DNA of 64,000 nt from Companilactobacillus heilongjiangensis (GTDB lineage Bacteria > Bacillota > Bacilli > Lactobacillales > Lactobacillaceae), in the NCBI RefSeq assembly GCF_000831645.3, contig NZ_CP012559.1, positions 806,001-870,000 of the forward strand. Direction: 5' to 3'. Position 1 is the stretch's first letter. Each line of letters starts with the position of its first letter. Positions 1 to 64,000 of the stretch are shown here, one piece after another. The notes under the pieces are model-generated. The model ran no database searches. It was not told the DNA's origin and saw only the letters and a program-made list of their open reading frames with translations. Made by a program: the position numbers and the translations under genes.

Positions 1-195
1 GTCCCACAGAACTCAGGAGCTCTATATAACGTAACCTCAGTTCTTGATACATATATCTTTAACGGATTAACATCTACCGGTGACATTGGTATGTCCAGTG
101 CAGCCAGTCTTTATCAGTCAGTTGTTGGATGTGTCCTCTTAGTTTCAACCAACGCACTTGTTAGAAAACTTGATGGCGATTCAGCACTATTCTAG
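1..195 (+). CDS. Sugar ABC transporter permease, LplB-like (3' end only)
   Basis: This is the last 64 codons of a reading frame that enters from the left edge and stops with TAG at 193-195. It ends in a hydrophobic segment (SVVGCVLLVSTNALVRKL) typical of the last membrane helix of LplB/YtcP-type permeases. The next gene, 15 bp on, is the partner permease and then comes the binding lipoprotein, the usual order of this ABC family. The protein would form half of the membrane channel of a carbohydrate importer. The N-terminus and the EAA loop lie outside the window, so the family call rests mainly on context. Confidence 0.75.
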   Translation, partial: VPQNSGALYNVTSVLDTYIFNGLTSTGDIGMSSAASLYQSVVGCVLLVSTNALVRKLDGDSALF

Positions 196-210
196 GAAGG
201 AGAATTGAAA

Positions 211-1137
211 TTGATTAATAAGAAGAAAAAGAAAATTGATAGCGTTTCAGTTCACTCCTTTAGTAAAGGTGCTGATTTATTCTTCAATATAATTGTTGCG
301 ATATTCGCTATCTCATGTTTGATTCCATTGTTCTTCGTTGTGGTAATTTCATTGACAGACGAAAATGCTTTGGCAACATATGGTTACAGACTCTGGCCGA
401 AAGTTTGGAGTTTTGCAGGTTACAGATATCTTGCAACTATGGGTGTAGAGTTACTTAGATCACTCTGGGTATCCATCTTAGTTACAGTTGTTGGTACATT
501 GATCAACTCAACATTCACATCAACTTATGCCTATGCAATTTCAAGAAACACTTTTAAATATCGTCGTTTCTTCACGGTTTTCTGTTTGATCACGATGTTG
601 TTCTCACCTGGTATGGTTGCTAACTATATCGTTGTAACTAACTTCTTGCACTTGAAAGATACACTTTGGGCTTTGATATTGCCAATGGCCGTCAGTCCAT
701 TCAATATCATAGTTATGCGGACATTCTTTAAACGACAAGTTTCTGAATCAATTATCGAATCAGCCCGTATCGATGGTGCGAGTGAATTAAGAATCTTTAC
801 GCAAATCGTTATTCCACTAGCAGTACCTGGTATCGCAACAATCAGTTTGTTCGCTGCCTTAGGATACTGGAATGATTGGTTCAACGCCTTGCTATATATC
901 CAAAGCGACAACTTGATTCCATTGCAATACTTATTGATGAAGATTCAAGCAAATATCGAAATGCTTTCGGCAAGTTCTGGTATGGGTTCACAATTTGGTG
1001 GCAGTTTACTAGCAATTCCGAAGGAAGCAACAAGAATGGCCATGGTTGTTATTGCCACATTACCAATCGCAGTCAGCTATCCATTCTTCCAGAAATACTT
1101 TGTCCGTGGTCTAACCATCGGTGGTGTTAAGGAATAA
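211..1137 (+). CDS. Carbohydrate ABC transporter permease, LplC/YtcP-like
   Basis: The product is an integral membrane permease of about 308 residues with about six hydrophobic segments. It carries the binding-protein-dependent transport (BPD_transp_1) EAA-loop signature SARIDGAS near residue 185, which docks on the ATPase. It would pair with the upstream permease to form the channel fed by the lipoprotein encoded 33 bp downstream. I prefer the TTG at 211 because AAGGAG at 197-202 is 8 bases away; an in-frame TTG at 205 is only 2 bases from it. No ATPase gene is present, which is normal for this family because a shared MsmK-type ATPase is used. The substrate cannot be read from the sequence. 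Confidence 0.9.
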   Translation: MINKKKKKIDSVSVHSFSKGADLFFNIIVAIFAISCLIPLFFVVVISLTDENALATYGYRLWPKVWSFAGYRYLATMGVELLRSLWVSILVTVVGTLINSTFTSTYAYAISRNTFKYRRFFTVFCLITMLFSPGMVANYIVVTNFLHLKDTLWALILPMAVSPFNIIVMRTFFKRQVSESIIESARIDGASELRIFTQIVIPLAVPGIATISLFAALGYWNDWFNALLYIQSDNLIPLQYLLMKIQANIEMLSASSGMGSQFGGSLLAIPKEATRMAMVVIATLPIAVSYPFFQKYFVRGLTIGGVKE

Positions 1138-1170
1138 CTTTTATAAAAATTCAGTATCGGGGGATACAAA

Positions 1171-2625
1171 ATGAAAAAATGGGTTAAACGTGTCGTAGGA
1201 TTGTCACTTTTAGCTGTCACAGCTGTAGGATTAACAGCTTGTGGATCAAAGAAATCAGCCAGTGACAATGGCACACCAACATTGTTAATGTATCAAATTG
1301 GTGATAAACCAAAGAATTACGATAAGTTGATTGCCAACACGAATAAGGTTCTTGAGAAAAAGGCCGGAGCTAAGTTGAAGATTCAATATATCGGCTGGGG
1401 TGATTACAAGCAAAAGATGTCAGTTATCGTTTCATCTGGTGAAAAGTATGATATTGCCAAAGCTGATAACTATGCGGTTAATGCTCAAAAAGGTGCATAT
1501 ACTGATTTAACATCAATGCTACCTAAGTACGCTAAATCAGCTTATGAAGGCTTAGATCCAGCTTATATCAAAGGTAACAAGATTGACGGTAAGCTTTATG
1601 CAATGCCAATCAACTCCAATGTTTATTCAACACAAGTTATCTCATTTAATAAAAAATACTTAGACAAGTACAACATTAATGTTGATAACATCAAGTCATA
1701 CGATGATTTGGAAGATGCATTTAATCAATTCCATTCTCAAAACAAGAAAGTTTTAACATTCTCAACTGGTCCTAATTTACGTATCGGTTCTAACCTTGAT
1801 TTTGCAATCGACCAAAACTATCCATTTGCAGTTAATGCGGTTGATAACGGTAAGAAGATCATTAACCCCTATGATGACCCAGCTTATGTAGCAACATTGA
1901 AGAAGTTCCACGAATACTACAAGAAGGGCTACATTGCTAAAGATGCAGCGACTGACAACACAGACCGCCCATTGAGTGGTGACACATGGTTCGCTAGACA
2001 AGAAACACAAGGACCATTCGATTACGGTGACCACCAATTATCACAAACAGCTGGACAAGAAATTGTTTCAAGAGCCATTAGTCCTGCAATCAAGTCAACA
2101 GCTCAAGCACAAATGTACAACTATGTTGTAAGTAACAACTCTGACAATAAAGAAAAAGCAGTTAAAGTTCTTGGCGTTATGAACAGTGACCCAGAAGTTC
2201 TAAACGGTTTGGTTTACGGTGAAAAAGGTGAAGCTTGGAAGTATGTTGAAGACGACAAACGTGTTGAACTACTTAAAGGCTACAAAGAAGGTTACCATTC
2301 AGCACCATGGCAAACAGGTGATAACAACAAGATCACACCTACAAAGAATATAACTGATGAAATGATTCAAACACGTATCCAAGATACAAAAGATGCCATC
2401 ACATCTCCAATCCTTGGATTCCAATTCAAGACAAAGAACGTTAAGACTGAATTGACAAATATTTCAAATGTTATGAACAAGTATCTAGCCGGTCTACAAA
2501 CTGGTACATCAGATCCAGAAACAACAATTCCTAAGATGAACAAAGAATTGAAGAAAGCTGGATATGACAAGGTACAAAAGGAAATGCAATCACAATATGA
2601 TTCATTCCTAAAGGACCAAAAATAG
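1171..2625 (+). CDS. Extracellular sugar-binding lipoprotein of an ABC importer (LplA-like)
   Basis: The 484-residue protein starts with a lipoprotein signal peptide: basic MKKWVKR, a hydrophobic stretch and the lipobox LTAC, with the lipidated cysteine at residue 24. The rest looks like a family 1 solute-binding protein of the LplA/YtcQ kind, with the long C-terminal region often seen in DUF3502-containing members. It would sit on the outer face of the membrane, capture a carbohydrate and deliver it to the two permeases encoded just upstream. A strong terminator follows at 2657-2697, so this is probably the last gene of the transport operon. The sugar is unknown; the GH1 enzyme further down suggests a beta-glucoside or related oligosaccharide. 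Confidence 0.88.
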   Translation: MKKWVKRVVGLSLLAVTAVGLTACGSKKSASDNGTPTLLMYQIGDKPKNYDKLIANTNKVLEKKAGAKLKIQYIGWGDYKQKMSVIVSSGEKYDIAKADNYAVNAQKGAYTDLTSMLPKYAKSAYEGLDPAYIKGNKIDGKLYAMPINSNVYSTQVISFNKKYLDKYNINVDNIKSYDDLEDAFNQFHSQNKKVLTFSTGPNLRIGSNLDFAIDQNYPFAVNAVDNGKKIINPYDDPAYVATLKKFHEYYKKGYIAKDAATDNTDRPLSGDTWFARQETQGPFDYGDHQLSQTAGQEIVSRAISPAIKSTAQAQMYNYVVSNNSDNKEKAVKVLGVMNSDPEVLNGLVYGEKGEAWKYVEDDKRVELLKGYKEGYHSAPWQTGDNNKITPTKNITDEMIQTRIQDTKDAITSPILGFQFKTKNVKTELTNISNVMNKYLAGLQTGTSDPETTIPKMNKELKKAGYDKVQKEMQSQYDSFLKDQK

Positions 2626-2656
2626 TTTAAAACTCCCCTAATTCAAATAAAAAAAT

Positions 2657-2697
2657 AATAAAGAGAGGCTGAGACGACGTCTCAACCTCTCTTTATT
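2657..2697 (+). terminator. Intrinsic terminator after the ABC transport operon
   Basis: A perfect stem AATAAAGAGAGG pairs with CCTCTCTTTATT around a GAGACGACGTCTC apex. It sits 31 bp after the binding-protein stop codon and is directly followed by a palindromic element. Confidence 0.8.
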
Positions 2698-2710
2698 GCT
2701 ACAAAGGTTT

Positions 2711-2898
2711 GCCGTCTCCAGAGCTGAGAGTATTTTTACCCGCTATGCGGACCGGTCCGAGCCAAAGGGCGGTCTCGAACCTCGGTTTGAAGCCTTACCA
2801 AAGACCGGTAAGGCTCCAAACTCGCCCGGTGGTGTAAGAGCTAAAGCTCTAACGCCACACCCACAGCGGGTAAAATACTCTCAGCTCTTCCGACTAAT
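2711..2898 (+). repeat. Interspersed palindromic element, copy 1 (subtype A, forward)
   Basis: Forward orientation is defined here as the end GCCGTCTCC on the left and TTCCGACTA on the right. Outer arms AGAGCTGAGAGTATT and AATACTCTCAGCTCT pair. Inside are three hairpins: the core GAGCCAAAGGGCGGTCTC, the stem AGCCTTACC with GGTAAGGCT, and the stem AGAGC-TAAA-GCTCT flanked by GGTG/CGCC. The copy starts 13 bp behind a terminator. Small open frames inside it are a by-product of GC-rich palindromes and are not genes. The stretch 2899-3058 between this copy and the next shows nothing recognisable. Confidence 0.92.
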
Positions 2899-3058
2899 TT
2901 GTAACGATGAATAAGTATTAATCTTAATAATTTAATTTCTAAGTATGATTCAACATTTATGTTTAACGTATGTGTCGTGTCATCTTTTAGATAAGAGCGT
3001 CTACATTAACTAATATATTGATACATTTGAAGGTAATGCTAGTATCAAAAATAACCCT

Positions 3059-3240
3059 AGCCGGAGGTTGTCATAAATATAGTCAGCAGTGAAGGTGGCG
3101 TTATTGCTTTAGCAATTACACCACAGGACGAGTTTTGAAATTCGAGTGGTCTTCTCGAAGTTCAAAATCGAGGTTCGAGACCGCACTTTGGCTCGAACCG
3201 GTCCTCACAGCAGACTATATTTCTGACAACCGGAGGCGGC
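3059..3240 (-). repeat. Interspersed palindromic element, copy 2 (subtype B, reverse)
   Basis: Subtype B has a different outer stem (GGTTGTCAGAAATATAGTC pairing with its partner arm) and a second hairpin built on TTTTGAACTTCGAG / CTCGAATTTCAAAA. It still carries the core hairpin GAGCCAAAGTGCGGTCTCG. It lies 30 bp before the yesL-like gene and would be in its leader if transcription starts further upstream. Confidence 0.9.
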
Positions 3241-3270
3241 ATATTTAAAAAAGAAAACAGAGGTAGAGAT

Positions 3271-3873
3271 ATGGTTTCCCAAGCTGTTCAACAATTGTTT
3301 ATTAAAGCGTATACGATCATTAAATTAAATCTATTGTTCTGGGCATTAAGCTTTGCCGGAGGACTGGTTCTCGGTATTGGACCAAGTTTGATGGTTGTGA
3401 ATGAACTGTTCTTTGATAATGGATATGACTATGGTCAAATGACTTGGAAAAAAGCGTGGAAATTGTTCAAGCAGAATTTTTCAATTGGGAATAGGTTATT
3501 CTACTCATTTTTCGCGGTAGCATTTATACTAAGTTATAGTTTGTTCTTATCAGTTCAAGTGCCCGGTTTGCTATTTATTGTAATCGATTTCATCATCGCG
3601 ATTGTGCTATTAGCTATCATCTGCATTTATGCTTACACATTGAATATTAAAGCTGGTTTCGATATCAATGTTATCAACAGTTTCAAGTTGGCCTGTGCAC
3701 ATTATTTCTTCAATTTCTTCGACAACTTGAAACAGTTGCTTGGTTTGATAGTTATTTTAGGAATTACTTACAAGTTCCTCGGATTGATTCTTTTCGCAAC
3801 AGTCAGTCTGATAGTAATTTATACACAATTTGTCGGTCAAAACTGGATTAAGCATGTGGACGAGTTGAATTAA
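3271..3873 (+). CDS. YesL-like membrane protein (DUF624)
   Basis: The 200-residue protein has four to five hydrophobic helices and the N-terminal pattern of the DUF624/YesL family, including LGIGPSLM followed by a charged amphipathic stretch. Members are usually encoded beside YesM/YesN-type two-component systems and sugar ABC importers, and that is the case here: the kinase starts 15 bp after its stop. The biochemical role of the family is not established. AGAGG stands 7 bases before the ATG. It is the first gene of a compact group running through to the ROK kinase at 9330. Confidence 0.8.
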   Translation: MVSQAVQQLFIKAYTIIKLNLLFWALSFAGGLVLGIGPSLMVVNELFFDNGYDYGQMTWKKAWKLFKQNFSIGNRLFYSFFAVAFILSYSLFLSVQVPGLLFIVIDFIIAIVLLAIICIYAYTLNIKAGFDINVINSFKLACAHYFFNFFDNLKQLLGLIVILGITYKFLGLILFATVSLIVIYTQFVGQNWIKHVDELN

Positions 3874-3887
3874 TTGGGGTTATAAAT

Positions 3888-5588
3888 ATGATTGATAATC
3901 ATTACAATCTTCAAAAGTTAATGACGTTTTACATTAAGGTAATGGTAATCACCATTACCTTATTTGCGGTTTTGATGTCTGCTTTCAGAATCGTTGATAT
4001 TTATGTTGAAAAGGATCAGACGTTGGATGAGGGTATCAATCGTAGTTCGGCAATTGTCGAATCGCAGCAGAATCAAGTTGATAATTTAACGAAAAATATC
4101 AATCAGAGTCAGGATCGAGTCGCTAACTTGGAAGCTTTTTTCCGAATGAATCCGGAAGATTATCTAGATTACAGTCAAGATCATTCCAGTAGCAGTTACT
4201 TCTATTATTTGCCCAATCAAGTATCTGATTTCTTGAGAAATAGTAAGGCTACAAAGGTGACGTTGTCGTTAAATCAAGAGGCTGAGTCGATTAGTATGAA
4301 TTCACAGAATCTCAGTGGAAAAAAGGTTGCAGCCAAAGAAACTGTTTCAAAAGGATTGTACTATGGCACATCACTGATCAATGATTCGACATATCAACCT
4401 TACGGCTCAGTTATTGTAAATTTTGGTCCGCATGCTTTGAATACTTCACTGAATCAGGCACATAACAGTTCAGGGATGCAGCTGTTTGTTGTCACGAGTG
4501 TGGGAAGAATCAGATATAGTTATCACCCTGAACTTTTAACGGTGGCAAAGAAGAGTTTGATTAATAATCCTAAGCAAGGTAAAAGTCTGATTCATTCGCT
4601 GGAGGATAGGTATTTTGTGAAGACACAAAAAGCCGATAACCAAGATGATATTGTGGCTTTGGTGCCCAAATATGTGGTGTATCGGAAGATAGTTTTGACT
4701 ATTTTATTCTTCATATTGTTGGCTGTTATCGTTGACTTTTTCTTATGGTGGACGTTGAAATATGTTTTCCATAACTACACGTTACATTTGGAATCGATGA
4801 CTAAGGCGATGGAAAAAGTTTCTGGGGGCGATTTGAAGACGAGAATTCCCGTTCCTAGTGAAGAGGGCGAGCTGAATACATTGGCTACCGGAGTCAACGA
4901 CATGTTGGATGCGATTGACCAATATGTTTTGCAGATATATCAATTGGAATTGGCGCAAAAAGATGCCAATATGAAGGCTTTACAATCACAGATAAATCCA
5001 CATTTCTTATATAATACTCTCGAGTACATTCGGATGTACGCAATCAATGAAGGTCAGACGGAACTAGCTGATGTGGTGTTTAATTTTGCCAGTTTATTGA
5101 GGAATAACATTAGTCAGGAAAGTACGGTCACATTGGAGAAAGAGTTTGAGTTTGCGGAAAAGTATATTTATCTTTATCAGATGCGTTTTCCAGATCAGTT
5201 AGGTTATCAGCTTAATTTGGCGGATGAGTTGAAAGAGTTGCGTGTACCTAAGTTTATCGTTCAGCCATTGGTTGAAAATTACTTTAAGCATGGTATCGAT
5301 CTAGAACGTTTCGACAATGCAATTCATATTAAGGCTCGAAGAAAAGCCAATACCGTTCTGATTTCAGTTTCCGACAATGGGACACCGATGACTTCTGAAC
5401 AGTTGGAGAAACTCAACGGAAAATTGTCGGCACAGGGGAATGATTTGGTAAAAGGTGATATGTCGATTGGATTGATGAATGTTAAAGCCCGCATGACTGG
5501 AGCATTTGGAAATGATTTTGAAATGAAAGTTATGAACAACGACTTTGGTGGGGTCACAGTAACGATGCAGATATTTTTGGAGGGGTAA
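3888..5588 (+). CDS. Sensor histidine kinase, YesM-like
   Basis: The 566-residue kinase has a first membrane helix near residues 15-35, an extracellular sensor region of about 230 residues, a second helix near 268-290, a HAMP linker, then the His_kinase domain with INPHFLYN (phospho-acceptor His near residue 371) and a HATPase_c domain with the N-box LVENYFKHG near 460 and GLMNVKARM downstream. This is the LytS/YesM class. It would sense an extracellular sugar or the loaded binding protein and phosphorylate the regulator encoded 3 bp downstream. The ligand cannot be inferred from the sequence. Confidence 0.92.
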   Translation: MIDNHYNLQKLMTFYIKVMVITITLFAVLMSAFRIVDIYVEKDQTLDEGINRSSAIVESQQNQVDNLTKNINQSQDRVANLEAFFRMNPEDYLDYSQDHSSSSYFYYLPNQVSDFLRNSKATKVTLSLNQEAESISMNSQNLSGKKVAAKETVSKGLYYGTSLINDSTYQPYGSVIVNFGPHALNTSLNQAHNSSGMQLFVVTSVGRIRYSYHPELLTVAKKSLINNPKQGKSLIHSLEDRYFVKTQKADNQDDIVALVPKYVVYRKIVLTILFFILLAVIVDFFLWWTLKYVFHNYTLHLESMTKAMEKVSGGDLKTRIPVPSEEGELNTLATGVNDMLDAIDQYVLQIYQLELAQKDANMKALQSQINPHFLYNTLEYIRMYAINEGQTELADVVFNFASLLRNNISQESTVTLEKEFEFAEKYIYLYQMRFPDQLGYQLNLADELKELRVPKFIVQPLVENYFKHGIDLERFDNAIHIKARRKANTVLISVSDNGTPMTSEQLEKLNGKLSAQGNDLVKGDMSIGLMNVKARMTGAFGNDFEMKVMNNDFGGVTVTMQIFLEG

Positions 5589-5591
5589 AAT

Positions 5592-7061
5592 ATGTACTCA
5601 GTTCTGATTGTTGACGACGAATATATGATTTTAAAGGGATTAGAGAAGATCATTAAATGGTCTGACTATAGTTTTGAAATTGTTAAAGCAGCACGTAATT
5701 CGAAACAGGCATTGGAATTTTTGGAGGATAACGATGTCGATTTGATAATAACTGACGTTAATATGCCGAGAATCAGTGGCTTAGATTTAATTGAAATGGC
5801 TCAGGATAAAGGTAAAAAGTTTGAATTCATGATCCTTTCAGGTTATCAGGAATTCGATTACGTTAGAACTGGTTTACAACTAGGCGCTATCGATTATATT
5901 TTGAAACCGGTTGATTCGAAGGCATTGGTGGCGTCTTTAGCCAAGGTTAAGAATATTTTGGATTCACAGACGGCCATTCAAAAAGCGTCAGTTGTTTCAT
6001 TAAATGCGCAAATGCAGCGACTGTTTGAAAACGATATTGACCGTTCAGAGATCAGTTCGTTATTTCATCAATTGCGTATCACACCGGATATTATCAAGAG
6101 CGGCATGACTGTCATTGCCTGCAATCGTCTGAATGATTTTTCGAAAGTTGAACAATTATGTCAGCAATATGGCCAAGTATTGAGTTTTGAACACAATCGC
6201 CATCTATTTATCGGATTCGTGGGCGGTCGAGGGCTGTTATTGAAATTCGTACGTGAGTTGGAAGATAAGTGTTACATCACGGGTGAGTCGTTTATTACCG
6301 TTGGCGAAACGGTCTACGATTGGCAAAATATTAGTCAGAGTTATGAACAGGCAGCGCGTCTTTCCAAAATATATAAGTTTTATGAAAAAAGTAATAAATT
6401 TAGTAATAATAACTTACGTGTCGATTGGCTAAAACAAGCTACTTTGCCAAAAGTGTCACTTGTAAAGATTAAGCAGGCGATTGCTTTGGGTGAGTACGAG
6501 CAGTTGATGGATGAGTTGAAAAGTATTTTTAGCGATTTAACTAGTCGCGGTGCCAGTCCATCGTATGTCCGACAAATTGCCTTTCTGGTTTATTCAGAAT
6601 TAAATGTCAAAGTTAATTTTGATGAACAGACGTACCAGGAATATGTGGTCAGAATTAATAACGCCGATGATTTGCAGAGTCTGGTAGATATTTCTTCAGA
6701 AGTAATCAAACAACTATCTCAAAAAATCGATGATCAAAAGTATTCTGAAAATATCAAACAAGTTATGTCACTGATTCATAAAGATTTTAATGACGACTTG
6801 AGTTTGAAATTAGTTTCAGATGAATTACATTTGAATCCAGATTATCTAGGTCAATTATTCAAAAAAGAAGCCAAGATGAGTTTTTCAAAGTATCTCAATG
6901 AATATCGAATTCAACAAGCACAGGAATTATTACGAAATACTAACCAAAGTATTGCTGAAATTGCAGATAATGTTGGATACACAACAACAGCTTATTTCTA
7001 CCGTAATTTCAAATCTATCTGTGGATTGTCACCAAAAGAGTATCGAAAAAAATACATTTAA
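5592..7061 (+). CDS. AraC-type response regulator, YesN-like
   Basis: Residues 1-120 form a receiver domain with acidic residues D8/D9, the phospho-acceptor D55 in ITDVNMPR and lysine in LKPVD. The final 100 residues form an AraC/XylS double helix-turn-helix ending in GYTTTAYFYRNFKSICGLSPKEYRKKY. The long middle region is typical of YesN regulators. Its start is 3 bp after the kinase stop, with GAGGGG as ribosome site, so the two are translated together. It probably activates the ABC importer upstream and the GH1 gene downstream in response to sugar. Confidence 0.92.
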   Translation: MYSVLIVDDEYMILKGLEKIIKWSDYSFEIVKAARNSKQALEFLEDNDVDLIITDVNMPRISGLDLIEMAQDKGKKFEFMILSGYQEFDYVRTGLQLGAIDYILKPVDSKALVASLAKVKNILDSQTAIQKASVVSLNAQMQRLFENDIDRSEISSLFHQLRITPDIIKSGMTVIACNRLNDFSKVEQLCQQYGQVLSFEHNRHLFIGFVGGRGLLLKFVRELEDKCYITGESFITVGETVYDWQNISQSYEQAARLSKIYKFYEKSNKFSNNNLRVDWLKQATLPKVSLVKIKQAIALGEYEQLMDELKSIFSDLTSRGASPSYVRQIAFLVYSELNVKVNFDEQTYQEYVVRINNADDLQSLVDISSEVIKQLSQKIDDQKYSENIKQVMSLIHKDFNDDLSLKLVSDELHLNPDYLGQLFKKEAKMSFSKYLNEYRIQQAQELLRNTNQSIAEIADNVGYTTTAYFYRNFKSICGLSPKEYRKKYI

Positions 7062-7073
7062 AGGAAAAATATT

Positions 7074-8459
7074 ATGCTGAAATTTCCCAAAGAATTCCTC
7101 TGGGGGGCTGCTGCCTCCGCTCCACAAACTGAAGGACATAGCTTGATGAACGGCAAATCTGCCACAACTTGGGACAAGTGGTTTGAGATGAGTCCGGAAA
7201 AATTCAATGATAATCAAGGTCCCAGCAATACTTCTAATACGTATGAAATGTATCGTGAAGATGTTGCCAATATGAAAAAAATTGGTCTCAACTCTTATCG
7301 AACATCGATTTCATGGGCTCGTTTGTTACCAGATGGGCAGAATTTGAATCAAGAGGCCGTTGATTTTTATCGGGCATATTTTCAAGCGATGTTGGATAAC
7401 GGTATTAAACCAATTATCAATCTTTTTCACTTTGATATGCCTTGGTGGTTGATGGAAAAAGGTGGTTGGGAAAATCGAGAGTCTGTCGATGCATTTGGAT
7501 TTTATGCGAAAACTGCCTTCGAGCAATTTGGGGATTTAATAACTGAATGGACAACTTTTAATGAACCAATGGTGCATGTTGAATGTGGTTATTTGTATAA
7601 GTTTCATTACCCAGAAGTAGTCGATATGAAGCGTGCCGTGCAAGTAGGATACAACACTTTGATGGCGCATGTTATGGCGGTGAATGAATTTCGCAACAGT
7701 GGAATTAATGGTCGTATTGGGATTATTTTGAATGTTTTGCCAGCATATAGCCGTAGTGATGACCACGCTGATTTGCAAGCCAAGAAGGCATCAGATTTAA
7801 TCAACACACAGAGTTTTCTGGACCCAGCCGTGTTAGGAAAGGTACCGGAAGAATTAATTGAATTATTCAAACAAAATAATTTGTTGCCCACAACCGAATT
7901 GGAAGATGCTAAGTTAATAAAATTCAATACGGTTGATTTTATCGGTATCAATTATTACCAACCAAGACGTGTTCAAGCTCCAACTAATCCTAAAATTCCT
8001 GCCGAAATGCCTGAAGATTTATATGAACCGTATGATTGGCCGGACAAGGAAATCAATCCTTATCGTGGTTGGGAAATTTATCCTCGTGCTTTATTCGACA
8101 TTGCGATGATGATGAAGGATAAGTATCACAATATTCCTTGGTATGTGAGTGAAAATGGTATGGGAGTAGCAGATGAAGCACGTTTTAAAGATGATTCAGG
8201 TATGATTGACGATCAATATCGAATTGACTTTATCAAAGAGCATTTGGAACAATTACATCGTGGAATCGAAGCTGGCAGCAACTGTTTTGGCTATCATATG
8301 TGGACCTATATCGACTGCTGGTCATGGCTCAATGGTTATCGCAATCGCTACGGCTTTTACAGTGTGGATTTAGATGATAATTATAAGCGAACAGTTAAAA
8401 AGAGTGGTTTGTGGTTTAAAGAATTGACAAAAAATAATGGCTTTGAACTGGAGAAATAA
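7074..8459 (+). CDS. GH1 family beta-glycosidase
   Basis: The 461-residue cytoplasmic enzyme shows the complete GH1 pattern: N-terminal FPKEFLWGAAASAPQTEG, acid/base E164 in TTFNEP and nucleophile E360 in VSENG. GH1 enzymes cleave beta-glucosides or beta-galactosides with or without a 6-phosphate. In phospho-enzymes a Ser, Lys and Tyr bind the phosphate; here the matching positions are S417, N424 and Y426 in SWLNGYRNRYG, so the lysine is replaced by Asn. With an ABC importer (which does not phosphorylate) and a ROK kinase next door, hydrolysis of an unphosphorylated glucoside followed by kinase action is plausible. AAAGGA precedes the ATG. Confidence 0.9.
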   Translation: MLKFPKEFLWGAAASAPQTEGHSLMNGKSATTWDKWFEMSPEKFNDNQGPSNTSNTYEMYREDVANMKKIGLNSYRTSISWARLLPDGQNLNQEAVDFYRAYFQAMLDNGIKPIINLFHFDMPWWLMEKGGWENRESVDAFGFYAKTAFEQFGDLITEWTTFNEPMVHVECGYLYKFHYPEVVDMKRAVQVGYNTLMAHVMAVNEFRNSGINGRIGIILNVLPAYSRSDDHADLQAKKASDLINTQSFLDPAVLGKVPEELIELFKQNNLLPTTELEDAKLIKFNTVDFIGINYYQPRRVQAPTNPKIPAEMPEDLYEPYDWPDKEINPYRGWEIYPRALFDIAMMMKDKYHNIPWYVSENGMGVADEARFKDDSGMIDDQYRIDFIKEHLEQLHRGIEAGSNCFGYHMWTYIDCWSWLNGYRNRYGFYSVDLDDNYKRTVKKSGLWFKELTKNNGFELEK

Positions 8460-8460
8460 C

Positions 8461-9330
8461 ATGGAGCAAATAGTATCGATCGATGTTGGTGGAACAAGTA
8501 TTAAATATGGACTTTGGAATGAGAGCGAACAGTCGCTGTCATCTAAAGGTAAAGTTGCCACTCCTAAGGATTTATCAGGGTTTTATGATGTCATTAAAGA
8601 AATTGTGACAAAGTTTGATGATGAACAAGTTGATGGCGTGGGATTCAGTATTCCCGGTGCAGTCGATCAAAAAACGGGTGTCATTGGTGGAATTAGTGCA
8701 TTGCCATATATTCACAACTTCCCAATTCAAGCAGAGTTAGAAAATCTTTTGAATTTAACAGTGACAATGGAAAATGATGCCAACTGTGCTGCACTAGCCG
8801 AAGTTGCTGTCGGTGCCGCTTCTGATATGAATGACGTTATCTTTATTATTATTGGTACAGGTGTCGGTGGAGCAGTTGTGTTGAATCGCCAAGTTATTCA
8901 CGGCAAGCATTTGTTAGGCGGCGAGTTTGGGATGATTCTTGATGATAAAAATGAGCGTCTCAGTTTACGTGGCACAGCGGTACACATGGCGGAACGTTAT
9001 AATGGTGATTCCGGTCAAAAGTTCACTGGTCAGGAAGTTTTTGAATTAGCTGAACAGGGTGATGCAGTGGCTCAACGATATACTGATGACGTCTATCAAA
9101 ATTTGGCACGTGCCATCTATAATTTGCAGTTTGTGGTTGATCCCGAAGCTGTGATAATTGGTGGTGGAGTGTCTGCTAATAGTAATTTTATTCAAAAATT
9201 AGATACAGAGATAAAGAATTTAGTTAAGGGCGTTGACGATATTAAGATTGTTCCAACATTGATTGCGGCCGAATATCATAATGATGCTAATTTGATAGGG
9301 TCGGCATATAACTTTTTTAATAAGCATTAA
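8461..9330 (+). CDS. ROK family sugar kinase
   Basis: The 289-residue protein starts with the phosphate-binding motif SIDVGGTSIKYG and has the ROK pattern VENDANCAALAE, IGTGVGGAVV and GGEFGMI. There is no N-terminal helix-turn-helix, so it is a kinase and not a repressor. The CxCGxxGCxE zinc motif of glucokinases is missing. It would phosphorylate the hexose released by the GH1 enzyme whose stop codon is 1 bp upstream. I chose ATG 8461 because GGAG lies 7 bases upstream, inside the end of the GH1 gene, which implies translational coupling; a longer frame from 8437 adds eight residues without family similarity. Confidence 0.88.
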   Translation: MEQIVSIDVGGTSIKYGLWNESEQSLSSKGKVATPKDLSGFYDVIKEIVTKFDDEQVDGVGFSIPGAVDQKTGVIGGISALPYIHNFPIQAELENLLNLTVTMENDANCAALAEVAVGAASDMNDVIFIIIGTGVGGAVVLNRQVIHGKHLLGGEFGMILDDKNERLSLRGTAVHMAERYNGDSGQKFTGQEVFELAEQGDAVAQRYTDDVYQNLARAIYNLQFVVDPEAVIIGGGVSANSNFIQKLDTEIKNLVKGVDDIKIVPTLIAAEYHNDANLIGSAYNFFNKH

Positions 9331-9333
9331 TTT

Positions 9334-9519
9334 CGGTCGCCTCCGGTCGTCAGTAATATAGTCCTGCTGTGGGACCGGCTCGAGCCAAAGGACGGTCTCG
9401 ACCCTCGATTTTGAACTTCGCCAGGTTCGCGAATTTCAAAAGTCGTCCTGTGACGTAAAGGATAAATCCTTAACGCCACTTCCACTGCTGGACTATATTA
9501 CTGACGACCTCCGGCTAGT
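9334..9519 (+). repeat. Interspersed palindromic element, copy 3 (subtype B, forward)
   Basis: It begins 4 bp after the ROK kinase stop. Outer arms GTCGTCAGTAATATAGTC and GACTATATTACTGACGAC are fully complementary. Core GAGCCAAAGGACGGTCTCG, second hairpin TTTTGAACTTCGC / GCGAATTTCAAAA and third hairpin AGGATAAATCCT are present. The outer stem probably acts as the 3' end barrier of the operon. Confidence 0.9.
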
Positions 9520-9563
9520 GCATTTAATATATGTTGTTTTTAAGAAGGTTTAAATATTTATCC

Positions 9564-9617
9564 AAAAAGAACGTTCCAAACGTACATTTCAAAAATGTAT
9601 GTTGGAACGTTCTTTTT
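9564..9617. terminator. Bidirectional terminator between the ROK kinase and fructokinase genes
   Basis: A 20-bp stem starting AAAAAGAACGTTCCAA pairs with TTGGAACGTTCTTTTT. T-runs on both strands suit the converging genes. Confidence 0.85.
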
Positions 9618-9629
9618 ATTGTGAGAATT

Positions 9630-10508
9630 TTATTTTTGTAATTCTTCGATTGCTAAAGCAAAGTTACCCAATGTAGCTGAACCGTTATTTTTAACGGCTG
9701 GCATTTGAATATACTTTTCCAAATCGGGAACTTGCACATAACCGTTGAGCAATTCTTTGAATTGTTGGCGAACTTTTACTAAGAATGCTTCACTAACAAC
9801 GCCACCGCCGAAGACGATTTTGTCTGGTCGTAAAATTAATGTTGCTTGAATGGCTGCTTGAGCAACGTAATATGCCATTATGTCCCAGGTGTGATCTGTT
9901 AAAGGAACGTCTTTACCTTTGATACCAAGTCGTGCGTCAAACGTTGGTCCGGCAACTAATCCTTCTAAACAGTCTTCATGATAAGGGCAGATACCTTTGA
10001 AATCTAAATCATCTGGGTGGCGACGTAGGAAGGTGTGTCCCATTTCGGGATGTCCGAGGTCACCAACAAATTTACCGTCAGAAATGGCTCCAGCACCGAC
10101 TCCAGTGCCAATTGTGTAATAAGTTAATGAATTAATTTTTTCGTTGGCGAGGGTCGACATGACATATTCGCCATAAGCTGAACCGTTAACGTCGGTTGTC
10201 CAAAATATGGGGATGTCGAAAGCTTTTTTCATTTCGCCAAGAAAGTTAGTATCATGCCAATTTGGCTTTGGTGTTGATGTAATGTAGCCATATTTAGGTG
10301 AGTTTTTGCGTAATTCAATGGGACCAAATGAAGCAATACTCAAGGCCTTAATGTCGAACTTTTTAAAATAATCAATTGCCTTTTGAATTGTCTCTTCTGG
10401 GGTCGTCGTTGGGAATTGGATAATATCTTGAATCCGATAATCCTCATCTCCAATTGCACAAACAAACTTTGTTCCACCAGCTTCTATACTTCCTACTAAC
10501 ACAGTCAT
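9630..10508 (-). CDS. scrK: Fructokinase (ROK family, ScrK-like)
   Basis: The 292-residue protein starts GSIEAGGTKFVCAIG, the ATP-binding loop of ROK fructokinases, and carries GTGVGAGAI plus the zinc-binding set HPDD...CPYHEDCLEG that is typical of this subgroup (GmuE/YdhR/ScrK). It would phosphorylate free fructose to fructose 6-phosphate in the cytoplasm. It is transcribed alone, ended by the bidirectional terminator at 9564. AAGGAGCGATG-type spacing is seen at the start. A cre-like site 18 bp upstream suggests catabolite repression. The gene symbol follows family resemblance only; no sucrose genes are adjacent. Confidence 0.85.
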   Translation of the reverse strand: MTVLVGSIEAGGTKFVCAIGDEDYRIQDIIQFPTTTPEETIQKAIDYFKKFDIKALSIASFGPIELRKNSPKYGYITSTPKPNWHDTNFLGEMKKAFDIPIFWTTDVNGSAYGEYVMSTLANEKINSLTYYTIGTGVGAGAISDGKFVGDLGHPEMGHTFLRRHPDDLDFKGICPYHEDCLEGLVAGPTFDARLGIKGKDVPLTDHTWDIMAYYVAQAAIQATLILRPDKIVFGGGVVSEAFLVKVRQQFKELLNGYVQVPDLEKYIQMPAVKNNGSATLGNFALAIEELQK

Positions 10509-10525
10509 CGCTCCTTATTTTTAAA

Positions 10526-10539
10526 AGTAATCGTTTTCA
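10526..10539 (-). promoter_or_regulatory. cre-like CcpA site upstream of the fructokinase gene
   Basis: On the minus strand TGAAAACGATTACT matches the consensus TGWAANCGNTNWCA at 13 of 14 positions. It lies 18-31 bp before the start codon. Confidence 0.6.
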
Positions 10540-10627
10540 TAATTAGAGATTACTATCAAATTAGGGTGGCTTCAATTTCGATGTGTACAAAAAACAACCA
10601 ATAAATTAGGCAATGTATATAAATTTT

Positions 10628-10812
10628 GGCGTCTCCATGGATGAAAATATTCACCTGCTATGCGGACCGGCCCGAGCCGGAGTGCGGTCTCGAACCTCGG
10701 TTTGAAGCCTTACCAAAGACCGGTAAGTCTCCAAACACGTCCGGTGGTGTAATTGCTAAAGCAATAACGCCACACCCACAGCTGGTGAATATTTTCATCC
10801 ATTCCGACTAAT
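10628..10812 (+). repeat. Interspersed palindromic element, copy 4 (subtype A, forward)
   Basis: Outer arms CATGGATGAAAATATTCACC and GGTGAATATTTTCATCCAT pair almost completely although the sequence differs from other copies. The inner stem is GCCTTACC / GGTAAG and the third hairpin is TTGCTAAAGCAA. It lies 88 bp upstream of the fructokinase cre site on the opposite strand. The rest of 10509-10941 holds only the cre site and the terminator described separately. Confidence 0.9.
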
Positions 10813-10880
10813 TTATTTTCTACTAGTATTAACAATCAAATCAAATGTATTGGCAAAGAACCATTAATTTTAGAAGCTAA

Positions 10881-10935
10881 CAAAAAAGAGCCGAGAATAT
10901 TTGTCGCTGTGTGGACCAGCAAATATTTTCGACTC
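10881..10935 (-). terminator. Terminator of the brnQ-GNAT operon, possibly a shrunken palindromic element
   Basis: On the minus strand GAGTCGAAAATATTTGC pairs with a partner ending in GCTC and is followed by six T residues. The arm and loop (GAGAATATTTG..TGTGTGGACC) resemble the outer arm of the interspersed elements, suggesting an element reduced to its outer stem and used as terminator. Confidence 0.75.
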
Positions 10936-10941
10936 TGGTAA

Positions 10942-11433
10942 TTAACTTTTAATATAAACCACTTCATGCAACATTCCATATTCGGTTTGGTCGGCAATGT
11001 AATCATCGCTGGATTCAAAATCAAACATTTCATAAAAAGCTCGTGAAGTTAAATTATTCTTCAATACTAATAAATAAATTTCGTTGAATTTTTTCTGCAA
11101 TGTATCGAGAGCTGCTTGGAAAAGTTTTTGTCCGATACCTTGATGTTGAAATTGTGGCAATACATATAATGAATATATTTCCCCGAAGCCACTGTATTTC
11201 TTTCTTCTCGCCGGTCCATAAGTACAAACCCCGACGATTTGTTGATCTTTAGTTAATGCTACCAAGGTATTGTTGATTCTCATTTCCGGGTGCCAAGTGG
11301 ATTTTAAATTGATATTATCCAACAATGCTTGGGGAACGAGTCCCACGTATGAATAAGTCCAAGTTTGATAATAAACGCGACGGATGCTGTCAAAATCAGT
11401 CTGTGAGTCAGTTTTAGCTATTTGACAGTCCAT
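10942..11433 (-). CDS. GNAT family N-acetyltransferase
   Basis: The roughly 163-residue protein has the GNAT fold pattern with motif A as YSLYVLPQFQHQGIGQKLFQAAL, where QHQGIG is the acetyl-CoA pyrophosphate loop, and a C-terminal NLTSRAFYEMFDF segment. It would acetylate an amine on an unknown small molecule or protein. I chose the ATG at 11433 because it follows the brnQ stop (11435-11437) by one base, so translation is probably coupled; upstream TTG/GTG codons lie inside brnQ and lack a ribosome site. It shares the brnQ transcript and terminator. Confidence 0.85.
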   Translation of the reverse strand: MDCQIAKTDSQTDFDSIRRVYYQTWTYSYVGLVPQALLDNINLKSTWHPEMRINNTLVALTKDQQIVGVCTYGPARRKKYSGFGEIYSLYVLPQFQHQGIGQKLFQAALDTLQKKFNEIYLLVLKNNLTSRAFYEMFDFESSDDYIADQTEYGMLHEVVYIKS

Positions 11434-11434
11434 A

Positions 11435-12832
11435 TTAATCGCGACTTTCGACAGCTTCACTGGCACTAGCAAAGACTCCGAGTTTACCTAACAATAGTCC
11501 GAGGAAGAATCCGGAAAATGTAGGTACGACCCAGCCTAATCCTAAACTAGCTAGTGGAACATATTGGTGGTAAGCGGCTAAGACTGTTTTGACAAAGTTA
11601 ACACTTGTAACGGCAGCGGGTGAAGCATTCAACATATCGAAGACAGCTGGCAATACGGTGAATGCAATCGTCATTTTATAAACGACTCCGGCATATGGTT
11701 TAGCGTGAACGGTCAATGAAACGAGGATCAATGCAAGTGATAGTGGGTAAAGTAGCATCAAGACTGGCAATGACCAAGCGATGATGTTATTTAATCCGGC
11801 ATTAGCAACAACAAATGACAAGATAGTTGTCGTTCTTAACCATGCTAAGTAGCTAACTTTAGGGAACAATTTGTGAAAATCTTGTGAGAATGAAGCAACT
11901 AATCCCATGGCAGTTGTGAAGACTCCTAAGGTAACTAAGACACCTAGGAATGCGGCACCAAATCGACCAAAGTAGTTACCAACGATTTGTGAAAGTGCAA
12001 CACCACCGTTAGCCGATAGAGTCAATTTACTTAAACTGAAAGCACCTAATAAAACTAATCCAAAGTAAACTAGAACTTCAACAGCGATACTCAATGAACC
12101 TGCTTTAGCAGTTAAAACGGATAATTCACGATCTTTGTAGCCAAGGCCTTTAACAGCATGAACAAAAGTAACACTCAAGGCAAGCAAGGCAACGGCGTCA
12201 ACTGTGTTGTAACCTTCAAGCAAACCACTGACAGTTGAGTTAGTTTGATAAGCTTGTGTTGGCATGTGATTCAAACCACCCATTGGATGTAAGAATGCAA
12301 CGACGAATACGACGGCTAATAATAGCAAAAAGATAGTGTTGAGATATTTCCCAACGTATTTTAATAATTGACTTTGATGAACAGTCAAAGTATATGCGAG
12401 ACCGAAGAAGGCAGCAGTGAATAATAACATCCCGACGGTGTCAAATTTTGCTGGTAGAAATGGTTGAACGGCCATTTGGAAAGCTGTTGCAGCGGTACGT
12501 GGTGTACCAAATAGTGGTCCGATTGTGAGGTGGACCAAAACTAGGAATAAGGCAGCGTAGAATTTGCCGACTGGACGAGCGAGATCGTATAAGCCATCAC
12601 TCTTTGTTACGACAACGGCCATGATTGCTAGTAATGGGAAGAGGGAACCGGAAATTGCGAATCCAAATGCAGCTGAGAACCAATTGTTACCAGCTAATTG
12701 TCCCAAGTGAACTGGGAAAATTAAGTTACCTGAGCCAAAGAACATTCCAAAAATTAGGGAACTGACTACGAGTAAATGTAAAACTTTCTTTTTATTGTTT
12801 CTTTCTCCTGTTAAATCTAAATCGTCTTTCAT
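11435..12832 (-). CDS. brnQ: Branched-chain amino acid transporter BrnQ
   Basis: The product is a roughly 465-residue membrane protein with about 12 hydrophobic helices and the LIVCS family signature FGMFFGSGNLIFPVHLG near the N-terminus. BrnQ proteins import Leu, Ile and Val with Na+ or H+. The ATG at 12832 is chosen because AGGAGG stands 7 bases upstream; an open frame from 12886 adds 18 residues of no similarity. The gene lies behind a T-box leader at 13217-13479 with specifier read as ATC (Ile), so it should be expressed when charged tRNA-Ile is scarce. A palindromic element sits in the leader between the T-box and the start codon. Confidence 0.92.
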   Translation of the reverse strand: MKDDLDLTGERNNKKKVLHLLVVSSLIFGMFFGSGNLIFPVHLGQLAGNNWFSAAFGFAISGSLFPLLAIMAVVVTKSDGLYDLARPVGKFYAALFLVLVHLTIGPLFGTPRTAATAFQMAVQPFLPAKFDTVGMLLFTAAFFGLAYTLTVHQSQLLKYVGKYLNTIFLLLLAVVFVVAFLHPMGGLNHMPTQAYQTNSTVSGLLEGYNTVDAVALLALSVTFVHAVKGLGYKDRELSVLTAKAGSLSIAVEVLVYFGLVLLGAFSLSKLTLSANGGVALSQIVGNYFGRFGAAFLGVLVTLGVFTTAMGLVASFSQDFHKLFPKVSYLAWLRTTTILSFVVANAGLNNIIAWSLPVLMLLYPLSLALILVSLTVHAKPYAGVVYKMTIAFTVLPAVFDMLNASPAAVTSVNFVKTVLAAYHQYVPLASLGLGWVVPTFSGFFLGLLLGKLGVFASASEAVESRD

Positions 12833-12931
12833 AATACATCCTCCTAAAAATGTTGTTTCTAATCTGTGTTGGGCCCTTAATGCCACTAATGTCAGAATCC
12901 ATTTTTACCACCTCTTTTTTTAGTTAAAGAC

Positions 12932-13119
12932 TGCCGCTTCTGGTTGTAGAGGAATGCTTTTATGCTATGGGACCGGTGCGAGCCAAAGTACGGTCTCGCG
13001 CCTCGCTTTTGAACTTCGAGAAAACCACTCGAATTTCAAAAGACGTCCGTGGTGTAAGGACGAAATGTCCTAACGCCACCTTCACAGCATATTGCATTCC
13101 TCTACAACCAGAAGCTAGT
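12932..13119 (+). repeat. Interspersed palindromic element, copy 5 (subtype B) inside the brnQ leader
   Basis: Outer arms CTTCTGGTTGTAGAGGAATGC and GCATTCCTCTACAACCAGAAG are perfectly complementary over 21 bases. Core GAGCCAAAGTACGGTCTCG, second hairpin TTTTGAACTTCGAG / CTCGAATTTCAAAA, third hairpin AGGACGAAATGTCCT. Because the brnQ promoter lies at 13486-13514, the element would be transcribed in antisense orientation within the brnQ mRNA leader. Confidence 0.92.
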
Positions 13120-13216
13120 TTATTCAAGAATCGAATTAACATCACCATTGTTTTATGGATGAAATAATTAATACAATCTTTATACAAATAACGTTTTGAG
13201 TTTACTAATTTTGGTA

Positions 13217-13479
13217 CAAAAAAAGCCCTCTTCCAGCTAAGGAAAAGGGCTCAAATAGAACGGTACCACCTTTTTTGGGTATTCTAAGAATACTCACTTT
13301 ATTAACGGACAGTAATTAAATGATATCCGCTAGCCAAATAATGGTGGCAACCACGATAACCTACATATCGGCATCGAACTCAGAAATGATTTTCGAAATT
13401 CTCGCGACGGTCACTTTACACTAAACATGACTCACTAAGCGTACTTGAGATTTCTACTTTTTTCTTCAACGTTTTGTTG
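13217..13479 (-). promoter_or_regulatory. T-box riboswitch leader of brnQ (Ile specifier)
   Basis: Reading the minus strand, the T-box GGTGGTACCG is at 13261-13270. It is followed by a terminator hairpin AGCCCTTTTCC / GGAAGAGGGCT (13224-13251) and a T-run. In stem I, AGAAA (13451-13455) pairs with TTTCT (13382-13386), placing ATC (13388-13390) in the specifier position followed by A, as in the glyQS leader. ATC is an Ile codon, which fits BrnQ. The UGGU of the T-box can pair with a tRNA ending ACCA. The specifier was placed by eye. Confidence 0.85.
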
Positions 13480-13485
13480 GTTTGT

Positions 13486-13514
13486 ATTATAGTCACCTAA
13501 AATTTGAATATCAA
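13486..13514 (-). promoter_or_regulatory. Sigma-A promoter of the T-box/brnQ transcript
   Basis: Minus strand: -35 TTGATA (13509-13514), 17-bp spacer, -10 TATAAT (13486-13491). Transcription should start near 13479, giving an unusually long leader of about 645 bases. Confidence 0.8.
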
Positions 13515-13541
13515 GTGTTTTTTTTAATGAAATTATAATTT

Positions 13542-15260
13542 TTATAATTTATGAGGCGTACGATTTAAGAAATGTTTGGCACCATCTATAACGTGGAAAT
13601 AGGTTGCCAGACTGAACATATCAGGGTTTAGGCTCTTTAAGAAAGGCCACTCGCGTAACGATCCACGGAAGAGAGAATTATTTTGTTCAATAAATTTTTT
13701 TCCAACTTTTTGTGGTTGATCAGCGAATAATCCGGACTGATAAAGATAATTAGAGTAATCAAAGAAATACTTGGCAGTTTTTTGTTCACCGATAGTTTCA
13801 CGCAGAATTTTAGTTCTTGCGCCGATGAATCCTAAGCTGTTACGAACAACTTGGCGACTGTTGTCAGAACTTGATAAATAAGCAAATAATTCTTCAAAGA
13901 ATTTTTGATAGGCATGAATTTCGCCACTGGATAAATAGGCACGAGGATGATTCTTGAACGGATACTTCCAATTGCTGAGATTGTATTCCCACTTCTGACC
14001 AATCCAAATAGTGAAAGGTAGTTCGTAGAAAACTTGTGTCATATCTTGCTCAAAACATTCGTTGATAATTTCTGAATAATCCGCTGGCAAGAGCTTTTTA
14101 ATCTTGTCATTTAAGGCAGGAGTAATAAATTTTGTCCCATCCGTGTCATCGGTTAGTTGTAAAATTTTTTCCCAGGTTTCAGTCGTAAATAAATCAGGTT
14201 TGATATTTCGAATTAACTTCAAATTGATTGGTGCAGAATTTAAAGTGTATCCAGCATCGAAAGAATTATCCATCAATTGTAAAGTTTGAACAAAGTGACC
14301 ACCCAAAGAATGACCAATTCCATAAATCAATGATTGGGAAGCAATTTGACTGTGCAGATAACGAATAAAGTCACGTGCAACAAGGAGTTGACGGTCTTCT
14401 TTGGTGCTACCAATTAAAATTGAGTTAACGTTGTAATCCCAATCGTTGTAATTTTCAAGAATAGATTTTTCAAATCGCTTACTTCTTGATTTGATTGTCT
14501 GATCCACATTAGCTTCGGTACCTTTGAAGGTAACGTAACATTCTTTGACACCGTCGATAACAATTTCATAAGCAATGCTAGAGAACCCGCAATCGGCTGC
14601 TTCAGGATTGATATCGCGGACATCATAAGAACGAATGTAATCGGGTAAGCGGTGAACAAGACTGTAAATTAAGAACTTGAGATAATTCTCAGGACGAAAT
14701 TCTTGATAAAGATAACGGTCATAATCGAATTGTAGTAATTTAGTTCGAAAGTCAGCGCTATGGAGCAATTCGCCAGCTTGATATGGTTCAGAACGGAGCT
14801 CTAGGGGCATCAAATTATTAAGCAATAAAATGACATAAATTTGATTCAAGTAACCCCGACAGGGATTAATCTGTTCATCCTCAATCATGACAATAAGTTG
14901 TTTTAATTTATTAATTTTTCGGTTACGTGATGGTACTGAAAAATTATTTTCATGATGAAGTTGATCAAGGTTTTTCAAACGCAAAGCCTTATCAATCAGC
15001 TGAGGGTGAATAGTTGAATCTTTTAAAAATTGGGGAACACGTAGATCAATTACTTGGTTTAAAACCAGATTGGTTAGACGTGTTTTTTCTTTGTTCAAAT
15101 AGGCGTAACTAAAGTAAAGACGCTTATTTTGTGGCAGCAACTGTTTGCTGTCTTCTTTATTAAAAGTTAGTGGAAAATTTTTATGAGCTCGAAAGTTTAA
15201 TAGGTCGAGTTGATCATAAATATGGTTTAAACGGTTTAGGTTGGTTAATAGTTCCCTCAT
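13542..15260 (-). CDS. Large lipase-like alpha/beta-hydrolase protein
   Basis: The roughly 572-residue protein has no signal peptide or membrane helix. A nucleophile elbow GIGHSLGGH near residue 318 and the preceding VTFKGTEANVDQTIKSR segment are characteristic of class 3-type lipases and phospholipase-like proteins, where the Ser attacks an ester. The N-terminal 200 residues are helical and charged and I do not recognise them. I chose the ATG at 15260: AGAGGTGATC, complementary to the 16S rRNA tail, stands just upstream, while the longer frame begins with a TTG inside that ribosome site. It is a single-gene unit. The substrate is unknown. Confidence 0.7.
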   Translation of the reverse strand: MRELLTNLNRLNHIYDQLDLLNFRAHKNFPLTFNKEDSKQLLPQNKRLYFSYAYLNKEKTRLTNLVLNQVIDLRVPQFLKDSTIHPQLIDKALRLKNLDQLHHENNFSVPSRNRKINKLKQLIVMIEDEQINPCRGYLNQIYVILLLNNLMPLELRSEPYQAGELLHSADFRTKLLQFDYDRYLYQEFRPENYLKFLIYSLVHRLPDYIRSYDVRDINPEAADCGFSSIAYEIVIDGVKECYVTFKGTEANVDQTIKSRSKRFEKSILENYNDWDYNVNSILIGSTKEDRQLLVARDFIRYLHSQIASQSLIYGIGHSLGGHFVQTLQLMDNSFDAGYTLNSAPINLKLIRNIKPDLFTTETWEKILQLTDDTDGTKFITPALNDKIKKLLPADYSEIINECFEQDMTQVFYELPFTIWIGQKWEYNLSNWKYPFKNHPRAYLSSGEIHAYQKFFEELFAYLSSSDNSRQVVRNSLGFIGARTKILRETIGEQKTAKYFFDYSNYLYQSGLFADQPQKVGKKFIEQNNSLFRGSLREWPFLKSLNPDMFSLATYFHVIDGAKHFLNRTPHKL

Positions 15261-15511
15261 GTGATCACCTCTCAATTTGGTTAAATGTTACTAAAATAAT
15301 GTCATCATCTTAATTGTACGAAATTAGGCAGTATTTAACACACTGTAAACGCTATTATAGCAACGTTTTTCCTTAATCATCCTTTTTTAGAGTTTGTGGG
15401 AAACTCAGAATGTTGCTTTTTTAAATATGATGAATTATTAATTGTATTATCATTTTCATTTTAACAAATTGACTTTATATAAGGAATTCAGAACCATTTC
15501 TTAACTATGTC

Positions 15512-15551
15512 ACACTTGTACTATACCACAAATGTGCTATACTATAAGTGT
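15512..15551 (+). promoter_or_regulatory. Promoter covered by a 40-bp palindromic operator (HTH-clpL)
   Basis: -35 TTGTAC (15516-15521), 16-bp spacer, -10 TATACT (15538-15543). The whole region is one dyad centred at 15531/15532 with 16 of 20 pairs matching; outer arms are ACACTT and AAGTGT. A dyad spanning -35 to -10 is a classic repressor site, and the first gene downstream encodes a small HTH protein. No CtsR direct repeat was seen here. Confidence 0.75.
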
Positions 15552-15566
15552 GGAGGTTGGAGAAAG

Positions 15567-15788
15567 ATGCGAATAGATATTAAATCATACTTAGAAGATA
15601 ACGGATTAACAATATATGTAATAGCAAAGAAAAGCGGGTATGGTTATACGACTCTGCATAAATCTTTCAACAAAAAACAATCTTCCGCTACATCAATAAA
15701 TTTGCGCGATATAGAGGCAATTGCCAAAGCGCAGGATATCGAAATGTGGAGAGTTCTGCGTGAATTGGAGTTGCATTATCTAAAGTGA
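15567..15788 (+). CDS. Small helix-turn-helix regulator upstream of clpL
   Basis: The 73-residue protein consists almost entirely of a helix-turn-helix domain of the XRE kind: the segments DNGLTIYVIAKKSGYGYTTL and INLRDIEAIAKAQ fit the scaffold of phage-repressor-like DNA-binding domains. ATG 15567 is preceded by GGAG; the longer frame from 15507 runs through the promoter and is not credible. Its gene ends 12 bp before clpL and lies directly behind the palindromic operator at 15512-15551. It most likely represses its own operon and thus clpL. A recognition between it and the palindrome is inference. Confidence 0.75.
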   Translation: MRIDIKSYLEDNGLTIYVIAKKSGYGYTTLHKSFNKKQSSATSINLRDIEAIAKAQDIEMWRVLRELELHYLK

Positions 15789-15800
15789 GGAGGTCTTTAT

Positions 15801-17897
15801 ATGGCAAGATCATTTTGGGATGAAGATCCATTTAACAACAATATGGACGAAATATTTAAGAGATTAATGAGTCAACAAAACAGCGATTCACAGGCTAAGT
15901 ATTATGTGAATGGGCACGAATTGACTCCTGAAGAATTAGCAAAGTATCAAGAAGCTAGAGCAGCTGGTCAAAATATTCCAGTTAGTGATGGCACTAAACA
16001 AAAAAATGGCACAATGTTAGAGAAACTCGGACGTAACTTAACTCAAGAGGCTAAAGATGGCTTACTTGATCCAGTTATTGGCCGTGATAAAGAGATTCAA
16101 GAAACGGCTGAAGTTTTGAGCCGGAGAACGAAGAACAATCCTATCCTAGTAGGTGATGCTGGTGTTGGTAAGACTGCGGTTGTTGAAGGTTTAGCCCAAG
16201 CAATTGTCAAAGGCAATGTACCTGAAGCAATTAAAGACAAACAGATTATTTCCATTGATTTATCAGCTCTTGAAGCAGGGACACAGTATCGTGGTTCCTT
16301 TGAAGAAAATATCCAGAACTTACTGAAAGAAGTCAAAAAGGCAGGCAACGTGGTATTATTCTTCGATGAAATTCATCAAATTATCGGTGCTGGATCATCT
16401 GGCTCGGACTCTGGTAGTAAAGGGCTAGCTGATATTATCAAACCCGCATTGAGTCGTGGTGAGATTTCAGTTATCGGTGCAACGACTCAAGATGAGTACC
16501 GTAATACAATTATGAAAGATGCCGCTTTAGCTAGAAGATTCAATGATGTAACAATCAACGAACCTAGCAAAGAATCAACAGTAGCAATCTTACAAGGTTT
16601 GCGTAAGGCATACGAAGAACACCATCACGTAAAATTACCTGACGATGTTTTGAAGGCAGCTGTTGATTATTCTGTTCAATATATCCCTCAGAGATCATTA
16701 CCTGATAAGGCAATCGACTTGATCGATATGACAGCCGCTCACTTGGCAGCCAAGAATCCCGTAACTGACAAAGTTAGTTTGGAAAAGGATTTGAAGCAAG
16801 CTGAGAAAGATAAGGATGCTGCGGCAGCTAAGGAAGATTACGAAAAAGCCGCTAGTTTGAAACAAAAGATTGAAGATATTCAAGCAAAATTGAATAAGGA
16901 TGACACTGCAACAGACGAACCAGTAGCCACAATTAATGACATTGCCGAATCAGTCCAAAGATTGACTGGCGTTCCAGTTTCACAAATGGGTGCTAGCGAT
17001 ATTGAAAGACTCAAGACGATGGGCAAGCGTTTGAAAGACAAAGTTATTGGCCAAGATGAAGCAGTTGACATGGTTGTCAGAGCTATTCGTCGTAATCGGG
17101 CCGGATTTGATGAAGGTAACCGTCCAATTGGTAGTTTCTTGTTCGTTGGTCCAACTGGTGTTGGTAAGACTGAATTAGTAAAACAGTTAGCTCAGGATAT
17201 GTTTGGTTCCAAGGATTCAATTATCCGTTTGGATATGAGTGAATATTCTGATTTAACAGCTGTTTCTAAGTTGATTGGTACTTCAGCTGGTTATGTTGGA
17301 TACGAAGATAACGGCAATACTTTGACTGAAAAAGTTCGTCGTAATCCATATTCCATCGTTTTACTTGATGAAATTGAAAAGGCAAATCCTCAAGTTTTGA
17401 CCTTGTTGTTGCAAGTAATGGATGATGGACGTTTGACAGACGGTCAAGGTAATGTAGTCGACTTCAAGAATACAATCATCATCGCTACATCTAATGCCGG
17501 ATTTGGTCATGGCAATAAAGATGAGAAATTAATGGATAAATTAGCACCATACTTTACCCCAGAATTTCTAAATAGATTCAATGGTATCGTTGAATTTACC
17601 CATCTATCTAAGAAAGACTTGAACCAAATCGTTGAATTGATGTTAAATGACGTCAACCGCAACTTAGCTAAGAAAGGTATTACTTTGGAAGTAACGCCAG
17701 AAGCTAAGGAATGGTTGATTGATGAAGGTTACGATGAAGCCATGGGTGCAAGACCATTACGTCGTGTCATTGAACAACAAATTAGAGATAAAGTTGCTGA
17801 ATTCTATCTCGATCATATTGACGCTAAGAATTTGAAAGCTGATTTAGTTGAAGGAACCATTAAGATTTCTGAAAAGTCAGCCGTCACAAATGCATAG
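15801..17897 (+). CDS. clpL: ClpL AAA+ chaperone/unfoldase
   Basis: The 698-residue protein has two AAA+ modules: Walker A GDAGVGKT near residue 117 with Walker B LFFDEIH near 186, and Walker A GPTGVGKT near 450 with [10 protein letters not shown] short coiled-coil middle domain lies between them around 320-370. The N-terminal Clp repeat domain is missing and replaced by about 75 residues rich in Asn and Gln, as in ClpL of lactobacilli and streptococci. ClpL disaggregates proteins under heat stress and lacks the ClpP-docking loop. It is co-transcribed with the HTH gene upstream and followed by a terminator. Confidence 0.92.
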
Positions 17898-17898
17898 T

Positions 17899-17937
17899 AA
17901 AAAATCCCTGATATTAAGTTATCAGGGATTTTTTTTA
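17899..17937. terminator. Bidirectional terminator between clpL and the ABC exporter
   Basis: AAAAATCCCTGATA pairs with TATCAGGGATTTTT. The converging ABC gene ends inside its right edge. Confidence 0.85.
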
Positions 17938-19614
17938 CTTTGTTAACAGATTCAATTTATGTAACCAATCGTTAACCGTTACATCGTTATAATCCCCAGT
18001 AGCTTTAATCCCACCGTTATCAAGGATAATAATCGAATCGGCGTTATGGAAAAGCTGTTCATCGTATTGATGGGTGACAATTAACCAACCAGAATCCAAG
18101 TTAGTTAGGATTTGACTGATTTCTTGTGAGGTGTGGGGATCAACACCAGTTAAAGGTTCATCAAACAGGTTGAATTCAGTTTGTCGTAGCAACAAACGCC
18201 CTAAAGCTAAACGCCTTTTTTCACCACCAGAAAGTAGACCACTGTGTGAATCAATATGCTGATTTAAAGCTTTGGGATTGGCATATTTCGTTAAACCAAC
18301 CTTTTGTAAAACTGCAAAGCACTGTTCATCGGAATATTTGCTGTTGAATAGAGTTAGATTATCTTTCAAACTGGCATCGAAAATATGTGCCTGCTGTTCT
18401 AATAGTCCTAAATGTTGGAAAACATCGTTTAATGAATAACTATTAATTGGTTGTTCATTAAGTGTTATTTGTCCTTCAGCAATTTTTGAGTTAAAGGGAA
18501 GATTGATTAAAGTTGTTTTACCACTACCACTTTTACCAACCAACAAATAGTGCTGCTGGGCTTTTAGGGTTAAGTTAAATTGCTTAAGAATTGATTTGTT
18601 GTCCTGAGTGAATGAAACATCTTGATATGTCAGACTATCGAATTTCTGTAGGGACTTAGTTTTAATTTCTACATTAGTATCCTGAATTTTTTCGTCCAGC
18701 TTAGTAGCAGCCGTTTTTCCACCAATAATATCGCTAAAAATTCCCGAAGCTGTTTGAATTGGTTCAGAAATGAAAATCATCAATTGAGAAAATGCGACAA
18801 GTTGCCCCAGCGAGATTTCCTTTTTCAGTACGAAATAGATGCCGACAATCCAAGTTCCCAAATAGAGAAAGTCATTCATGAATTGACTTATTGCACCGAC
18901 TTTTTTTCGTGTCAGTTGGTCGTTATTCTGGGCAATTAATAAGTGCTGATTTTGAGATTGAAAAATAATGTGTAGTTGTCTTTGGATGTTAAAGACTTGA
19001 ATTGTTCTGAGACCATTGGTGGCATCCTGCAAAATACTAGTTGCCAGCTTTGATTCATGAATTACATTCTGTTTGTTCTTGCGGAGATTACTTTGTTGAT
19101 AAAATGGGAGAAATATCCCGGGAACACATAGCAAAACAATAATCAGAGTCAGAGTAGGCTTTATCATGATTGATAGCGTTAAGGCAATAACCAACTGACA
19201 GATCTGTTTGTAAGCAGTGAACGTACCTTGAAGATAATCATCGCGCAAAACTGGAACGGTTTCGGAAAAGTCATTATAATAGTCATTCGTGATTTTTTGG
19301 ACGTCATTACCAATACCGGTATTTTGTTTAAAAAGGTTCGTCAATAAACGATTACGAACGTTATTAATGATTTGATTGAGTGTAGTTTGTTGGAGATAAG
19401 ATCCAATAAAGTAAACTGCTGTGTCAATCAAGATATAACAAATGACAATTGCAATTAAGAGACCATATGATAGCTGGCTTTTGCCCGTTGCTATGTCGGT
19501 AATTACTTGTAGTAGGTAAGAAACAGAGATTTCCACTCCTGAGGAGATGGGAATTAATAGTAAAAGAATCCACATTTTCTTTTTTGCGAATTTTAAAAAG
19601 TGCAATAGTGTCAT
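17935..19614 (-). CDS. ABC exporter, fused membrane and ATPase domains
   Basis: The 559-residue protein has six predicted membrane helices in residues 1-300 and a C-terminal ATPase with Walker A GKSGSGKTT near 356, signature LSGGEKRR near 460 and Walker B FNLFDEP. Walker B carries Phe-Asn-Leu-Phe before DEP and a switch HQY near the end. This is the half-transporter layout of type IV exporters, working as a homodimer or with a partner. No partner gene is adjacent and the substrate is unknown. The ribosome site GGGGA is weak. The nearest relatives are probably multidrug or peptide exporters of lactobacilli. Confidence 0.85.
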   Translation of the reverse strand: MTLLHFLKFAKKKMWILLLLIPISSGVEISVSYLLQVITDIATGKSQLSYGLLIAIVICYILIDTAVYFIGSYLQQTTLNQIINNVRNRLLTNLFKQNTGIGNDVQKITNDYYNDFSETVPVLRDDYLQGTFTAYKQICQLVIALTLSIMIKPTLTLIIVLLCVPGIFLPFYQQSNLRKNKQNVIHESKLATSILQDATNGLRTIQVFNIQRQLHIIFQSQNQHLLIAQNNDQLTRKKVGAISQFMNDFLYLGTWIVGIYFVLKKEISLGQLVAFSQLMIFISEPIQTASGIFSDIIGGKTAATKLDEKIQDTNVEIKTKSLQKFDSLTYQDVSFTQDNKSILKQFNLTLKAQQHYLLVGKSGSGKTTLINLPFNSKIAEGQITLNEQPINSYSLNDVFQHLGLLEQQAHIFDASLKDNLTLFNSKYSDEQCFAVLQKVGLTKYANPKALNQHIDSHSGLLSGGEKRRLALGRLLLRQTEFNLFDEPLTGVDPHTSQEISQILTNLDSGWLIVTHQYDEQLFHNADSIIILDNGGIKATGDYNDVTVNDWLHKLNLLTK

Positions 19615-19721
19615 AAGAGTTCCCCTAAAATTAAAAATATTTTAATATTATTATAGTCCTAGCAATAATTTATATCTATATTTTTCTTAATAAGGATGTT
19701 TTTTTGCATTAAGGATAATGA

Positions 19722-19847
19722 TTTATATGGATTGTTCGTAATTTCGGTGGAGTTGAATTCGATTTTAGTGAATTGCTGAACACACAAGAGTCAAAATCTT
19801 TGTATGATAGGGCTTACAACGAAAAAGATGGAATTTTATTTGAATGA
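19722..19847 (+). pseudogene. Possible remnant of a coding region
   Basis: A stop-free stretch of 41 codons without a usable start reads like protein (GVEFDFSELLNTQESKSLYD) in an otherwise AT-rich gap. It may be the tail of a decayed gene. I do not recognise the family. The call is weak. Confidence 0.25.
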
Positions 19848-19880
19848 ATGTTAAGCAAAAATCAAACCTGTTTTAATATC

Positions 19881-20030
19881 AAAACACGAACTTTAACTAT
19901 CTTCATGGGTGCTTTTGTACTTGATTCTCTGTAAAAATTAATTAAATTATAGTAAAACACGAACTATATTTATATTTATACACATAATTGTTTCTAAAAC
20001 ACTTGTAAAAATCCGAATAATTTGTAATAC
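19881..20030 (+). promoter_or_regulatory. PurBox-like sites and promoter of the purine permease gene
   Basis: AAATCCGAATAAT (20009-20021) matches the PurR box AWWWCCGAACWWT at 12 of 13 positions and lies in the spacer between -35 TTGTAA (20003-20008) and -10 TAATAC (20025-20030). Two weaker copies, AAAACACGAACTTT (19881) and AAAACACGAACTAT (19954), lie upstream about 73 bp apart. No purine riboswitch is visible. Confidence 0.5.
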
Positions 20031-20075
20031 TATATAAGTTCAAAAAAGAAATTATTTTTCTAAGGGGCGTTTATA

Positions 20076-21437
20076 GTGAATTCATTAGATAATAGAGGGA
20101 ATTTAAGTTTTATGGAACGTTTATTCCATCTAGAAGAAGCTCAAACAAATGTTAAGCGTGAGATTTTGGCTGGTTTAACAACATTTGTTTCAATGGCTTA
20201 TATTTTATTCGTTAATCCTCAAGTTTTGGGAGACTCAGGGATGGACAAAGGATCATTGTTCACAGCAACAGCTTTGACTGCTGTCGTTGGTTCAGTTTTG
20301 ATGGGAATTTTAGCAAATTATCCAATTGCAATTGCTCCAGGATTAGGTGACAACGCCTTTTTCAGTTACTCAGTTGTTATCGCCATGGGTATTCCTTGGC
20401 AAACTGCGATGGCTGGTGTATTCGTAGCCAGTTTGATTTTCTTAGTATTATCATTAATGAAACTTCGTGAAGTCGTTATTAATGCGATTCCAAAAGATTT
20501 GAAACTAGCAGTTGCTGCTGGTTTAGGTATCTTCATTGCTTTCGTCGGATTACAGGGTGGAGGATTGATCACAGCAAGTAAGTCATCACTAGTTGCTATC
20601 GGATCATTCGCCAATCCAACAACTTGGTTAACAATTACCGGATTGTTAGTAACAGCTATTTTGATGGCTCGTAAGATTCCTGGTGCAATTTTCATCGGTA
20701 TGGTTTTCACAACAATCGTGGGATTAATTACTAAACTGATTCCAGCACCAGCACATATCATATCCGCAATTCCTAGTTTAAAGCCAACTTTTGGAGTTGG
20801 TGTAGCGCATATCGGAGATATTAGAGAACCTCAACTTTGGGCAGTTGTGATTATCTTCTTATTAGTAGCGTTCTTCGATACTGCTGGTACTTTGATTGGT
20901 TTGGCTGAACAAGTCGACATTATGCAAGATAAAGATGGTAAAATGCCAAGAATTGGTCACGCTTTGATGGCTGACTCAATTTCAATGGTCAGTGGGGCGG
21001 TCTTTGGTACAACCCCTCCAACAGCTTATGTTGAATCATCAGCCGGTATTGCTGTGGGTGGTAGAACCGGTTTAACTTCCATCACTGTCGGTGTTTTGTT
21101 CGCATTATCAATGTTCTTCTCACCATTATTGACAGTCGTAACAAGTAACGTTACAGCGCCAGTTTTAATCATTGTTGGGACTTTGATGGCTCAATCAATG
21201 AAAGGTATTCAATGGGATAGATTTGAAATTGCGCTACCAGCTTTCTTAACAATCGTTGGTATGCCACTAACATATAATATTTCATATGGTATTGCGTTTG
21301 GATTCTTAGTTTACCCAATCACAATGCTTGCTGCAGGTAAGAGAAAAGAAATCAATCCAATTATGTACGGATTGTTCGTGGTTTTCGTAATCTTACTTTA
21401 TATTATTAATATTTTGCCAAAAGCTAGTTTGGCTTAA
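20076..21437 (+). CDS. Purine (hypoxanthine/guanine) permease, NCS2 AzgA/PbuG type
   Basis: The 453-residue membrane protein has 12 or more hydrophobic helices and the AzgA-like N-terminus ILAGLTTFVSMAYILFVNP, followed by IAPGLGDNAFF and the GTTPPTAYVESSAGIAVGGRTG signature region shared by PbuG/PbuO-type guanine and hypoxanthine carriers. It would import purine bases by proton symport. The GTG start at 20076 follows AGGGG by 9 bases. PurBox-like sequences upstream suggest control by PurR. A palindromic element overlaps its stop codon. Adenine transport is an alternative that sequence alone does not exclude. Confidence 0.88.
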   Translation: MNSLDNRGNLSFMERLFHLEEAQTNVKREILAGLTTFVSMAYILFVNPQVLGDSGMDKGSLFTATALTAVVGSVLMGILANYPIAIAPGLGDNAFFSYSVVIAMGIPWQTAMAGVFVASLIFLVLSLMKLREVVINAIPKDLKLAVAAGLGIFIAFVGLQGGGLITASKSSLVAIGSFANPTTWLTITGLLVTAILMARKIPGAIFIGMVFTTIVGLITKLIPAPAHIISAIPSLKPTFGVGVAHIGDIREPQLWAVVIIFLLVAFFDTAGTLIGLAEQVDIMQDKDGKMPRIGHALMADSISMVSGAVFGTTPPTAYVESSAGIAVGGRTGLTSITVGVLFALSMFFSPLLTVVTSNVTAPVLIIVGTLMAQSMKGIQWDRFEIALPAFLTIVGMPLTYNISYGIAFGFLVYPITMLAAGKRKEINPIMYGLFVVFVILLYIINILPKASLA

Positions 21438-21618
21438 GGTCTCCAGGACTGAGAAATATTTACCTGCTATGCGGTCCGATTCGAGCCAAAGTGCGGTCTC
21501 GAATCTCGGTTTGAAGTCTTACCACAAACCGGTAAGTCTCCAAACTCGCCCGGTGGTGTAAGAGCTAAAGCTCTAACGCCACACCCACAGCTGGTAAATA
21601 TTCTCAGTCCTTCCGACT
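21436..21618 (+). repeat. Interspersed palindromic element, copy 6 (subtype A, forward)
   Basis: The element abuts the stop codon of the purine permease gene (TAAGGTCTCC), so the left end has lost GCC. Outer arms AGGACTGAGAAATATTTACC and GGTAAATATTCTCAGTCCT pair. It was inserted as close to the gene as possible without disrupting it. Confidence 0.9.
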
Positions 21619-21666
21619 GATTTTGGTATTAAATAGTCAGCATATTTTAGAAATTATATTAAAAGA

Positions 21667-21708
21667 ATAAGCTGTATCACAATATTTCGGTGTGATACAG
21701 CTTATTTT
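21667..21708. terminator. Bidirectional terminator between purine permease and RpiR genes
   Basis: AATAAGCTGTATCAC pairs with GTGATACAGCTTATT, with T-runs in both directions. Confidence 0.85.
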
Positions 21709-21718
21709 TGTCGTTATT

Positions 21719-22546
21719 TTAGTCTTTAATCTTCTTATTCATAATTGAACGCAAACCTTTTTCTCTAATAGCCAAAACATCGATATTATTTTGTCTTTCA
21801 TAACCACGAAGGAGAACTTCACATAGGTACAATTGCGACAACTGTCCGGCTAATGAGCCACCGTTTAGAAATTCTTCAATGGAAGTTTGTAGCGTTATAT
21901 CGCTGATTTGAGCAATGGCTGAGAGACTGCTGTTGGTGATGGAAATTATCTTGGCACCATTCTTTTTAGCGAGTGTCAGTGAATCGTAAGTATCCTTAGT
22001 TTCACCAGATAAGGAGATGCCAATTACTAAATCATTTTTGGTCATGATGGAAGCCATTTGAGCTTGAAAATGAGGATCAGTTTCAGCTTGGACGATGAGA
22101 CCAATTCTCAATAACATTTTGGAGAAAGTTTTACTGATTTCGCCACTGTGTCCAACACCAAATATATAAAGTGTACGAGCATTGCTGATTAACTTTACCG
22201 CAGCATCAACTGTCTTTTTATCAATCAAGGAGTTGGTATCTTTCAGTGTCGTAATGAGTGTGTCTTCAATGTCATCGTAGTATTCATGCGTTGAATCGGT
22301 CGAATCGTTATTTTTTTCCTCAATTTCAGCTTTTGCTAAAACAATTTTTAGATCATTGAAACCTGAAAATCCCAGTTTCTTTGAGAAGCGAACAATCGTC
22401 GCGTCACCAACGTCAATTCTGCCTTTGATAGTCTCCATTGTGCCGTAGATAACGGTTTTTTTGTTGTCAGTTATAAATTTTGCAACCTTTTTTTCGGACT
22501 TAGTTAGTTTCTGATAATTATCTTGTACAAGTGTGTCAAAATCCAT
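21719..22546 (-). CDS. RpiR/MurR family transcriptional regulator
   Basis: The 275-residue protein has an N-terminal RpiR-type HTH (residues 1-77, with KVAKFI and DATIVRFSKKLGFSGFNDLK) and a C-terminal SIS domain for binding a phosphosugar (VGHSGEISKTFSKMLLRIG and SLSGETKDTYD). I chose the inner ATG at 22546, preceded by GGAG 9 bases away; the ATG at 22561 has no ribosome site. It is divergent from nanE by 154 bp, so it probably controls nanE with N-acetylmannosamine 6-phosphate or MurNAc 6-phosphate as effector. Confidence 0.85.
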   Translation of the reverse strand: MDFDTLVQDNYQKLTKSEKKVAKFITDNKKTVIYGTMETIKGRIDVGDATIVRFSKKLGFSGFNDLKIVLAKAEIEEKNNDSTDSTHEYYDDIEDTLITTLKDTNSLIDKKTVDAAVKLISNARTLYIFGVGHSGEISKTFSKMLLRIGLIVQAETDPHFQAQMASIMTKNDLVIGISLSGETKDTYDSLTLAKKNGAKIISITNSSLSAIAQISDITLQTSIEEFLNGGSLAGQLSQLYLCEVLLRGYERQNNIDVLAIREKGLRSIMNKKIKD

Positions 22547-22620
22547 CTTTTTAGTCTCCATATTCTATGTCAATTTTAATTATACAGTTTCCCAATGATT
22601 TTCCAAAATCAAAGAAAGGG

Positions 22621-22649
22621 TTTACAAACCATTCAAAATATTTTATATT
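22621..22649 (+). promoter_or_regulatory. Promoter of nanE
   Basis: TTTACA (22621-22626), 17-bp spacer, TATATT (22644-22649), within the 154-bp gap shared with the divergent RpiR gene. Confidence 0.6.
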
Positions 22650-22700
22650 GCTGTTGTGGAGAAAATTATCCAAAACAATAAAAACTGGAGGAAAATAAGA

Positions 22701-23390
22701 ATGGACAAAGATAGTTTTATAAAACAAGTGCATGACGGATTGATTGTTTCATGTCAGGCATTGCCCGGCGAACCTTTGTATACAGAGAAAGGTGGAATTA
22801 TGCCACTGATGGCTTTGGCAGCCAAAAGAGCCGGTGCAGTGGGGATTCGTGCCAATTCTGTTCGTGATATTAAAGAAATTCAGGCGGTAGTGGACCTGCC
22901 AATTATCGGAATTATCAAGAAGGACTATTTGCCAGAGAAACCTTTCATTACAGCGACAATGAAAGAAATTGATGAATTGCATGAGACAGGCGTTGAAGTT
23001 ATTGCCTTTGATTGTACGTTGAGACCAAGACATGACGGCAAGACTGTTGCTGAATTTATCAAAGAAATTAAGGCAAAGTATCCTAATCAACTATTGATGG
23101 CTGATACTTCAACATTCGAAGAAGGCAAGAATGCTTATGAAGCTGGAGTAGATTTTGTTGGCACGACTTTGAGTGGCTATACAGAAGAAAGTGTCGAGAA
23201 GGATGGTCCAGATATAGATTTGATTAAGGCATACATCGATGCCGGATTACCAGTAATTGCCGAGGGTAAAATTCACTATCCAGAACAAGCACGTGAGATT
23301 CAAGATTTAGGAACAACCGGAATTGTTGTTGGTGGGGCAATAACAAGACCAATGGAAATTGCCGAACGTTTTATTAAAGCTTTGAAATAA
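22701..23390 (+). CDS. nanE: N-acetylmannosamine-6-phosphate 2-epimerase
   Basis: The 229-residue TIM-barrel protein shows the NanE pattern: [41 protein letters not shown] and [12 protein letters not shown]...[14 protein letters not shown]. It converts ManNAc 6-phosphate to GlcNAc 6-phosphate in sialic acid or ManNAc catabolism. GGAGG stands 9 bases before ATG 22701; the frame upstream of it is non-coding leader. No nanA, nanK or nag genes are adjacent, so here it may serve import of ManNAc by a PTS encoded elsewhere or recycling of wall sugars. The divergent RpiR regulator is the likely controller. Confidence 0.92.
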
Positions 23391-23495
23391 GCCTCGTTCT
23401 TTTTAGGCGATGTATTTTAATAATTCTAAAATTTTATGCCATTTGGATTACAATTATTACTATTTATATTTATTAGATTTGAATCGATTAATACA

Positions 23496-23675
23496 CTAGT
23501 CTTCGGATTAGAGGTATGTGCCAGCAGTGGAAGTGTTGTTAGGGCGTTTCGCCCTTACAACACAGGACGAGTTTTGAAATTCGCGTTCTTTGCGAAGTTC
23601 AAAACCGAGGGTCGAGACCGTACTTTGGCTCGAGCCGGTCCCACAGCAGGCACATACCTCTAAACCGAAGACGGC
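23496..23675 (-). repeat. Interspersed palindromic element, copy 7 (subtype B, reverse)
   Basis: Outer arms CGGATTAGAGGTATGTGCC and its partner GGCACATACCTCTAAACCG pair. Third hairpin AGGGCGTTTCGCCCT has its own sequence but keeps perfect pairing. It lies 34 bp upstream of the dhaK -10 box. 23391-23495 holds nothing recognisable. Confidence 0.9.
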
Positions 23676-23708
23676 ACTCCTAAACTATAAAGAAAATCAT
23701 AAATGTTA

Positions 23709-23733
23709 TATAATAGGAAAGTAAGCGATTACA
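23709..23733 (+). promoter_or_regulatory. dhaKLM -10 box and cre site
   Basis: TATAAT at 23709-23714 is followed by AGTAAGCGATTACA (23720-23733), whose complement TGTAATCGCTTACT matches the CcpA consensus at 13 of 14 positions. The site covers the expected transcription start and ends at the ribosome site. No good -35 box was found. Confidence 0.65.
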
Positions 23734-23745
23734 AGGAGGGTAAAC

Positions 23746-24738
23746 ATGAAGAAGATTATTAATAATGTCGAGGATATCGTACCAGAAATGATTGCTGGTC
23801 TCGTAAGAACTAATGCGGATTTGGTCAAGCAGATTGATGGGACAACTGCTGTGGTTAGAAACGATGCCAAGTTCAAAGAAAATAAACAAGTCGGAATTGT
23901 GTCCGGTGGTGGTAGTGGTCACGAGCCATTGCACGCGGGTTATGTTGGCGATGGTATGCTTAGTGCCGCTGTTGCCGGTGAGGTCTTTACTTCACCAACT
24001 CCAGATCAAATTTATGAAGCAATTACAGCAGTCAATCAAGGTAAGGGTGTCTTGTTGATTGTTAAGAATTATTCTGGCGATGTCATGAACTTTGATATGG
24101 CTAAGGAAATGGCCGAAGCAGACGATATTGAAATTAAGACAATCGTTGTTGATGATGATATTTCTGTTAAAAATAGTGAATTTACTCAAGGTAAACGTGG
24201 GGTTGCCGGAACTGCTTTGGTTGAAAAAATTGTTGGTGCTGCAGCACGTTCAGGGATGAGTTTGGACGATTTAGCAACACTTGGTCAAAAAGTAATCGAT
24301 AATACGAAGACAATTGGAATTGCACTACATGCGGCTACTGTACCTGCTGTTGGTCATCCTGGTTTTGAACTCGGCGACGATGAGATTGAATATGGTATCG
24401 GAATCCATAACGAACGTGGTTATGCGGTTGAAAAAATTAGACCTGCTAAAGAATTAGCTAATGAATTGATTGAAAAAATTATGAATGAGTTTTCTGGCCA
24501 AGATGGCGACTTTGCCATTCTCGTAAATGGTATGGGTGGCACACCTTTGATGGAACAATATATCTTTGCTAATGATGTTTTGAACGAATTAGCTGCTAAG
24601 AAAATTAAGGTTTCCTTCAGTAAAGTTGGCAATTTGGTCACATCTCTTGATATGCAAGGAATTTCTTTGACAATTATGAAGGCTGATGCCGCTTGGATTA
24701 AATATCTCAAAGAACCAGTAACGACAATCGCTTGGTAG
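23746..24738 (+). CDS. dhaK: Dihydroxyacetone kinase subunit DhaK
   Basis: The 330-residue protein binds dihydroxyacetone covalently through a histidine; here this is His195 in GIALHAATVP. Further DhaK signatures are GIVSGGGSGHEPLHAGYVG near residue 47 and KNYSGDVMNFDMA near 106. With DhaL and DhaM encoded just downstream it forms the PTS-dependent kinase that turns dihydroxyacetone into DHAP, linking glycerol oxidation to glycolysis. AAGGAGGG precedes the ATG. A cre site at the promoter predicts repression on preferred sugars. Confidence 0.95.
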   Translation: MKKIINNVEDIVPEMIAGLVRTNADLVKQIDGTTAVVRNDAKFKENKQVGIVSGGGSGHEPLHAGYVGDGMLSAAVAGEVFTSPTPDQIYEAITAVNQGKGVLLIVKNYSGDVMNFDMAKEMAEADDIEIKTIVVDDDISVKNSEFTQGKRGVAGTALVEKIVGAAARSGMSLDDLATLGQKVIDNTKTIGIALHAATVPAVGHPGFELGDDEIEYGIGIHNERGYAVEKIRPAKELANELIEKIMNEFSGQDGDFAILVNGMGGTPLMEQYIFANDVLNELAAKKIKVSFSKVGNLVTSLDMQGISLTIMKADAAWIKYLKEPVTTIAW

Positions 24739-24751
24739 AGAGGATAATTTT

Positions 24752-25339
24752 ATGAAATTAGAATTAGTAGATGCAAAAAAATGGATTAATTTATTTGTTG
24801 AAAAATTAGAGAATAATAAAGCCAATTTGAATGAATTGGATACAGCTATCGGTGACGGTGACCATGGTACAAATATGAACCGTGGCGCTGAGGCTATTAC
24901 CGCTGCTTTTGAGAAAAAAGATCCTGAAAATTTAGCTGATTTATATAAAGCAACTGCTTTTGCCATGATTCAAAAAGTTGGTGGAGCTTCAGGTCCCTTA
25001 TACGGAACAGCTTTTCTAGATATGTCGAAAGCTGTCAAAACTGATAATCTTGAGTTGGGCGATTTGATTCAAATTGGTGCCGATGGACTCAAGCGCCGTG
25101 GTGAATCTGACACTGGTATGAAGACGATGATTGATGTTTGGCAACCAGTTAGTGATGCTTTGAAAGCTGATAAATTCGACCAAAAAGTAATTGATGATGC
25201 TTTGGAAAATGTGAAAAATTTAGTTGCTACAAAGGGTAGAGCTAGTTATTTGGAAGAAAAATCCAAAGGTCACATTGATCCTGGTGCTCAATCAAGTGCC
25301 TATCTATTCGAATCATTAATTGAAGTGTTAGGAGCCTAA
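24752..25339 (+). CDS. dhaL: Dihydroxyacetone kinase subunit DhaL
   Basis: The 195-residue subunit holds a tightly bound ADP as a phosphate relay. The Mg-binding motif AIGDGDHGTNM (residues 32-42) and the nucleotide-binding SGPLYGTAF and SDTGMKTMIDV segments are intact. It starts 13 bp after dhaK and ends 2 bp before dhaM. Length matches the family. Confidence 0.95.
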   Translation: MKLELVDAKKWINLFVEKLENNKANLNELDTAIGDGDHGTNMNRGAEAITAAFEKKDPENLADLYKATAFAMIQKVGGASGPLYGTAFLDMSKAVKTDNLELGDLIQIGADGLKRRGESDTGMKTMIDVWQPVSDALKADKFDQKVIDDALENVKNLVATKGRASYLEEKSKGHIDPGAQSSAYLFESLIEVLGA

Positions 25340-25341
25340 TT

Positions 25342-25710
25342 ATGAAATATGGAATATTGATTGTTTCGCATTCAGCCGATATTGCTAAAGGTGTCAAGGC
25401 ACTGATTTCTCAAGCTGCTCCTGACCTATCAATCACAGTTGCTGGTGGAACAGATGAAGGTGAAATTGGTTCTTCATTGGAAAAAATTCAGCAAGCTGTC
25501 GATGACAATACAGGCGATGAGATTCTAGCGTTCTATGATCTCGGTAGTTCCAAGATGAATTTGGAAATGTTGTTAGAAATGACTGACAGAGTGATTCATA
25601 AGTATGATGTAGCTTTGGTTGAAGGTGCCTATACGGCAGCCACTTTGGCAGAGGTTGATTCACCATTAGCAACAATTGAAGATAATCTAAAGAATTTGAA
25701 GATTAAATAG
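25342..25710 (+). CDS. dhaM: PTS-dependent phosphoryl donor subunit DhaM
   Basis: The 122-residue protein is a single EIIA-mannose-like domain with active His10 in LIVSHSADIAKG. It takes phosphate from HPr and passes it to the ADP on DhaL. The HPr and EI-like domains found in longer enterobacterial DhaM are missing, as is usual in lactic acid bacteria. It is the last gene of the operon and is followed by a terminator. Confidence 0.93.
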   Translation: MKYGILIVSHSADIAKGVKALISQAAPDLSITVAGGTDEGEIGSSLEKIQQAVDDNTGDEILAFYDLGSSKMNLEMLLEMTDRVIHKYDVALVEGAYTAATLAEVDSPLATIEDNLKNLKIK

Positions 25711-25715
25711 CATCG

Positions 25716-25755
25716 AAGTACTTTATAATTTAATTATTATAAGGTACTTTTTTTT
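25716..25755 (+). terminator. Terminator of dhaKLM
   Basis: AAGTACTTTATAAT pairs with ATTATAAGGTACTT, followed by a long T-run. Confidence 0.85.
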
Positions 25756-25830
25756 CGACCAAATCTGCACCAGAAATGTCGAGTGAAAAATCCCCAAATC
25801 TCATATTATATGAACTACGGAGGTGATAAG

Positions 25831-26694
25831 ATGCTAAAGGAATTTAATGCTTTGATGGATTATATTGAGCAGAATATTACGGAAGATATTTCTGATGAGA
25901 AGATAGCCAAAATTGTTGGAACTTCTGGTTATCAATTTAGACGTATGTTTTCTTATTTAGCTGGGATGACGTTGAATGAATACATCAAGTATCGACGCTT
26001 GTCTTTGGCAAATATCGATTTGGTCAATGGTGATCGTGTGACCGATGTAGCGTACAAATATCAATATCAGTCTATCGATGGTTTTACGCGTGCATTCAAA
26101 GACTGGAGCGGTTTCTTACCTTCCGAAGTGATGAAAAATCGAGTACAGAAAACACTGCCTAAGTTCTCATTTTTCATTGACATTAAAGGGGGAAATACTT
26201 TGGACTATAAGATAAAACAAATGCCAAAATTCAATATTATTGGTGTCTCTAAACGAGTACCTGTTCAATTTGAGGGAGTTAATAATGAAATAGTTGCGTT
26301 GGCACAGTCAATTAGTCAAACTCAACGAGAGGAAATGCATCAGCTTGCCAATTTGGAATTAAATCGACCATTGAACGTATCATACGATTTTGATGTGGAT
26401 TACCTACAGGAAAAAGGGCAGCTGACACATATGATTGGTATGGCAACGACTAAGGAGAATAATTTTTCTGATTTAGAATCGTTAGAAATTCCAGCAAATA
26501 CTTGGGCAGTCTTTTCAGTTAGAGGCGACTTTCCACAGGCAATGCAGGAAACGAATGCCAGAATATATTCAGAATGGTTACCTTCATCAAATTATGAATT
26601 AATTGAATTACCTAATTTTTCAATTACTGATTATAAGCCAGATAATAAAGATGTTTATTCGGAAATTTGGATTCCAATTAAAAAGGTAAATTGA
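25831..26694 (+). CDS. AraC-family regulator with GyrI-like effector domain
   Basis: The 287-residue protein has an N-terminal AraC double HTH (residues 1-105, ending in DGFTRAFKDWSGFLPSEV) and a C-terminal GyrI-like small-molecule-binding domain (from KIKQMPKFNIIGVSKRVPV to SEIWIPIKKV), the layout of Rob/BltR-type multidrug sensors. ATG 25831 is chosen because GGAGGTGAT stands right before it; upstream ATGs at 25783 and 25810 lack a ribosome site. It is monocistronic. Possible targets include the ABC exporter 490 bp downstream, but this is a guess. Confidence 0.85.
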   Translation: MLKEFNALMDYIEQNITEDISDEKIAKIVGTSGYQFRRMFSYLAGMTLNEYIKYRRLSLANIDLVNGDRVTDVAYKYQYQSIDGFTRAFKDWSGFLPSEVMKNRVQKTLPKFSFFIDIKGGNTLDYKIKQMPKFNIIGVSKRVPVQFEGVNNEIVALAQSISQTQREEMHQLANLELNRPLNVSYDFDVDYLQEKGQLTHMIGMATTKENNFSDLESLEIPANTWAVFSVRGDFPQAMQETNARIYSEWLPSSNYELIELPNFSITDYKPDNKDVYSEIWIPIKKVN

Positions 26695-26728
26695 TGATTG
26701 GAATTTCAATTAATCCATAGGAAAAGAA

Positions 26729-26772
26729 GCATTATCACGATTAACGTTTTAGACCGTGGTGATGCCTTTTTT
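26729..26772 (+). terminator. Terminator of the AraC-type regulator gene
   Basis: GCATTATCACG pairs with CGTGGTGATGC, followed by six T residues. Confidence 0.8.
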
Positions 26773-26885
26773 CGTATAGCACAAGGTTCTAATTGATAAT
26801 TTATTACAAATATTTCATATTTTAAGGTTGTTTGAATATAAATAAATACATTTGAACACTCTTACTTTCAATTAATAACTATTAA

Positions 26886-27082
26886 TTAGTCGGAAGAGCT
26901 GGAAAATATTTGTGTGCCGTGGTAGTGGTATAAGTACGGAAGGAATCTTCCGTACTTATACCAACGGACGTGTTTGGAGACTTGACGAACTGTGTCAAGT
27001 CTTCAAACCGAGGTCCGAGACCGTCTTTTGGCTCGGACCGTTCCGCACAGCTTGAGAATATTTCCCAGCTCTGGAGACGGAA
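26886..27082 (-). repeat. Interspersed palindromic element, copy 8 (subtype A, reverse; GGGAAATATT subgroup)
   Basis: The third hairpin is enlarged to AGTACGGA / TCCGTACT around a short loop, with TGGTATAAG extensions. The outer stem AGCTGGGAAATATT is shared with copies 12 and 19. Sequence beyond the right end in element orientation (26800-26885 here) also resembles the flanks of those copies. It lies about 100 bp before the ABC exporter operon. Confidence 0.9.
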
Positions 27083-27183
27083 TATTTAGATAAACTAAAA
27101 ACTTTACACTTTCTTTGAACTTTCTAGTCAGTTAATTTATCTCTGGATATTACTATATTAGTATAGTGAAACGAGGAAAAATT

Positions 27184-28092
27184 ATGACAGAGACGATTTT
27201 GAGGGTTAATAACATTTCTAAACATTATGGAAAACATCAAGTATTAGATAAGGTATCTTTAGAAATTGATAAAGGCATGATCTATGGATTGATTGGTGTA
27301 AATGGAGCAGGTAAGTCCACTTTAATGCGGATTATCATGGGTTTAACTTATTCTGATGGTGGCGAAATTGAATTATTTGGGGCTACTGATGCTAACGGAA
27401 TCCAACGCGCGCGAAGAAAAATTGGTCAATCCATTGAAACACCCGCACTTTATCCAGAATTAACAGCTCTCGATAATATGAAAGTTCAAGCGGCTAATGC
27501 TGGGGTTGGAAATAGTGATATTTCAAATTTGCTGGAATTAATGAATCTTCAAGATACAGGTCACAAGAAGGTTAAGAATTTCTCGTTAGGGATGCGTCAG
27601 AGATTATCAATTGCGGTCACTTTGGTCAGCAATCCAGAGTTTCTCATTTTAGATGAACCCACAAATGGATTGGATCCAGCGGGAATTATTGAGATAAGAG
27701 AAATTATTAAAAAGTTAGTGAATGAAAAAGGTTTAACAGTTTTAATATCCAGTCATATTTTAGGAGAGCTCTCACAAGTTGCCACTAATTATGGGATTTT
27801 ACATCATGGAAAAATTATTCAGGAGCTTTCCAAAACAGAGCTACTTCAAAAGAGCCAGCAATATATTTCTTTGCAGGTTGGTGAGGTTGAAAAAGCATTG
27901 ACGATTTTGGACAAGTTAAATATTGCAGAATACGAAGTTTCCGATGATGATGAGATCAGAATTTATTCTAATTTAGACCAAATTTCCAAGATTAATCGGA
28001 AATTGGTTTTGGAAAATATCGATGTTCTAGGAATCAGTATGGCTAATCAAAACCTTGAGGATTACTTCATGGACATAACGGGGGAAAAGTAA
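27184..28092 (+). CDS. ABC transporter ATPase (bacitracin/lantibiotic type)
   Basis: The roughly 302-residue ATPase has Walker A GVNGAGKST near residue 38, signature FSLGMRQRLSIA and Walker B FLILDEPTNGLDP, followed by a C-terminal extension of about 80 residues as in BcrA/CcmA-like subunits. It powers the permease whose ATG overlaps its stop codon (TAATG). ATG 27184 is chosen with GAGG 7 bases upstream; a GTG at 27166 adds six residues and has no ribosome site. With the two-component system downstream it looks like a peptide-antibiotic resistance or stress-sensing module. Confidence 0.9.
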   Translation: MTETILRVNNISKHYGKHQVLDKVSLEIDKGMIYGLIGVNGAGKSTLMRIIMGLTYSDGGEIELFGATDANGIQRARRKIGQSIETPALYPELTALDNMKVQAANAGVGNSDISNLLELMNLQDTGHKKVKNFSLGMRQRLSIAVTLVSNPEFLILDEPTNGLDPAGIIEIREIIKKLVNEKGLTVLISSHILGELSQVATNYGILHHGKIIQELSKTELLQKSQQYISLQVGEVEKALTILDKLNIAEYEVSDDDEIRIYSNLDQISKINRKLVLENIDVLGISMANQNLEDYFMDITGEK

Positions 28093-28871
28093 TGTTAAAT
28101 TTATTGGCAGCGGATAAAGTAAAATTATTTAAAAGTCGTAAAATGTGGATAATCTTATCCATAGTAGTGTTCTTACCAATTTTTCAACTATTGAATGCCA
28201 TTAGTAAGAACAGTTATCAAGGTCACTTGACGCCAAAAGAGGATATTGTCGTCAACGGAGCATCGGGTGTTTTGATGAATGTTAAGAGTAATCTGGTTAT
28301 CCTTCTGATATTCTGTGCGTTTATTAGTTTTTATATCGGAGAAGAATTTCAAAATGGAACGATTAGAAATGCATTGTCGCTTGGTATCAGCCGTGGAAAA
28401 TATTATTTGTTAAAGTTATTAGTAGCTTTTGGTTTAACTTTAATTTCGACTGTTATAATTACAGCAATGAGTGTTAGCGGATACGGTATGGTTTTTGGAT
28501 TCGGAAATATCGCTGGCATCACCAACTATGGTAATTATTTTTTGATGTTATCGTTGACGATTTTTCTATTGATTTTTTCAGTTGTATCAACCTATGTAGC
28601 GATTGGTTTCATGATTCGTACGATAGGTGCAAGCGTTATTTGGACATTTGTTTTTACAATTTCAATGGGATTTATTCCAGCGGTTTTTATGAAATTCAAA
28701 TCATTGGCAGACGTAACATGGTGGTTTACGGAAAGCTATTTGTTTTATAAGAACTTCGCCTTGCCATCAGTGATAAATGAATTTTCCAAGATGATTTTTA
28801 TTAGCGTTATAACGATTATGATTTCAACAATTATTGGTATTTGGAGTTTTTACAAAGCTGATATTAAGTAG
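28092..28871 (+). CDS. ABC-2 type membrane permease
   Basis: The 259-residue protein has six hydrophobic helices and no ATPase motif. The N-terminal ADKVKLFKSRKMWIIL and the GEEFQNGTIRNALSLGISRGKYY segment are typical of ABC-2 permeases of the bacitracin/lantibiotic exporter group. It overlaps the ATPase gene by one base and ends 8 bp before the response regulator gene. Substrate unknown. Confidence 0.88.
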   Translation: MLNLLAADKVKLFKSRKMWIILSIVVFLPIFQLLNAISKNSYQGHLTPKEDIVVNGASGVLMNVKSNLVILLIFCAFISFYIGEEFQNGTIRNALSLGISRGKYYLLKLLVAFGLTLISTVIITAMSVSGYGMVFGFGNIAGITNYGNYFLMLSLTIFLLIFSVVSTYVAIGFMIRTIGASVIWTFVFTISMGFIPAVFMKFKSLADVTWWFTESYLFYKNFALPSVINEFSKMIFISVITIMISTIIGIWSFYKADIK

Positions 28872-28879
28872 AGGATAAA

Positions 28880-29578
28880 ATGGCAAATATATTGGTTATA
28901 GAGGATGATATGGCGGTCCATTCGCTAATTAAGGAAACACTGGAATTGCATGATTTCAGTGTTTTTGATGCATATTCTGGTACTGAAGGGCTGTTAATTT
29001 TTAAACAGAATCAGATTGATTTGATTCTGTTGGATTTGATGTTGCCAGGGATGTCAGGTGAAGAATTGATCAGAGAAATCAGAAGCCATTCGACCGTACC
29101 AGTCATTGCCGTGTCTGCGAAAGTCGATCAAGATACCAAGTTAGATTTACTGACTCACGGGGCTGATGACTATATAACTAAACCGTTTGATTTGAAAGAA
29201 TTACTTGCTAGAGTGGAAATCCAACTACGTCATAGCGTTGCCACAACGCCGTTACAAGACAATAGAATACATTATCAAACGGTTGATTTAGACACGGATA
29301 CAAGAGAAGTTACCGTTTCGGGCAGAGATATTCATCTTACTTCGCATGAATTCAGTATCTTAGAATTATTGTTGCGTAATCCCAAGAAGGTTTTTAGCCG
29401 TTCTAATCTATATGAAAGTGTCTGGCATGAACCATACCTAGACAATGATAAAACGGTCAGTGTGCATGTTAGTAATTTACGTTCAAAGTTGAATCAATTT
29501 GGAGCTCATTACATTGAAACTGTTTGGGGAATTGGTTTCAAATTGGAGGGAGAGTCCAACGTTGATGGTGATATTTAA
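28880..29578 (+). CDS. OmpR-family response regulator
   Basis: Residues 1-115 form a receiver domain with D9/D10, phospho-acceptor D52 in LILLDLMLPGMSG and the TKPFD lysine; residues 130-226 form a winged-helix DNA-binding domain ending YIETVWGIGFKLEG. The ribosome site is GAGG. The gene overlaps the kinase gene by 14 bp and follows the ABC exporter, so it probably regulates that exporter. Confidence 0.92.
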   Translation: MANILVIEDDMAVHSLIKETLELHDFSVFDAYSGTEGLLIFKQNQIDLILLDLMLPGMSGEELIREIRSHSTVPVIAVSAKVDQDTKLDLLTHGADDYITKPFDLKELLARVEIQLRHSVATTPLQDNRIHYQTVDLDTDTREVTVSGRDIHLTSHEFSILELLLRNPKKVFSRSNLYESVWHEPYLDNDKTVSVHVSNLRSKLNQFGAHYIETVWGIGFKLEGESNVDGDI

Positions 29579-30464
29579 CGTCCTTTTATTACTTTTGTGT
29601 GGTTTGATACTATATGTGTTTTTTTTGAAACGACAAATTAAACTCTTGGCAAAACAAGTTAATACTATGTCGGCTGACTCAAAAAAAGGCAGTCGCTTTT
29701 TTGTTGATTTTAGAGAAAAGAATCTGATTGCATTAGTTGATGAACTTAATCAAATGGTGAATACTTATGAGTCAGAGAAGGTACAAGTTAAGCAAGCTGA
29801 GGAGAATCTACAGCTTTCAATAACTGGTTTATCACATGATTTACGAACCCCATTGACGGCAATCGACGGTTATGTGCAGTTGCTTAAGTTAACCGATGAT
29901 CCACTCAAGAAAAAACAATATTTAGATGTTATAGAATTATCTGTTTCCAAGTTGCTTGAGATGACTAATCAGTTTTATGATTTGACTAGAATAGATCTCA
30001 ATCAAAAGGGCTTTGATTTAGTTAAATTATCGCTGAATGATACTATTCAGGATAACTTTTTGAATTTTTTTGACAGTTTTGAAAAATCAGGTTTAACAAT
30101 TAAATTTCCTGAGAATGGTGAATCCATTCATGTTTTGGCGGACAAAGTACTTTTGAATCGTGTTATTCAAAATATAATTCAAAATATTTTACGTTATGCT
30201 CGGGGGAAAGTTGAAATTGAATATGCTAAACAAAGTAATTTTGGCGTTGTAACGTTTATCAATGATATTAAGCCTGGTAGCAAGATATCGATTGAAAAGG
30301 TCTTTGATCGCTTTTATACTGAATCTAAGACACGTACAAATACCGAATCAAGCGGATTGGGATTATATATTTCGAAGCGCTTAATCGAGAATATGAATGG
30401 CAATATGGACGCCAAGCTCGTTCAACAGCAGTTTTCGATTGAGATTAAATTGCCATTTATTTAA
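29565..30464 (+). CDS. Sensor histidine kinase with short N-terminal membrane anchor
   Basis: The 299-residue kinase has one hydrophobic segment at residues 1-20, then a linker, a HisKA domain with GLSHDLRTPLTAI (His91) and a HATPase domain with NIIQNILRYA and SGLGLYISKRLI. Lacking an extracellular sensor, it resembles intramembrane-sensing kinases that work with ABC exporters of antimicrobial peptides. I chose ATG 29565, since the reading frame upstream is out of frame inside the regulator gene and begins mid-helix; GGAGGGAG lies 15-20 bases upstream. Confidence 0.88.
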   Translation: MVIFNVLLLLLCGLILYVFFLKRQIKLLAKQVNTMSADSKKGSRFFVDFREKNLIALVDELNQMVNTYESEKVQVKQAEENLQLSITGLSHDLRTPLTAIDGYVQLLKLTDDPLKKKQYLDVIELSVSKLLEMTNQFYDLTRIDLNQKGFDLVKLSLNDTIQDNFLNFFDSFEKSGLTIKFPENGESIHVLADKVLLNRVIQNIIQNILRYARGKVEIEYAKQSNFGVVTFINDIKPGSKISIEKVFDRFYTESKTRTNTESSGLGLYISKRLIENMNGNMDAKLVQQQFSIEIKLPFI

Positions 30465-30474
30465 GGGAGAAAAG

Positions 30475-31263
30475 ATGATATTAGTCAAATGGTTGACCAG
30501 ATCAACAAACGATGCCAGTAGATTTGTAAAAATAGTGTATGTTCTCTATCGTTTGATTGCTTTAATAATGTTAGGTAGTCAAATCTGGATGCAACAGGGT
30601 AACAGAGTCATGATTGTTTTACTGACACTAGTTTTATTTGAGATTCCCGCTATTATTGAAAATAAATTTAAAATCATGATTCCTGATATTTTGGAAATTG
30701 TTATCATCTCGTTCATCTTTAGCTCAACCATTTTGGGAGAACTAAGTGACTTTTATGGATACTTGCCGTTTTGGGACACCGGGTTGCATACGTTGAATGG
30801 ATTTTTAGCTGCCGGAGTCGGTTTTTCGTCAATTTATTTGTTGAATGAAGGTATGACTTCAATTAAATTAACACCAATTTTTATCGCGATAACATCGTTT
30901 TGTTTCTCAATGACGATCGGAGTTATGTGGGAGTTTGGCGAGTTTACAGCCGATCAGTGGTTGAATACCGATATGCAAAAGGATCGAATTGTTCAAAAAG
31001 TTAATAGCGTTGAGCTGTCAGATAAACCCAATACAGTTGGGCACGTTAAAAATATTGATCATACAACAATTCATACCAAGGATAATAAAAATATTGTGGT
31101 AAAAGGCGGTTATCTAGATATCGGTTTAATTGATACGATGAAAGATTTATTCGTTAATCTAATTGGTGCGATATTCTTCAGTATTTTTGGATATTATTAT
31201 TCAGCAAGTCATAGTCGAAAGTATAAGTTCATCCGTAATTTCATGGTTTATAAAGGAAAATAG
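30475..31263 (+). CDS. Polytopic membrane protein (YjdF/DUF2238-like)
   Basis: The 262-residue protein has about six hydrophobic helices, with WDTGLHTLNGFLAAGVGFS near residue 100 and TIGVMWEFGEF plus LIDTMKDLFVNLIGA later. Acidic and His residues inside helices (DTxxH, WEFxE, DTxxD) are shared by the DUF2238/YjdF group; the function of that group is unknown. GGGAG stands 6 bases before ATG 30475. It closes the operon with the ABC exporter and two-component system, so a role in envelope stress is conceivable. Confidence 0.7.
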   Translation: MILVKWLTRSTNDASRFVKIVYVLYRLIALIMLGSQIWMQQGNRVMIVLLTLVLFEIPAIIENKFKIMIPDILEIVIISFIFSSTILGELSDFYGYLPFWDTGLHTLNGFLAAGVGFSSIYLLNEGMTSIKLTPIFIAITSFCFSMTIGVMWEFGEFTADQWLNTDMQKDRIVQKVNSVELSDKPNTVGHVKNIDHTTIHTKDNKNIVVKGGYLDIGLIDTMKDLFVNLIGAIFFSIFGYYYSASHSRKYKFIRNFMVYKGK

Positions 31264-31268
31264 TATAC

Positions 31269-31314
31269 AAAAACTCCGTAGCAGTCAGAGATGATTACTA
31301 CGGAGTTTATTTTT
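31269..31314 (+). terminator. Terminator of the ABC/two-component operon
   Basis: AAACTCCGTAG pairs with CTACGGAGTTT and is followed by a T-rich tract. A palindromic element starts 27 bp later. Confidence 0.85.
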
Positions 31315-31340
31315 ATTCTAGTCAAGTCAGAAAATAGATT

Positions 31341-31522
31341 TAGTCGGAAGTGATGAGAATATTTACCAGCTGTGGTAGTGGCGTTACGGCTTTAGCCGTT
31401 ACACCACCGGGCGAGTTTGGAGACTTGCGTTTTTTGCAAGGCTTCAAATCGAGGTTCGAGACCGTACTTTGGCTCGGACCGGTCCGCATAGCAGGTGAAT
31501 ATTCTCATCACTGGAGACGGCT
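31341..31522 (-). repeat. Interspersed palindromic element, copy 9 (subtype A, reverse)
   Basis: Outer arms AGTGATGAGAATATT and AATATTCTCATCACT pair perfectly. Inner stem 2 (AGACTTGC..GCAAGGCT) and stem 3 (CGGCTTTAGCCG) are both intact. It lies 1 bp from the end of the converging DUF4430 gene. Confidence 0.9.
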
Positions 31523-31523
31523 A

Positions 31524-31904
31524 CTAACCGTTATATTTAGAAAGCTTAAATTCAACGTGATCCTTGTTCTTTAATTTCTTCTTGTCAGCAGAAACATTAA
31601 CTTGTTTGCCGTTAACAGTAAAAGTCCAGTAAATTTTTTTCTTGTTATTTTGTTTGTGGTCGTCGATTTTTGAAATAAAGCCGCCTTTGTCAGATACTTT
31701 CCAGCCCTTTTTCAAACCGTCAGTAACAGTGGCACCTTTTTTGATTTTGATAGTTTTCTTGGCAATTTGTTTCTTGTTCTTTTTCAAAGTGTAAGTAACT
31801 TTGATATTCTTAGTCTTGCTAGCTTGGACAGTTGTTGCGGTAGCTGGAGCGAATACTCCTAACAACATCAATAAAGCAGCTAAAAATGCAGCAAATTTTT
31901 TCAT
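31524..31904 (-). CDS. Secreted DUF4430 (transcobalamin-like C-terminal domain) protein
   Basis: The 126-residue protein has a signal peptide (MKKF, a hydrophobic stretch, probable cleavage after VQA) and a mature part of about 98 residues fitting DUF4430, also named the transcobalamin-like C-terminal domain, with VTDGLKKGW and WTFTVNGKQVNVSADK. It is very rich in Lys and carries no lipobox or LPXTG, so it may stay on the wall by charge. It is divergent from an ECF importer operon; with the cobalamin adenosyltransferase nearby, a role in catching vitamin B12 outside the cell is a good hypothesis. AGGAGGAG precedes the ATG; TATAAT lies at 31938-31943. Confidence 0.8.
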   Translation of the reverse strand: MKKFAAFLAALLMLLGVFAPATATTVQASKTKNIKVTYTLKKNKKQIAKKTIKIKKGATVTDGLKKGWKVSDKGGFISKIDDHKQNNKKKIYWTFTVNGKQVNVSADKKKLKNKDHVEFKLSKYNG

Positions 31905-32072
31905 TGTTCTCCTCCTAATATGTATACAACGATTTTCATTATAGCAAATTTTTAATATCTTTTAATTCTTGACTTTTGCATTCTATTTGAAACAAATAAA
32001 ATTTACGAAATATTTCGGATTTTACTTTCAGTAAGTTAGAATAAGAATATTGACTGTTAAGGAGGCGGCGTA

Positions 32073-33002
32073 TTGAATAAATTGATTGTGAATTTCCAAA
32101 AGAATTGCAACAGTATTACGATGTTTGCATATTTACTCAATGTTATCTTGATTACGCTGCTGTACAACAATCCAATCGTGCTGGTTGGGATATGTGTATC
32201 CTTAATTGCTATGGTTGTTTTGACACGACCAGAAAAAGTTAAATCATATTTAAAATTTGCCGGAATTATATTTTTTATTACGGTATTATTCAATTTAATT
32301 TTGAATCAGCGTGGATCGAATTTACTGTTCGAGATTCCTTTTTTGAAAGTTACTACAGAATCGTTAATGAACGCGGTAGTTTTGGGTATTTCATTCGTGA
32401 ATCTGTTGTGGGCGTTTTACTTGTACGATTCACTGATTCGAATTAAAACAGTCTTTGAATTATTAGCTAATCTGTTTAAAAGTATCGCTATTATTTTTAT
32501 CTTAACGGTGAAGTTCATTCCTGAAATTATTCAAATTTATACGGAAACTAAGACGGTTAGCCGATTTCGAACCCAACATCAAAGTAATGAACAAGGACTG
32601 TTGAAAAGAATCAAGCGAACAGTTGGCTTAAATGAGATTGTTTTGAACAAGGCGATTGCAAGCTTTATGAATGTTTCTGACACCTTGATTTTAAAGGGTT
32701 ATGAACAGCGCCGTCGTAACTTGGGATATGTAGAATTTAAACGTTTTGATGTAATTATTTTAATTTTAGGATTACTTTCCGTAATATTTAATATAAGCAT
32801 GTCAGTCCAACACTTGGGAAAAATCAATTTTGGTTCAGCCAATTTAAAAGTCTCGACAGATGGTGTTGCCTTAATTTTAGTTATCAATTGTTTATTTATT
32901 TTATTACCATTCTTGACAGGAGGAGTGAATTATTTATGGTGGAAATTTTACGGTTCGAAGACTACAGTTTCCGATACAATAACAGCCAAAAATTATCGTT
33001 AA
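32073..33002 (+). CDS. ECF transporter transmembrane subunit (EcfT-like)
   Basis: The 309-residue protein has five or six helices and a cytoplasmic coupling region with FRTQHQ and ILKGYEQRRR, close to the charged coupling-helix motifs that dock on the EcfA ATPases. The TTG start at 32073 follows GGAGG by 7 bases. The downstream ATPase gene overlaps its end by 67 bp. This is a dedicated T subunit encoded with its own A and S subunits, a group I arrangement. Confidence 0.85.
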   Translation: MNKLIVNFQKNCNSITMFAYLLNVILITLLYNNPIVLVGICVSLIAMVVLTRPEKVKSYLKFAGIIFFITVLFNLILNQRGSNLLFEIPFLKVTTESLMNAVVLGISFVNLLWAFYLYDSLIRIKTVFELLANLFKSIAIIFILTVKFIPEIIQIYTETKTVSRFRTQHQSNEQGLLKRIKRTVGLNEIVLNKAIASFMNVSDTLILKGYEQRRRNLGYVEFKRFDVIILILGLLSVIFNISMSVQHLGKINFGSANLKVSTDGVALILVINCLFILLPFLTGGVNYLWWKFYGSKTTVSDTITAKNYR

Positions 33003-34519
33003 AACATCTTAATTTTTCACTTCAAAAAGGTGATTTTGTTACCTTAATTGGAGCTACTGGTAGTGGTAAAAGTACATTTTTGAAACAAATGTTACCGGAG
33101 TTGGCCTCGGGAAAAGTCATTAGTGGGAAGATAACTAAGCAAACCAAAGATTTTGCTTATGTTTCTCAATTTGTCGACAATCAAATGATTATGGAGACAC
33201 CACGAGATGAACTGAAATTTGTTTTGGATAATCAAGGTTGTACGACTAATGAAATTCAGTTACGGATTACTGAAATAGCAAGTTTTTTAGGTATTGTTGA
33301 CTTGTTAGATCAGAATGTCAATCAACTGTCTGGTGGTCAAAAACAACTTGTTAATCTGGCCAGTGCTTTGATTTTAAAACCCGAAGTTTTATTGTTGGAT
33401 GAACCAACGGCACAGTTGGATCCAATTGCCGCCGAAAAATTATTGCAGATGGTTCACAAGGTCAATGTTGAATTTAATATGACAATTATTTTAGTCGAAC
33501 ATGAATTGGAACAAGCAGTCAAATTTTCCAAGCGCTTAGTGGTGATGGAAGATGGCAATATGTTACTTGATCAACCGATTGAACAAGTTTTAAAAACAAT
33601 TTTTCAAAATGACAATTATCGAAACTTTTTGACGCAAGTGGATCGTCTAGCATTGGAGTTGAACTTGGATACTTCAGTGCCACTTGATAATCAGACTTTA
33701 AATAGGGCGATTAGGTCCAAGCAGCAGCAACTAAAGTGCCGTGATAGAGGACAAATTGTTTGGGTTGATAAGCCAATGATAACGGCTGATAAAGTCAGTT
33801 TTAGGTTTAATTTTAATGGCCGACAAATTATCGACAATGTTAGTCTGAGTTTGTTTCAAGGTCAGTCATACTGTATCGTTGGACCAAATGGTATGGGGAA
33901 AACCACGTTATTGAAGGTTTTAACGAAACAATTGAAACCACAGTCAGGCAAATTACGTTATCGACGTAAAAAATATGATGATAGTTTGTATGAAAATATT
34001 TTTGTTTTGCCACAGAACCCATCATCATTGTTTATGAAAGATACCGTTCAAGACGAGTTGAATTATCAGATTGAACAGAGTAAAAGCAATAAAACTATCA
34101 ATGATATTTTGGATAAGTTCTCTTTGAATGGTCTGGAGAAACAAAGTCCTTATGATTTGAGTGGTGGACAGCAAGAGTTCTTAGCGCTTGCATTGGGCTT
34201 TATTAAAAGACCAGAAGTGTTGCTATTGGATGAGCCAACCAAGGGATTAGATCCTAATAAACGCATAGAGTTGGGCAGTTTATTACATGAGTTCCAAAGA
34301 GGTGGCGGAACTATTTTGGTTAACAGTCACGATTTACTCTTTGCGGCGAGTTACTTTAATCATATTGCGATGATGTTTGATGGAAAATTGAGTGAATTTT
34401 CTGATCCAGTAAAGTTTTTCAGTGATAAGTTTTTTTATACAACCGAAATAAATAAAGCTTTGCGGGATATTTTTCCACAGGCTTTGACATGGAAGGATAT
34501 CTTAAATCTTGAATCGTAA
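32936..34519 (+). CDS. ECF transporter ATPase, two ABC domains fused
   Basis: The roughly 527-residue protein contains two complete ATPase domains: Walker A GATGSGKST near residue 37 with LSGGQKQLV and LLLDEPTAQLDP, and Walker A GPNGMGKTT near 317 with LSGGQQEFLA and LLLDEPTKGLDP. It thus replaces the separate EcfA1 and EcfA2. ATG 32936 is preceded by GGAGGAG about 12 bases away. The S-subunit gene begins 11 bp before its stop codon, so the three subunits are translated in close coupling. Confidence 0.9.
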   Translation: MVEILRFEDYSFRYNNSQKLSLKHLNFSLQKGDFVTLIGATGSGKSTFLKQMLPELASGKVISGKITKQTKDFAYVSQFVDNQMIMETPRDELKFVLDNQGCTTNEIQLRITEIASFLGIVDLLDQNVNQLSGGQKQLVNLASALILKPEVLLLDEPTAQLDPIAAEKLLQMVHKVNVEFNMTIILVEHELEQAVKFSKRLVVMEDGNMLLDQPIEQVLKTIFQNDNYRNFLTQVDRLALELNLDTSVPLDNQTLNRAIRSKQQQLKCRDRGQIVWVDKPMITADKVSFRFNFNGRQIIDNVSLSLFQGQSYCIVGPNGMGKTTLLKVLTKQLKPQSGKLRYRRKKYDDSLYENIFVLPQNPSSLFMKDTVQDELNYQIEQSKSNKTINDILDKFSLNGLEKQSPYDLSGGQQEFLALALGFIKRPEVLLLDEPTKGLDPNKRIELGSLLHEFQRGGGTILVNSHDLLFAASYFNHIAMMFDGKLSEFSDPVKFFSDKFFYTTEINKALRDIFPQALTWKDILNLES

Positions 34520-35180
34520 ATCAATCTCATTGTTAACCTTGGCAGTTGCTGTTTTATTATTGATGGTAATTTTTGCCAGTAAAAACTATTTGTTATTCTC
34601 ATTTGGATTTTTAATTGTGACTTTAGGTATCTACTTCTGGCGTTTCGAAAAAGCGTATCACAATTCACGTGAAGTAGTCTTTATCGCAATTATTTGTGCA
34701 TTAGCTGTTGTTGGGCGAATTATTTTTGCGGCGTTGCCAGCGGTTAAACCAGAATTATTTATCTTGATAATGGGTGCCATCGTTAGTGGACCTGAAACAG
34801 GTTTTTTGATGGGAACAATTATTGCCCTGACTTCAAACATGTACTTCGGACAGGGAGTTTGGACGCCTTGGCAGATGTTTGGCCTTGGGGTTATCGGTTT
34901 GATTTCCGGATTAATGATGAATAAAAATGTTCCAACGTGGCTATTAGTTGTCTGGGGTTTTGCCAGTGGCTTTTTACTTGGTTGGATCATGGATATCTAC
35001 TATATTATTGGTTTTGTTAACCCGATAACTGTTAAGAGTATTGTCGCATCAGTTGTTGCCAGCTTTTACTTTGACTTTGTCCATGCATTATTTACTGGCG
35101 TATTGTTATTAGTCGTTGGTAAACGTTGGATTAAATTGTTCAATAATTATAAGAAAAAGTACGATTTATTTAGGCAGTAA
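34509..35180 (+). CDS. ECF transporter substrate-binding S subunit (CbrT-like, probably cobalamin)
   Basis: The 223-residue membrane protein has about six to seven helices with AVVGRIIFAALPAVKPELFILIM and the GPETGFLMG segment typical of ECF S components. Its layout resembles the vitamin B12-specific CbrT of lactobacilli. The neighbourhood supports this: a secreted transcobalamin-like domain protein upstream and a cob(I)alamin adenosyltransferase downstream. The TTG start overlaps the ATPase gene; AAGGA lies 11 bases upstream. Substrate assignment is inference. Confidence 0.75.
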   Translation: MNRKSISLLTLAVAVLLLMVIFASKNYLLFSFGFLIVTLGIYFWRFEKAYHNSREVVFIAIICALAVVGRIIFAALPAVKPELFILIMGAIVSGPETGFLMGTIIALTSNMYFGQGVWTPWQMFGLGVIGLISGLMMNKNVPTWLLVVWGFASGFLLGWIMDIYYIIGFVNPITVKSIVASVVASFYFDFVHALFTGVLLLVVGKRWIKLFNNYKKKYDLFRQ

Positions 35181-35212
35181 AAAAGAACATCCTCAAATGG
35201 GGATGTTCTTTT
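35181..35212. terminator. Bidirectional terminator between the ECF operon and glpF
   Basis: AAAAGAACATCC pairs with GGATGTTCTTTT directly after the S-subunit stop codon; both strands end in T-runs. Confidence 0.85.
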
Positions 35213-35217
35213 GGTTT

Positions 35218-35937
35218 TTAAGGAATTAATAAGTAAGCAAATGCGGCAACGGCACCACCAGCTAGAGGTCCAAGAACTGGAACCCAACTGTATGACCAGT
35301 CTGATTTGCCTTTGTTTGCGATTGGTAAGATTTGATGAGCAATTCTTGGTCCCAAATCTCTGGCCGGGTTGATGGCGTAACCAGTTGTCCCACCAAGTGA
35401 GAAACCGATTGCTGTAATCAATAATCCGACAACAATTGGATTTAATCCTTGGGTGAATTTACCGCGTGTAAATGCTAATAAGGCAAATACTAAGACGAAT
35501 GTACCAATAAATTCACTTAAAAAGTTAAAGAAGTAATTTCTAATAGCAGGTCCGGTGGCGAAAACTCCTAGAATTGCAGCTGGATCGTCAGTTTCCTGCC
35601 AATGTGGGTAGTAATTGAGCCAAACGATTGCAGCACCGACAATGGCACCCAATGTTTGAGCAATGATATAAGGGATGACTGATGACCAAGGAAATACTCC
35701 GGCAATTGCCATACCTAAAGTTACAGCTGGATTTAAATGAGCGGGACTTAAGAATGCTGAACAATAAATACCTAAAGTAACGGCTAATCCCCAACCTAGG
35801 GCGATGGCAATCCAACCAGCACCTTCGGCCTTTGATTTCTTTAAACTAACGGCGGCAACAACACCATCACCTAGTAAAATTAAAACTAGGGTACCGATGA
35901 ACTCACCGACTAATTGTAATGTTAAACTATCTTGCAT
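35218..35937 (-). CDS. glpF: Glycerol uptake facilitator (aquaglyceroporin)
   Basis: The 239-residue channel has six helices and both NPA boxes: LNPAVT near residue 68 and INPARD near 190. The Asp after NPAR marks the glycerol-conducting subgroup rather than strict water channels; related lactobacillus proteins also pass lactic acid or dihydroxyacetone. GGAGG precedes the ATG. The cre site over its start of transcription matches that of dhaKLM, suggesting a shared glycerol/dihydroxyacetone program. Confidence 0.9.
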   Translation of the reverse strand: MQDSLTLQLVGEFIGTLVLILLGDGVVAAVSLKKSKAEGAGWIAIALGWGLAVTLGIYCSAFLSPAHLNPAVTLGMAIAGVFPWSSVIPYIIAQTLGAIVGAAIVWLNYYPHWQETDDPAAILGVFATGPAIRNYFFNFLSEFIGTFVLVFALLAFTRGKFTQGLNPIVVGLLITAIGFSLGGTTGYAINPARDLGPRIAHQILPIANKGKSDWSYSWVPVLGPLAGGAVAAFAYLLIP

Positions 35938-35960
35938 AGGCTTTCCTCCATAAGTTCACA

Positions 35961-35987
35961 TGACTACGCTTACATGCTATTATTATA
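35961..35987 (-). promoter_or_regulatory. glpF -10 box and cre site
   Basis: Minus strand: TATAAT (35982-35987), then TGTAAGCGTAGTCA (35961-35974), 13 of 14 matches to the CcpA consensus, placed on the expected transcription start. Confidence 0.65.
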
Positions 35988-36068
35988 CATAGCTGTCGGC
36001 AATAACACCATGAATTTACGTTGTGAAAGTGTATTTTAAGTAGACAGATTGTATGAGGAGTATTAAAA

Positions 36069-36638
36069 ATGAAAATTTATACCAGAACTGGCGATAAAGG
36101 CCAGACAAGAATTATTGGAAATGACGTACTTTATAAATCAGCTCCCAGAATTAATTCCTACGGGACAGTGGATGAGTTGAATTCTTTAGTTGGCGTTGTG
36201 ATTGCTAACTTATCCGACAAGACGATTGTGTTAAAAGAAGAATTGGAAGAAATTCAACAGTTACTATTCGACTGTGGAACTGACTTAGCCATTTCACCAA
36301 CTGACAAAAAGCATGAATTTATTTTCAAAGATGATAATGGTTCGGTTGATTGGTTAGAAAAGAAAATTGACGAATATACTGACAAGACTCCAAAGATTCA
36401 GAAGTTTATTTTACCAGGTGGTTCCAAAACAGCGGCTAATTTGCACATGGCACGCACAGTTACTAGACGTGCTGAAAGAGAAATCGTTGGTTTGATGCAA
36501 GAAGAGCCAATCAATGACTTCGTTTTGAAATTTATCAATCGTTTATCAGATTACTTTTTTGCGGCTGCTCGTTACAGCAACGTGTTGGATGGCGTTGAAG
36601 ATATTCAATATCGTAACAGCAAACCAGTTTTTAGATAG
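36069..36638 (+). CDS. Cob(I)alamin adenosyltransferase, PduO type
   Basis: The 189-residue protein carries the PduO-type ATR motifs: N-terminal IYTRTGDKGQTRI for ATP binding, SYGTVDELNS, and RTVTRRAEREI with FINRLSDYFFAAAR in the C-terminal helices. It transfers the adenosyl group of ATP to cob(I)alamin to make coenzyme B12. Its position beside a CbrT-like importer suggests use on imported vitamin B12. It is followed 11 bp later by an acetyltransferase gene. No B12 riboswitch was seen upstream. Confidence 0.93.
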   Translation: MKIYTRTGDKGQTRIIGNDVLYKSAPRINSYGTVDELNSLVGVVIANLSDKTIVLKEELEEIQQLLFDCGTDLAISPTDKKHEFIFKDDNGSVDWLEKKIDEYTDKTPKIQKFILPGGSKTAANLHMARTVTRRAEREIVGLMQEEPINDFVLKFINRLSDYFFAAARYSNVLDGVEDIQYRNSKPVFR

Positions 36639-36649
36639 GAGAAAGTTTT

Positions 36650-37258
36650 ATGCGTTCAGAAAAGGAAAAAATGTTATCTGGGGATTTATACATCGCTAAT
36701 GATCCCGAATTGCGTGAGGATTTTAAGAAGGCTAAGGAATTAGTTCGTGAGTTCAATCATACGACTGAATATCAATTGGATGAACGCCAAAGAATTATTA
36801 AGAGTTTGTTCAAGAAGAGTGGTAAAGGCGACTATCTTGAGCCACCATTCTATACGGATTACGGATGCAATACAGAGGTTGGAGACAACTTTTACGCTAA
36901 TTACGAATGTATCATCCTAGATATTGCCAACGTTAAAATTGGGAATAATGTCTTTTTCGGCCCACGTGTCGGGCTTTATACAGCAGGTCATCCAATCGAT
37001 GCAGTTATTCGTGGCGAAGCATTTGAGTACGGTAAGCCAATTACAATCGGGAATGACGTCTGGGTCGGCGGCAATGTAGTTATTAATCCTGGTGTGACGA
37101 TTGGAAATAATGTTGTCATTGGTTCAGGCGCAATCGTTACCAAGGATATTCCAGATAATGTGATTGCGGTCGGTAATCCATGCAAAGTGTTGCGTGAGAT
37201 TAATGATGAAGATAAGAAGTATTGGGAATTAGAAAAGAAACGTTACTATGAAAACTAA
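36650..37258 (+). CDS. Maltose/galactoside O-acetyltransferase (left-handed beta-helix)
   Basis: The 202-residue protein has the N-terminal Mac domain (KMLSGDLYIANDPELR) followed by hexapeptide repeats with the catalytic His in GHPIDA near residue 117 and C-terminal IGSGAIVTKDIPDNVIAVGNP. It acetylates maltose, galactosides or glucose with acetyl-CoA and works as a trimer. GGAG stands before the ATG. It appears to share a transcript with the adenosyltransferase gene. Confidence 0.9.
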   Translation: MRSEKEKMLSGDLYIANDPELREDFKKAKELVREFNHTTEYQLDERQRIIKSLFKKSGKGDYLEPPFYTDYGCNTEVGDNFYANYECIILDIANVKIGNNVFFGPRVGLYTAGHPIDAVIRGEAFEYGKPITIGNDVWVGGNVVINPGVTIGNNVVIGSGAIVTKDIPDNVIAVGNPCKVLREINDEDKKYWELEKKRYYEN

Positions 37259-37286
37259 ATTTCTAATTTAGAAGGGATGATGAGGG

Positions 37287-37997
37287 ATGCTACTGGATTT
37301 GAAAAATTTAACTTGGTCAAATGATGATTATCAGCGCTTTTTGATGGAATTGAAGAGTTTAAGCGACCAGAAATATCGTGAACGCGCAGTGAAAATTGTG
37401 CCTACGGATTACAATATTTTGGGAATTGCCATGAGTGAGTTAAAAAAGATTGGTAAAGAAATCAGTCGGGGTAATCCAGATGCATTTTTAAAGGTGGTTG
37501 GAACTGAAAATTATGAAGTTGTGATTATTCAGGCATATGTTCTAAGCAATATGAAGCTGCCACTCTCAGAATTCCAAACTTATTGCGATGATTATTTAGC
37601 AAAATCCAATTCCTGGGCTACTTGCGATATGGTGATTCACTTTAAACAGGTACAACGGTTCATGCCAGATTTTTTGGTTAAAATAAAAGAGTATTTGAAG
37701 AGTGATAATCCATGGTTACAGAGAAGTGGCTTAGTTTTCCTTTTGAAATTCTATAATACAGCGGAGTATCGAGCTGAAATTGTAGAGTTGGCTAGGAAGA
37801 TTGAAAGTGATAATTATTACGTTCAAATGGGTCAAGCTTGGTTGTATGCAGTTGTATTTCCTCATGATCAGGATAGGATTTATCAGGTTATCAAGGATGA
37901 TACTCAGTCCAAGGTAGCCAAGTTAACTGTTCGAAAAATCAAATCGTTACGCCATACGACGGAAGCAGAAAAAGAAATGTTAACATCATTGTTATAG
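37287..37997 (+). CDS. AlkD-like DNA alkylation repair protein
   Basis: The 236-residue protein is entirely helical and shows the HEAT-repeat scaffold of AlkC/AlkD glycosylases, with SLSDQKYRERAVKIVPTDYN at the start and the SNSWATCDMV segment near residue 110 typical of the PF08713 family. Such enzymes excise alkylated bases. Small, somewhat shortened members of unknown substrate are common in lactobacilli. Only a weak ribosome site (GAGGG) is present 3-8 bases before the ATG. Confidence 0.8.
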   Translation: MLLDLKNLTWSNDDYQRFLMELKSLSDQKYRERAVKIVPTDYNILGIAMSELKKIGKEISRGNPDAFLKVVGTENYEVVIIQAYVLSNMKLPLSEFQTYCDDYLAKSNSWATCDMVIHFKQVQRFMPDFLVKIKEYLKSDNPWLQRSGLVFLLKFYNTAEYRAEIVELARKIESDNYYVQMGQAWLYAVVFPHDQDRIYQVIKDDTQSKVAKLTVRKIKSLRHTTEAEKEMLTSLL

Positions 37998-38007
37998 TTA
38001 GAAAGAC

Positions 38008-38055
38008 AAAAACACCATACGTCCGATAATTTTTTATCGAGTGTATGGTGTTTTA
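38008..38055. terminator. Bidirectional terminator between the AlkD-like and HAD genes
   Basis: AAAAACACCATAC pairs with GTATGGTGTTTTA across an A/T-rich loop. Confidence 0.8.
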
Positions 38056-38062
38056 TTTAGTT

Positions 38063-38857
38063 TTATATTTCAAAAAGTTCTTCCAAATGTTGAATAACAC
38101 CTTGTTGATTGTTGTCGACAGTTTCAAATGGAGCTGTCTCGTGAACAATTGGTGAAGCATTTTTCATAGCAACACCATGTCCAACGTATCGTAACATTTC
38201 CAGATCGTTGCCACCATCGCCAAAGGCACACATCTCATCTGGTTTAATATTCAATTTTTCTGACAAATAATCCAGACCAGTTGCCTTGTTGACGTCGGCA
38301 CGAATAACGTCAATATCGCCGTGACCACTAGTTACGATCGAAACATCTGGTCCAATCATCTCGGATAATCTTTCCATATATTCTTCAGTTTCATCCTTAG
38401 GGCAGCTGATAGAAAATTTCAAAATCCCATCGTTGACGTCTTCTAATTTATCGACACTAGTAATTTCTGGAAAATAGAATTTACTCATTTTGTAAAAATC
38501 TGGAGTTACATCTTTTCTAATATAAGCGGATTTTTCACCACACATAATTGATTGCACGTCATCAAGATTGTCGAGGACCTTGATAGTTTTAGCAATAACG
38601 TCAGCTGGAAAAATATCTGTCTTGTAAATTTCATCATGGCTACCGACTAGAGCACCATTTTCAGCCACAAAGAGAGTTTTGGGAAAATCTTTGAAGAAAT
38701 CTTTTAATTGATAATATTGATTACCACTGGCGGAAACAAAAGTGATACCGTTTTGTGTCATATAGTCATAAACTCGGCGAAAACGGTCAGTATCAAAGTG
38801 TTTGTCGTCAGTTAGAAAAGTTCCATCCATGTCTGTTGCAACAAGTTTGATTGTCAT
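38063..38857 (-). CDS. Cof-type HAD hydrolase
   Basis: The 264-residue enzyme has the HAD motif I VATDMDGTFL (nucleophile and acid/base Asp), motif II with SASGN, and motif IV GDGGNDLEMLRYVG. The C2B cap marks the Cof/YidA subfamily, which dephosphorylates sugar phosphates, pyridoxal phosphate or flavin nucleotides. AAAGGA is 8 bases before the ATG. A second, related HAD gene lies 108 bp upstream on the same strand, possibly an old duplication. Confidence 0.88.
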   Translation of the reverse strand: MTIKLVATDMDGTFLTDDKHFDTDRFRRVYDYMTQNGITFVSASGNQYYQLKDFFKDFPKTLFVAENGALVGSHDEIYKTDIFPADVIAKTIKVLDNLDDVQSIMCGEKSAYIRKDVTPDFYKMSKFYFPEITSVDKLEDVNDGILKFSISCPKDETEEYMERLSEMIGPDVSIVTSGHGDIDVIRADVNKATGLDYLSEKLNIKPDEMCAFGDGGNDLEMLRYVGHGVAMKNASPIVHETAPFETVDNNQQGVIQHLEELFEI

Positions 38858-38965
38858 AATAAATTCCTTTCAATTTCAAAGCATTATACTGATGATTTTA
38901 TCCGGAAATGCTTATTTTTAGCAACTGATTTTGGCAAGTTAAAAAATTAATTACAATTCGTATCT

Positions 38966-39772
38966 TTAGAAAATAAATTTATCCAACGCCTTGGCAATAC
39001 CGTCATTGTCATTGGTATCAGTGATGTAGTCAGCGTGTTCCTTGGCTAAATCTGATCCATTGCCCATACAAACTGCCGTTCCAGCAAATTTGAACATTGG
39101 TAAGTCGTTTTGTTCGTCACCGAAAGCCATGACTTCTTCAGATTTAATATTTAAAAGCTCAGTTAGTTGCGTTAGACCGCTACCTTTATTGACATTTTTA
39201 TGCATCAGTTCCAAAAAGTTATCAGCTGCCCGAACAACATAGTAGTCGTTGGCGAATTCATCTTTGACCGGCTTTTCATAAGCATCTAGAGTTTCTTTTT
39301 CACCGACAATGGCTGCCTTGGGAATTTCGAAATCGGCAGGTAATTCATCAGGCGTTCTGACAAAAATACCAGCACTGTTTTCCCAAGCTTGGACGACGGC
39401 AATACGATTAATATCGTGGTTTGAGGTATAGACGTTGCTGTCATCATCTAAAACATAGTATTGCATATCGTTGTCATTAACGTATTTAACAATGCGGCGA
39501 TAATCAGCGTTGGTTAGAATTTGGCGGGATAAAATTTTACCAGATACGGTTTCAATCAAGGCGCCGTTATAAGTAATGACATATTGCTCATCACCAGAAA
39601 CTCCGAGTTCCTTGAGAAATGGACTGACACCGGCTAAAGGACGGCCAGAGCAGAGGACAATTTTAATACCTTGTTGGAGAGCTTTTTGTAAAGCTAATTT
39701 GGTATCTTCAGTAATTTTACTTTGCGAATTCAATAATGTTTGATCAATATCTAAAGCAATCAATTTAATCAT
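38966..39772 (-). CDS. Cof-type HAD hydrolase
   Basis: The 268-residue enzyme shows HAD motif I ALDIDQTLLNS, motif II CSGRPLAGV, the lysine in VNKGSGL and motif IV GDEQNDLPMFKFAG. It belongs to the YidA-like group. Motif I has Gln where most relatives have Gly (DIDQT against DxDGT), a common variation. AAGGGAG precedes the ATG. The substrate cannot be read from the sequence. Confidence 0.88.
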   Translation of the reverse strand: MIKLIALDIDQTLLNSQSKITEDTKLALQKALQQGIKIVLCSGRPLAGVSPFLKELGVSGDEQYVITYNGALIETVSGKILSRQILTNADYRRIVKYVNDNDMQYYVLDDDSNVYTSNHDINRIAVVQAWENSAGIFVRTPDELPADFEIPKAAIVGEKETLDAYEKPVKDEFANDYYVVRAADNFLELMHKNVNKGSGLTQLTELLNIKSEEVMAFGDEQNDLPMFKFAGTAVCMGNGSDLAKEHADYITDTNDNDGIAKALDKFIF

Positions 39773-39838
39773 AAGTAGCTCCCTTTTTAAATCTAGTTAA
39801 TTAAGATAAAGACATTGTATCAAATCAGTAAAACGGTT

Positions 39839-40816
39839 TCAATCAGTGATGAAGTCATTCAAAATTTTGTGTCGTCCAATTGTTGCTAGTCCAAGACGGT
39901 AGTCCTTTTCAAAATTACGGTCAAAATCAATCGTATATTTTTCATGTAGGGGTAAACGTCTTTGAATAGTCTGTTTTATTTGATCAATTTGCAAATTTGA
40001 AAGTTGAGATTTTTCAGCATAAATAATAATTAAATTTGGATTGAGAAAACTGATGATATTTTGAATGTGCTGAACTATCTGTTGAGAAAGGGCAGCATTG
40101 TGGTCAATCGTGCTATAAGAAATCTCTCCAGCCAGACCATCCGCACCATTTATCAGCCGATTATTAATAACGATTCCCACGCCTGGTTCAAAATTGTTAG
40201 GGAAATAAATTCCGACGGCAATATTTTGACTCTCATTCAATTCAGTTGCAGCTCCAAAAGTGCTGGCATTAGCATCATTGACAACCACTGTTTTAATATC
40301 GGTAGCCGTTTCAATAGCTAAAGACAAATTGATACCTTGCAACGATTTAACATCGCTAATTTGTAAATAACCATTCAATTCAGCACCAGGAACGCCAATA
40401 ATAATTTTTTCTGGTTTATTGTTAGTTGTCTGTACTTTGATAAACTCAGTCAGTTGTTCGACCGAAGTAATCGGCTGGTCATTGAATTGTTTTTGTAAAA
40501 TTTTTCCTTGTAAATTAGTTAGAAAGAAATTGGCTTTGATTTTCGAGCCATCTTCAACTAAAGAAATGATGCCAAGTTGGTAAGCATCATAATTTAACCG
40601 ATATATTTTAGCGCGCCGACCACGAGTATTGACGTAATCGGTGGTAATAATTTCAGTATTATTAAGAATTATTGCCAGCAATTTATTGATACTGACGATA
40701 CTTAAACCAGTTAAAGCGGATAATTCTTTAGCTGAAAGCTGTTCATTTTCGTCCAACAAATCCAGAATAGCCTGTAGGTTTTGTTGGCGGGCGGATAAGC
40801 GCAGATCTGTTTTCAA
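39839..40816 (-). CDS. ROK-family transcriptional regulator
   Basis: The 325-residue protein has an N-terminal winged helix (residues 10-65, LSAKELSALTGLSIVSINKL) followed by a degenerate ROK domain with VNDANASTFGAATE and GADGLAGEIS. The glycine-rich ATP loop and zinc cysteines of ROK kinases are absent, so it should bind a sugar without phosphorylating it, like NagC/XylR repressors. The start is supported by AGGAGG. It is monocistronic; regulated genes are not evident from context. Confidence 0.85.
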   Translation of the reverse strand: MKTDLRLSARQQNLQAILDLLDENEQLSAKELSALTGLSIVSINKLLAIILNNTEIITTDYVNTRGRRAKIYRLNYDAYQLGIISLVEDGSKIKANFFLTNLQGKILQKQFNDQPITSVEQLTEFIKVQTTNNKPEKIIIGVPGAELNGYLQISDVKSLQGINLSLAIETATDIKTVVVNDANASTFGAATELNESQNIAVGIYFPNNFEPGVGIVINNRLINGADGLAGEISYSTIDHNAALSQQIVQHIQNIISFLNPNLIIIYAEKSQLSNLQIDQIKQTIQRRLPLHEKYTIDFDRNFEKDYRLGLATIGRHKILNDFITD

Positions 40817-40933
40817 AATATTCCTCCTCAGTAATGGATAGGTAATTCAAAGTAGATAAAAAAATTTATTAAATTTAGATTGATAATATGTTTAAACAAC
40901 GTGCATAATGTATATAGAAAGATTATTGTAGTA

Positions 40934-41116
40934 GCCGTTTCCAGAGCTGAGAGTATTCATCTGCTGCGCGGCACGACCCGAGCCAAAAAGCGGTCTCGAG
41001 TCTCGCTTGAAGCCTTTCCAAAAACCGGAAAGTCTCCAACACGTCCGGTGGTGTAATGGCTAAAGCCATAACGCCACTTTCGCTGCGGATGAATACTCTC
41101 AGTTCTTCCAACTAGT
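40934..41116 (+). repeat. Interspersed palindromic element, copy 10 (subtype A, forward); intact relative of the intron-split copy
   Basis: Outer arms CAGAGCTGAGAGTATTCATC and GATGAATACTCTCAGTTCT pair. Stem 2 is CTTTCC / GGAAAG and stem 3 is TGGCTAAAGCCA. Read in reverse it matches copy 15 closely and shows the uninterrupted junction GTGCCGCGCAGCAG where that copy holds the intron. Confidence 0.92.
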
Positions 41117-41160
41117 TAATTTTTTATTAGCGTTATTTCTAAAATAATTTAAAATAATCT

Positions 41161-41316
41161 AGTTGTGGGATGCTGGTGAAATGGTAAGCCACAGTGGAGG
41201 TGGCGTTGGAGCATTAGTTCCTACACCATGGGGCGAGTTTTGAGTTTTGCGTACTTTGTAAAGTTCGAACCGTTCCGCACAGCTTGTGAATATTTCCCAG
41301 CTCTGTAGACGGAATT
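41161..41316 (-). repeat. Interspersed palindromic element, copy 11 (chimeric, shortened)
   Basis: One half (GAGTTTTGAGTTTTGCG..) resembles subtype B; the other end (CCGTTCCGCACAGCTTGTGAATATTTCCCAGCTCT) is like copy 8 of subtype A (parts quoted separately elsewhere). The core GAGCC hairpin is missing. The two outer arms no longer match. It lies 25 bp before the esterase start codon. Confidence 0.7.
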
Positions 41317-41341
41317 CAATGTCCAAACAAAAAGGATGGTA

Positions 41342-42388
41342 ATGCTTATGATTAAAAATGATTACAACGTAGAACTGAATCGCTTAAATCAAATTGATGC
41401 AGTCGATATCCCTCATTTAAAGAATGTTCAAATGATTGTTAAAGACCGCATTGATACACATTCATATGACCCTATGATCTATGACCATCTGAAGAATCTA
41501 TCTGATGAACCTAGTTTACCAAATGATTTGACTCAATTGCGTGATGGAAACAATCATAATGATATTCCTGAAGCAATGTATCCTAATGTAACTGTTGATG
41601 AAGAATATACAGATGCTTTGAATCGCCATGTTCGTTATTTGAAAATCTATCGTAACGATATAACGGTAGAATCTAAAGCGCTAGTTTATATGCATGGTGG
41701 CGGCTTTTACGGTGGTACTCCAGAAGATACTTTACCATTTTTACAGCTATTAGCCACTAAATTTACTGGAGTAATTTATAGTGTCGATTATGGTATCGCA
41801 CCTGAAAATCCATTTCCATCTGGTGTTGAAGATGCCTTTTCAGTTGTTTCAGCAATCAGCCACTTGTATGATGAAATTTCATTGTCTGGTGATTCAGCCG
41901 GCGCAGCGATTGCTCTGGGTGTCAGCCAATTATGTCATTTAACAGGTATCTGCGAGATTTATAAACACGTGCTATTTTATCCGACGGTTGTTCATGGTTC
42001 AGATCATGATGGTTCGTTGTGGAATGACCGTCTAATACCCGTTAAAGATGAGCAACGTCGAGCTTTGCACAACAATTATACCCAATTTAAATCACTTGAT
42101 ACGATTATGACCGATTATTATACAAACCACCAAGGACTTGATTTGTCTGCTCCTATTTTGTCACCACTATATGCTGAGCCGTTGAATTTTAAACATACTT
42201 TAGTTTTGACGGGCGAATTTGACCCATTCCGTTTGCAAGATGAGGCATTTGTCCAAAAGATAGGCATGGCAGGATGTGAAGCTAAATATATCCGTTATGG
42301 TGGCTTAGCACACGCTTTTCTCAATTATGTGGGACGCATTCCAGCAGTTGAAGATGCGTTAAATGAATGTGCCGATGCTTTAAATTAA
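41342..42388 (+). CDS. HSL-type alpha/beta hydrolase (esterase)
   Basis: The roughly 348-residue cytoplasmic enzyme has the oxyanion motif HGGGF (His118) and nucleophile GDSAG (Ser185) of the hormone-sensitive lipase group, a catalytic Asp in GEFDPF and His in GLAHAF near the C-terminus. Such enzymes cleave short-chain esters, including phenolic or aroma esters in lactobacilli. ATG 41342 is chosen because AAGG lies 6 bases upstream; ATGs at 41336 and 41348 are alternatives. Monocistronic, converging with a MATE gene. Confidence 0.9.
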   Translation: MLMIKNDYNVELNRLNQIDAVDIPHLKNVQMIVKDRIDTHSYDPMIYDHLKNLSDEPSLPNDLTQLRDGNNHNDIPEAMYPNVTVDEEYTDALNRHVRYLKIYRNDITVESKALVYMHGGGFYGGTPEDTLPFLQLLATKFTGVIYSVDYGIAPENPFPSGVEDAFSVVSAISHLYDEISLSGDSAGAAIALGVSQLCHLTGICEIYKHVLFYPTVVHGSDHDGSLWNDRLIPVKDEQRRALHNNYTQFKSLDTIMTDYYTNHQGLDLSAPILSPLYAEPLNFKHTLVLTGEFDPFRLQDEAFVQKIGMAGCEAKYIRYGGLAHAFLNYVGRIPAVEDALNECADALN

Positions 42389-42418
42389 AAAAGCCCGAAA
42401 GCTATTAACTTTCGAGTT
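42387..42418 (-). terminator. Terminator of the MATE gene
   Basis: Minus strand: CTCGAAAG and CTTTCGGG arms followed by a run of T. The hairpin overlaps the last codons of the MATE gene and the stop of the converging esterase. Confidence 0.7.
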
Positions 42419-43769
42419 CTTCATCGGTTCCCAAGAGATTCTTGAGATTTCTAAGTTTTTTAAGTTCCATTCTCCAAGTACTTACTAAGACTAGGACTGA
42501 ACCCATCCAGGCAAGTGGATTGGCCATTGCAGCCCCGTAAAATCCAAATAAACGAACTAAAACGATACCTGCAAAAACTCTCATTAGAAGCTCGGCAATA
42601 CCGGCGATAGTGGGAGCTTTTTGGTTGCCCAGTCCTTGCAAGGTGTACCTGACGATAAATAATATCGAAAGAATAAAGTAACTGGAACCATTGAAATAGT
42701 AATAAATTTGAACCAAATGTAAGACAGTTTCTTGACTGCCATTCATGAATAGATGAGAAATGCTACGACCAAAGAAGATTAAAAAGGCACCAATAATCAA
42801 ACTTGCGGAGACAGAGATTAGAATGCCATCTTTAACCCCTTGTAAAATACGGTCGAATTTTTTACCACCAAGATTTTGAGCAGTGTAGTTTACCAAAGCT
42901 AAGCCAAAACTGAAGGCAGGTAAAGTAGCAATTTGTTCAACTCTACCGGCAACAGTGTAAGCAGCTACGGCGTTTGCTCCCAAAGTATTCAACATAACTT
43001 GTAGGATAATCGAACCGATAGCGATAATGGATGATTGAAATCCCATCGGTAAACTAATTTGAAGTAATTTTTTAATTTCAGCTTTATCAATCTTGAAGTC
43101 ACTCTTCGTTAAAATCAAGTAGGGAATGTGACGACGAATGTAGAAGTATAAAATCACAAAAGTAATTGTTTGTGCGACAACTGTAGCCAGCCCGGCACCA
43201 GCAACGCCCATGTGTAAGTACAAAATGAAGACTAGTTCCAATAAGATATTTAGAACAGTACTTACAATTAAGAAAAATAGAGGAACACGGGAGTCCCCAA
43301 GCGCCCGCATCGTATTTCCCAGAAAATCAAAACCAACAAAAGAAAATATTCCTGCAAAAATAATTTCCAAAAAGATAAATGAATCATGAATCAACACCTT
43401 GGGAGTTTGCATTACTACAAGCAAAGGATAAGCAATCAAAAGGGCAAGGATAGTAAAAATTACGGCAATGCAGATTGAAATGATAATTCCAGATGCAAAA
43501 CTTTTTCGAACCCCTCGTTCATCGTTAGCCCCGTATTTTTGAGCAGTCAAAATAGTTAAACCACTGGTCATACCTTGAGCAAATCCGATGACCAAACCTG
43601 TTAATCCCCCAGTTGCACCAACACTGGCAAGAGCATCGACACTGATTGTTTTTCCGACAATTAATGTATCAATCAAACTGTAAAATTGTTGGAAAAAGTT
43701 ACCTAATAGTAAAGGAATCGTGTACAGAAATATAACTTTCATAGGTCTTCCTTGCGTCAGATCTATCAT
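42405..43769 (-). CDS. MATE family efflux protein
   Basis: The 454-residue protein has about 12 helices in two related halves, beginning LTQGRPMKVIFLYTIPLLLG and containing the FYSLIDTLIVGK segment of DinF/NorM-like MATE exporters. It would expel organic cations or drugs in exchange for Na+ or H+. GGGA before the ATG is a moderate ribosome site. No regulator is adjacent. Confidence 0.9.
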   Translation of the reverse strand: MIDLTQGRPMKVIFLYTIPLLLGNFFQQFYSLIDTLIVGKTISVDALASVGATGGLTGLVIGFAQGMTSGLTILTAQKYGANDERGVRKSFASGIIISICIAVIFTILALLIAYPLLVVMQTPKVLIHDSFIFLEIIFAGIFSFVGFDFLGNTMRALGDSRVPLFFLIVSTVLNILLELVFILYLHMGVAGAGLATVVAQTITFVILYFYIRRHIPYLILTKSDFKIDKAEIKKLLQISLPMGFQSSIIAIGSIILQVMLNTLGANAVAAYTVAGRVEQIATLPAFSFGLALVNYTAQNLGGKKFDRILQGVKDGILISVSASLIIGAFLIFFGRSISHLFMNGSQETVLHLVQIYYYFNGSSYFILSILFIVRYTLQGLGNQKAPTIAGIAELLMRVFAGIVLVRLFGFYGAAMANPLAWMGSVLVLVSTWRMELKKLRNLKNLLGTDEELES

Positions 43770-43818
43770 ATGTGTATATCCCTTTCATAAAGATTAACGT
43801 GTAATGCTAGTTAAATAT

Positions 43819-43923
43819 GCCGTCTCCAGAGCTGGGAAATATTCACAAGCTGTGCGGAACGGTCCGAGCCAAAGAGCGGTCTCGAACCACGGCACACAAA
43901 TATTTCCCAGCTCTTCCGACTAA
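43819..43923 (+). repeat. Interspersed palindromic element, copy 12 (internal-deletion form, GGGAAATATT subgroup)
   Basis: Only the left 60 bp and right 45 bp of the element remain. The left part stops at GGTCTCGAACC and joins ACGGCACACAAATATTTCCC; comparison with copy 19 shows that about 90 bp between two ACC triplets were lost. Outer arms still pair. The right flank (43924-44040) resembles that of copies 8 and 19. Confidence 0.88.
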
Positions 43924-44121
43924 TTAATCTATATTAATTGAACGCAAGAGTATTCATGCTCAACTAATTTTATATATAGAAATATAGTCTATGAGAATAT
44001 CTGCAATAAATTATCAACTAGCACTTTCCGTTAAGATTAAGACTATTTTAGCATGTTTATTTTTTATAATGATGTTGTTTGCGCATAAAAAAATTAATTT
44101 TTTTGGTTAGTTTGTTGAGTA

Positions 44122-44166
44122 ATGCCGTTTCCTGCTGTCGGAAATGTAGTACCGCTTTGGGGACCG
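44122..44166 (+). repeat. Possible remnant of a palindromic element (copy 13)
   Basis: GCCGTTTCC followed by GTAGTACCGC and GGGGACCGG resembles the left third of subtype B elements. No right end is seen. The rest of 43924-44235 shows only the conserved flank of copy 12. Confidence 0.35.
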
Positions 44167-44235
44167 GAAGTTAGTTTTGATATAAAAGAACGATTCTCTG
44201 ATGATTAAGATATATCAGAGGTTCCTGTAAACATC

Positions 44236-44280
44236 AAAAAGGTTCTGAGCTTGGAAGTTAATCCAGACTCAGAACCTTAT
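44236..44280. terminator. Terminator of the GH65 gene
   Basis: AAGGTTCTGAG pairs with CTCAGAACCTT; inner bases TGGA/TCCA also pair. It lies 11 bp after the GH65 stop codon. Confidence 0.8.
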
Positions 44281-44291
44281 TTGTTGAAGGA

Positions 44292-46991
44292 TTAATACGT
44301 TAGTTGAATCTCTAGATTGGCGGTTAATGGCAATTTCTTGCCAATGAAAATCACTTCGGTATCTTGATTAGCTTTGATTGAAACGCCATCTGAGGTGATC
44401 TGGAATTTGAATTGTGTGCCTTTGAAATTCATCTTGAAATCAATTTCTTCCCACTGTTCAGGCATATTAGGGTCAATTTCCAATACATCGCCACGGTAGT
44501 CAATGCCGGCAAAGAAGGAAGTTACTAGATTTAGCGTTGCTCCCATAACGCCCAAATGGATTCCTTCAGCAGTTGTTCCACCTTGAATATCGTAGTAATC
44601 GCTTGTTAAAGCCTCATAGAACAACTTCCAAGCTGTCTTGGTATCGTCTGCTTTTAACAGTAGCATTGAGTACACGATTCTGGATAACGTTGAGCCGTGA
44701 GTTGTCCGCTCAATGTAATACTTAACATTGTCGTTGATAAACATTTCATGATTGGTGATGGGGTAGCCGAGGTCAGACAGGATGTCGAAAAAGTCCTGGT
44801 CGGTTAAATTAAATAGAGCCATTAGTGTGTCAGCTTGTTTGGCAACTTGATAGTTGTCTGGTGTGTCATCGTGAGCTTTGAGGATTCGATCCATACGTGA
44901 AATATTGCCATATTGTTTACGATATTTGTCAAAATCGAGTCGTTTCAAATCAAAATAACCTTCAAATTGTCCGAGAATATCATCTTGGAAATCGAGTTTT
45001 AAGTTATGTCTGATGTCATCGAGTTTTTGAATATCAATATCGGAAAAGTTGGCCTTGCGGAAATTGTTATCTAAAACATCGCTCGATTCAGTATTGATCA
45101 ATTCGCCGACTTTCTTAAATAACCAGCTGACCATGATGTTTGTATATGCGTTATTTTTAAGACCGCTTTCCTCTTTGTCAGGATATCCTTCATGGAATTC
45201 ATCTGGTCCCATAACATTGGCAATCGTGTATTTGCCAGTGTTTTTATCCAACTTGGACATATCAATCCAGAATTTGGCAATATCAAGAAGCATTACGAGT
45301 CCATAATGTTGCATAAATTTTTCATCGTGACTGAGGTGGAAATAGTTTAGAACGTTATAAGCGACTGCCAATGAGACATGACGTTGCTTTCTAGAATTGT
45401 CTGGATCCCACTTGTTGGTAATGGGGTTCAAGTGAACTTCTTGGGACTGTTCATCGCCGTACAAGCCACTTTGCCAAGGATACATAGCACCGTTATGACC
45501 ATTGCTTTCTGCATAATCAAGCGCTGCCTTGAGGCGGTTATAACGATACATTAAGAGATATTTTACTAGCTCGGGGTTGTGTAGAACATAGAAATTAATG
45601 TCGAATAATTCATCCCAGAAAATATGTCCACGGTAACCTTCACCAGTCAAACCACGAGAACCAACCGAGGCATCAAGGTCTTTATTGGCGTCAGCTTGTG
45701 CAGCGGTGGTCATGCTGTAACTGTTGAGACGTAAGAGCTTTTGGGCAGTAATATCACCAGTAATGACAACATCTTCCTGTTTCCAAACCTTTTGCCAATC
45801 TTTTGCTGCTTGTTTGGCGGCATCAGCAAAGCTTGGTAGGAATTGATGCTTTTCAGCTACTGAAACAACATTTTCTTTGGTCTCTAGGGAAGTAAAGAGG
45901 CTGACATCTTTTTCAAAGTAGTAAGTTTCTCCAGCTTGAGCATTGAATTCAAGTCTTTGTTCAGCAATCTCATCTTCGTTGTGAACACTATAAAGTGGGT
46001 TAACGATTGTTGGGTAATGTAGATCAGTTTTAATGGCAAGCTTGATATCTGATTGAACGGTATGAGCTGCTAGAACAGCTGTTTTATCGATATTGTCAAT
46101 TTGGTCAATGACAAGATGCTTGTTGGCCAAATTACGATATCTTTCAACATTAGAGTTGACGACCGTACCATCAATTTGCGTATAGATAGTAATTTTACCG
46201 TTGAAATTCATGGGGTTAATGGCATATTGCAGGTAATAGTCGTGATAATTTTGCATATCGGCAACTTTCTTCTCAATAACTTGTAATTCTTTGCCGTCTT
46301 CTAATTGGATTAATAAAGTAATGGTCAGTAAACCAGTTTTTAAATCAAGTGAACGGTTAGATTCTTTAATAACGCTTTTATCAATTTTAAAAGGCTGTCC
46401 GTCGTTGATACTAAAAGTGATGTATTGCGCGTTTGGCAAGTTGACTAAATCTTCATTGATAATGTCACGGCCATTGATAGGGGTTGATAGTTGGTTGAAA
46501 ACACCGGCAATATAAGTAGCTGGATAATTGTCGTCGCTTGCTTTGGCCTCGAGATAAGTGCCACGGAGTCCGAAGTAACCATTGCCGATTGTCTGCATGG
46601 ATTCTTGTCCATATTGACGTTTACCGTGGTCGAGTCCGTAATAGTCGAGATGCCAAGTTGCGTAGTCAACCTCGTGTTCGGAAGCTAAGAGTAAATCTGA
46701 ATCAACTTTTTCTTCTATATTAATGACTGGGATATGGAAGATATTTTCTAACTCAGTCCCAAAGTCGACAACTTGTCCAAGAAATTCGATAGCGTTCTTT
46801 TTTAAAAGAAATCTGCTAGGATTTGTGATCACAATGACATTAGGTTGGTCGGATAGCGAGTCCTTGAATGTTTGTAAATTTTGTTTAAGTTCTATATTTG
46901 AATCAAAGTTATATGACTTTTCATCAATTGCATTTTCACTGTTGGAATAACTTATCTGCGAATCGGTGATCTTAATATACATAGGTTTCAT
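44292..46991 (-). CDS. GH65 disaccharide phosphorylase (probably trehalose/maltose 6-phosphate type)
   Basis: The 899-residue protein has the GH65 layout: beta-sandwich domain, linker, (alpha/alpha)6 barrel with GEGYRGHIFWDELFD and the catalytic acid Glu in GPDEFHEG near residue 596, phosphate-contacting HGSTLSRIVYS, and a C-terminal beta domain. Some 100 residues precede the usual family start (EHEVDYATWHLDYYG), an extension I do not recognise. It is divergent from a PTS EIIABC gene, so the substrate is probably a phosphorylated disaccharide, as for trehalose 6-phosphate phosphorylase. Maltose or kojibiose phosphorylase are alternatives. GGAGGAG stands 6 bases before the ATG. Confidence 0.85.
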   Translation of the reverse strand: MKPMYIKITDSQISYSNSENAIDEKSYNFDSNIELKQNLQTFKDSLSDQPNVIVITNPSRFLLKKNAIEFLGQVVDFGTELENIFHIPVINIEEKVDSDLLLASEHEVDYATWHLDYYGLDHGKRQYGQESMQTIGNGYFGLRGTYLEAKASDDNYPATYIAGVFNQLSTPINGRDIINEDLVNLPNAQYITFSINDGQPFKIDKSVIKESNRSLDLKTGLLTITLLIQLEDGKELQVIEKKVADMQNYHDYYLQYAINPMNFNGKITIYTQIDGTVVNSNVERYRNLANKHLVIDQIDNIDKTAVLAAHTVQSDIKLAIKTDLHYPTIVNPLYSVHNEDEIAEQRLEFNAQAGETYYFEKDVSLFTSLETKENVVSVAEKHQFLPSFADAAKQAAKDWQKVWKQEDVVITGDITAQKLLRLNSYSMTTAAQADANKDLDASVGSRGLTGEGYRGHIFWDELFDINFYVLHNPELVKYLLMYRYNRLKAALDYAESNGHNGAMYPWQSGLYGDEQSQEVHLNPITNKWDPDNSRKQRHVSLAVAYNVLNYFHLSHDEKFMQHYGLVMLLDIAKFWIDMSKLDKNTGKYTIANVMGPDEFHEGYPDKEESGLKNNAYTNIMVSWLFKKVGELINTESSDVLDNNFRKANFSDIDIQKLDDIRHNLKLDFQDDILGQFEGYFDLKRLDFDKYRKQYGNISRMDRILKAHDDTPDNYQVAKQADTLMALFNLTDQDFFDILSDLGYPITNHEMFINDNVKYYIERTTHGSTLSRIVYSMLLLKADDTKTAWKLFYEALTSDYYDIQGGTTAEGIHLGVMGATLNLVTSFFAGIDYRGDVLEIDPNMPEQWEEIDFKMNFKGTQFKFQITSDGVSIKANQDTEVIFIGKKLPLTANLEIQLTY

Positions 46992-47070
46992 AATAAACTC
47001 CTCCGAATGATATCTAGAATGAAGTAGAACAAAAATTCAATATATGTTTAAACACATTCATACTAACCTG

Positions 47071-47098
47071 ATTATACACCCCGTATAGGTAAATTAAA
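47071..47098 (-). promoter_or_regulatory. Promoter of the GH65 gene
   Basis: Minus strand: TTTAAT (47093-47098), 16-bp spacer, TATAAT (47071-47076). Confidence 0.55.
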
Positions 47099-47128
47099 CG
47101 CACATTTTATAATTATTTTTGTTATGAC

Positions 47129-47187
47129 TTGATGTTTATACAGGACGAGTTGTATTATAGTAACAGATAAGGATGTAACCGGTTCCT
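47129..47187 (+). promoter_or_regulatory. Promoter and cre-like site of the PTS EIIABC gene
   Basis: TTGATG (47129-47134), 18-bp spacer, TATTAT (47153-47158), then TGTAACCGGTTCCT (47174-47187), 12 of 14 matches to cre, about 10-20 bases into the transcript. Confidence 0.5.
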
Positions 47188-47212
47188 GATAAATTTAAGG
47201 AGGTGCTTTTTT

Positions 47213-49177
47213 ATGAAAGGTATTAAAATGCTTGCTCCTGTTTCTGGACAGGCGGTTGAAATGTCTGAAGTTCATGATCCAATGTTTTCTGAAAAGGCCA
47301 TGGGTGAAGGATTCGGGGTTATCCCTGATGATCAAACAATCGTTGCCCCAGTTTCAGGTAAAGTTATGCTTGTCGCATCAACCAAGCATGCAATTGGACT
47401 TGTTACCGATGATGGATTTGAAGTTTTAGTTCACATGGGTGTCGATACAGTCGAATTGAACGGAACTCCTTTCGAACTATTTGTTAAAGAAGGAGATAAG
47501 GTTAACGCTGGCGATACAATTGCAACGATGGATATTGATGCTGTCAAGAAAGCTGGTAAGGTGACGGATGTTATTGTAGCCATCACGAATACAGCTAAGA
47601 TGGTCAAAGAGATTCACGTTACTAAAGGAAATGTACAAGCTGGTGCGACAGTGGCTGAAGTTGAACCAATGGCTCCCGGTGAGGCAGTTGCTAAACCAAA
47701 GGGTAAAGTAGATTACAATCAACTGGGTCAAGATATTGTCAAGAATGTTGGTGGTGCTGCCAATGTTGAAAATGTAATTCACTGTATTACCAGAGTTCGT
47801 TTCTATTTGAAAGACGATAACAAAGCTAATGACGATGTTATCAAGAATATGCATGGCGTTTTGGATGTTGCTAAGGCTGGAGGACAATATCAAGTTGTTA
47901 TTGGACCAGCAGTTGAAGATGTTTATGACGCTGTTGTTAAAGCTTTAGGACCTGGCTTTGGTAGTGATTCTGATGCTCCAAAACAGGAAAAGGTTGCAGC
48001 TCCAAAAGGTGTCTGGCCTAAGACAAAATTTTATTTTAGTGCTCTAATCGGTGTTATTACAGCCAGCATGATGCCTATCATTGGATTGTTAGCTGCATCA
48101 GGTATTTTGAAAGGTCTTTTAGCTTTGATTGTGTCCGCTAAATGGCTTTCTGCAACAAGTTCTACTTACATGATCATTAATGCAATGGGAGATTCAGTCT
48201 TCTACTTCCTACCAATTCTAGTTGGTTTCACAGCTGCTAAGAGATTGGGTGCAAATCAAATCATCATGGGTGTTATCGGTGGTGTTTTGGCATATCCAAC
48301 TTTGGTACAAGTTGCTACAAAGACTAGTTCCACAGCTATGAACATTAACTCATCATTCTTTGGTATTCCTATTCATATTGCTAACTATACTTATTCAATT
48401 TTCCCAATGATTGCCGCAGCTTGGATTGCTGCTAAAATCGAACCATGGCTCAAGAAACATATTGTTATGTCACTACGTATGATTCTTAGTCCTTTGCTAG
48501 AAGTATTTATTGTCAGTGCTGTAATCATTGTCGTTGTTGGACCAGTTATTACATTGCTAAGTTCTTACTTAGCTGCAGGTATCGTTGCACTATTGAAGAT
48601 CAGTCCAGCTATTTCTGGCTTGATTATCGGTGGACTTTATCAGTGCTTGGTTATCTTCGGTTTACACTGGGCCGTTATTCCAGTTGTTGCCAGTCAAATC
48701 GCTACAACCGGACACAGTGCTTTGAACGCTATCGTTTCAGCTACAATGGTCGCTCAAGGTGCCGCTGCTATGGCAGTGTTTATTAAAACAAAGAAGAATA
48801 TCGACATGAAACAAATTGCCGGTGCCGCTACACTTTCAGCTTTTGCTGGTGTTACAGAACCCGCAATGTATGGTATTAATTTGAAGTATGGACGTATCTT
48901 CTGGACAGCTAATATCGGTAGTGCTGTCGGTGGCCTAATTACTGGACTATTGCATGTTGATATGTGGGGCTTTGCCGGTTCATTGATTGGTTTCGCTTCA
49001 TTTATCAATCCAAAAGGTATCGATGGTAGTTTCACAGGATATCTAATTGCTTCAGCTGCAACAATTGTAGTTGCCTTTACATGTACATACTTGTTCGGAT
49101 TCAAAGAAGAAGATCTCGAATCAAGTCATGCAGTTGAAAAGGTAAGATTAGGTAGTCGTGAACCAGCTGCTAACTAA
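47213..49177 (+). CDS. PTS EIIABC, glucose/beta-glucoside/trehalose superfamily
   Basis: The 654-residue protein joins an EIIA domain of the Glc type (residues 1-155, active His74 in VLVHMGVDTVELNG), an EIIB domain (165-245, active Cys191 in VIHCITRVRFYLKD) and an EIIC domain of about 10 helices with GVTEPAMYGINLKYG. The A-B-C order is unusual; most relatives are B-C-A. It would import and phosphorylate a disaccharide. With a divergent GH65 phosphorylase, trehalose is the best guess. GGAGG stands 9 bases before the ATG. A terminator follows. Confidence 0.9.
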   Translation: MKGIKMLAPVSGQAVEMSEVHDPMFSEKAMGEGFGVIPDDQTIVAPVSGKVMLVASTKHAIGLVTDDGFEVLVHMGVDTVELNGTPFELFVKEGDKVNAGDTIATMDIDAVKKAGKVTDVIVAITNTAKMVKEIHVTKGNVQAGATVAEVEPMAPGEAVAKPKGKVDYNQLGQDIVKNVGGAANVENVIHCITRVRFYLKDDNKANDDVIKNMHGVLDVAKAGGQYQVVIGPAVEDVYDAVVKALGPGFGSDSDAPKQEKVAAPKGVWPKTKFYFSALIGVITASMMPIIGLLAASGILKGLLALIVSAKWLSATSSTYMIINAMGDSVFYFLPILVGFTAAKRLGANQIIMGVIGGVLAYPTLVQVATKTSSTAMNINSSFFGIPIHIANYTYSIFPMIAAAWIAAKIEPWLKKHIVMSLRMILSPLLEVFIVSAVIIVVVGPVITLLSSYLAAGIVALLKISPAISGLIIGGLYQCLVIFGLHWAVIPVVASQIATTGHSALNAIVSATMVAQGAAAMAVFIKTKKNIDMKQIAGAATLSAFAGVTEPAMYGINLKYGRIFWTANIGSAVGGLITGLLHVDMWGFAGSLIGFASFINPKGIDGSFTGYLIASAATIVVAFTCTYLFGFKEEDLESSHAVEKVRLGSREPAAN

Positions 49178-49224
49178 AATGAATATAAGTATTGAAACTA
49201 TGGCGACGAAATAGTTTTGAATAC

Positions 49225-49266
49225 GAAAAAAGAGAGATACTTATGCATTCATAGGTATCTCTTTTT
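49225..49266 (+). terminator. Terminator of the PTS gene
   Basis: AAAAAGAGAGATACTTATG pairs with CATAGGTATCTCTTTTT. Confidence 0.87.
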
Positions 49267-49302
49267 AGTGGGATTGTTTATGATGAGAGTATTAAAGTTT
49301 TT

Positions 49303-49487
49303 GCCGTCTCCAGGACTGAGAACATTCACCTGCTATGCGGACCGGGTTCGAGCCGAAGTGCGGTCTCGAACCTCGATTTGAAGCCTTACCAAAGTTCGGT
49401 AAGTCTCCAAACTCGCCCGGTGGTGTAAGAGCTGAAGCTCTAACGCCACACCCACAGCTGGTGAATGTTCTCAGTCCTTCCGACTAG
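49303..49487 (+). repeat. Interspersed palindromic element, copy 14 (subtype A, forward)
   Basis: Outer arms CCAGGACTGAGAACATTCACC and GGTGAATGTTCTCAGTCCT pair. Inner stems AGCCTTACC / GGTAAG and AGAGCTGAAGCTCT are intact. It starts 37 bp behind a terminator. 49488-49709 shows nothing recognisable. Confidence 0.92.
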
Positions 49488-49857
49488 TGGATTTTAAGGA
49501 TAATTTACTATTTAAATGTTTCAAAGCTTTATCCTTTGATGGTTATGTTTATTCGGACTAGAAATCTAATTGTAGGTGTATATGGAGAAATTTTAGACTA
49601 ATACAATCCATGAAGGTTGATATGTACACATTGTGTGTGACTGCAGTTGTAATTTGTTCAATACAGCAGAATCGTTAATTTTATTAACCCCTCATATAAA
49701 AAAATAAATTAGTTGGAAGAGCTGAGAGTATTCATATTCAGCGAAAGTGGCGTTATGGCTTTAGCCATTACACCACCGGACGTGTTGGAGCCTTACCGAA
49801 CTTTGGTAAGGCTTCAACCGAGGACCGAGACCGCACTTTGGCTCGGGCCGTGCCGCG

Positions 49858-51743
49858 GTGCGCCTGGCATGGGCGTTAACTTAGAGGTGAAAGTCCTCTG
49901 TGAACCGTAGTAGTCGGAATCACTAGCTTAGGACAAGGGTGTCCATCGTGAGGTGGAATCTGAAGGAAGTCCAAGGCAAAGTACCGAGCTGATGTACAAG
50001 AAGTGGCTATAAGGCTGGATTTGCAGGATAAGGGTGCCGCGGAATTCAAATCCGATCACTACTGCAAGGGCAAATCAAGTAGAGCCAACAGCTACATGGT
50101 ACGAAAGTTAACGTTCTTACCCAGGGAGGTCTGTATCGAATGTCTGGCAAGGACTCGAAATGAGTCCTACAGACAAATTAGGCCGTGATGTCTAACTGAA
50201 CGATGCAGAAGTCAGCAGAGGTCATAGTAGTCGCTTTGCGACGAAGGACTGAACATTAATAATTCTTTTCGATATTGGAGGTGGAAGCGATGCGACAATC
50301 GCAGAAAATAGAATGTAAATTCGACCATTTTAATGCTCACATATGTGAACAAATGATGGTACGTAGCGCCGCTTCTGGCGAAAATACGAATAAGAATGGC
50401 ATTTCATTTAAGCAACTAGTTTTAGATGAAAATAATCTCAATAGAGCCTATAAGCGAGTCAAGGAAAACAAGGGTGGAGCTGGCATAGATGGAATGACTG
50501 TCTATGACTTGTTCGACTATATTCGTAAGAACAAGGAAGCACTACTTAAGTCCTTAAGTGATTCAACTTATAAACCTAGCCCCGTCAAAAGGGTAGAAAT
50601 ACCTAAGCCAAATGGGACTATGCGTAAGCTTGGTATACCAACAGTCTTCGACCGTGTGGTACAACAAGCAGTGGCGCAGGTTATGAGCCCTATCTTTGAG
50701 AAAATCTTCTCTAACAACAGCTTTGGATTTAGACCAAATCGAAGTGCCCATGACGCAGTAAAACAGGTTGTGAGTTTTTACAAGCAAGGCTATCACGTTG
50801 TGATAGACCTTGACCTAAAGTCTTACTTCGACACGGTGAACCATGATTTACTTATCAAGTTCATCAAGCAATATACTGATGATGAATGGTTGTTAAATCT
50901 AATTCGTAAGTTCCTAACCAGTGGCGTAATGGATGGAAAACTATTTCAAGAAATGGAAAAAGGTACGCCTCAAGGCGGTAACCTTTCTCCACTCTTGGCC
51001 AACATATATTTAAATGAGCTGGACAAGTTATTGACCACCCGTGGTCATAAATTCGTCCGCTACGCTGATGACTGTAATATTTATGTCAAAAGTAAACGAG
51101 CAGGAAGAAGAGTCCTGAATAGTATTTCAAGGTTCCTAGAAAGTGGTTTAAAGCTAACTTTAAACCAAGAAAAGACCAAAATTACAGTGCCAACAAAGTC
51201 AAAGTTTTTAGGATTCTCTTTAGGCTTTACCAACAAGGGCGTATGTTTACGCCCGAGCTATCAAGCCGAAAAGAGGGTCAAGCAATCGCTAAGAAAACTC
51301 ACAAAGAGGAATCGAGGTCGAAAGCTTGAAGTTATCCTGAAAGAAATAAGACAAAAGATGGTTGGATGGCTCAATTACTATGGAATTGGTGCGATGAAGG
51401 ATTTTATCAGAAAACTTGATTCTTGGTTGCGAGCACGTATTAGACAATATATTTGGAAGTCATGGAAAAGACCCAAAGCAAAGTATAGGAAGTTGGTTAA
51501 ATTAGGCGTGACACGGCGTCAAGCGTTTATCTGTGCAAACTCCAGTAAAGGATACTGGCGAACAGCGCACAGCAGTGTGGTGCAACACGCCCTAAGCAAG
51601 AAAAAGCTAGAATCTTTTGGCCTAATAGACATGACCAAAAGACTCCAGTCTTTGCAAAATGCTTAAATTAATGAACCGCCGTATACGGAACCGTACGTAC
51701 GGTGGTGTGAGAGGTCGGTATCGTGAGATACCTCCTACTCGAT
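49858..51743 (+). mobile_element. Group IIC intron with its reverse transcriptase gene
   Basis: The 1886-bp intron begins GTGCGCCTGGCATGGGCG and ends CTCCTACTCGAT, both as in group IIC introns such as that of Oceanobacillus. Domain V near 51675-51706 has CCGCCGTATACGG pairing with CCGTACGTACGGTGG and the CGC catalytic triad of class C, followed by a short domain VI. The domain I marker AGGTGAAAGTCC and GGAATCTGAAGGAAGTCC are also present. The maturase gene lies in domain IV. The site of insertion is next to the long stem of a palindromic element, fitting the class C preference for hairpins. The ends are fixed by the uninterrupted copy 10. Confidence 0.93.
50290..51666 (+). CDS. ltrA: Group II intron reverse transcriptase/maturase (class C)
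   Basis: The 458-residue protein has reverse transcriptase blocks including FGFRPNRSAHDAV, the active-site YADD (Tyr258-Asp261), TPQGGNLSPLLANIYLNELD and a C-terminal maturase (GIIM) domain with MVGWLNYYG. There is no HNH endonuclease domain, as expected for class C. It assists splicing of the surrounding intron and reverse transcribes it at new sites. ATG 50290 is chosen: GGAGG lies 8 bases before it, and the TTG at 50275 overlaps that site. The frame is intact, so the intron may still be active. Confidence 0.93.
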   Translation: MRQSQKIECKFDHFNAHICEQMMVRSAASGENTNKNGISFKQLVLDENNLNRAYKRVKENKGGAGIDGMTVYDLFDYIRKNKEALLKSLSDSTYKPSPVKRVEIPKPNGTMRKLGIPTVFDRVVQQAVAQVMSPIFEKIFSNNSFGFRPNRSAHDAVKQVVSFYKQGYHVVIDLDLKSYFDTVNHDLLIKFIKQYTDDEWLLNLIRKFLTSGVMDGKLFQEMEKGTPQGGNLSPLLANIYLNELDKLLTTRGHKFVRYADDCNIYVKSKRAGRRVLNSISRFLESGLKLTLNQEKTKITVPTKSKFLGFSLGFTNKGVCLRPSYQAEKRVKQSLRKLTKRNRGRKLEVILKEIRQKMVGWLNYYGIGAMKDFIRKLDSWLRARIRQYIWKSWKRPKAKYRKLVKLGVTRRQAFICANSSKGYWRTAHSSVVQHALSKKKLESFGLIDMTKRLQSLQNA

Positions 51744-51883
51744 CAGCAGATGAATACTCTCAGCTCTGGAAACGGCATCCTTGAACAGTACCGTATAAAT
51801 TGTTTAAGAATATTTTTATATTTATTTCATTTTAATTATTTATCGTATAATCAAAGTAAGTGTTTTATTCTGGAGGTAAATTA

Positions 51884-52423
51884 ATGGCTGAAGTTAAAAT
51901 CAGACCGGCTCAACCAGAAGAGGTGGAAGAGTTCTGGGAGATAGCATACAGTAATCCGGATCCTGAGTGGGCGAAGTATAATGGACCTTATTTTCATAAT
52001 GTTTTGCCAAGCAAGGAAGAATTCGTTAGTGTGATTGCCTATCGTAATTGGATTCATAATAAAAATCATTTGTTAATAACGTTTGATGATAAAATAGTTG
52101 GTTCCGTTGGGGCTGGTTTTGAAGATGGCAAGTTGGAGCGTTGGCTTGATATGGGAATTATCGTTTACCGTGATGATTTATGGGATGAACATATCGGTAC
52201 CAAGGCTTTGAAGCTATTTATCGACTATTTATTTGGAATCTATGATTTGCCACATATTGGTTTAACCACATGGTCTGGAAATCCACGGATGATGCACGTT
52301 GCTGAAAAAGTAGGAATGAAGCAGGAAGCTTGTGTGCGTCAGGTGCGCTATTACAATAATCGCTATTATGATTCTGTTAAATATGGGATTCTTCGTGACG
52401 AGTGGAATAACTTAAACAAATAA
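51884..52423 (+). CDS. GNAT family acetyltransferase (RimJ/RimL-like)
   Basis: The 179-residue protein has the GNAT fold: IRPAQPEEVEEFWEI at the start, acetyl-CoA site around DLWDEHIGTKALKLFIDYLF, and GLTTWSGNPRMMHVAEKVGM with EACVRQVRYYNNRYYDSVKYGILRDEW at the end, resembling RimJ/RimL-type acyltransferases acting on proteins or small amines. The glycine-rich pyrophosphate loop is degenerate (DEHIGT). ATG 51884 has GGAGG 7 bases upstream; the longer frame from 51860 has none. A terminator follows. Confidence 0.87.
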   Translation: MAEVKIRPAQPEEVEEFWEIAYSNPDPEWAKYNGPYFHNVLPSKEEFVSVIAYRNWIHNKNHLLITFDDKIVGSVGAGFEDGKLERWLDMGIIVYRDDLWDEHIGTKALKLFIDYLFGIYDLPHIGLTTWSGNPRMMHVAEKVGMKQEACVRQVRYYNNRYYDSVKYGILRDEWNNLNK

Positions 52424-52426
52424 TAT

Positions 52427-52456
52427 GAGTTTGTCCGAAAGGGTGGACTCTTTTTT
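52427..52456 (+). terminator. Terminator of the GNAT gene
   Basis: GAGTTTGTCC and GGGTGGACTC form a stem with several G-T pairs, closed by GAAA and followed by six T residues. Confidence 0.75.
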
Positions 52457-52512
52457 ACTCGCTGTTTACAATTAGAACGTGTTTCTACTATATAATAAGG
52501 AGTTTTTTGGTT

Positions 52513-54048
52513 ATGGATTATATGCTTGGAGTCGATATTGGCACGACTAGTACCAAGGCTGTTCTTTACGATATGAAAGGTAAAGTAATTGCCTATGCTA
52601 ATGCTGGTTATAAATTGTATCAAGATGTGCCTGATATGGCCGAGGAAGATCCAGACGATATTTTAGATGCCGTTGTTGCAGTCATGGGACAAACGATTCA
52701 GAAGAGTAAAGCTCAACCAACTGATATCAAAGGCGTTTCTTTCTCTTGCGCCATGCATAGTTTGATTTTAATGGACCAAGCAGACCAGCCATTGACTCGA
52801 GCAATTACTTGGGCTGACAATCGTGCTGCCAAATATAGTGAAGAGTTGAAGAACAACGGTCTGGGTGCAGAAATCTACGCTAAAACTGGTACACCAATTC
52901 ATCCAATGGCTCCTTTATCAAAAATCCTTTGGCTACGTAATGAAAAACCAGAATTATTCAAACAAGCTAAAAAGTTTATCGACTTAAAAACATATATTTT
53001 CTTCCGTTTATTCGGAGTATATAAAATGGATTATTCAATCGCTTCAGCTACTGGAATGTTCAATATCTTCAATTTAGACTGGGAGCCACAAGCATTAGAT
53101 TTATTACAAATTTCACGAGAACAATTACCAAAATTAGTTGAACCAACTGCTCAAATAACAGGTATTGATCCAAAGTTTGGTAATTTGTTGGGGATTTCAG
53201 CTAACACACCATTTATTTTTGGAGCCAGTGACGGAGTATTGTCCAATTTAGGTGTTAATGCGATTGATCCCGGAGTTGTGGCAGTTACAATTGGAACGAG
53301 TGGGGCAGTTCGTGTCGTAGTTGATAAGCCAGTAGTAGACCCTGATGGGAAATTGTTCTGTTATGCATTAACCAAGGATAAGTGGGTCGTTGGTGGACCA
53401 GTTAATAATGGTGGCATTGTCTTTCGTTGGGTCAAAGATCAATTGTTTGCGCCAGAACGAATTACGGCCGAGCAGATGCAAGTTTCTACCTATGATATTT
53501 TGACGCAAATTGCTGAGAAAATACCCGCTGGTTCAGACGGATTACTGTTCCATCCATATTTAGGTGGTGAACGAGCTCCAATTTGGGATGCTTATGCAAG
53601 GGGGTCATTCTTTGGCCTAACAAGAAAACACACTCGTGCCCATATGGTCAGAGCAGCATTGGAAGGTATCGTCTACAATCTATACGTTGTCATGTTAACG
53701 ATTGAGAAAATCACGGGTAAGCCAAAGAGCATTCAAGCAACTGGAGGATTTGCCAGATCATCATTGTGGCGTCAACTTTTGGCTGATATTTTTGAACAAC
53801 CAGTGACGATACCAGAAAGTTTCGAAAGTTCATGTTTAGGTGCAGCAGTATTGGGGATGTATGCTTTAGGTTATGTTGATGACTTGTCGGAAGTCAAAGA
53901 TATGATAGGAGTAACGCACGTCCACCAACCAAATGAGCAGAATTTTGAAGTTTATCGAGAGTTATTGCCAATCTGGATCCGCTTGTCAGAGGTGTTGGAA
54001 CCAGAGTATAAAGAAATAGCTGAGTTTCAAAAGAGACATAGCGATTAA
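52513..54048 (+). CDS. gntK: Gluconokinase (FGGY family)
   Basis: The roughly 511-residue protein has the FGGY pattern: N-terminal LGVDIGTTSTKAV, LSKILWLRNEKPELF, the DGVLSNLGVNAIDPGVVAVTIGTSGAVR block and the C-terminal ATGGFARSSLWRQLLADIF. These features fit gluconate kinase, which forms 6-phosphogluconate; xylulose kinase is the nearest alternative. ATG 52513 is 10 bases from AAGGAG; a TTG at 52507 is only 4 away. No gluconate permease or 6-phosphogluconate dehydrogenase is adjacent. Confidence 0.85.
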   Translation: MDYMLGVDIGTTSTKAVLYDMKGKVIAYANAGYKLYQDVPDMAEEDPDDILDAVVAVMGQTIQKSKAQPTDIKGVSFSCAMHSLILMDQADQPLTRAITWADNRAAKYSEELKNNGLGAEIYAKTGTPIHPMAPLSKILWLRNEKPELFKQAKKFIDLKTYIFFRLFGVYKMDYSIASATGMFNIFNLDWEPQALDLLQISREQLPKLVEPTAQITGIDPKFGNLLGISANTPFIFGASDGVLSNLGVNAIDPGVVAVTIGTSGAVRVVVDKPVVDPDGKLFCYALTKDKWVVGGPVNNGGIVFRWVKDQLFAPERITAEQMQVSTYDILTQIAEKIPAGSDGLLFHPYLGGERAPIWDAYARGSFFGLTRKHTRAHMVRAALEGIVYNLYVVMLTIEKITGKPKSIQATGGFARSSLWRQLLADIFEQPVTIPESFESSCLGAAVLGMYALGYVDDLSEVKDMIGVTHVHQPNEQNFEVYRELLPIWIRLSEVLEPEYKEIAEFQKRHSD

Positions 54049-54233
54049 TTTAATATTATGAAAATATAGTTATAATTATGATTTTCAACCGACTAGGTGA
54101 AAATTATCTGCATATGTATTTGGAATTCTGTGTTTTTGGCATTTACCTAGGCATTGAAAAGTAATAACTCAGTATAAACGTTGTTACAGCAGGCATAACA
54201 GTTGCTTATTCAGTTGTTATCACAGAAACAAAC

Positions 54234-54299
54234 TAGTTGGAAGAGCTGAGAGTATTCATATGTCGTGCAGCAGATGAATACTCTCAGCTCTGGAGACGG
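54234..54299 (-). repeat. Interspersed palindromic element, copy 16 (minimal, outer stem only)
   Basis: GGAAGAGCTGAGAGTATTCAT and GATGAATACTCTCAGCTCT are joined by only 12 bases, and both end motifs (AGTTGGAAG and GGAGACGG) are kept. All three inner hairpins are deleted. 54049-54233 contains nothing else recognisable. Confidence 0.88.
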
Positions 54300-54347
54300 A
54301 CCACTTAAATAAAACTTTAATCTTTAAATATATATTTACGCTAAAAG

Positions 54348-54385
54348 AGAGCCATAAATCCTAATTTGTTAGGGTTTATGGCTCT
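54348..54385. terminator. Hairpin with T-tract downstream of copy 16
   Basis: AGAGCCATAAATCCTAA pairs with TTAGGGTTTATGGCTCT, followed by ATTTTTAAT. It has no gene within 280 bp, so it may terminate read-through from gntK. 54386-54653, in front of the LysM gene, shows no element I recognise. Confidence 0.6.
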
Positions 54386-54653
54386 ATTTTTAATCTATTT
54401 ATAACAAAAACGCTAATAAAATAACTAAAAACTTTCAGAATAAGTCATTAATTATGTTTAATTTTATAACTTTATGATTGCTTACACACCAACGAATAAA
54501 CGAACATTTGTTTCATTTACATTACTAAGATTACAGAAAATGGCTTTTTTGTAATTATACAGACGTTGTTGTGTAATAAAACCCTGTTAGTATATGCAAC
54601 ATAGCAAATGAGGGCTAGACAAAATACTTTAAATATAAGGATGTAATCAATTC

Positions 54654-55322
54654 ATGAAAAAAGTTTTATCAATCGCTTTAGTAAGTACTATGGCATTAAC
54701 AGCAATCGCAGCATCAACTAAGACTGCTCAAGCTGCAGTAATTCTCGACAATCACCATGTTCAAGTTGAAGCAGGGGATACTTATAAAGATATCGCTGCT
54801 AACGCTGGCGTAACAATCGCTGAACTAGAACAAGCAAATGGCCGTGAAATCGGTGGATTTGACTTAATTTTCCCAGGTGAAACAGTTACATTGCCAGGTG
54901 CAACAACACAAGTTGCTACACAACAACCATCAACAACACAAGCAGCTGCTGAAGATACAAGTTACCAAGCTCCTGCACAACAAGCTACACAAGTACAAGC
55001 ACCAGCACCAGCACAAACACAAACTGCTTCTACACAAGCTACAACTCAAACTGGTACATCACAAGGAACATTCAAGATTTCTTTCTATGATCCAGCTGTA
55101 CTAGGTTCAAACATGGGTTATAGCGGTGTTGCTGCTAACCTTTCAGTATTCCCTAAGGGTACAACTCTTAAGATTACACTTTCTGACGGTACAGTATTGA
55201 TCAGAACAGTTAACGATACAGGTACATTTGCATACAGTAACCCTAACCAATTAGACGTTGCTATGCCAAATAACCAAATTCCTTCATACGGTGTTACAAC
55301 AGCATCTGTTGAAGTACTTTAA
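54654..55322 (+). CDS. Secreted LysM protein with 3D/double-psi beta-barrel-like domain
   Basis: The 222-residue protein has a signal peptide (MKKVLSIALVSTMALTAIAA, cleavage probably after AQA), one LysM domain (residues 35-80, with VQVEAGDTYKDIAANAG), a long Gln/Thr/Ala-rich linker (82-140), and a C-terminal domain with SFYDPAVLGSNMGYSG, RTVNDTGTF and LDVAMPNN that resembles RlpA-like or 3D barrels. It would bind peptidoglycan; whether it cuts glycan is unknown. The upstream 260 bp are gene-free and very AT-rich, suggesting a long leader. The ribosome site AAGGATG is about 12 bases from the start. A strong terminator follows. Confidence 0.85.
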   Translation: MKKVLSIALVSTMALTAIAASTKTAQAAVILDNHHVQVEAGDTYKDIAANAGVTIAELEQANGREIGGFDLIFPGETVTLPGATTQVATQQPSTTQAAAEDTSYQAPAQQATQVQAPAPAQTQTASTQATTQTGTSQGTFKISFYDPAVLGSNMGYSGVAANLSVFPKGTTLKITLSDGTVLIRTVNDTGTFAYSNPNQLDVAMPNNQIPSYGVTTASVEVL

Positions 55323-55340
55323 TACAAGATAAATCTGTTT

Positions 55341-55375
55341 AAAAAAAGACTTGATAATATATCAGGTCTTTTTTT
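55341..55375 (+). terminator. Terminator of the LysM gene
   Basis: AAAAAGACTTGATA pairs with TATCAGGTCTTTTT. A palindromic element starts 4 bp later. Confidence 0.88.
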
Positions 55376-55378
55376 GTT

Positions 55379-55561
55379 GCCGTCTCCAGAGCTGAGAGTA
55401 TTCATATGCTACACGGCACGGTCCGAGCCAAAATACGGTCTCGGCCCTCGGTTGAAGCCTTTTCAAAGACCGAAAAGTCTCCAACACGTCCGGTGGTGTA
55501 AGTGGCTAAAGCCACAACGCCACTTTTGCAGCATATGAATACTCTCAGCTCTTCCGACTAC
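55379..55561 (+). repeat. Interspersed palindromic element, copy 17 (subtype A, forward)
   Basis: Outer arms CAGAGCTGAGAGTATTCATATGC and GCATATGAATACTCTCAGCTCT pair. Stem 2 is CCTTTTC / GAAAAG and stem 3 is TGGCTAAAGCCA. It lies directly behind the LysM terminator. Confidence 0.92.
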
Positions 55562-55616
55562 TTTATAATTAAATGTTTATATAAAGTCGTTTATATAAAG
55601 TTCTAATATTCAACCC

Positions 55617-55925
55617 TCAATTTTTCATTAAAGATAAAGCTTGATGCAACACATTTTCTCCATTCATGGTTCCGTAATCTTTCATATCGATAACTTCCAT
55701 TGGAACGTTGACTTCCTTGATTATGTTATTGAATAGGAATTTAATTTGTGGACCAAGTAAGATTACGGAAGGATGGTGGAGCTTTGCCTCTTGGGGAATT
55801 GCCGAGCTATTTGTGGCAAAAATATTAACGTCGATATTTTCTTTCTTCGCTGCTTTGGTCATCTTTGTTACTAACAGAGAGCTGGACATACCTCCAGCGC
55901 AAGCTAACATAATTGTTTTAGTCAT
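55617..55925 (-). CDS. Orphan PTS EIIB, lactose/cellobiose family
   Basis: The 102-residue protein is a single EIIB domain with the active cysteine in LACAGGMSSSLLVTKM (Cys9) and the later NSSAIPQEAK and LLGPQIKFL. It would take phosphate from an EIIA and pass it to a sugar. No EIIA or EIIC lies nearby, so it must work with subunits encoded elsewhere or be a leftover. ATG 55925 is chosen: AAGGAGG lies 6 bases upstream; the longer frame from 56000 has no ribosome site. The decayed genes upstream suggest a reduced locus. Confidence 0.85.
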   Translation of the reverse strand: MTKTIMLACAGGMSSSLLVTKMTKAAKKENIDVNIFATNSSAIPQEAKLHHPSVILLGPQIKFLFNNIIKEVNVPMEVIDMKDYGTMNGENVLHQALSLMKN

Positions 55926-56035
55926 CGTGATCCTCCTTAAATCTACATTATGGTCAGTATATTCTTGAGTTTGAATTTCGACAAGACAGAAAAAGAACAA
56001 AGCATGATTGGAAATTAACCATACTTTGTTCCATT

Positions 56036-56164
56036 CTAAGCATCCTTAGTTTTAGTAACTTTGGCAAAATCTTTACAATATATGGCTATCAATAGGATGG
56101 TCACAATTAGTAATAGTAATAATGCCGCTGTCATAATATTATGAATACCGTTTGATCTAATCTG
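56036..56164 (-). pseudogene. C-terminal remnant of a transporter gene (MFS-like)
   Basis: A minus-strand frame of 42 codons without a start ends in a hydrophobic helix LLLLLIVTILLIAIYC followed by a charged tail KDFAKVTKTKDA and a stop. It looks like the last helix and tail of a secondary transporter. It stays open up to a stop codon at 56165-56167, next to the LysR-like remnant. Confidence 0.5.
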
Positions 56165-56167
56165 TCA

Positions 56168-56264
56168 TCCGGGTCATACTTTTATTTATCGGAAGAACCG
56201 TCAACTGACACCAATTGCACAATCATTTATTGACCATGTTTCTGCTGAAATCAAGGCCATGTAG
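56168..56264 (+). pseudogene. C-terminal remnant of a LysR-type regulator gene
   Basis: The plus-strand frame ends TFIYRKNRQLTPIAQSFIDH and a short tail before the stop at 56262-56264, the usual C-terminus of LysR effector domains. No start or HTH exists. Together with the divergent transporter tail it marks a deletion that removed the 5' parts of both genes and the promoter region between them. Confidence 0.5.
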
Positions 56265-56353
56265 TTTATAAAAATTATAAAATTTCTAATAAACTCACTG
56301 GCTTATAAAGGAGTTTAATCCTATACTTGATATCAAAGAGGGAGTGAACGTAA

Positions 56354-57781
56354 ATGAAAAATACAAGTTCCGATTGTACTGAAATTCTAGTTGGTAAAGC
56401 CGCTAGTATGGATGGTTCCACTATTGTCGCCCGTAATGAAGACGGTTATGGTCCAATCAATCCGATTAAATTTGTTGCTCATGAAGCAAAAGATCAAAAA
56501 GATGCTTTTTATGTTTCTATAACTACTGGTGTTAAAGTGCCGCTACCTGATCACGCTTATCGTTACACCGCTACACCACAGGCTGACCAAAGTGATGGAC
56601 AGTATGAAGAAGCTGGTATCAACGAGTATAACGTCGGTATGAGTTCAACTGAAACTACCGCAACTAATGCTCGAGTTTTAGGCTATGATCCACTAGTTCA
56701 TGATGGTGTCGATGAAGAGGCAATGTTGACTTTGGTCTTGCCATACGTCAAAACTGCTAAGGAAGGTGCCATTCGTTTAGGTGCTTTGCTAGAAAAATAT
56801 GGTACTGGTGAATGCAACAGTATCGCCTTTAATGATAAAGATGAAATTTGGTTATTAGAAACCGCTGGTGGTCACCACTGGGCTGCAATGCGTTTGCCTG
56901 AAGATACGTACGCTATCGTACCTAACCAGACCGTTATGCAAGAAGTTGATGCTAATGATACTGATAACTTCTTGGTTGCGACTGATTTAGTTGAATTTGT
57001 AGAAAAGCATCATTTAAATCCTCAACCAGGACACTTTAACTTCCGTGAGATTTTCGGTACTCAAAGTGAAGCCGATGCTTATTACAACACACCTCGTACA
57101 TGGTATGGTCAAAAGTTATTCAATCCAGAAATTGAACAGGAACCAACTGCTCAAGATATGCCAATGGTTAGAAAACCAAGTAAGAAATTGGCAATTGAAG
57201 ATGTTGAAAACTTCCTATCATCACACTATAACGGTACCAAGTATGATCCATTCGGAACATTTGCTTCCGGAACAGCTGCTGAACAACGTCAGTTCCGTTC
57301 AATCGCTATGGACCGTAATCAAGCTTCATCAATTCTTCAAATTAGAAATGATGTTGACGAAAATCACGCTGCTGTACAATGGTTGTCATTAGGATTCTTT
57401 GCATACAGTCCATACGTGCCTTTCTATACAAATATTAAAGACACTCCAGAAGACTACAAGAATACAACGAATGATGTTGATATCAATAATGTTTATTGGT
57501 TAGAGAAGACATTATCAGTTATGATTGAACCACATTATCACGAATACTCAGATATGATTCATGCCTACTTAGAGGGATGTCAATCATATGGTCGTCAACG
57601 TTTGGAAATCACTGATCAAGTTATTGATGGTTTCAACGACGACGTTGCTGGATTCCTAACTGAAAGTAACATGAAGACAGCAGGCAAAATTTCAAGTCGA
57701 ACACATAAATTGTTTGATGAAATTGTTAAAAAAGGCTTGATGCTTTCTAAGACAACTTGGGAAAAAGGACAGAACCTTTAA
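56354..57781 (+). CDS. pepD: Dipeptidase, C69 family
   Basis: The 475-residue enzyme belongs to the N-terminal nucleophile family C69: Cys8 in SSDCTEILVGKAASMDGS becomes the catalytic N-terminal residue after processing. Further family features are ARNEDGYGP, GMSSTETTATN and ECNSIAFNDKDEIWLLETAGGHHWAAMR. It splits dipeptides of broad specificity in the cytoplasm, feeding amino acids from casein or other proteins. GAGGGAG lies before the ATG. A terminator follows at 57804. Confidence 0.92.
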   Translation: MKNTSSDCTEILVGKAASMDGSTIVARNEDGYGPINPIKFVAHEAKDQKDAFYVSITTGVKVPLPDHAYRYTATPQADQSDGQYEEAGINEYNVGMSSTETTATNARVLGYDPLVHDGVDEEAMLTLVLPYVKTAKEGAIRLGALLEKYGTGECNSIAFNDKDEIWLLETAGGHHWAAMRLPEDTYAIVPNQTVMQEVDANDTDNFLVATDLVEFVEKHHLNPQPGHFNFREIFGTQSEADAYYNTPRTWYGQKLFNPEIEQEPTAQDMPMVRKPSKKLAIEDVENFLSSHYNGTKYDPFGTFASGTAAEQRQFRSIAMDRNQASSILQIRNDVDENHAAVQWLSLGFFAYSPYVPFYTNIKDTPEDYKNTTNDVDINNVYWLEKTLSVMIEPHYHEYSDMIHAYLEGCQSYGRQRLEITDQVIDGFNDDVAGFLTESNMKTAGKISSRTHKLFDEIVKKGLMLSKTTWEKGQNL

Positions 57782-57803
57782 TTTAATAAAGTTTGGAATA
57801 AGG

Positions 57804-57833
57804 GACTTGGGGAAATTGCTCAAGTCTTTTTTT
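57804..57833 (+). terminator. Terminator of pepD
   Basis: GACTTG pairs with CAAGTC around a 10-base loop, followed by seven T residues. Confidence 0.75.
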
Positions 57834-57891
57834 GTTGACTATGGTTTTATTTGTTTTAAACTTTGGTAATAAATCAAATTTTGGTGAATTT

Positions 57892-58725
57892 ATGAAAAAA
57901 ATTAAATGGCTTTTATTACTATTTGTGGCAATTATTGTTGGTTATACGACTGAACAGAATGTTTCCGCTAGTTCCAAACGACAAATGCCAACGTTATTTT
58001 TCCATGGCTTTGGCGGTACAGCACATTCAATGGACTACTTAATTGACCAATCACAGCGCGATGGCTTCGCTACAAGAACATTAACCATCGTTGTAACGCC
58101 CAAAGGAAAAGTTAAAACATACGGAACTTGGCTGCAGAAAGCTAGGAATCCCGAGATTCAAGTATTATTCGAAAACAATCATGAATCAGATTATCATCAT
58201 ACCGCAATGTGGATTGATTCAATTTTAAAAGTTTTGCACAAGCAGTACGGAGTCACACGTTTTAATGCGGTAGCCCATTCATGGGGTAATAACGCCGTTA
58301 TGTATTATTTAGAAAATTACAGTCAAAAAAAGAACCAACCTCAGATTGATTCCTTAGTAAATATTGCTGCTCCAATGCAAGTATTGAATCGAGACATATA
58401 TCGTCGCAACGATTGGCGCTATTCTAACCAGTTGAATAAAGATTTCAATTCATACGTCGAACCGAATTCAACAATTCGAAACCTTCATATTAGAGAATTG
58501 AATATTATGGGACAACTCAGTCCAGAAGATCATTTTGATAAAGCAGTGCCAGTTTCATCAGCCAAATCGTTACGCCGAGTATTTAAGGGACCACATCAGT
58601 CATATGAATCTCGGATATTTACAGGACCAAGAGCAGAACACAGTGCTTTAACAAGGAGAAATCCTAAAGTTTTACATGATATTGAGCATTTCTTGTGGGT
58701 GAGAGGTTCAAACAAGAAAAATTAG
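57892..58725 (+). CDS. Secreted alpha/beta hydrolase (DUF915 family)
   Basis: The 277-residue protein has a signal peptide or N-terminal anchor (KKIKWLLLLFVAIIVGYTT) and an alpha/beta-hydrolase fold with LFFHGFGGTAHSM and the nucleophile elbow AHSWGN near residue 140; the catalytic His is likely in the closing segment (RAEHSALTRR). DUF915 members are esterase/lipase-like proteins of lactic acid bacteria without a known substrate. ATG 57892 is chosen because it opens directly on the signal peptide; ribosome site GGTGA is weak. Translation from 57832 would start inside the pepD terminator. Confidence 0.82.
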   Translation: MKKIKWLLLLFVAIIVGYTTEQNVSASSKRQMPTLFFHGFGGTAHSMDYLIDQSQRDGFATRTLTIVVTPKGKVKTYGTWLQKARNPEIQVLFENNHESDYHHTAMWIDSILKVLHKQYGVTRFNAVAHSWGNNAVMYYLENYSQKKNQPQIDSLVNIAAPMQVLNRDIYRRNDWRYSNQLNKDFNSYVEPNSTIRNLHIRELNIMGQLSPEDHFDKAVPVSSAKSLRRVFKGPHQSYESRIFTGPRAEHSALTRRNPKVLHDIEHFLWVRGSNKKN

Positions 58726-58758
58726 AATTAGGTTTATTATTGTCCAGAGTATAAAAAT

Positions 58759-58940
58759 AGGCGGAAGGAATGAGAATATTTACCCGCTGTGGGTGTGGCG
58801 TTAGAGCTTTAGCTCTTACACCACCGGGCGTGTTTGGAGACTTACCGGTTTTTGGTAAGGCTTCAAACCGAGGTTCGAGACCGAACTTTGGCTCGAGCCG
58901 GTCCGCATAGCAGATGAATATTCTCAGTCCTGGAGCTGGC
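58759..58940 (-). repeat. Interspersed palindromic element, copy 18 (subtype A, reverse)
   Basis: Outer arms GGAATGAGAATATTTACC and a partner with GAATATTCTCAGTCC pair with few mismatches. Stem 2 AGACTTACC / GGTAAGGCT and stem 3 AGAGCTTTAGCTCT are intact. The end reads GGAGCTGGC, a variant of GGAGACGGC. Confidence 0.9.
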
Positions 58941-59045
58941 AACTTTGAAAAGTACATTTAATTACATAACAAATTCATTATTTCGTCACATTTTTTCTTT
59001 AGAGTAATACATTGAAAACAATAAATCGAAAAAATAGGTGACAAA

Positions 59046-59198
59046 ATGAATTTTTTATTAATGACATCAGTTTTCATCCTAGGACTGTTGCTATTTAAGT
59101 TTGGCGGCCACGTTCAAAACAGTAAGGCAGCAAAATTCTTTTATTTTATCGGTACACTGAATGTCCTACTTGCCATGTATATTGCTTGGCCAAAATAA
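59046..59198 (+). CDS. 50-residue membrane protein
   Basis: The 50-codon frame begins with ATG 4 bases after AGGTGA and encodes two hydrophobic segments (FLLMTSVFILGLLLF and FFYFIGTLNVLLAMYIAW) separated by a polar, Lys-containing turn GGHVQNSKAAK. It is followed by a strong terminator 0-2 bp after the stop codon, which supports a real gene. I do not recognise the family; a small two-helix membrane protein is all that can be said. Confidence 0.6.
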   Translation: MNFLLMTSVFILGLLLFKFGGHVQNSKAAKFFYFIGTLNVLLAMYIAWPK

Positions 59199-59237
59199 AA
59201 ATCCCTAAATCATTTAACGTGATTTAAGGGATTTTTT
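59197..59237. terminator. Bidirectional terminator between the 50-residue gene and the ACT-domain gene
   Basis: AAAATCCCTAAATCA pairs with TGATTTAAGGGATTTT, with T-runs on both strands. Confidence 0.85.
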
Positions 59238-59243
59238 AGTATA

Positions 59244-59678
59244 TTATTCGATTGAAATTAGACGAACGTTGTCAACAAAGTCAGATAACTTTAATTTATC
59301 AATAAGATCGTCAATCGTGCCATTTAAGTGACTAATATCGAGTGAAATCACAACGGTAGCGATGTTATGAATAGGAATATTTTGATTAATGGTCAAAATA
59401 CTGGCGTTAGATTCGGAAATATCTACTAATACTTTGGAAAGGATGCCTTGTTCATGATGCAACATCATCGATATAACAGCTTTACGGTCAGTCATATCTT
59501 CGTCAGGTAGGAAAACTAAATCCTTATATTTATAGTATGTACCACGGCTAATACCAACTTCTTTAACCGCTTCGCTAACGTTATGAACTTTTCTAGTTTC
59601 AAGCAAATTCCGTGCTTTGATTACCCGATCAAAGGATTCAGGAAGAATAGAACTATCAACAATATAATATTTTTCCAC
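59244..59678 (-). CDS. ACT-domain protein, PheB-like (UPF0735)
   Basis: The 144-residue protein has a short N-terminal HTH-like part (VHNVSEAVKEVGISRGTYYKYKD, residues 32-55) and a C-terminal ACT domain (from VISMMLHHEQGILSKVLVDIS) that normally binds amino acids such as Phe. The family is called PheB or UPF0735 and is often annotated as ACT domain protein; its role is unclear. The start is GTG 59678, 8 bases after GAGGAG. Monocistronic. Confidence 0.85.
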   Translation of the reverse strand: MEKYYIVDSSILPESFDRVIKARNLLETRKVHNVSEAVKEVGISRGTYYKYKDLVFLPDEDMTDRKAVISMMLHHEQGILSKVLVDISESNASILTINQNIPIHNIATVVISLDISHLNGTIDDLIDKLKLSDFVDNVRLISIE

Positions 59679-59789
59679 GACTTTTTCTCCTCACTAAATT
59701 CTATTTACAGATTGAAATATTTAATTATTTACTTAATTATTTATTGGATAAATTAATAAATATAGTACGTTTGGTGTTAGTTAAATATC

Positions 59790-59982
59790 CCGTCTCCAGA
59801 GCTGGGAAATATTCACAAGCTGTGCGGAACGGTCCGAGCCAAAAGGCGGTCTCGAACCTCGGTTTGAAGCCTTGACAAGGTTCGTTAAGTCTCCAAACAC
59901 GTCCGGTGGTATAAGTATGGGAGATTCCTCCCATACTTATACCACTACCACGGCACACAAATATTTCCCAGCTCTTACGACT
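59790..59982 (+). repeat. Interspersed palindromic element, copy 19 (subtype A, forward; GGGAAATATT subgroup)
   Basis: The third hairpin is enlarged to AGTATGGGAG / CTCCCATACT with a longer TGGTATA extension, as in copy 8 but with different bases in both arms. The right flank up to about 60100 matches the flanks of copies 8 and 12. The right end reads TTACGACTA. Confidence 0.92.
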
Positions 59983-60155
59983 AAATTAATTGTTATTAAT
60001 TGAATGTAAAAGTATTCAAATGTAGTTCCGTTCAATTAATTCATTGGCCATGAGATATTTGTAATAGGTTCTCGACTAACAACTGTGTATATGGTAATTA
60101 ATGCTAATGTATTGTTTTAGGACTTAAATAATCTATTTAATTATTTGCAATAAAT

Positions 60156-60338
60156 AAGTCGGAAGGACTGAGAACATTCACCCGCTGTGGGTGTGGCGTT
60201 ATGGCTTTAGCCATTACACCACCGGGCGTGTTTGGAGACTTACCGGTCTGTGGTAAGGCTTCAAACCGAGGTTCGAGACCGTACTGTGGCTCGGGCCGGT
60301 CCGCATAGCAGGTCAATGTTCTCAGTCCTGGAGACGGC
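60156..60338 (-). repeat. Interspersed palindromic element, copy 20 (subtype A, reverse)
   Basis: Outer arms GGACTGAGAACATTCACC and a partner with GAATGTTCTCAGTCC-type complement pair; stem 2 is AGACTTACC / GGTAAGGCT and stem 3 is TGGCTTTAGCCA. It lies 88 bp before the oxidoreductase start. 59983-60155 holds only the conserved flank of copy 19. Confidence 0.92.
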
Positions 60339-60425
60339 CTATCTTTTAAATTATATCATTGTGCAGTTTTGTTTGGTTTAAAGATTTGGCTTTTTTTGCT
60401 ATCCTATTAGTGATCGGAGATGTTA

Positions 60426-61121
60426 ATGTTGAAGACTTTAATAATAGTTTCACACCCAGAGATTAATAATTCTCAGACACAACAATTTTTGATGCAAGGT
60501 GCAAAACTACAAGATGTTACTTGGCATCATGTCGAGGAATTAACAAAAATCGATATTAATAAAGAACAGGCGTTGCTACGTGATAGCGACCGAATAATTT
60601 TTCAATTCCCCCTCTATTGGTACGCTGCCCCAGAAGGACTTAAGCGCTGGGAAGACAAAGTACTGACACGTAATTTTGTTTACGGCGATGGCGACGATAA
60701 TTTAGGTGACAAAGAGTTTGGAATTGTCGTAAGTACTGGTATGCCATTGAAAGAATTCCGTCGTGGTGGCAGTGAGAATATTACGATTGACGAAATTATG
60801 GCTCCATATCGCGCTATAGCTGATCGTGCAAAAATGCAGATTTTGCCAACCTTTACGATAGCTCAGTTTGGTTATTTGAATGACCAGGAGCAGATGCAAT
60901 TATTGATCGATTATCAACGTTACCTGACACAAGAGTATCCAGATACGCTCAGCAGCCGTCAAAAATGGTTTGAAAGAGAATTTACTGACCGTTTTAAGAA
61001 CTTTAACGATACTAGCTGTGCTGAATGTGAAACAATTTTAAATACGTTTATCCAACGCCGCGAAGACTTGGAACAATTGAAGAGTACTATTGGCTTGATC
61101 AAGCAAGGGGAGGATGAGTAA
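60426..61121 (+). CDS. NAD(P)H-dependent oxidoreductase, flavodoxin-like (KefF/MdaB type)
   Basis: The roughly 231-residue protein has a flavodoxin-like fold typical of NAD(P)H:quinone oxidoreductases: LIIVSHPEINNSQTQ at the start, IIFQFPLYWYAAPEGLKRWEDKVL near residue 58 and VSTGMPLKEFRRGG near 105. It would bind FMN or FAD and reduce quinones. The C-terminal 60 residues are longer than in short relatives. ATG 60426 is chosen, 6 bases after GGAG; an ATG at 60420 is too close to it. A 61-codon gene follows 2 bp later. Confidence 0.87.
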   Translation: MLKTLIIVSHPEINNSQTQQFLMQGAKLQDVTWHHVEELTKIDINKEQALLRDSDRIIFQFPLYWYAAPEGLKRWEDKVLTRNFVYGDGDDNLGDKEFGIVVSTGMPLKEFRRGGSENITIDEIMAPYRAIADRAKMQILPTFTIAQFGYLNDQEQMQLLIDYQRYLTQEYPDTLSSRQKWFEREFTDRFKNFNDTSCAECETILNTFIQRREDLEQLKSTIGLIKQGEDE

Positions 61122-61123
61122 GC

Positions 61124-61309
61124 ATGGATGATAATGAAAATGGAATTTGGCTGGAAAAACAAGTTGATGACCTATCTAAGAAACAACAAGCTTATGAAAA
61201 CCGAGCCTTTTTAGCTGCAATGAAAAAAGTTGTTCAAGAACAGAATCGGCGTTCAGAACAACTAAAAGGTGAAGTCGACGGCAGACTTTGGAATCATGAA
61301 CAGTGGTAA
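61124..61309 (+). CDS. Small charged protein of 61 residues
   Basis: The frame starts 2 bp after the oxidoreductase stop codon and has GGAGG 10 bases upstream. The protein is hydrophilic and probably a single helix with coiled-coil tendency (LEKQVDDLSKKQQAYENRAFL). It is followed by a terminator. I do not recognise the family; co-transcription with the oxidoreductase suggests a partner protein. Confidence 0.65.
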   Translation: MDDNENGIWLEKQVDDLSKKQQAYENRAFLAAMKKVVQEQNRRSEQLKGEVDGRLWNHEQW

Positions 61310-61311
61310 AT

Positions 61312-61353
61312 AAAAAGAAGGATTAGTAATTAAATTACTGATCCTTCTTTTTT
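61312..61353. terminator. Bidirectional terminator after the 61-residue gene
   Basis: AAAAAGAAGGATTAGTAATT pairs with a partner ending GATCCTTCTTTTTT. Confidence 0.85.
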
Positions 61354-61357
61354 CAGC

Positions 61358-62068
61358 TTACTTAGCAAATACAAATTCTCTATTATCTTTGTTAAGCATT
61401 GTTATATCATTGATATCAATATTCAAATAATCGTGAAACCTTGTCTTCAATGCTTCGGCAGCAGCTAAATGGTCAGCTTTTCTGTCAGGTTGAATGTTTT
61501 CCATATAAAAGAGCAGATTCTTGGTGCTATCAGTATCAGCCACACGAGCACTGTCACGCCAAGCCCAACAACGAGAGATAATATCTTTATCATCACGGTA
61601 GACGACTTCGCCAGGCAAAGCTTCTTCCACTTCATCTTCACCAATCGGAGTGAAATTTTCTCCGCCTTTAGCAACTGTTAGATGAACGTCCCCAGCAATC
61701 TTATCCAAATCCTCAGCAGCGATAGGGAAGGCATACTCGAGAGAAACTGAATTGTAAACGTCAACGATCGGATTGATGTTACCAACACCTTTGTCATTCT
61801 TAGCACGTTTCAAAAGATTCTCAACAGCGTTACGAGCACCTTTCTTAGTTTTGAATTTTCGATAGGCATCACGCCAGGCTTTGACCACTGGATTAACGCT
61901 GATAGGATCGTCTGGAACCCACTTTTTGGCAACTTCATTGGCGTGTTGAATTAGGTCATTTGGTACGTTTGCATCGTTATGATTGTCGACACCTTTAGCC
62001 GTCATAACGGCAATTTCGACATCGGGGAAGATATCCCAAAATTCTTGATCGATAATGATTTTTTGCAT
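61358..62068 (-). CDS. B3/B4 tRNA-binding-domain protein
   Basis: The roughly 236-residue protein consists of a B3/4 domain like that of the PheRS beta subunit editing region: FPDVEIAVMTAKGVDN, WRDAYRKFKTKKGARNAVENLL, SVSLEYAFPIAAEDLD and CRCWAWRDS-like DIISRCWAWRDSA near 180. Free-standing members may hydrolyse mischarged aminoacyl-tRNAs, but this is not established for the group. ATG 62068 has GGAGGG upstream; five extra codons from 62083 lack support. Monocistronic. Confidence 0.82.
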   Translation of the reverse strand: MQKIIIDQEFWDIFPDVEIAVMTAKGVDNHNDANVPNDLIQHANEVAKKWVPDDPISVNPVVKAWRDAYRKFKTKKGARNAVENLLKRAKNDKGVGNINPIVDVYNSVSLEYAFPIAAEDLDKIAGDVHLTVAKGGENFTPIGEDEVEEALPGEVVYRDDKDIISRCWAWRDSARVADTDSTKNLLFYMENIQPDRKADHLAAAEALKTRFHDYLNIDINDITMLNKDNREFVFAK

Positions 62069-62204
62069 TAGAAATCCCTCCATAATCTATTTCTTTTATT
62101 ATATTAGTTATGAAAGAGCATTTGTGATAAAAGAAGAAATTAAATTATTGACTACTTGTAACAATTGAAGTAACATGTATTTTGCAAACAAGGAGGTAGT
62201 CAAA

Positions 62205-63065
62205 ATGAATTATTTAATTACTGGAGCAACAGGTCATTTAGGTAGTCAAGTTTTTAACGAACTAATCAAACTTGTACCTAGCAATGCTGTAACTGCTGGA
62301 GTGCATACGGTAGCTAAAGCCAAGCATATTGCAGATACTGGCGCAAATGTTGTCGCAATTGATTTTATGAAGGAAAGTACGCTGGTTAGTGCTTTTACTG
62401 ATAAGGATGTTCTGATCTACATTCCAAGTAAAAGTCATGACAGTTTTAGTCGTGTTAGTGAGTTGGAGAATGTGATTAAAGCAGCTCAAAAGGCAAAGGT
62501 TGGACATGTTTTGGCAATGGGGTTCATCGCTGACCAAGCTAACAATCCATTTGATTTATCGGCATTCTATGGTTATTTGCCAAGAAGATTAGCATCAAGT
62601 GGACTACATTATACAATCGTTAAGAATGCTTTGTATGCCGATCCGTTGGTGCCATATTTACCGGAATTGATTGAACTTAAGAATGTTATTTATCCTATGA
62701 AAGACCAAGCTTTGTCATTTATCAGTTTGGAAGATAGCTCTAAGGCTTTTGCCAAAGTAGCAGCTACTAAAGAGTTATTAATCGATGAGAAAATTTATAC
62801 TTTGACCCAAGATCGTAATTACACAATGCCACAATTGGCAGAAGTTTTATCAGAAGTATCTGGGTCAACAATTGGCTATCAACCAGTTAGTTTGGATGAA
62901 TTTTCGGAAATTTATAATGAAGGTAACGAAGGTCATATGTTGTCATCAATGTATGATGCCGGTGGACGGGGATTGTTGGATGATATTAGTTCCGATTATC
63001 AAGTGATAATGGGACGTCCAGCTACACCTTTGAAAGAATTTTTAATGGAAAAATATCAGAGATAA
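62205..63065 (+). CDS. NAD(P)-binding NmrA/QorB-like oxidoreductase
   Basis: The 286-residue protein has an N-terminal Rossmann motif YLITGATGHLGSQV and a fold of the NmrA/SDR atypical type, with residues SKSHDSFSRVSELENVIKAA like QOR2/QorB quinone oxidoreductases. It would bind NAD(P)H and act as redox sensor or quinone reductase. GGAGG stands 8 bases before ATG 62205; the frame upstream (from 62175) is leader. It converges with an Rrf2 regulator gene that could control it. Confidence 0.85.
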   Translation: MNYLITGATGHLGSQVFNELIKLVPSNAVTAGVHTVAKAKHIADTGANVVAIDFMKESTLVSAFTDKDVLIYIPSKSHDSFSRVSELENVIKAAQKAKVGHVLAMGFIADQANNPFDLSAFYGYLPRRLASSGLHYTIVKNALYADPLVPYLPELIELKNVIYPMKDQALSFISLEDSSKAFAKVAATKELLIDEKIYTLTQDRNYTMPQLAEVLSEVSGSTIGYQPVSLDEFSEIYNEGNEGHMLSSMYDAGGRGLLDDISSDYQVIMGRPATPLKEFLMEKYQR

Positions 63066-63066
63066 G

Positions 63067-63101
63067 AAAGAGCATAACGTTATCCGACGTTATGCTCTTT
63101 T
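63067..63101. terminator. Bidirectional terminator between the NmrA-type and Rrf2 genes
   Basis: AAAGAGCATAACGT pairs with ACGTTATGCTCTTT. It overlaps the 3' end of the Rrf2 gene. Confidence 0.85.
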
Positions 63102-63523
63102 GCTTTTTGTTCGACTAAAATAGTTTCAATGATATCTTGTAACGATACATTATTGAATTTTCTCAAAGCTGCCATTTTAGCATCTTCATAGTAAGCGCCC
63201 AAAACTTTCTGAATATTTCCACCTACGATACAGTCAGGATTGGTATTAGTGTCAAGTGTAAACAGTTGTTTATCACCCTCGGTAGCCAAATAAACATCTA
63301 ATAAAGTAATCTCGTCAGGAGACTTAGATAATTTCGGTTCAGCTGTACCTTTCTTAGTTGCAATTAAGCCGTTTTCGCGAAGAACACCCATCAAACGACG
63401 AACGACAACTGGGGAAGTTTCGATGCTACTAGCAATTAATTCACTAGACAGCCTTTGGTCTTGATAGATTTCGATGAATGCTAGGATGTGAACTGAATCA
63501 CTGAAACGAGTAGAAACTCTCAT
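63080..63523 (-). CDS. Rrf2 family transcriptional regulator
   Basis: The 147-residue protein has the Rrf2 layout: winged helix with SSELIASSIETSPVVVRRLMGVLRENGLI (parts at residues 30-58) and the wing AEPKLSKSPDEITLLDVYLA. Iron-sulfur Rrf2 members such as IscR use three cysteines; here only one is seen (PDCIVGG), so it probably senses thiol or redox state by another way, like YwnA/CymR-type members. It is the likely regulator of the converging oxidoreductase, a frequent pairing in lactobacilli. Confidence 0.87.
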   Translation of the reverse strand: MRVSTRFSDSVHILAFIEIYQDQRLSSELIASSIETSPVVVRRLMGVLRENGLIATKKGTAEPKLSKSPDEITLLDVYLATEGDKQLFTLDTNTNPDCIVGGNIQKVLGAYYEDAKMAALRKFNNVSLQDIIETILVEQKAKEHNVG

Positions 63524-63698
63524 TTTTAATACCTCATATGTGTAACTTTTAGTTTTACAGGTACTATCTTAATTGGATTTAATGAATTAGTCAATTAATT
63601 ATGTACTGTGCGTATTGTTTGACACAGTATTACGATTACTTTATATTATTCATGTTACTGTTCGTGTCACTTAAAAAGTTACAAGAAAGAGATTTGTT

Positions 63699-64000
63699 AT
63701 GATAAAGTTTGATCACGTCTATAAGAAATATGATGATACTAATTCTGCCATTGAGGATTTGAACCTAGAAATCAAGGATGGGGATTTTTTTGTGATGGTT
63801 GGAACAAGTGGTAGCGGAAAAACTACCACTTTAAAAATGATTAATCGATTGATCAAGCCAACATCAGGACAAATTTTAATTGATGGAAAAAATATTGATA
63901 CATATGATTTACGGAAAATGCGTTTAAATATGGGCTATGTTTTGCAGAATATTGCTTTATTTCCTAATTTAACAATTGAAGAGAACATTACGATTCAACC
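63699..64000 (+). CDS. Osmoprotectant/glycine betaine ABC transporter ATPase (5' part)
   Basis: The frame starts at ATG 63699 and runs off the window after about 100 codons. It shows Walker A VGTSGSGKTTTLKMINRLI near residue 35 and the Q-loop GYVLQNIALFPNLTIEENI. The sequence around the Walker A and Q-loop is characteristic of OpuCA/BusAA-like ATPases for betaine, carnitine or choline. The signature motif, Walker B and CBS domains lie outside, so this is a family-level call. Confidence 0.82.
   Translation, partial: MIKFDHVYKKYDDTNSAIEDLNLEIKDGDFFVMVGTSGSGKTTTLKMINRLIKPTSGQILIDGKNIDTYDLRKMRLNMGYVLQNIALFPNLTIEENITIQ

Follow-up and report, generated by a model that had tools for sequence, protein, structure and literature searches.

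The locus described here raises the question of why a complete group II intron lies inside one copy of an intergenic palindromic repeat. It is found in a stretch of 64,000 nucleotides of the Companilactobacillus heilongjiangensis genome (G000), which we call the window. A sequence-only reading of the window had proposed that copy 15 of the repeat is interrupted by a full group IIC intron, that copy 10 retains the uninterrupted junction, and that the repeat family may be a standing reservoir of targets. We conclude that the intron is very probably an active or recently active class C retroelement, and that it has specialised on a single subtype of a palindromic repeat that is both multi-branched and abundant. 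The features on which the argument is built are collected in Table 1.

The sequence itself, the Rfam domains and the RT/maturase all confirmed that copy 15 is interrupted by a full intron. Three Rfam families (RF02001, RF01998 and RF00029) score above their gathering thresholds within the intron, and the ORF encodes a protein that matches TIGR04416 (431.5 bits) and carries the Pfam domains RVT_1 and GIIM, while a Pfam search of the same protein found no HNH endonuclease domain. By sequence, the best solved relatives of the RT/maturase are 6ar1 (the GsI-IIC RT) and 7uim. The 5' exon reads GTGCCGCG up to 49857, the intron begins with GTGCGCC at 49858 and ends with CTCGAT at 51743, and the 3' exon continues with CAGCAGATGAATACTCTCAG from 51744. 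The ends at 49858 and 51743 given in the sequence-only reading are supported by three further lines: the end of the Rfam match, the IBS1-EBS1 pairing and the IBS3-EBS3 pairing. The termini GTGCG ... GAT fit the class C consensus (5' GUGYG and 3' AY) stated in passages of PMC7923331. Judged from these letters, the intron is a member of group IIC (class C) on its ribozyme domains, its intron-encoded protein lacking HNH, its ends, its EBS1 and candidate EBS3, and a predicted upstream hairpin. Splicing is predicted to ligate the exons across 49857/51744 and to give ...GTGCCGCGCAGCAG...

Table 1. Features of the intron and of the palindromic elements in the window (window coordinates; a slash in a motif marks the insertion junction).
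Feature	Position	Strand	Evidence and remarks
Complete class C (IIC) group II intron	49858..51743	+	1886 nt; sequence, Rfam, genome copies
Rfam group-II-D1D4-3 match	49942..50115	+	134.4 bits
Rfam group-II-D1D4-1 match	50174..50249	+	63.9 bits
Domain V/VI, Rfam Intron_gpII	51674..51743	+	50.1 bits; end is the proposed 3' splice site
Intron-encoded RT/maturase, 458 aa	50290..51666	+	ATG, GGAGG upstream, YADD present
EBS1 CGCGG, domain I hairpin loop after TGC	50038..50042	+	Pairs 5/5 with IBS1; layout as described for the E.r. IIC structure in passages of PMC10190682
IBS1 CCGCG, last five bases of 5' exon	49853..49857	+	Sequence, pairing
EBS3 candidate, G, intron position 225	50082..50082	+	Column comparison; faces exon C (51744)
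5' part of interrupted palindromic element, subtype A	49701..49857	+	Profile match
Third inner hairpin (H3) of interrupted element	49822..49849	+	Fold; directly upstream of insertion site
3' part of interrupted element	51744..51776	+	C at 51744 is IBS3
Copy 10, intact unoccupied subtype A element	40934..41125	-	Empty junction between 40967 and 40966
Subtype B element, unoccupied, CCGCA/TAGCAG; neighbour of interrupted element	49303..49495	-	Profile
Subtype B element, unoccupied	58752..58940	+	Profile
Subtype B element, unoccupied	60149..60338	+	Profile
Subtype C element, unoccupied, CCGCA/CAGCTT	26879..27080	+	Profile
Solo-stem copy, closing stem without three inner hairpins, TCGTG/CAGCAG	54226..54299	+	Sequence

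The element that hosts the intron is abundant. We sampled 464,000 bases of the genome, which is a single contig of 2,790,548 bases: the window and 20 stretches of 20 kb, mostly in 140-kb steps, one of them (1320001-1340000) deliberately placed on an intron copy. Matches to the element profile cover 19,969 of the sampled bases (4.30%) and merge into 128 matches, 97 of them long, where a split or occupied element can count twice; with the same double counting possible, simple proportion gives about 770 elements per genome. The 19 elements listed for the window all lie clear of ORFs of 120 aa or more. With one mismatch allowed, the core of hairpin 3 occurs 441 times in G000 and at least once in 29 of 301 family genomes (7 of 40 genera), and the reversed pattern occurs in three genomes, once each. 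A Y1 transposase was considered as the driver of the element, as in REP/RAYT-type repeats, where the repeat flanks a dedicated gene of this kind. Two Y1_Tnp genes are present in the genome, but four short exact element-end motifs are absent within about 1.5 kb of either, and no connection with the element emerged. A plasmid search with the element gave no match.

Alignment of 29 of the 77 full-length copies, drawn from the 30 best-scoring, predicts a consensus fold with a long closing stem and three inner hairpins, in which 28 of 65 predicted pairs have changes on both sides. The junction sits between alignment columns 165 and 166, 8 columns past the third hairpin, and columns 164-166 pair with the opposite arm when the full element is folded. 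Thus, the letters flanking the cut belong to the element's own covarying fold, and since both sides of the cut are paired there, probably only a partly folded element serves as the target. By these letters, the 128 matches fall into subtype A (CCGCG/CARCA; 8), subtype B (CCGCA/TAGC; 18), subtype C (CCGCA/CAGCT; 21) and subtype D (CCNCA/Y; 23), the remaining 58 being other, truncated or occupied. The full intron was seen only in subtype A (CCGCG/C), a minority with 8 unoccupied members among the sampled matches. The whole genome has 36 exact unoccupied subtype A sites; 109 sites lie within 3 mismatches of the pattern, a number that includes some subtype B sites or 3' junctions from elements already occupied, and a reversed control pattern has 0 sites in G000 even with 3 mismatches. 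Copy 10 is one intact subtype A element, and read in reverse it has GTGCCGCG and CAGCAGATGAATACTCTCAG contiguous at the position of the cut, as the sequence-only reading had noticed.

All 33 first-look intron candidates in G000 were scored. They contain six full copies (L001-L006; 100% identity, rounded), besides a 74% relative (L007), an ORF-less relative of 723 nt that is 85% identical in its first part (L008/L009), and a decayed fragment (L010/L011). Five of the full copies are identical and one has a single base change, the ORF is open in all six, and three copies lie on each strand; this near-identity suggests a recent spread. The observation made on copy 15 thus understated the case, as the survey that it had proposed puts all six full copies at one junction, CCGCG/CA(G or A)CAGATGAATA (ATGAATATT in one copy), in six different elements. 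At the sampled coverage the probability that six of six introns fall inside elements by chance is about 6e-9, before the shared exact junction is counted. The ORF-less sister is also inside an element, of subtype B, at CCGCA/T.

A single insertion might account for this distribution if the intron had afterwards been copied along with its element, by element movement or gene conversion. Element presence does vary between genomes at the PTS-acetyltransferase spacer, where two elements are found in G000, one in G011 and a partial one in G034, and where G022, G006, G020 and G023 have no profile match; these comparisons suggest that loci can gain or lose elements. We considered G011 as an orthologous empty site for element 15 and rejected it, because its single spacer element has the other orientation, so that the locus shows the absence of element 15 and not an empty copy of it. 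Among the six copies, the host 5' half-elements of L003 and L004 are near-identical (5 differences in 150, 96.7% shared), and one of the six copies may therefore have spread by gene conversion. The other 14 of the 15 pairs have half-elements that are 12-32 differences per 150 apart, versus 0-1 differences in 1886 between their introns. Copying of the whole unit would have left the halves about as identical as the intron, and this divergence thus counts against it, as does the sister intron, whose EBS1 and EBS3 fit another subtype, the one in which it lies. We consider copying with the element quite unlikely. As the half-elements are diverged and the outer flanks of the six copies are unrelated (47-56% in global alignment), the six copies look like separate insertions into already diverged elements, with L003/L004 possibly excepted.

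EBS1 was read across introns from the domain I hairpin loop behind the conserved TGC, and 20 of 22 introns entered the pairing test, with L149 and L151 dropped as copies of the L145 family and L001-L006 counted once. Watson-Crick pairs are found at 63 of 80 EBS1-IBS1 positions, whereas shuffled sets average 30.2 and go no higher than 50; 0 of 20000 shuffles reach the observed match, a figure that overstates independence because the 20 introns are related. Five introns at terminator-type sites (L047, L049, L117, L124 and L128) pair at only 2 of 4 positions with their own exon. At the EBS3 candidate column, all 11 T-exon introns have A, and the two C-exon introns used (the G000 intron and L127) have G; the one exception is L007, which has exon C opposite A and was set aside from the comparison. 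Positions 217 and 306 also separate the C-exon from the T-exon introns, less cleanly, with mixed bases on the T side, and the assignment of EBS3 therefore rests partly on the published layout. This agrees with passages of PMC10190682 on the solved class C complex, in which EBS1 is preceded by a C and forms four pairs plus one, and the coordination loop holds EBS3.

In the ORF-less sister L008, EBS1 reads TGCG(C) and the EBS3 candidate is A; both are changed to match the site of this intron. The full intron and L008 are sisters with a support of 0.998 (FastTree, 5' 420 nt). It thus appears from the pairing that these sisters, within a single genome, are each keyed to another subtype of the element, and that the two subtypes are unlike in the bases flanking the cut. 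The more distant relative L007 has a terminator 5' exon and an element 3' exon; a breakpoint was sought along this intron and none was located, and identity along it peaks at the 5' start and near domain V.

The sequence-only reading had stated that class C introns favour sites after stable hairpins, and the predicted folds agree. We folded 41 junctions (L152 left out, L042 standing for L123) with RNA energy parameters, with the last four exon bases forced to be unpaired. In 40 of the 41, the predicted hairpin ends 4-10 nt ahead of the cut, at element and terminator sites alike; the exception is the occupied site L005, where the minimum-energy hairpin is another one and lies 16 nt away from the cut. 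Such similar predicted geometry would be expected if the elements merely resembled terminators, so that any strong hairpin served and the EBS1-IBS1 matches were incidental, and passages of PMC7923331 do state that class C introns need a hairpin and only 3-4 base pairs. Nevertheless, the element site has no T run, and 0 of the 6 full copies lie behind a terminator. The EBS1 of the G000 intron pairs at 0-2 of 4 positions with the terminator-type IBS1s compared, and at 4 of 4 with its own, and the only subtype occupied by the full intron is a minority one. There is hardly any chance that a hairpin without specialisation explains all of this, and we return to an intron keyed to subtype A.

The genus contains related introns at both kinds of site. 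Intron matches were found in 13 of 36 genus genomes (G000 included), and 35 5' junctions could be read in 11 genomes; these are the matches that start at intron base 1, each place taken once, with later-starting matches and 3'-only draft fragments left out. Outside G000, 8 candidates per genome were scored, and copy numbers there are lower bounds. One of two repeat profiles is matched by 26 of the 35 junctions, and neither is matched by nine. The G000-type element holds 16 junctions in five genomes: 7 in G000, at least 2 in G011, at least 3 each in G012 and G015, and at least 1 in G023. The sequence-only reading had staked its case on elements being hit in related genomes as well, and the last four genomes provide such hits. 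In 14 of the 16 the profile match ends at position 154-157, and the remaining two (L127 in G023 and L134 in G012) are inserted in the element's other strand, with profile ends at 41 and 65, by eye after the first hairpin. A second, unrelated multi-branched repeat holds 10 junctions (at least 6 in G007 and at least 4 in G035). Inspected by eye, eight of the nine non-repeat junctions are hairpins with a T run, and L129 is a hairpin without a clear T run.

The repeats are numerous in these genomes also. With up to 3 mismatches allowed, the subtype A pattern occurs at 405 sites in G011 (reversed control, 0); repeat copies in G007, G035, G015 and G023 amount to 40-44 matches, some of them short, from 56 to 354 first-look candidates, and the matches in G012, with a query taken from G023, are weaker (best E 5e-21). 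In a tree of the 5' RNA, the introns inserted in the element branch at three separate points (the G000 pair, G012 and G023), with some nodes weak and with the fragments from G007, G035, G015 and G011 omitted as too short.

Outside the genus, sites in named species were read at 11 of 80 loci (L042-L050, L055 and L117), eight of them with a 5' exon. One of these, L042 (C. suantsaicola), is the genus locus L123, as 48 of 48 tested 100-mers of L123 occur in L042, which leaves seven junctions, all seven terminator-like by eye. Among 14 genomes of other genera chosen for carrying the repeat, four have an intron match, and their seven junctions are likewise all terminator-like by eye. The total is 14 of 14, at most 12 of them distinct because L227/L043 and L231/L044 share flanks. 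The presence of the repeat is therefore not sufficient for the intron to use it. As the full intron occupies only subtype A in G000 and introns in repeat-bearing genomes of other genera are at terminator-like sites, a matching EBS code is needed besides the hairpin. Thus, the idea of the repeat family as a reservoir of targets is supported by the six full copies, the sister and the relatives in the element, but a hairpin alone is not enough to make a target. A plasmid search with the intron gave 501 records; among the 15 matches listed, identities are 67.3-67.7%, in lactobacilli and pediococci.

The orientation of the insertions bears on how the intron enters DNA. Sampled GC skew places one change of sign at 1.14-1.26 Mb and another at 2.54-2.66 Mb. 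Relative to the replication forks so placed, the sense strand of all six full copies runs with the fork, which puts it on the lagging-strand template, and the empty exact sites are divided into 16 co-oriented and 18 anti-oriented (34 placed and counted by hand, 2 of the 36 near the origin left out). The bias has a one-sided Fisher P of 0.019 for the six copies and of 0.071 when the anti-oriented ORF-less intron is included. On this thin evidence, the orientation agrees with priming at the replication fork and does not prove it; passages of PMC4424553 and PMC7161350 describe such priming for endonuclease-less introns.

The target might instead be the RNA of the element, with reverse splicing into transcripts, after which reverse transcription and recombination would bring the intron back to DNA. 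As a single strand the element folds strongly, and its RNA would expose the same hairpin. However, the opposite-strand insertions in G023 and G012 would require both strands to be transcribed in one case or another, the six copies show a weak bias with the direction of replication, and the class C intron structure described in passages of PMC10190682 was solved poised on a DNA stem-loop. We give an RNA target only a very small chance.

We prefer DNA as the substrate and propose the following route. A particle of intron RNA and maturase would recognise single-stranded DNA in which H3 of the element is folded; EBS1 CGCGG would pair with CCGCG just past the hairpin and the EBS3 G with the next C, and reverse splicing would take place between them. 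Because the RT/maturase has no endonuclease, cDNA would be primed from a strand of the replication fork, probably on the lagging side. As hundreds of copies of the element lie in the spaces between genes, such matching would open a large number of sites to the intron, most likely harmless ones. A lineage would move from terminators to a repeat subtype through changes in EBS1 and EBS3, with its relatives remaining behind terminators. We infer that terminators came first and the repeat later, and that the intron may still be active at present.

A wider proposal is one that we believe and doubt in equal measure: intergenic palindromic repeats would generally serve class C introns as a niche, as terminators and attC do, a change of about four bases in EBS1 and one in EBS3 would have brought several Companilactobacillus lineages to them independently, and compensatory changes in the repeat (CCGCG/C to CCGCA/T) would create subtypes that are each met by a matching intron, in a lock-and-key chase. 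The genus offers a natural case, seen in several genomes, in which relatives of the intron sit at terminators and two sisters occupy two subtypes. This makes a change of class C specificity directly testable. The system also lets shape (the hairpin) and sequence (EBS1/EBS3) be tested as separately changeable, and it has a bearing on the use of IIC introns as targeting tools.

A literature search for class C introns specialised on intergenic repeats gave only the Pseudomonas putida REP entry; subscription papers were mostly outside its reach, and such a case may be in print. The passages on the Dolosigranulum, S. mitis and B. cereus introns describe no such sites. Known class C introns, B.h.I1 and others, are found at intrinsic terminators according to passages of PMC4424553. 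The G000 intron shares with them a hairpin just upstream, short EBS1-IBS1 and EBS3-IBS3 pairings and a protein without an endonuclease domain, but it sits at a junction within a multi-branched palindrome that is repeated and has no T run, and its EBS1 and EBS3 match this site. The group IIC-attC introns of integrons, as described in passages of PMC7923331, are likewise a class C branch on repeated, imperfectly palindromic, folded DNA. Membership of that subclass, with insertion at TTGT/T in integron attC, was considered and rejected, as the site here is CCGCG/C; in contrast to the IIC-attC introns (IBS1 TTGT), the G000-type repeat is intergenic and genome-wide in some lactobacilli, and IBS1 is CCGCG or CCGCA.

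In P. putida KT2440, group II introns are also linked to intergenic palindromic repeats, but a table passage of PMC1525189, which is silent on recognition sequences, reports 2 of 9 copies in REP, versus 6 of 6 full copies here, which are matched by EBS1 and EBS3 and have parallels in further species. The introns of Thermosynechococcus elongatus, according to passages of PMC2882425, resemble the present case in that EBS divergence opens new sets of targets and other mobile elements supply the sites. Those introns are CL/IIB1 and recognise IBS1, 2 and 3, whereas the class C intron described here would use a hairpin, IBS1 and IBS3. Compared with all of these systems, what is apparently new is the target: a genome-wide intergenic palindrome that, from the junctions compared here, would be matched by subtype and would have been reached more than once within a genus.

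The C. heilongjiangensis genome (G000) contains, besides the 1886-nt class C intron, an intron without an ORF (L008) and a diverged relative (L007). L008 has all three Rfam domain matches and is hosted by a subtype B element, which is matched by its EBS1 and EBS3, the intron bases that pair with the exons. The protein of the full intron might mobilize L008. L007 has exons of two kinds: its 5' exon is of the terminator type, ending in ..CTTTTTGT, and its 3' exon corresponds to the right half of an element resembling subtype C. EBS1 of L007 (ACAAC) forms 4 of 4 pairs with the terminator 5' exon, and the candidate EBS3 is A, opposite exon C. L007 was probably generated by rearrangement between intron copies.

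Introns and other features in C. heilongjiangensis (plain positions are those of the window)
Feature	Coordinates	Strand	Description
L008	G000:C1:2161198-2161920	plus	723-nt intron without ORF
L007	G000:C1:1842036-1843901	minus	74% relative
Solo-stem element copy	54226-54299		closing stem without the three inner hairpins
T-box leader	13242-13478	minus

Other insertion sites were found in the genus Companilactobacillus. Ten introns (L145, L136, L150-L153, L155, L131, L135 and L144), belonging to two other species, lie in a second multi-branched repeat unrelated to the element; their 5' exons end in ..ATTTGG, and the 3' exons in genome G035 are CGGCTGAGGGC. In L127 (genome G023) and L134 (genome G012), the insertion is carried by the opposite strand of the element; judged by eye, it follows the first hairpin, approximately the mirror of the usual site after the third hairpin.

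The spacer that separates the PTS gene from the acetyltransferase gene (window 49178-51859) was compared with six counterparts (L221-L226). This spacer had no element match in G022, G006, G020 or G023; G034 showed a partial match, G011 a single one, and G000 two in addition to the intron. Because the element count differs among genomes, individual loci seem to gain or lose copies of the element.

Elsewhere in the window, the T-box leader scored 93.3 bits, barely above the gathering score of 93.

The core of element hairpin 3 was not found in most of 301 genomes drawn from the family. It recurs in certain species belonging to three other Lactobacillaceae genera (g15, g20 and g38), with 17-162 occurrences.
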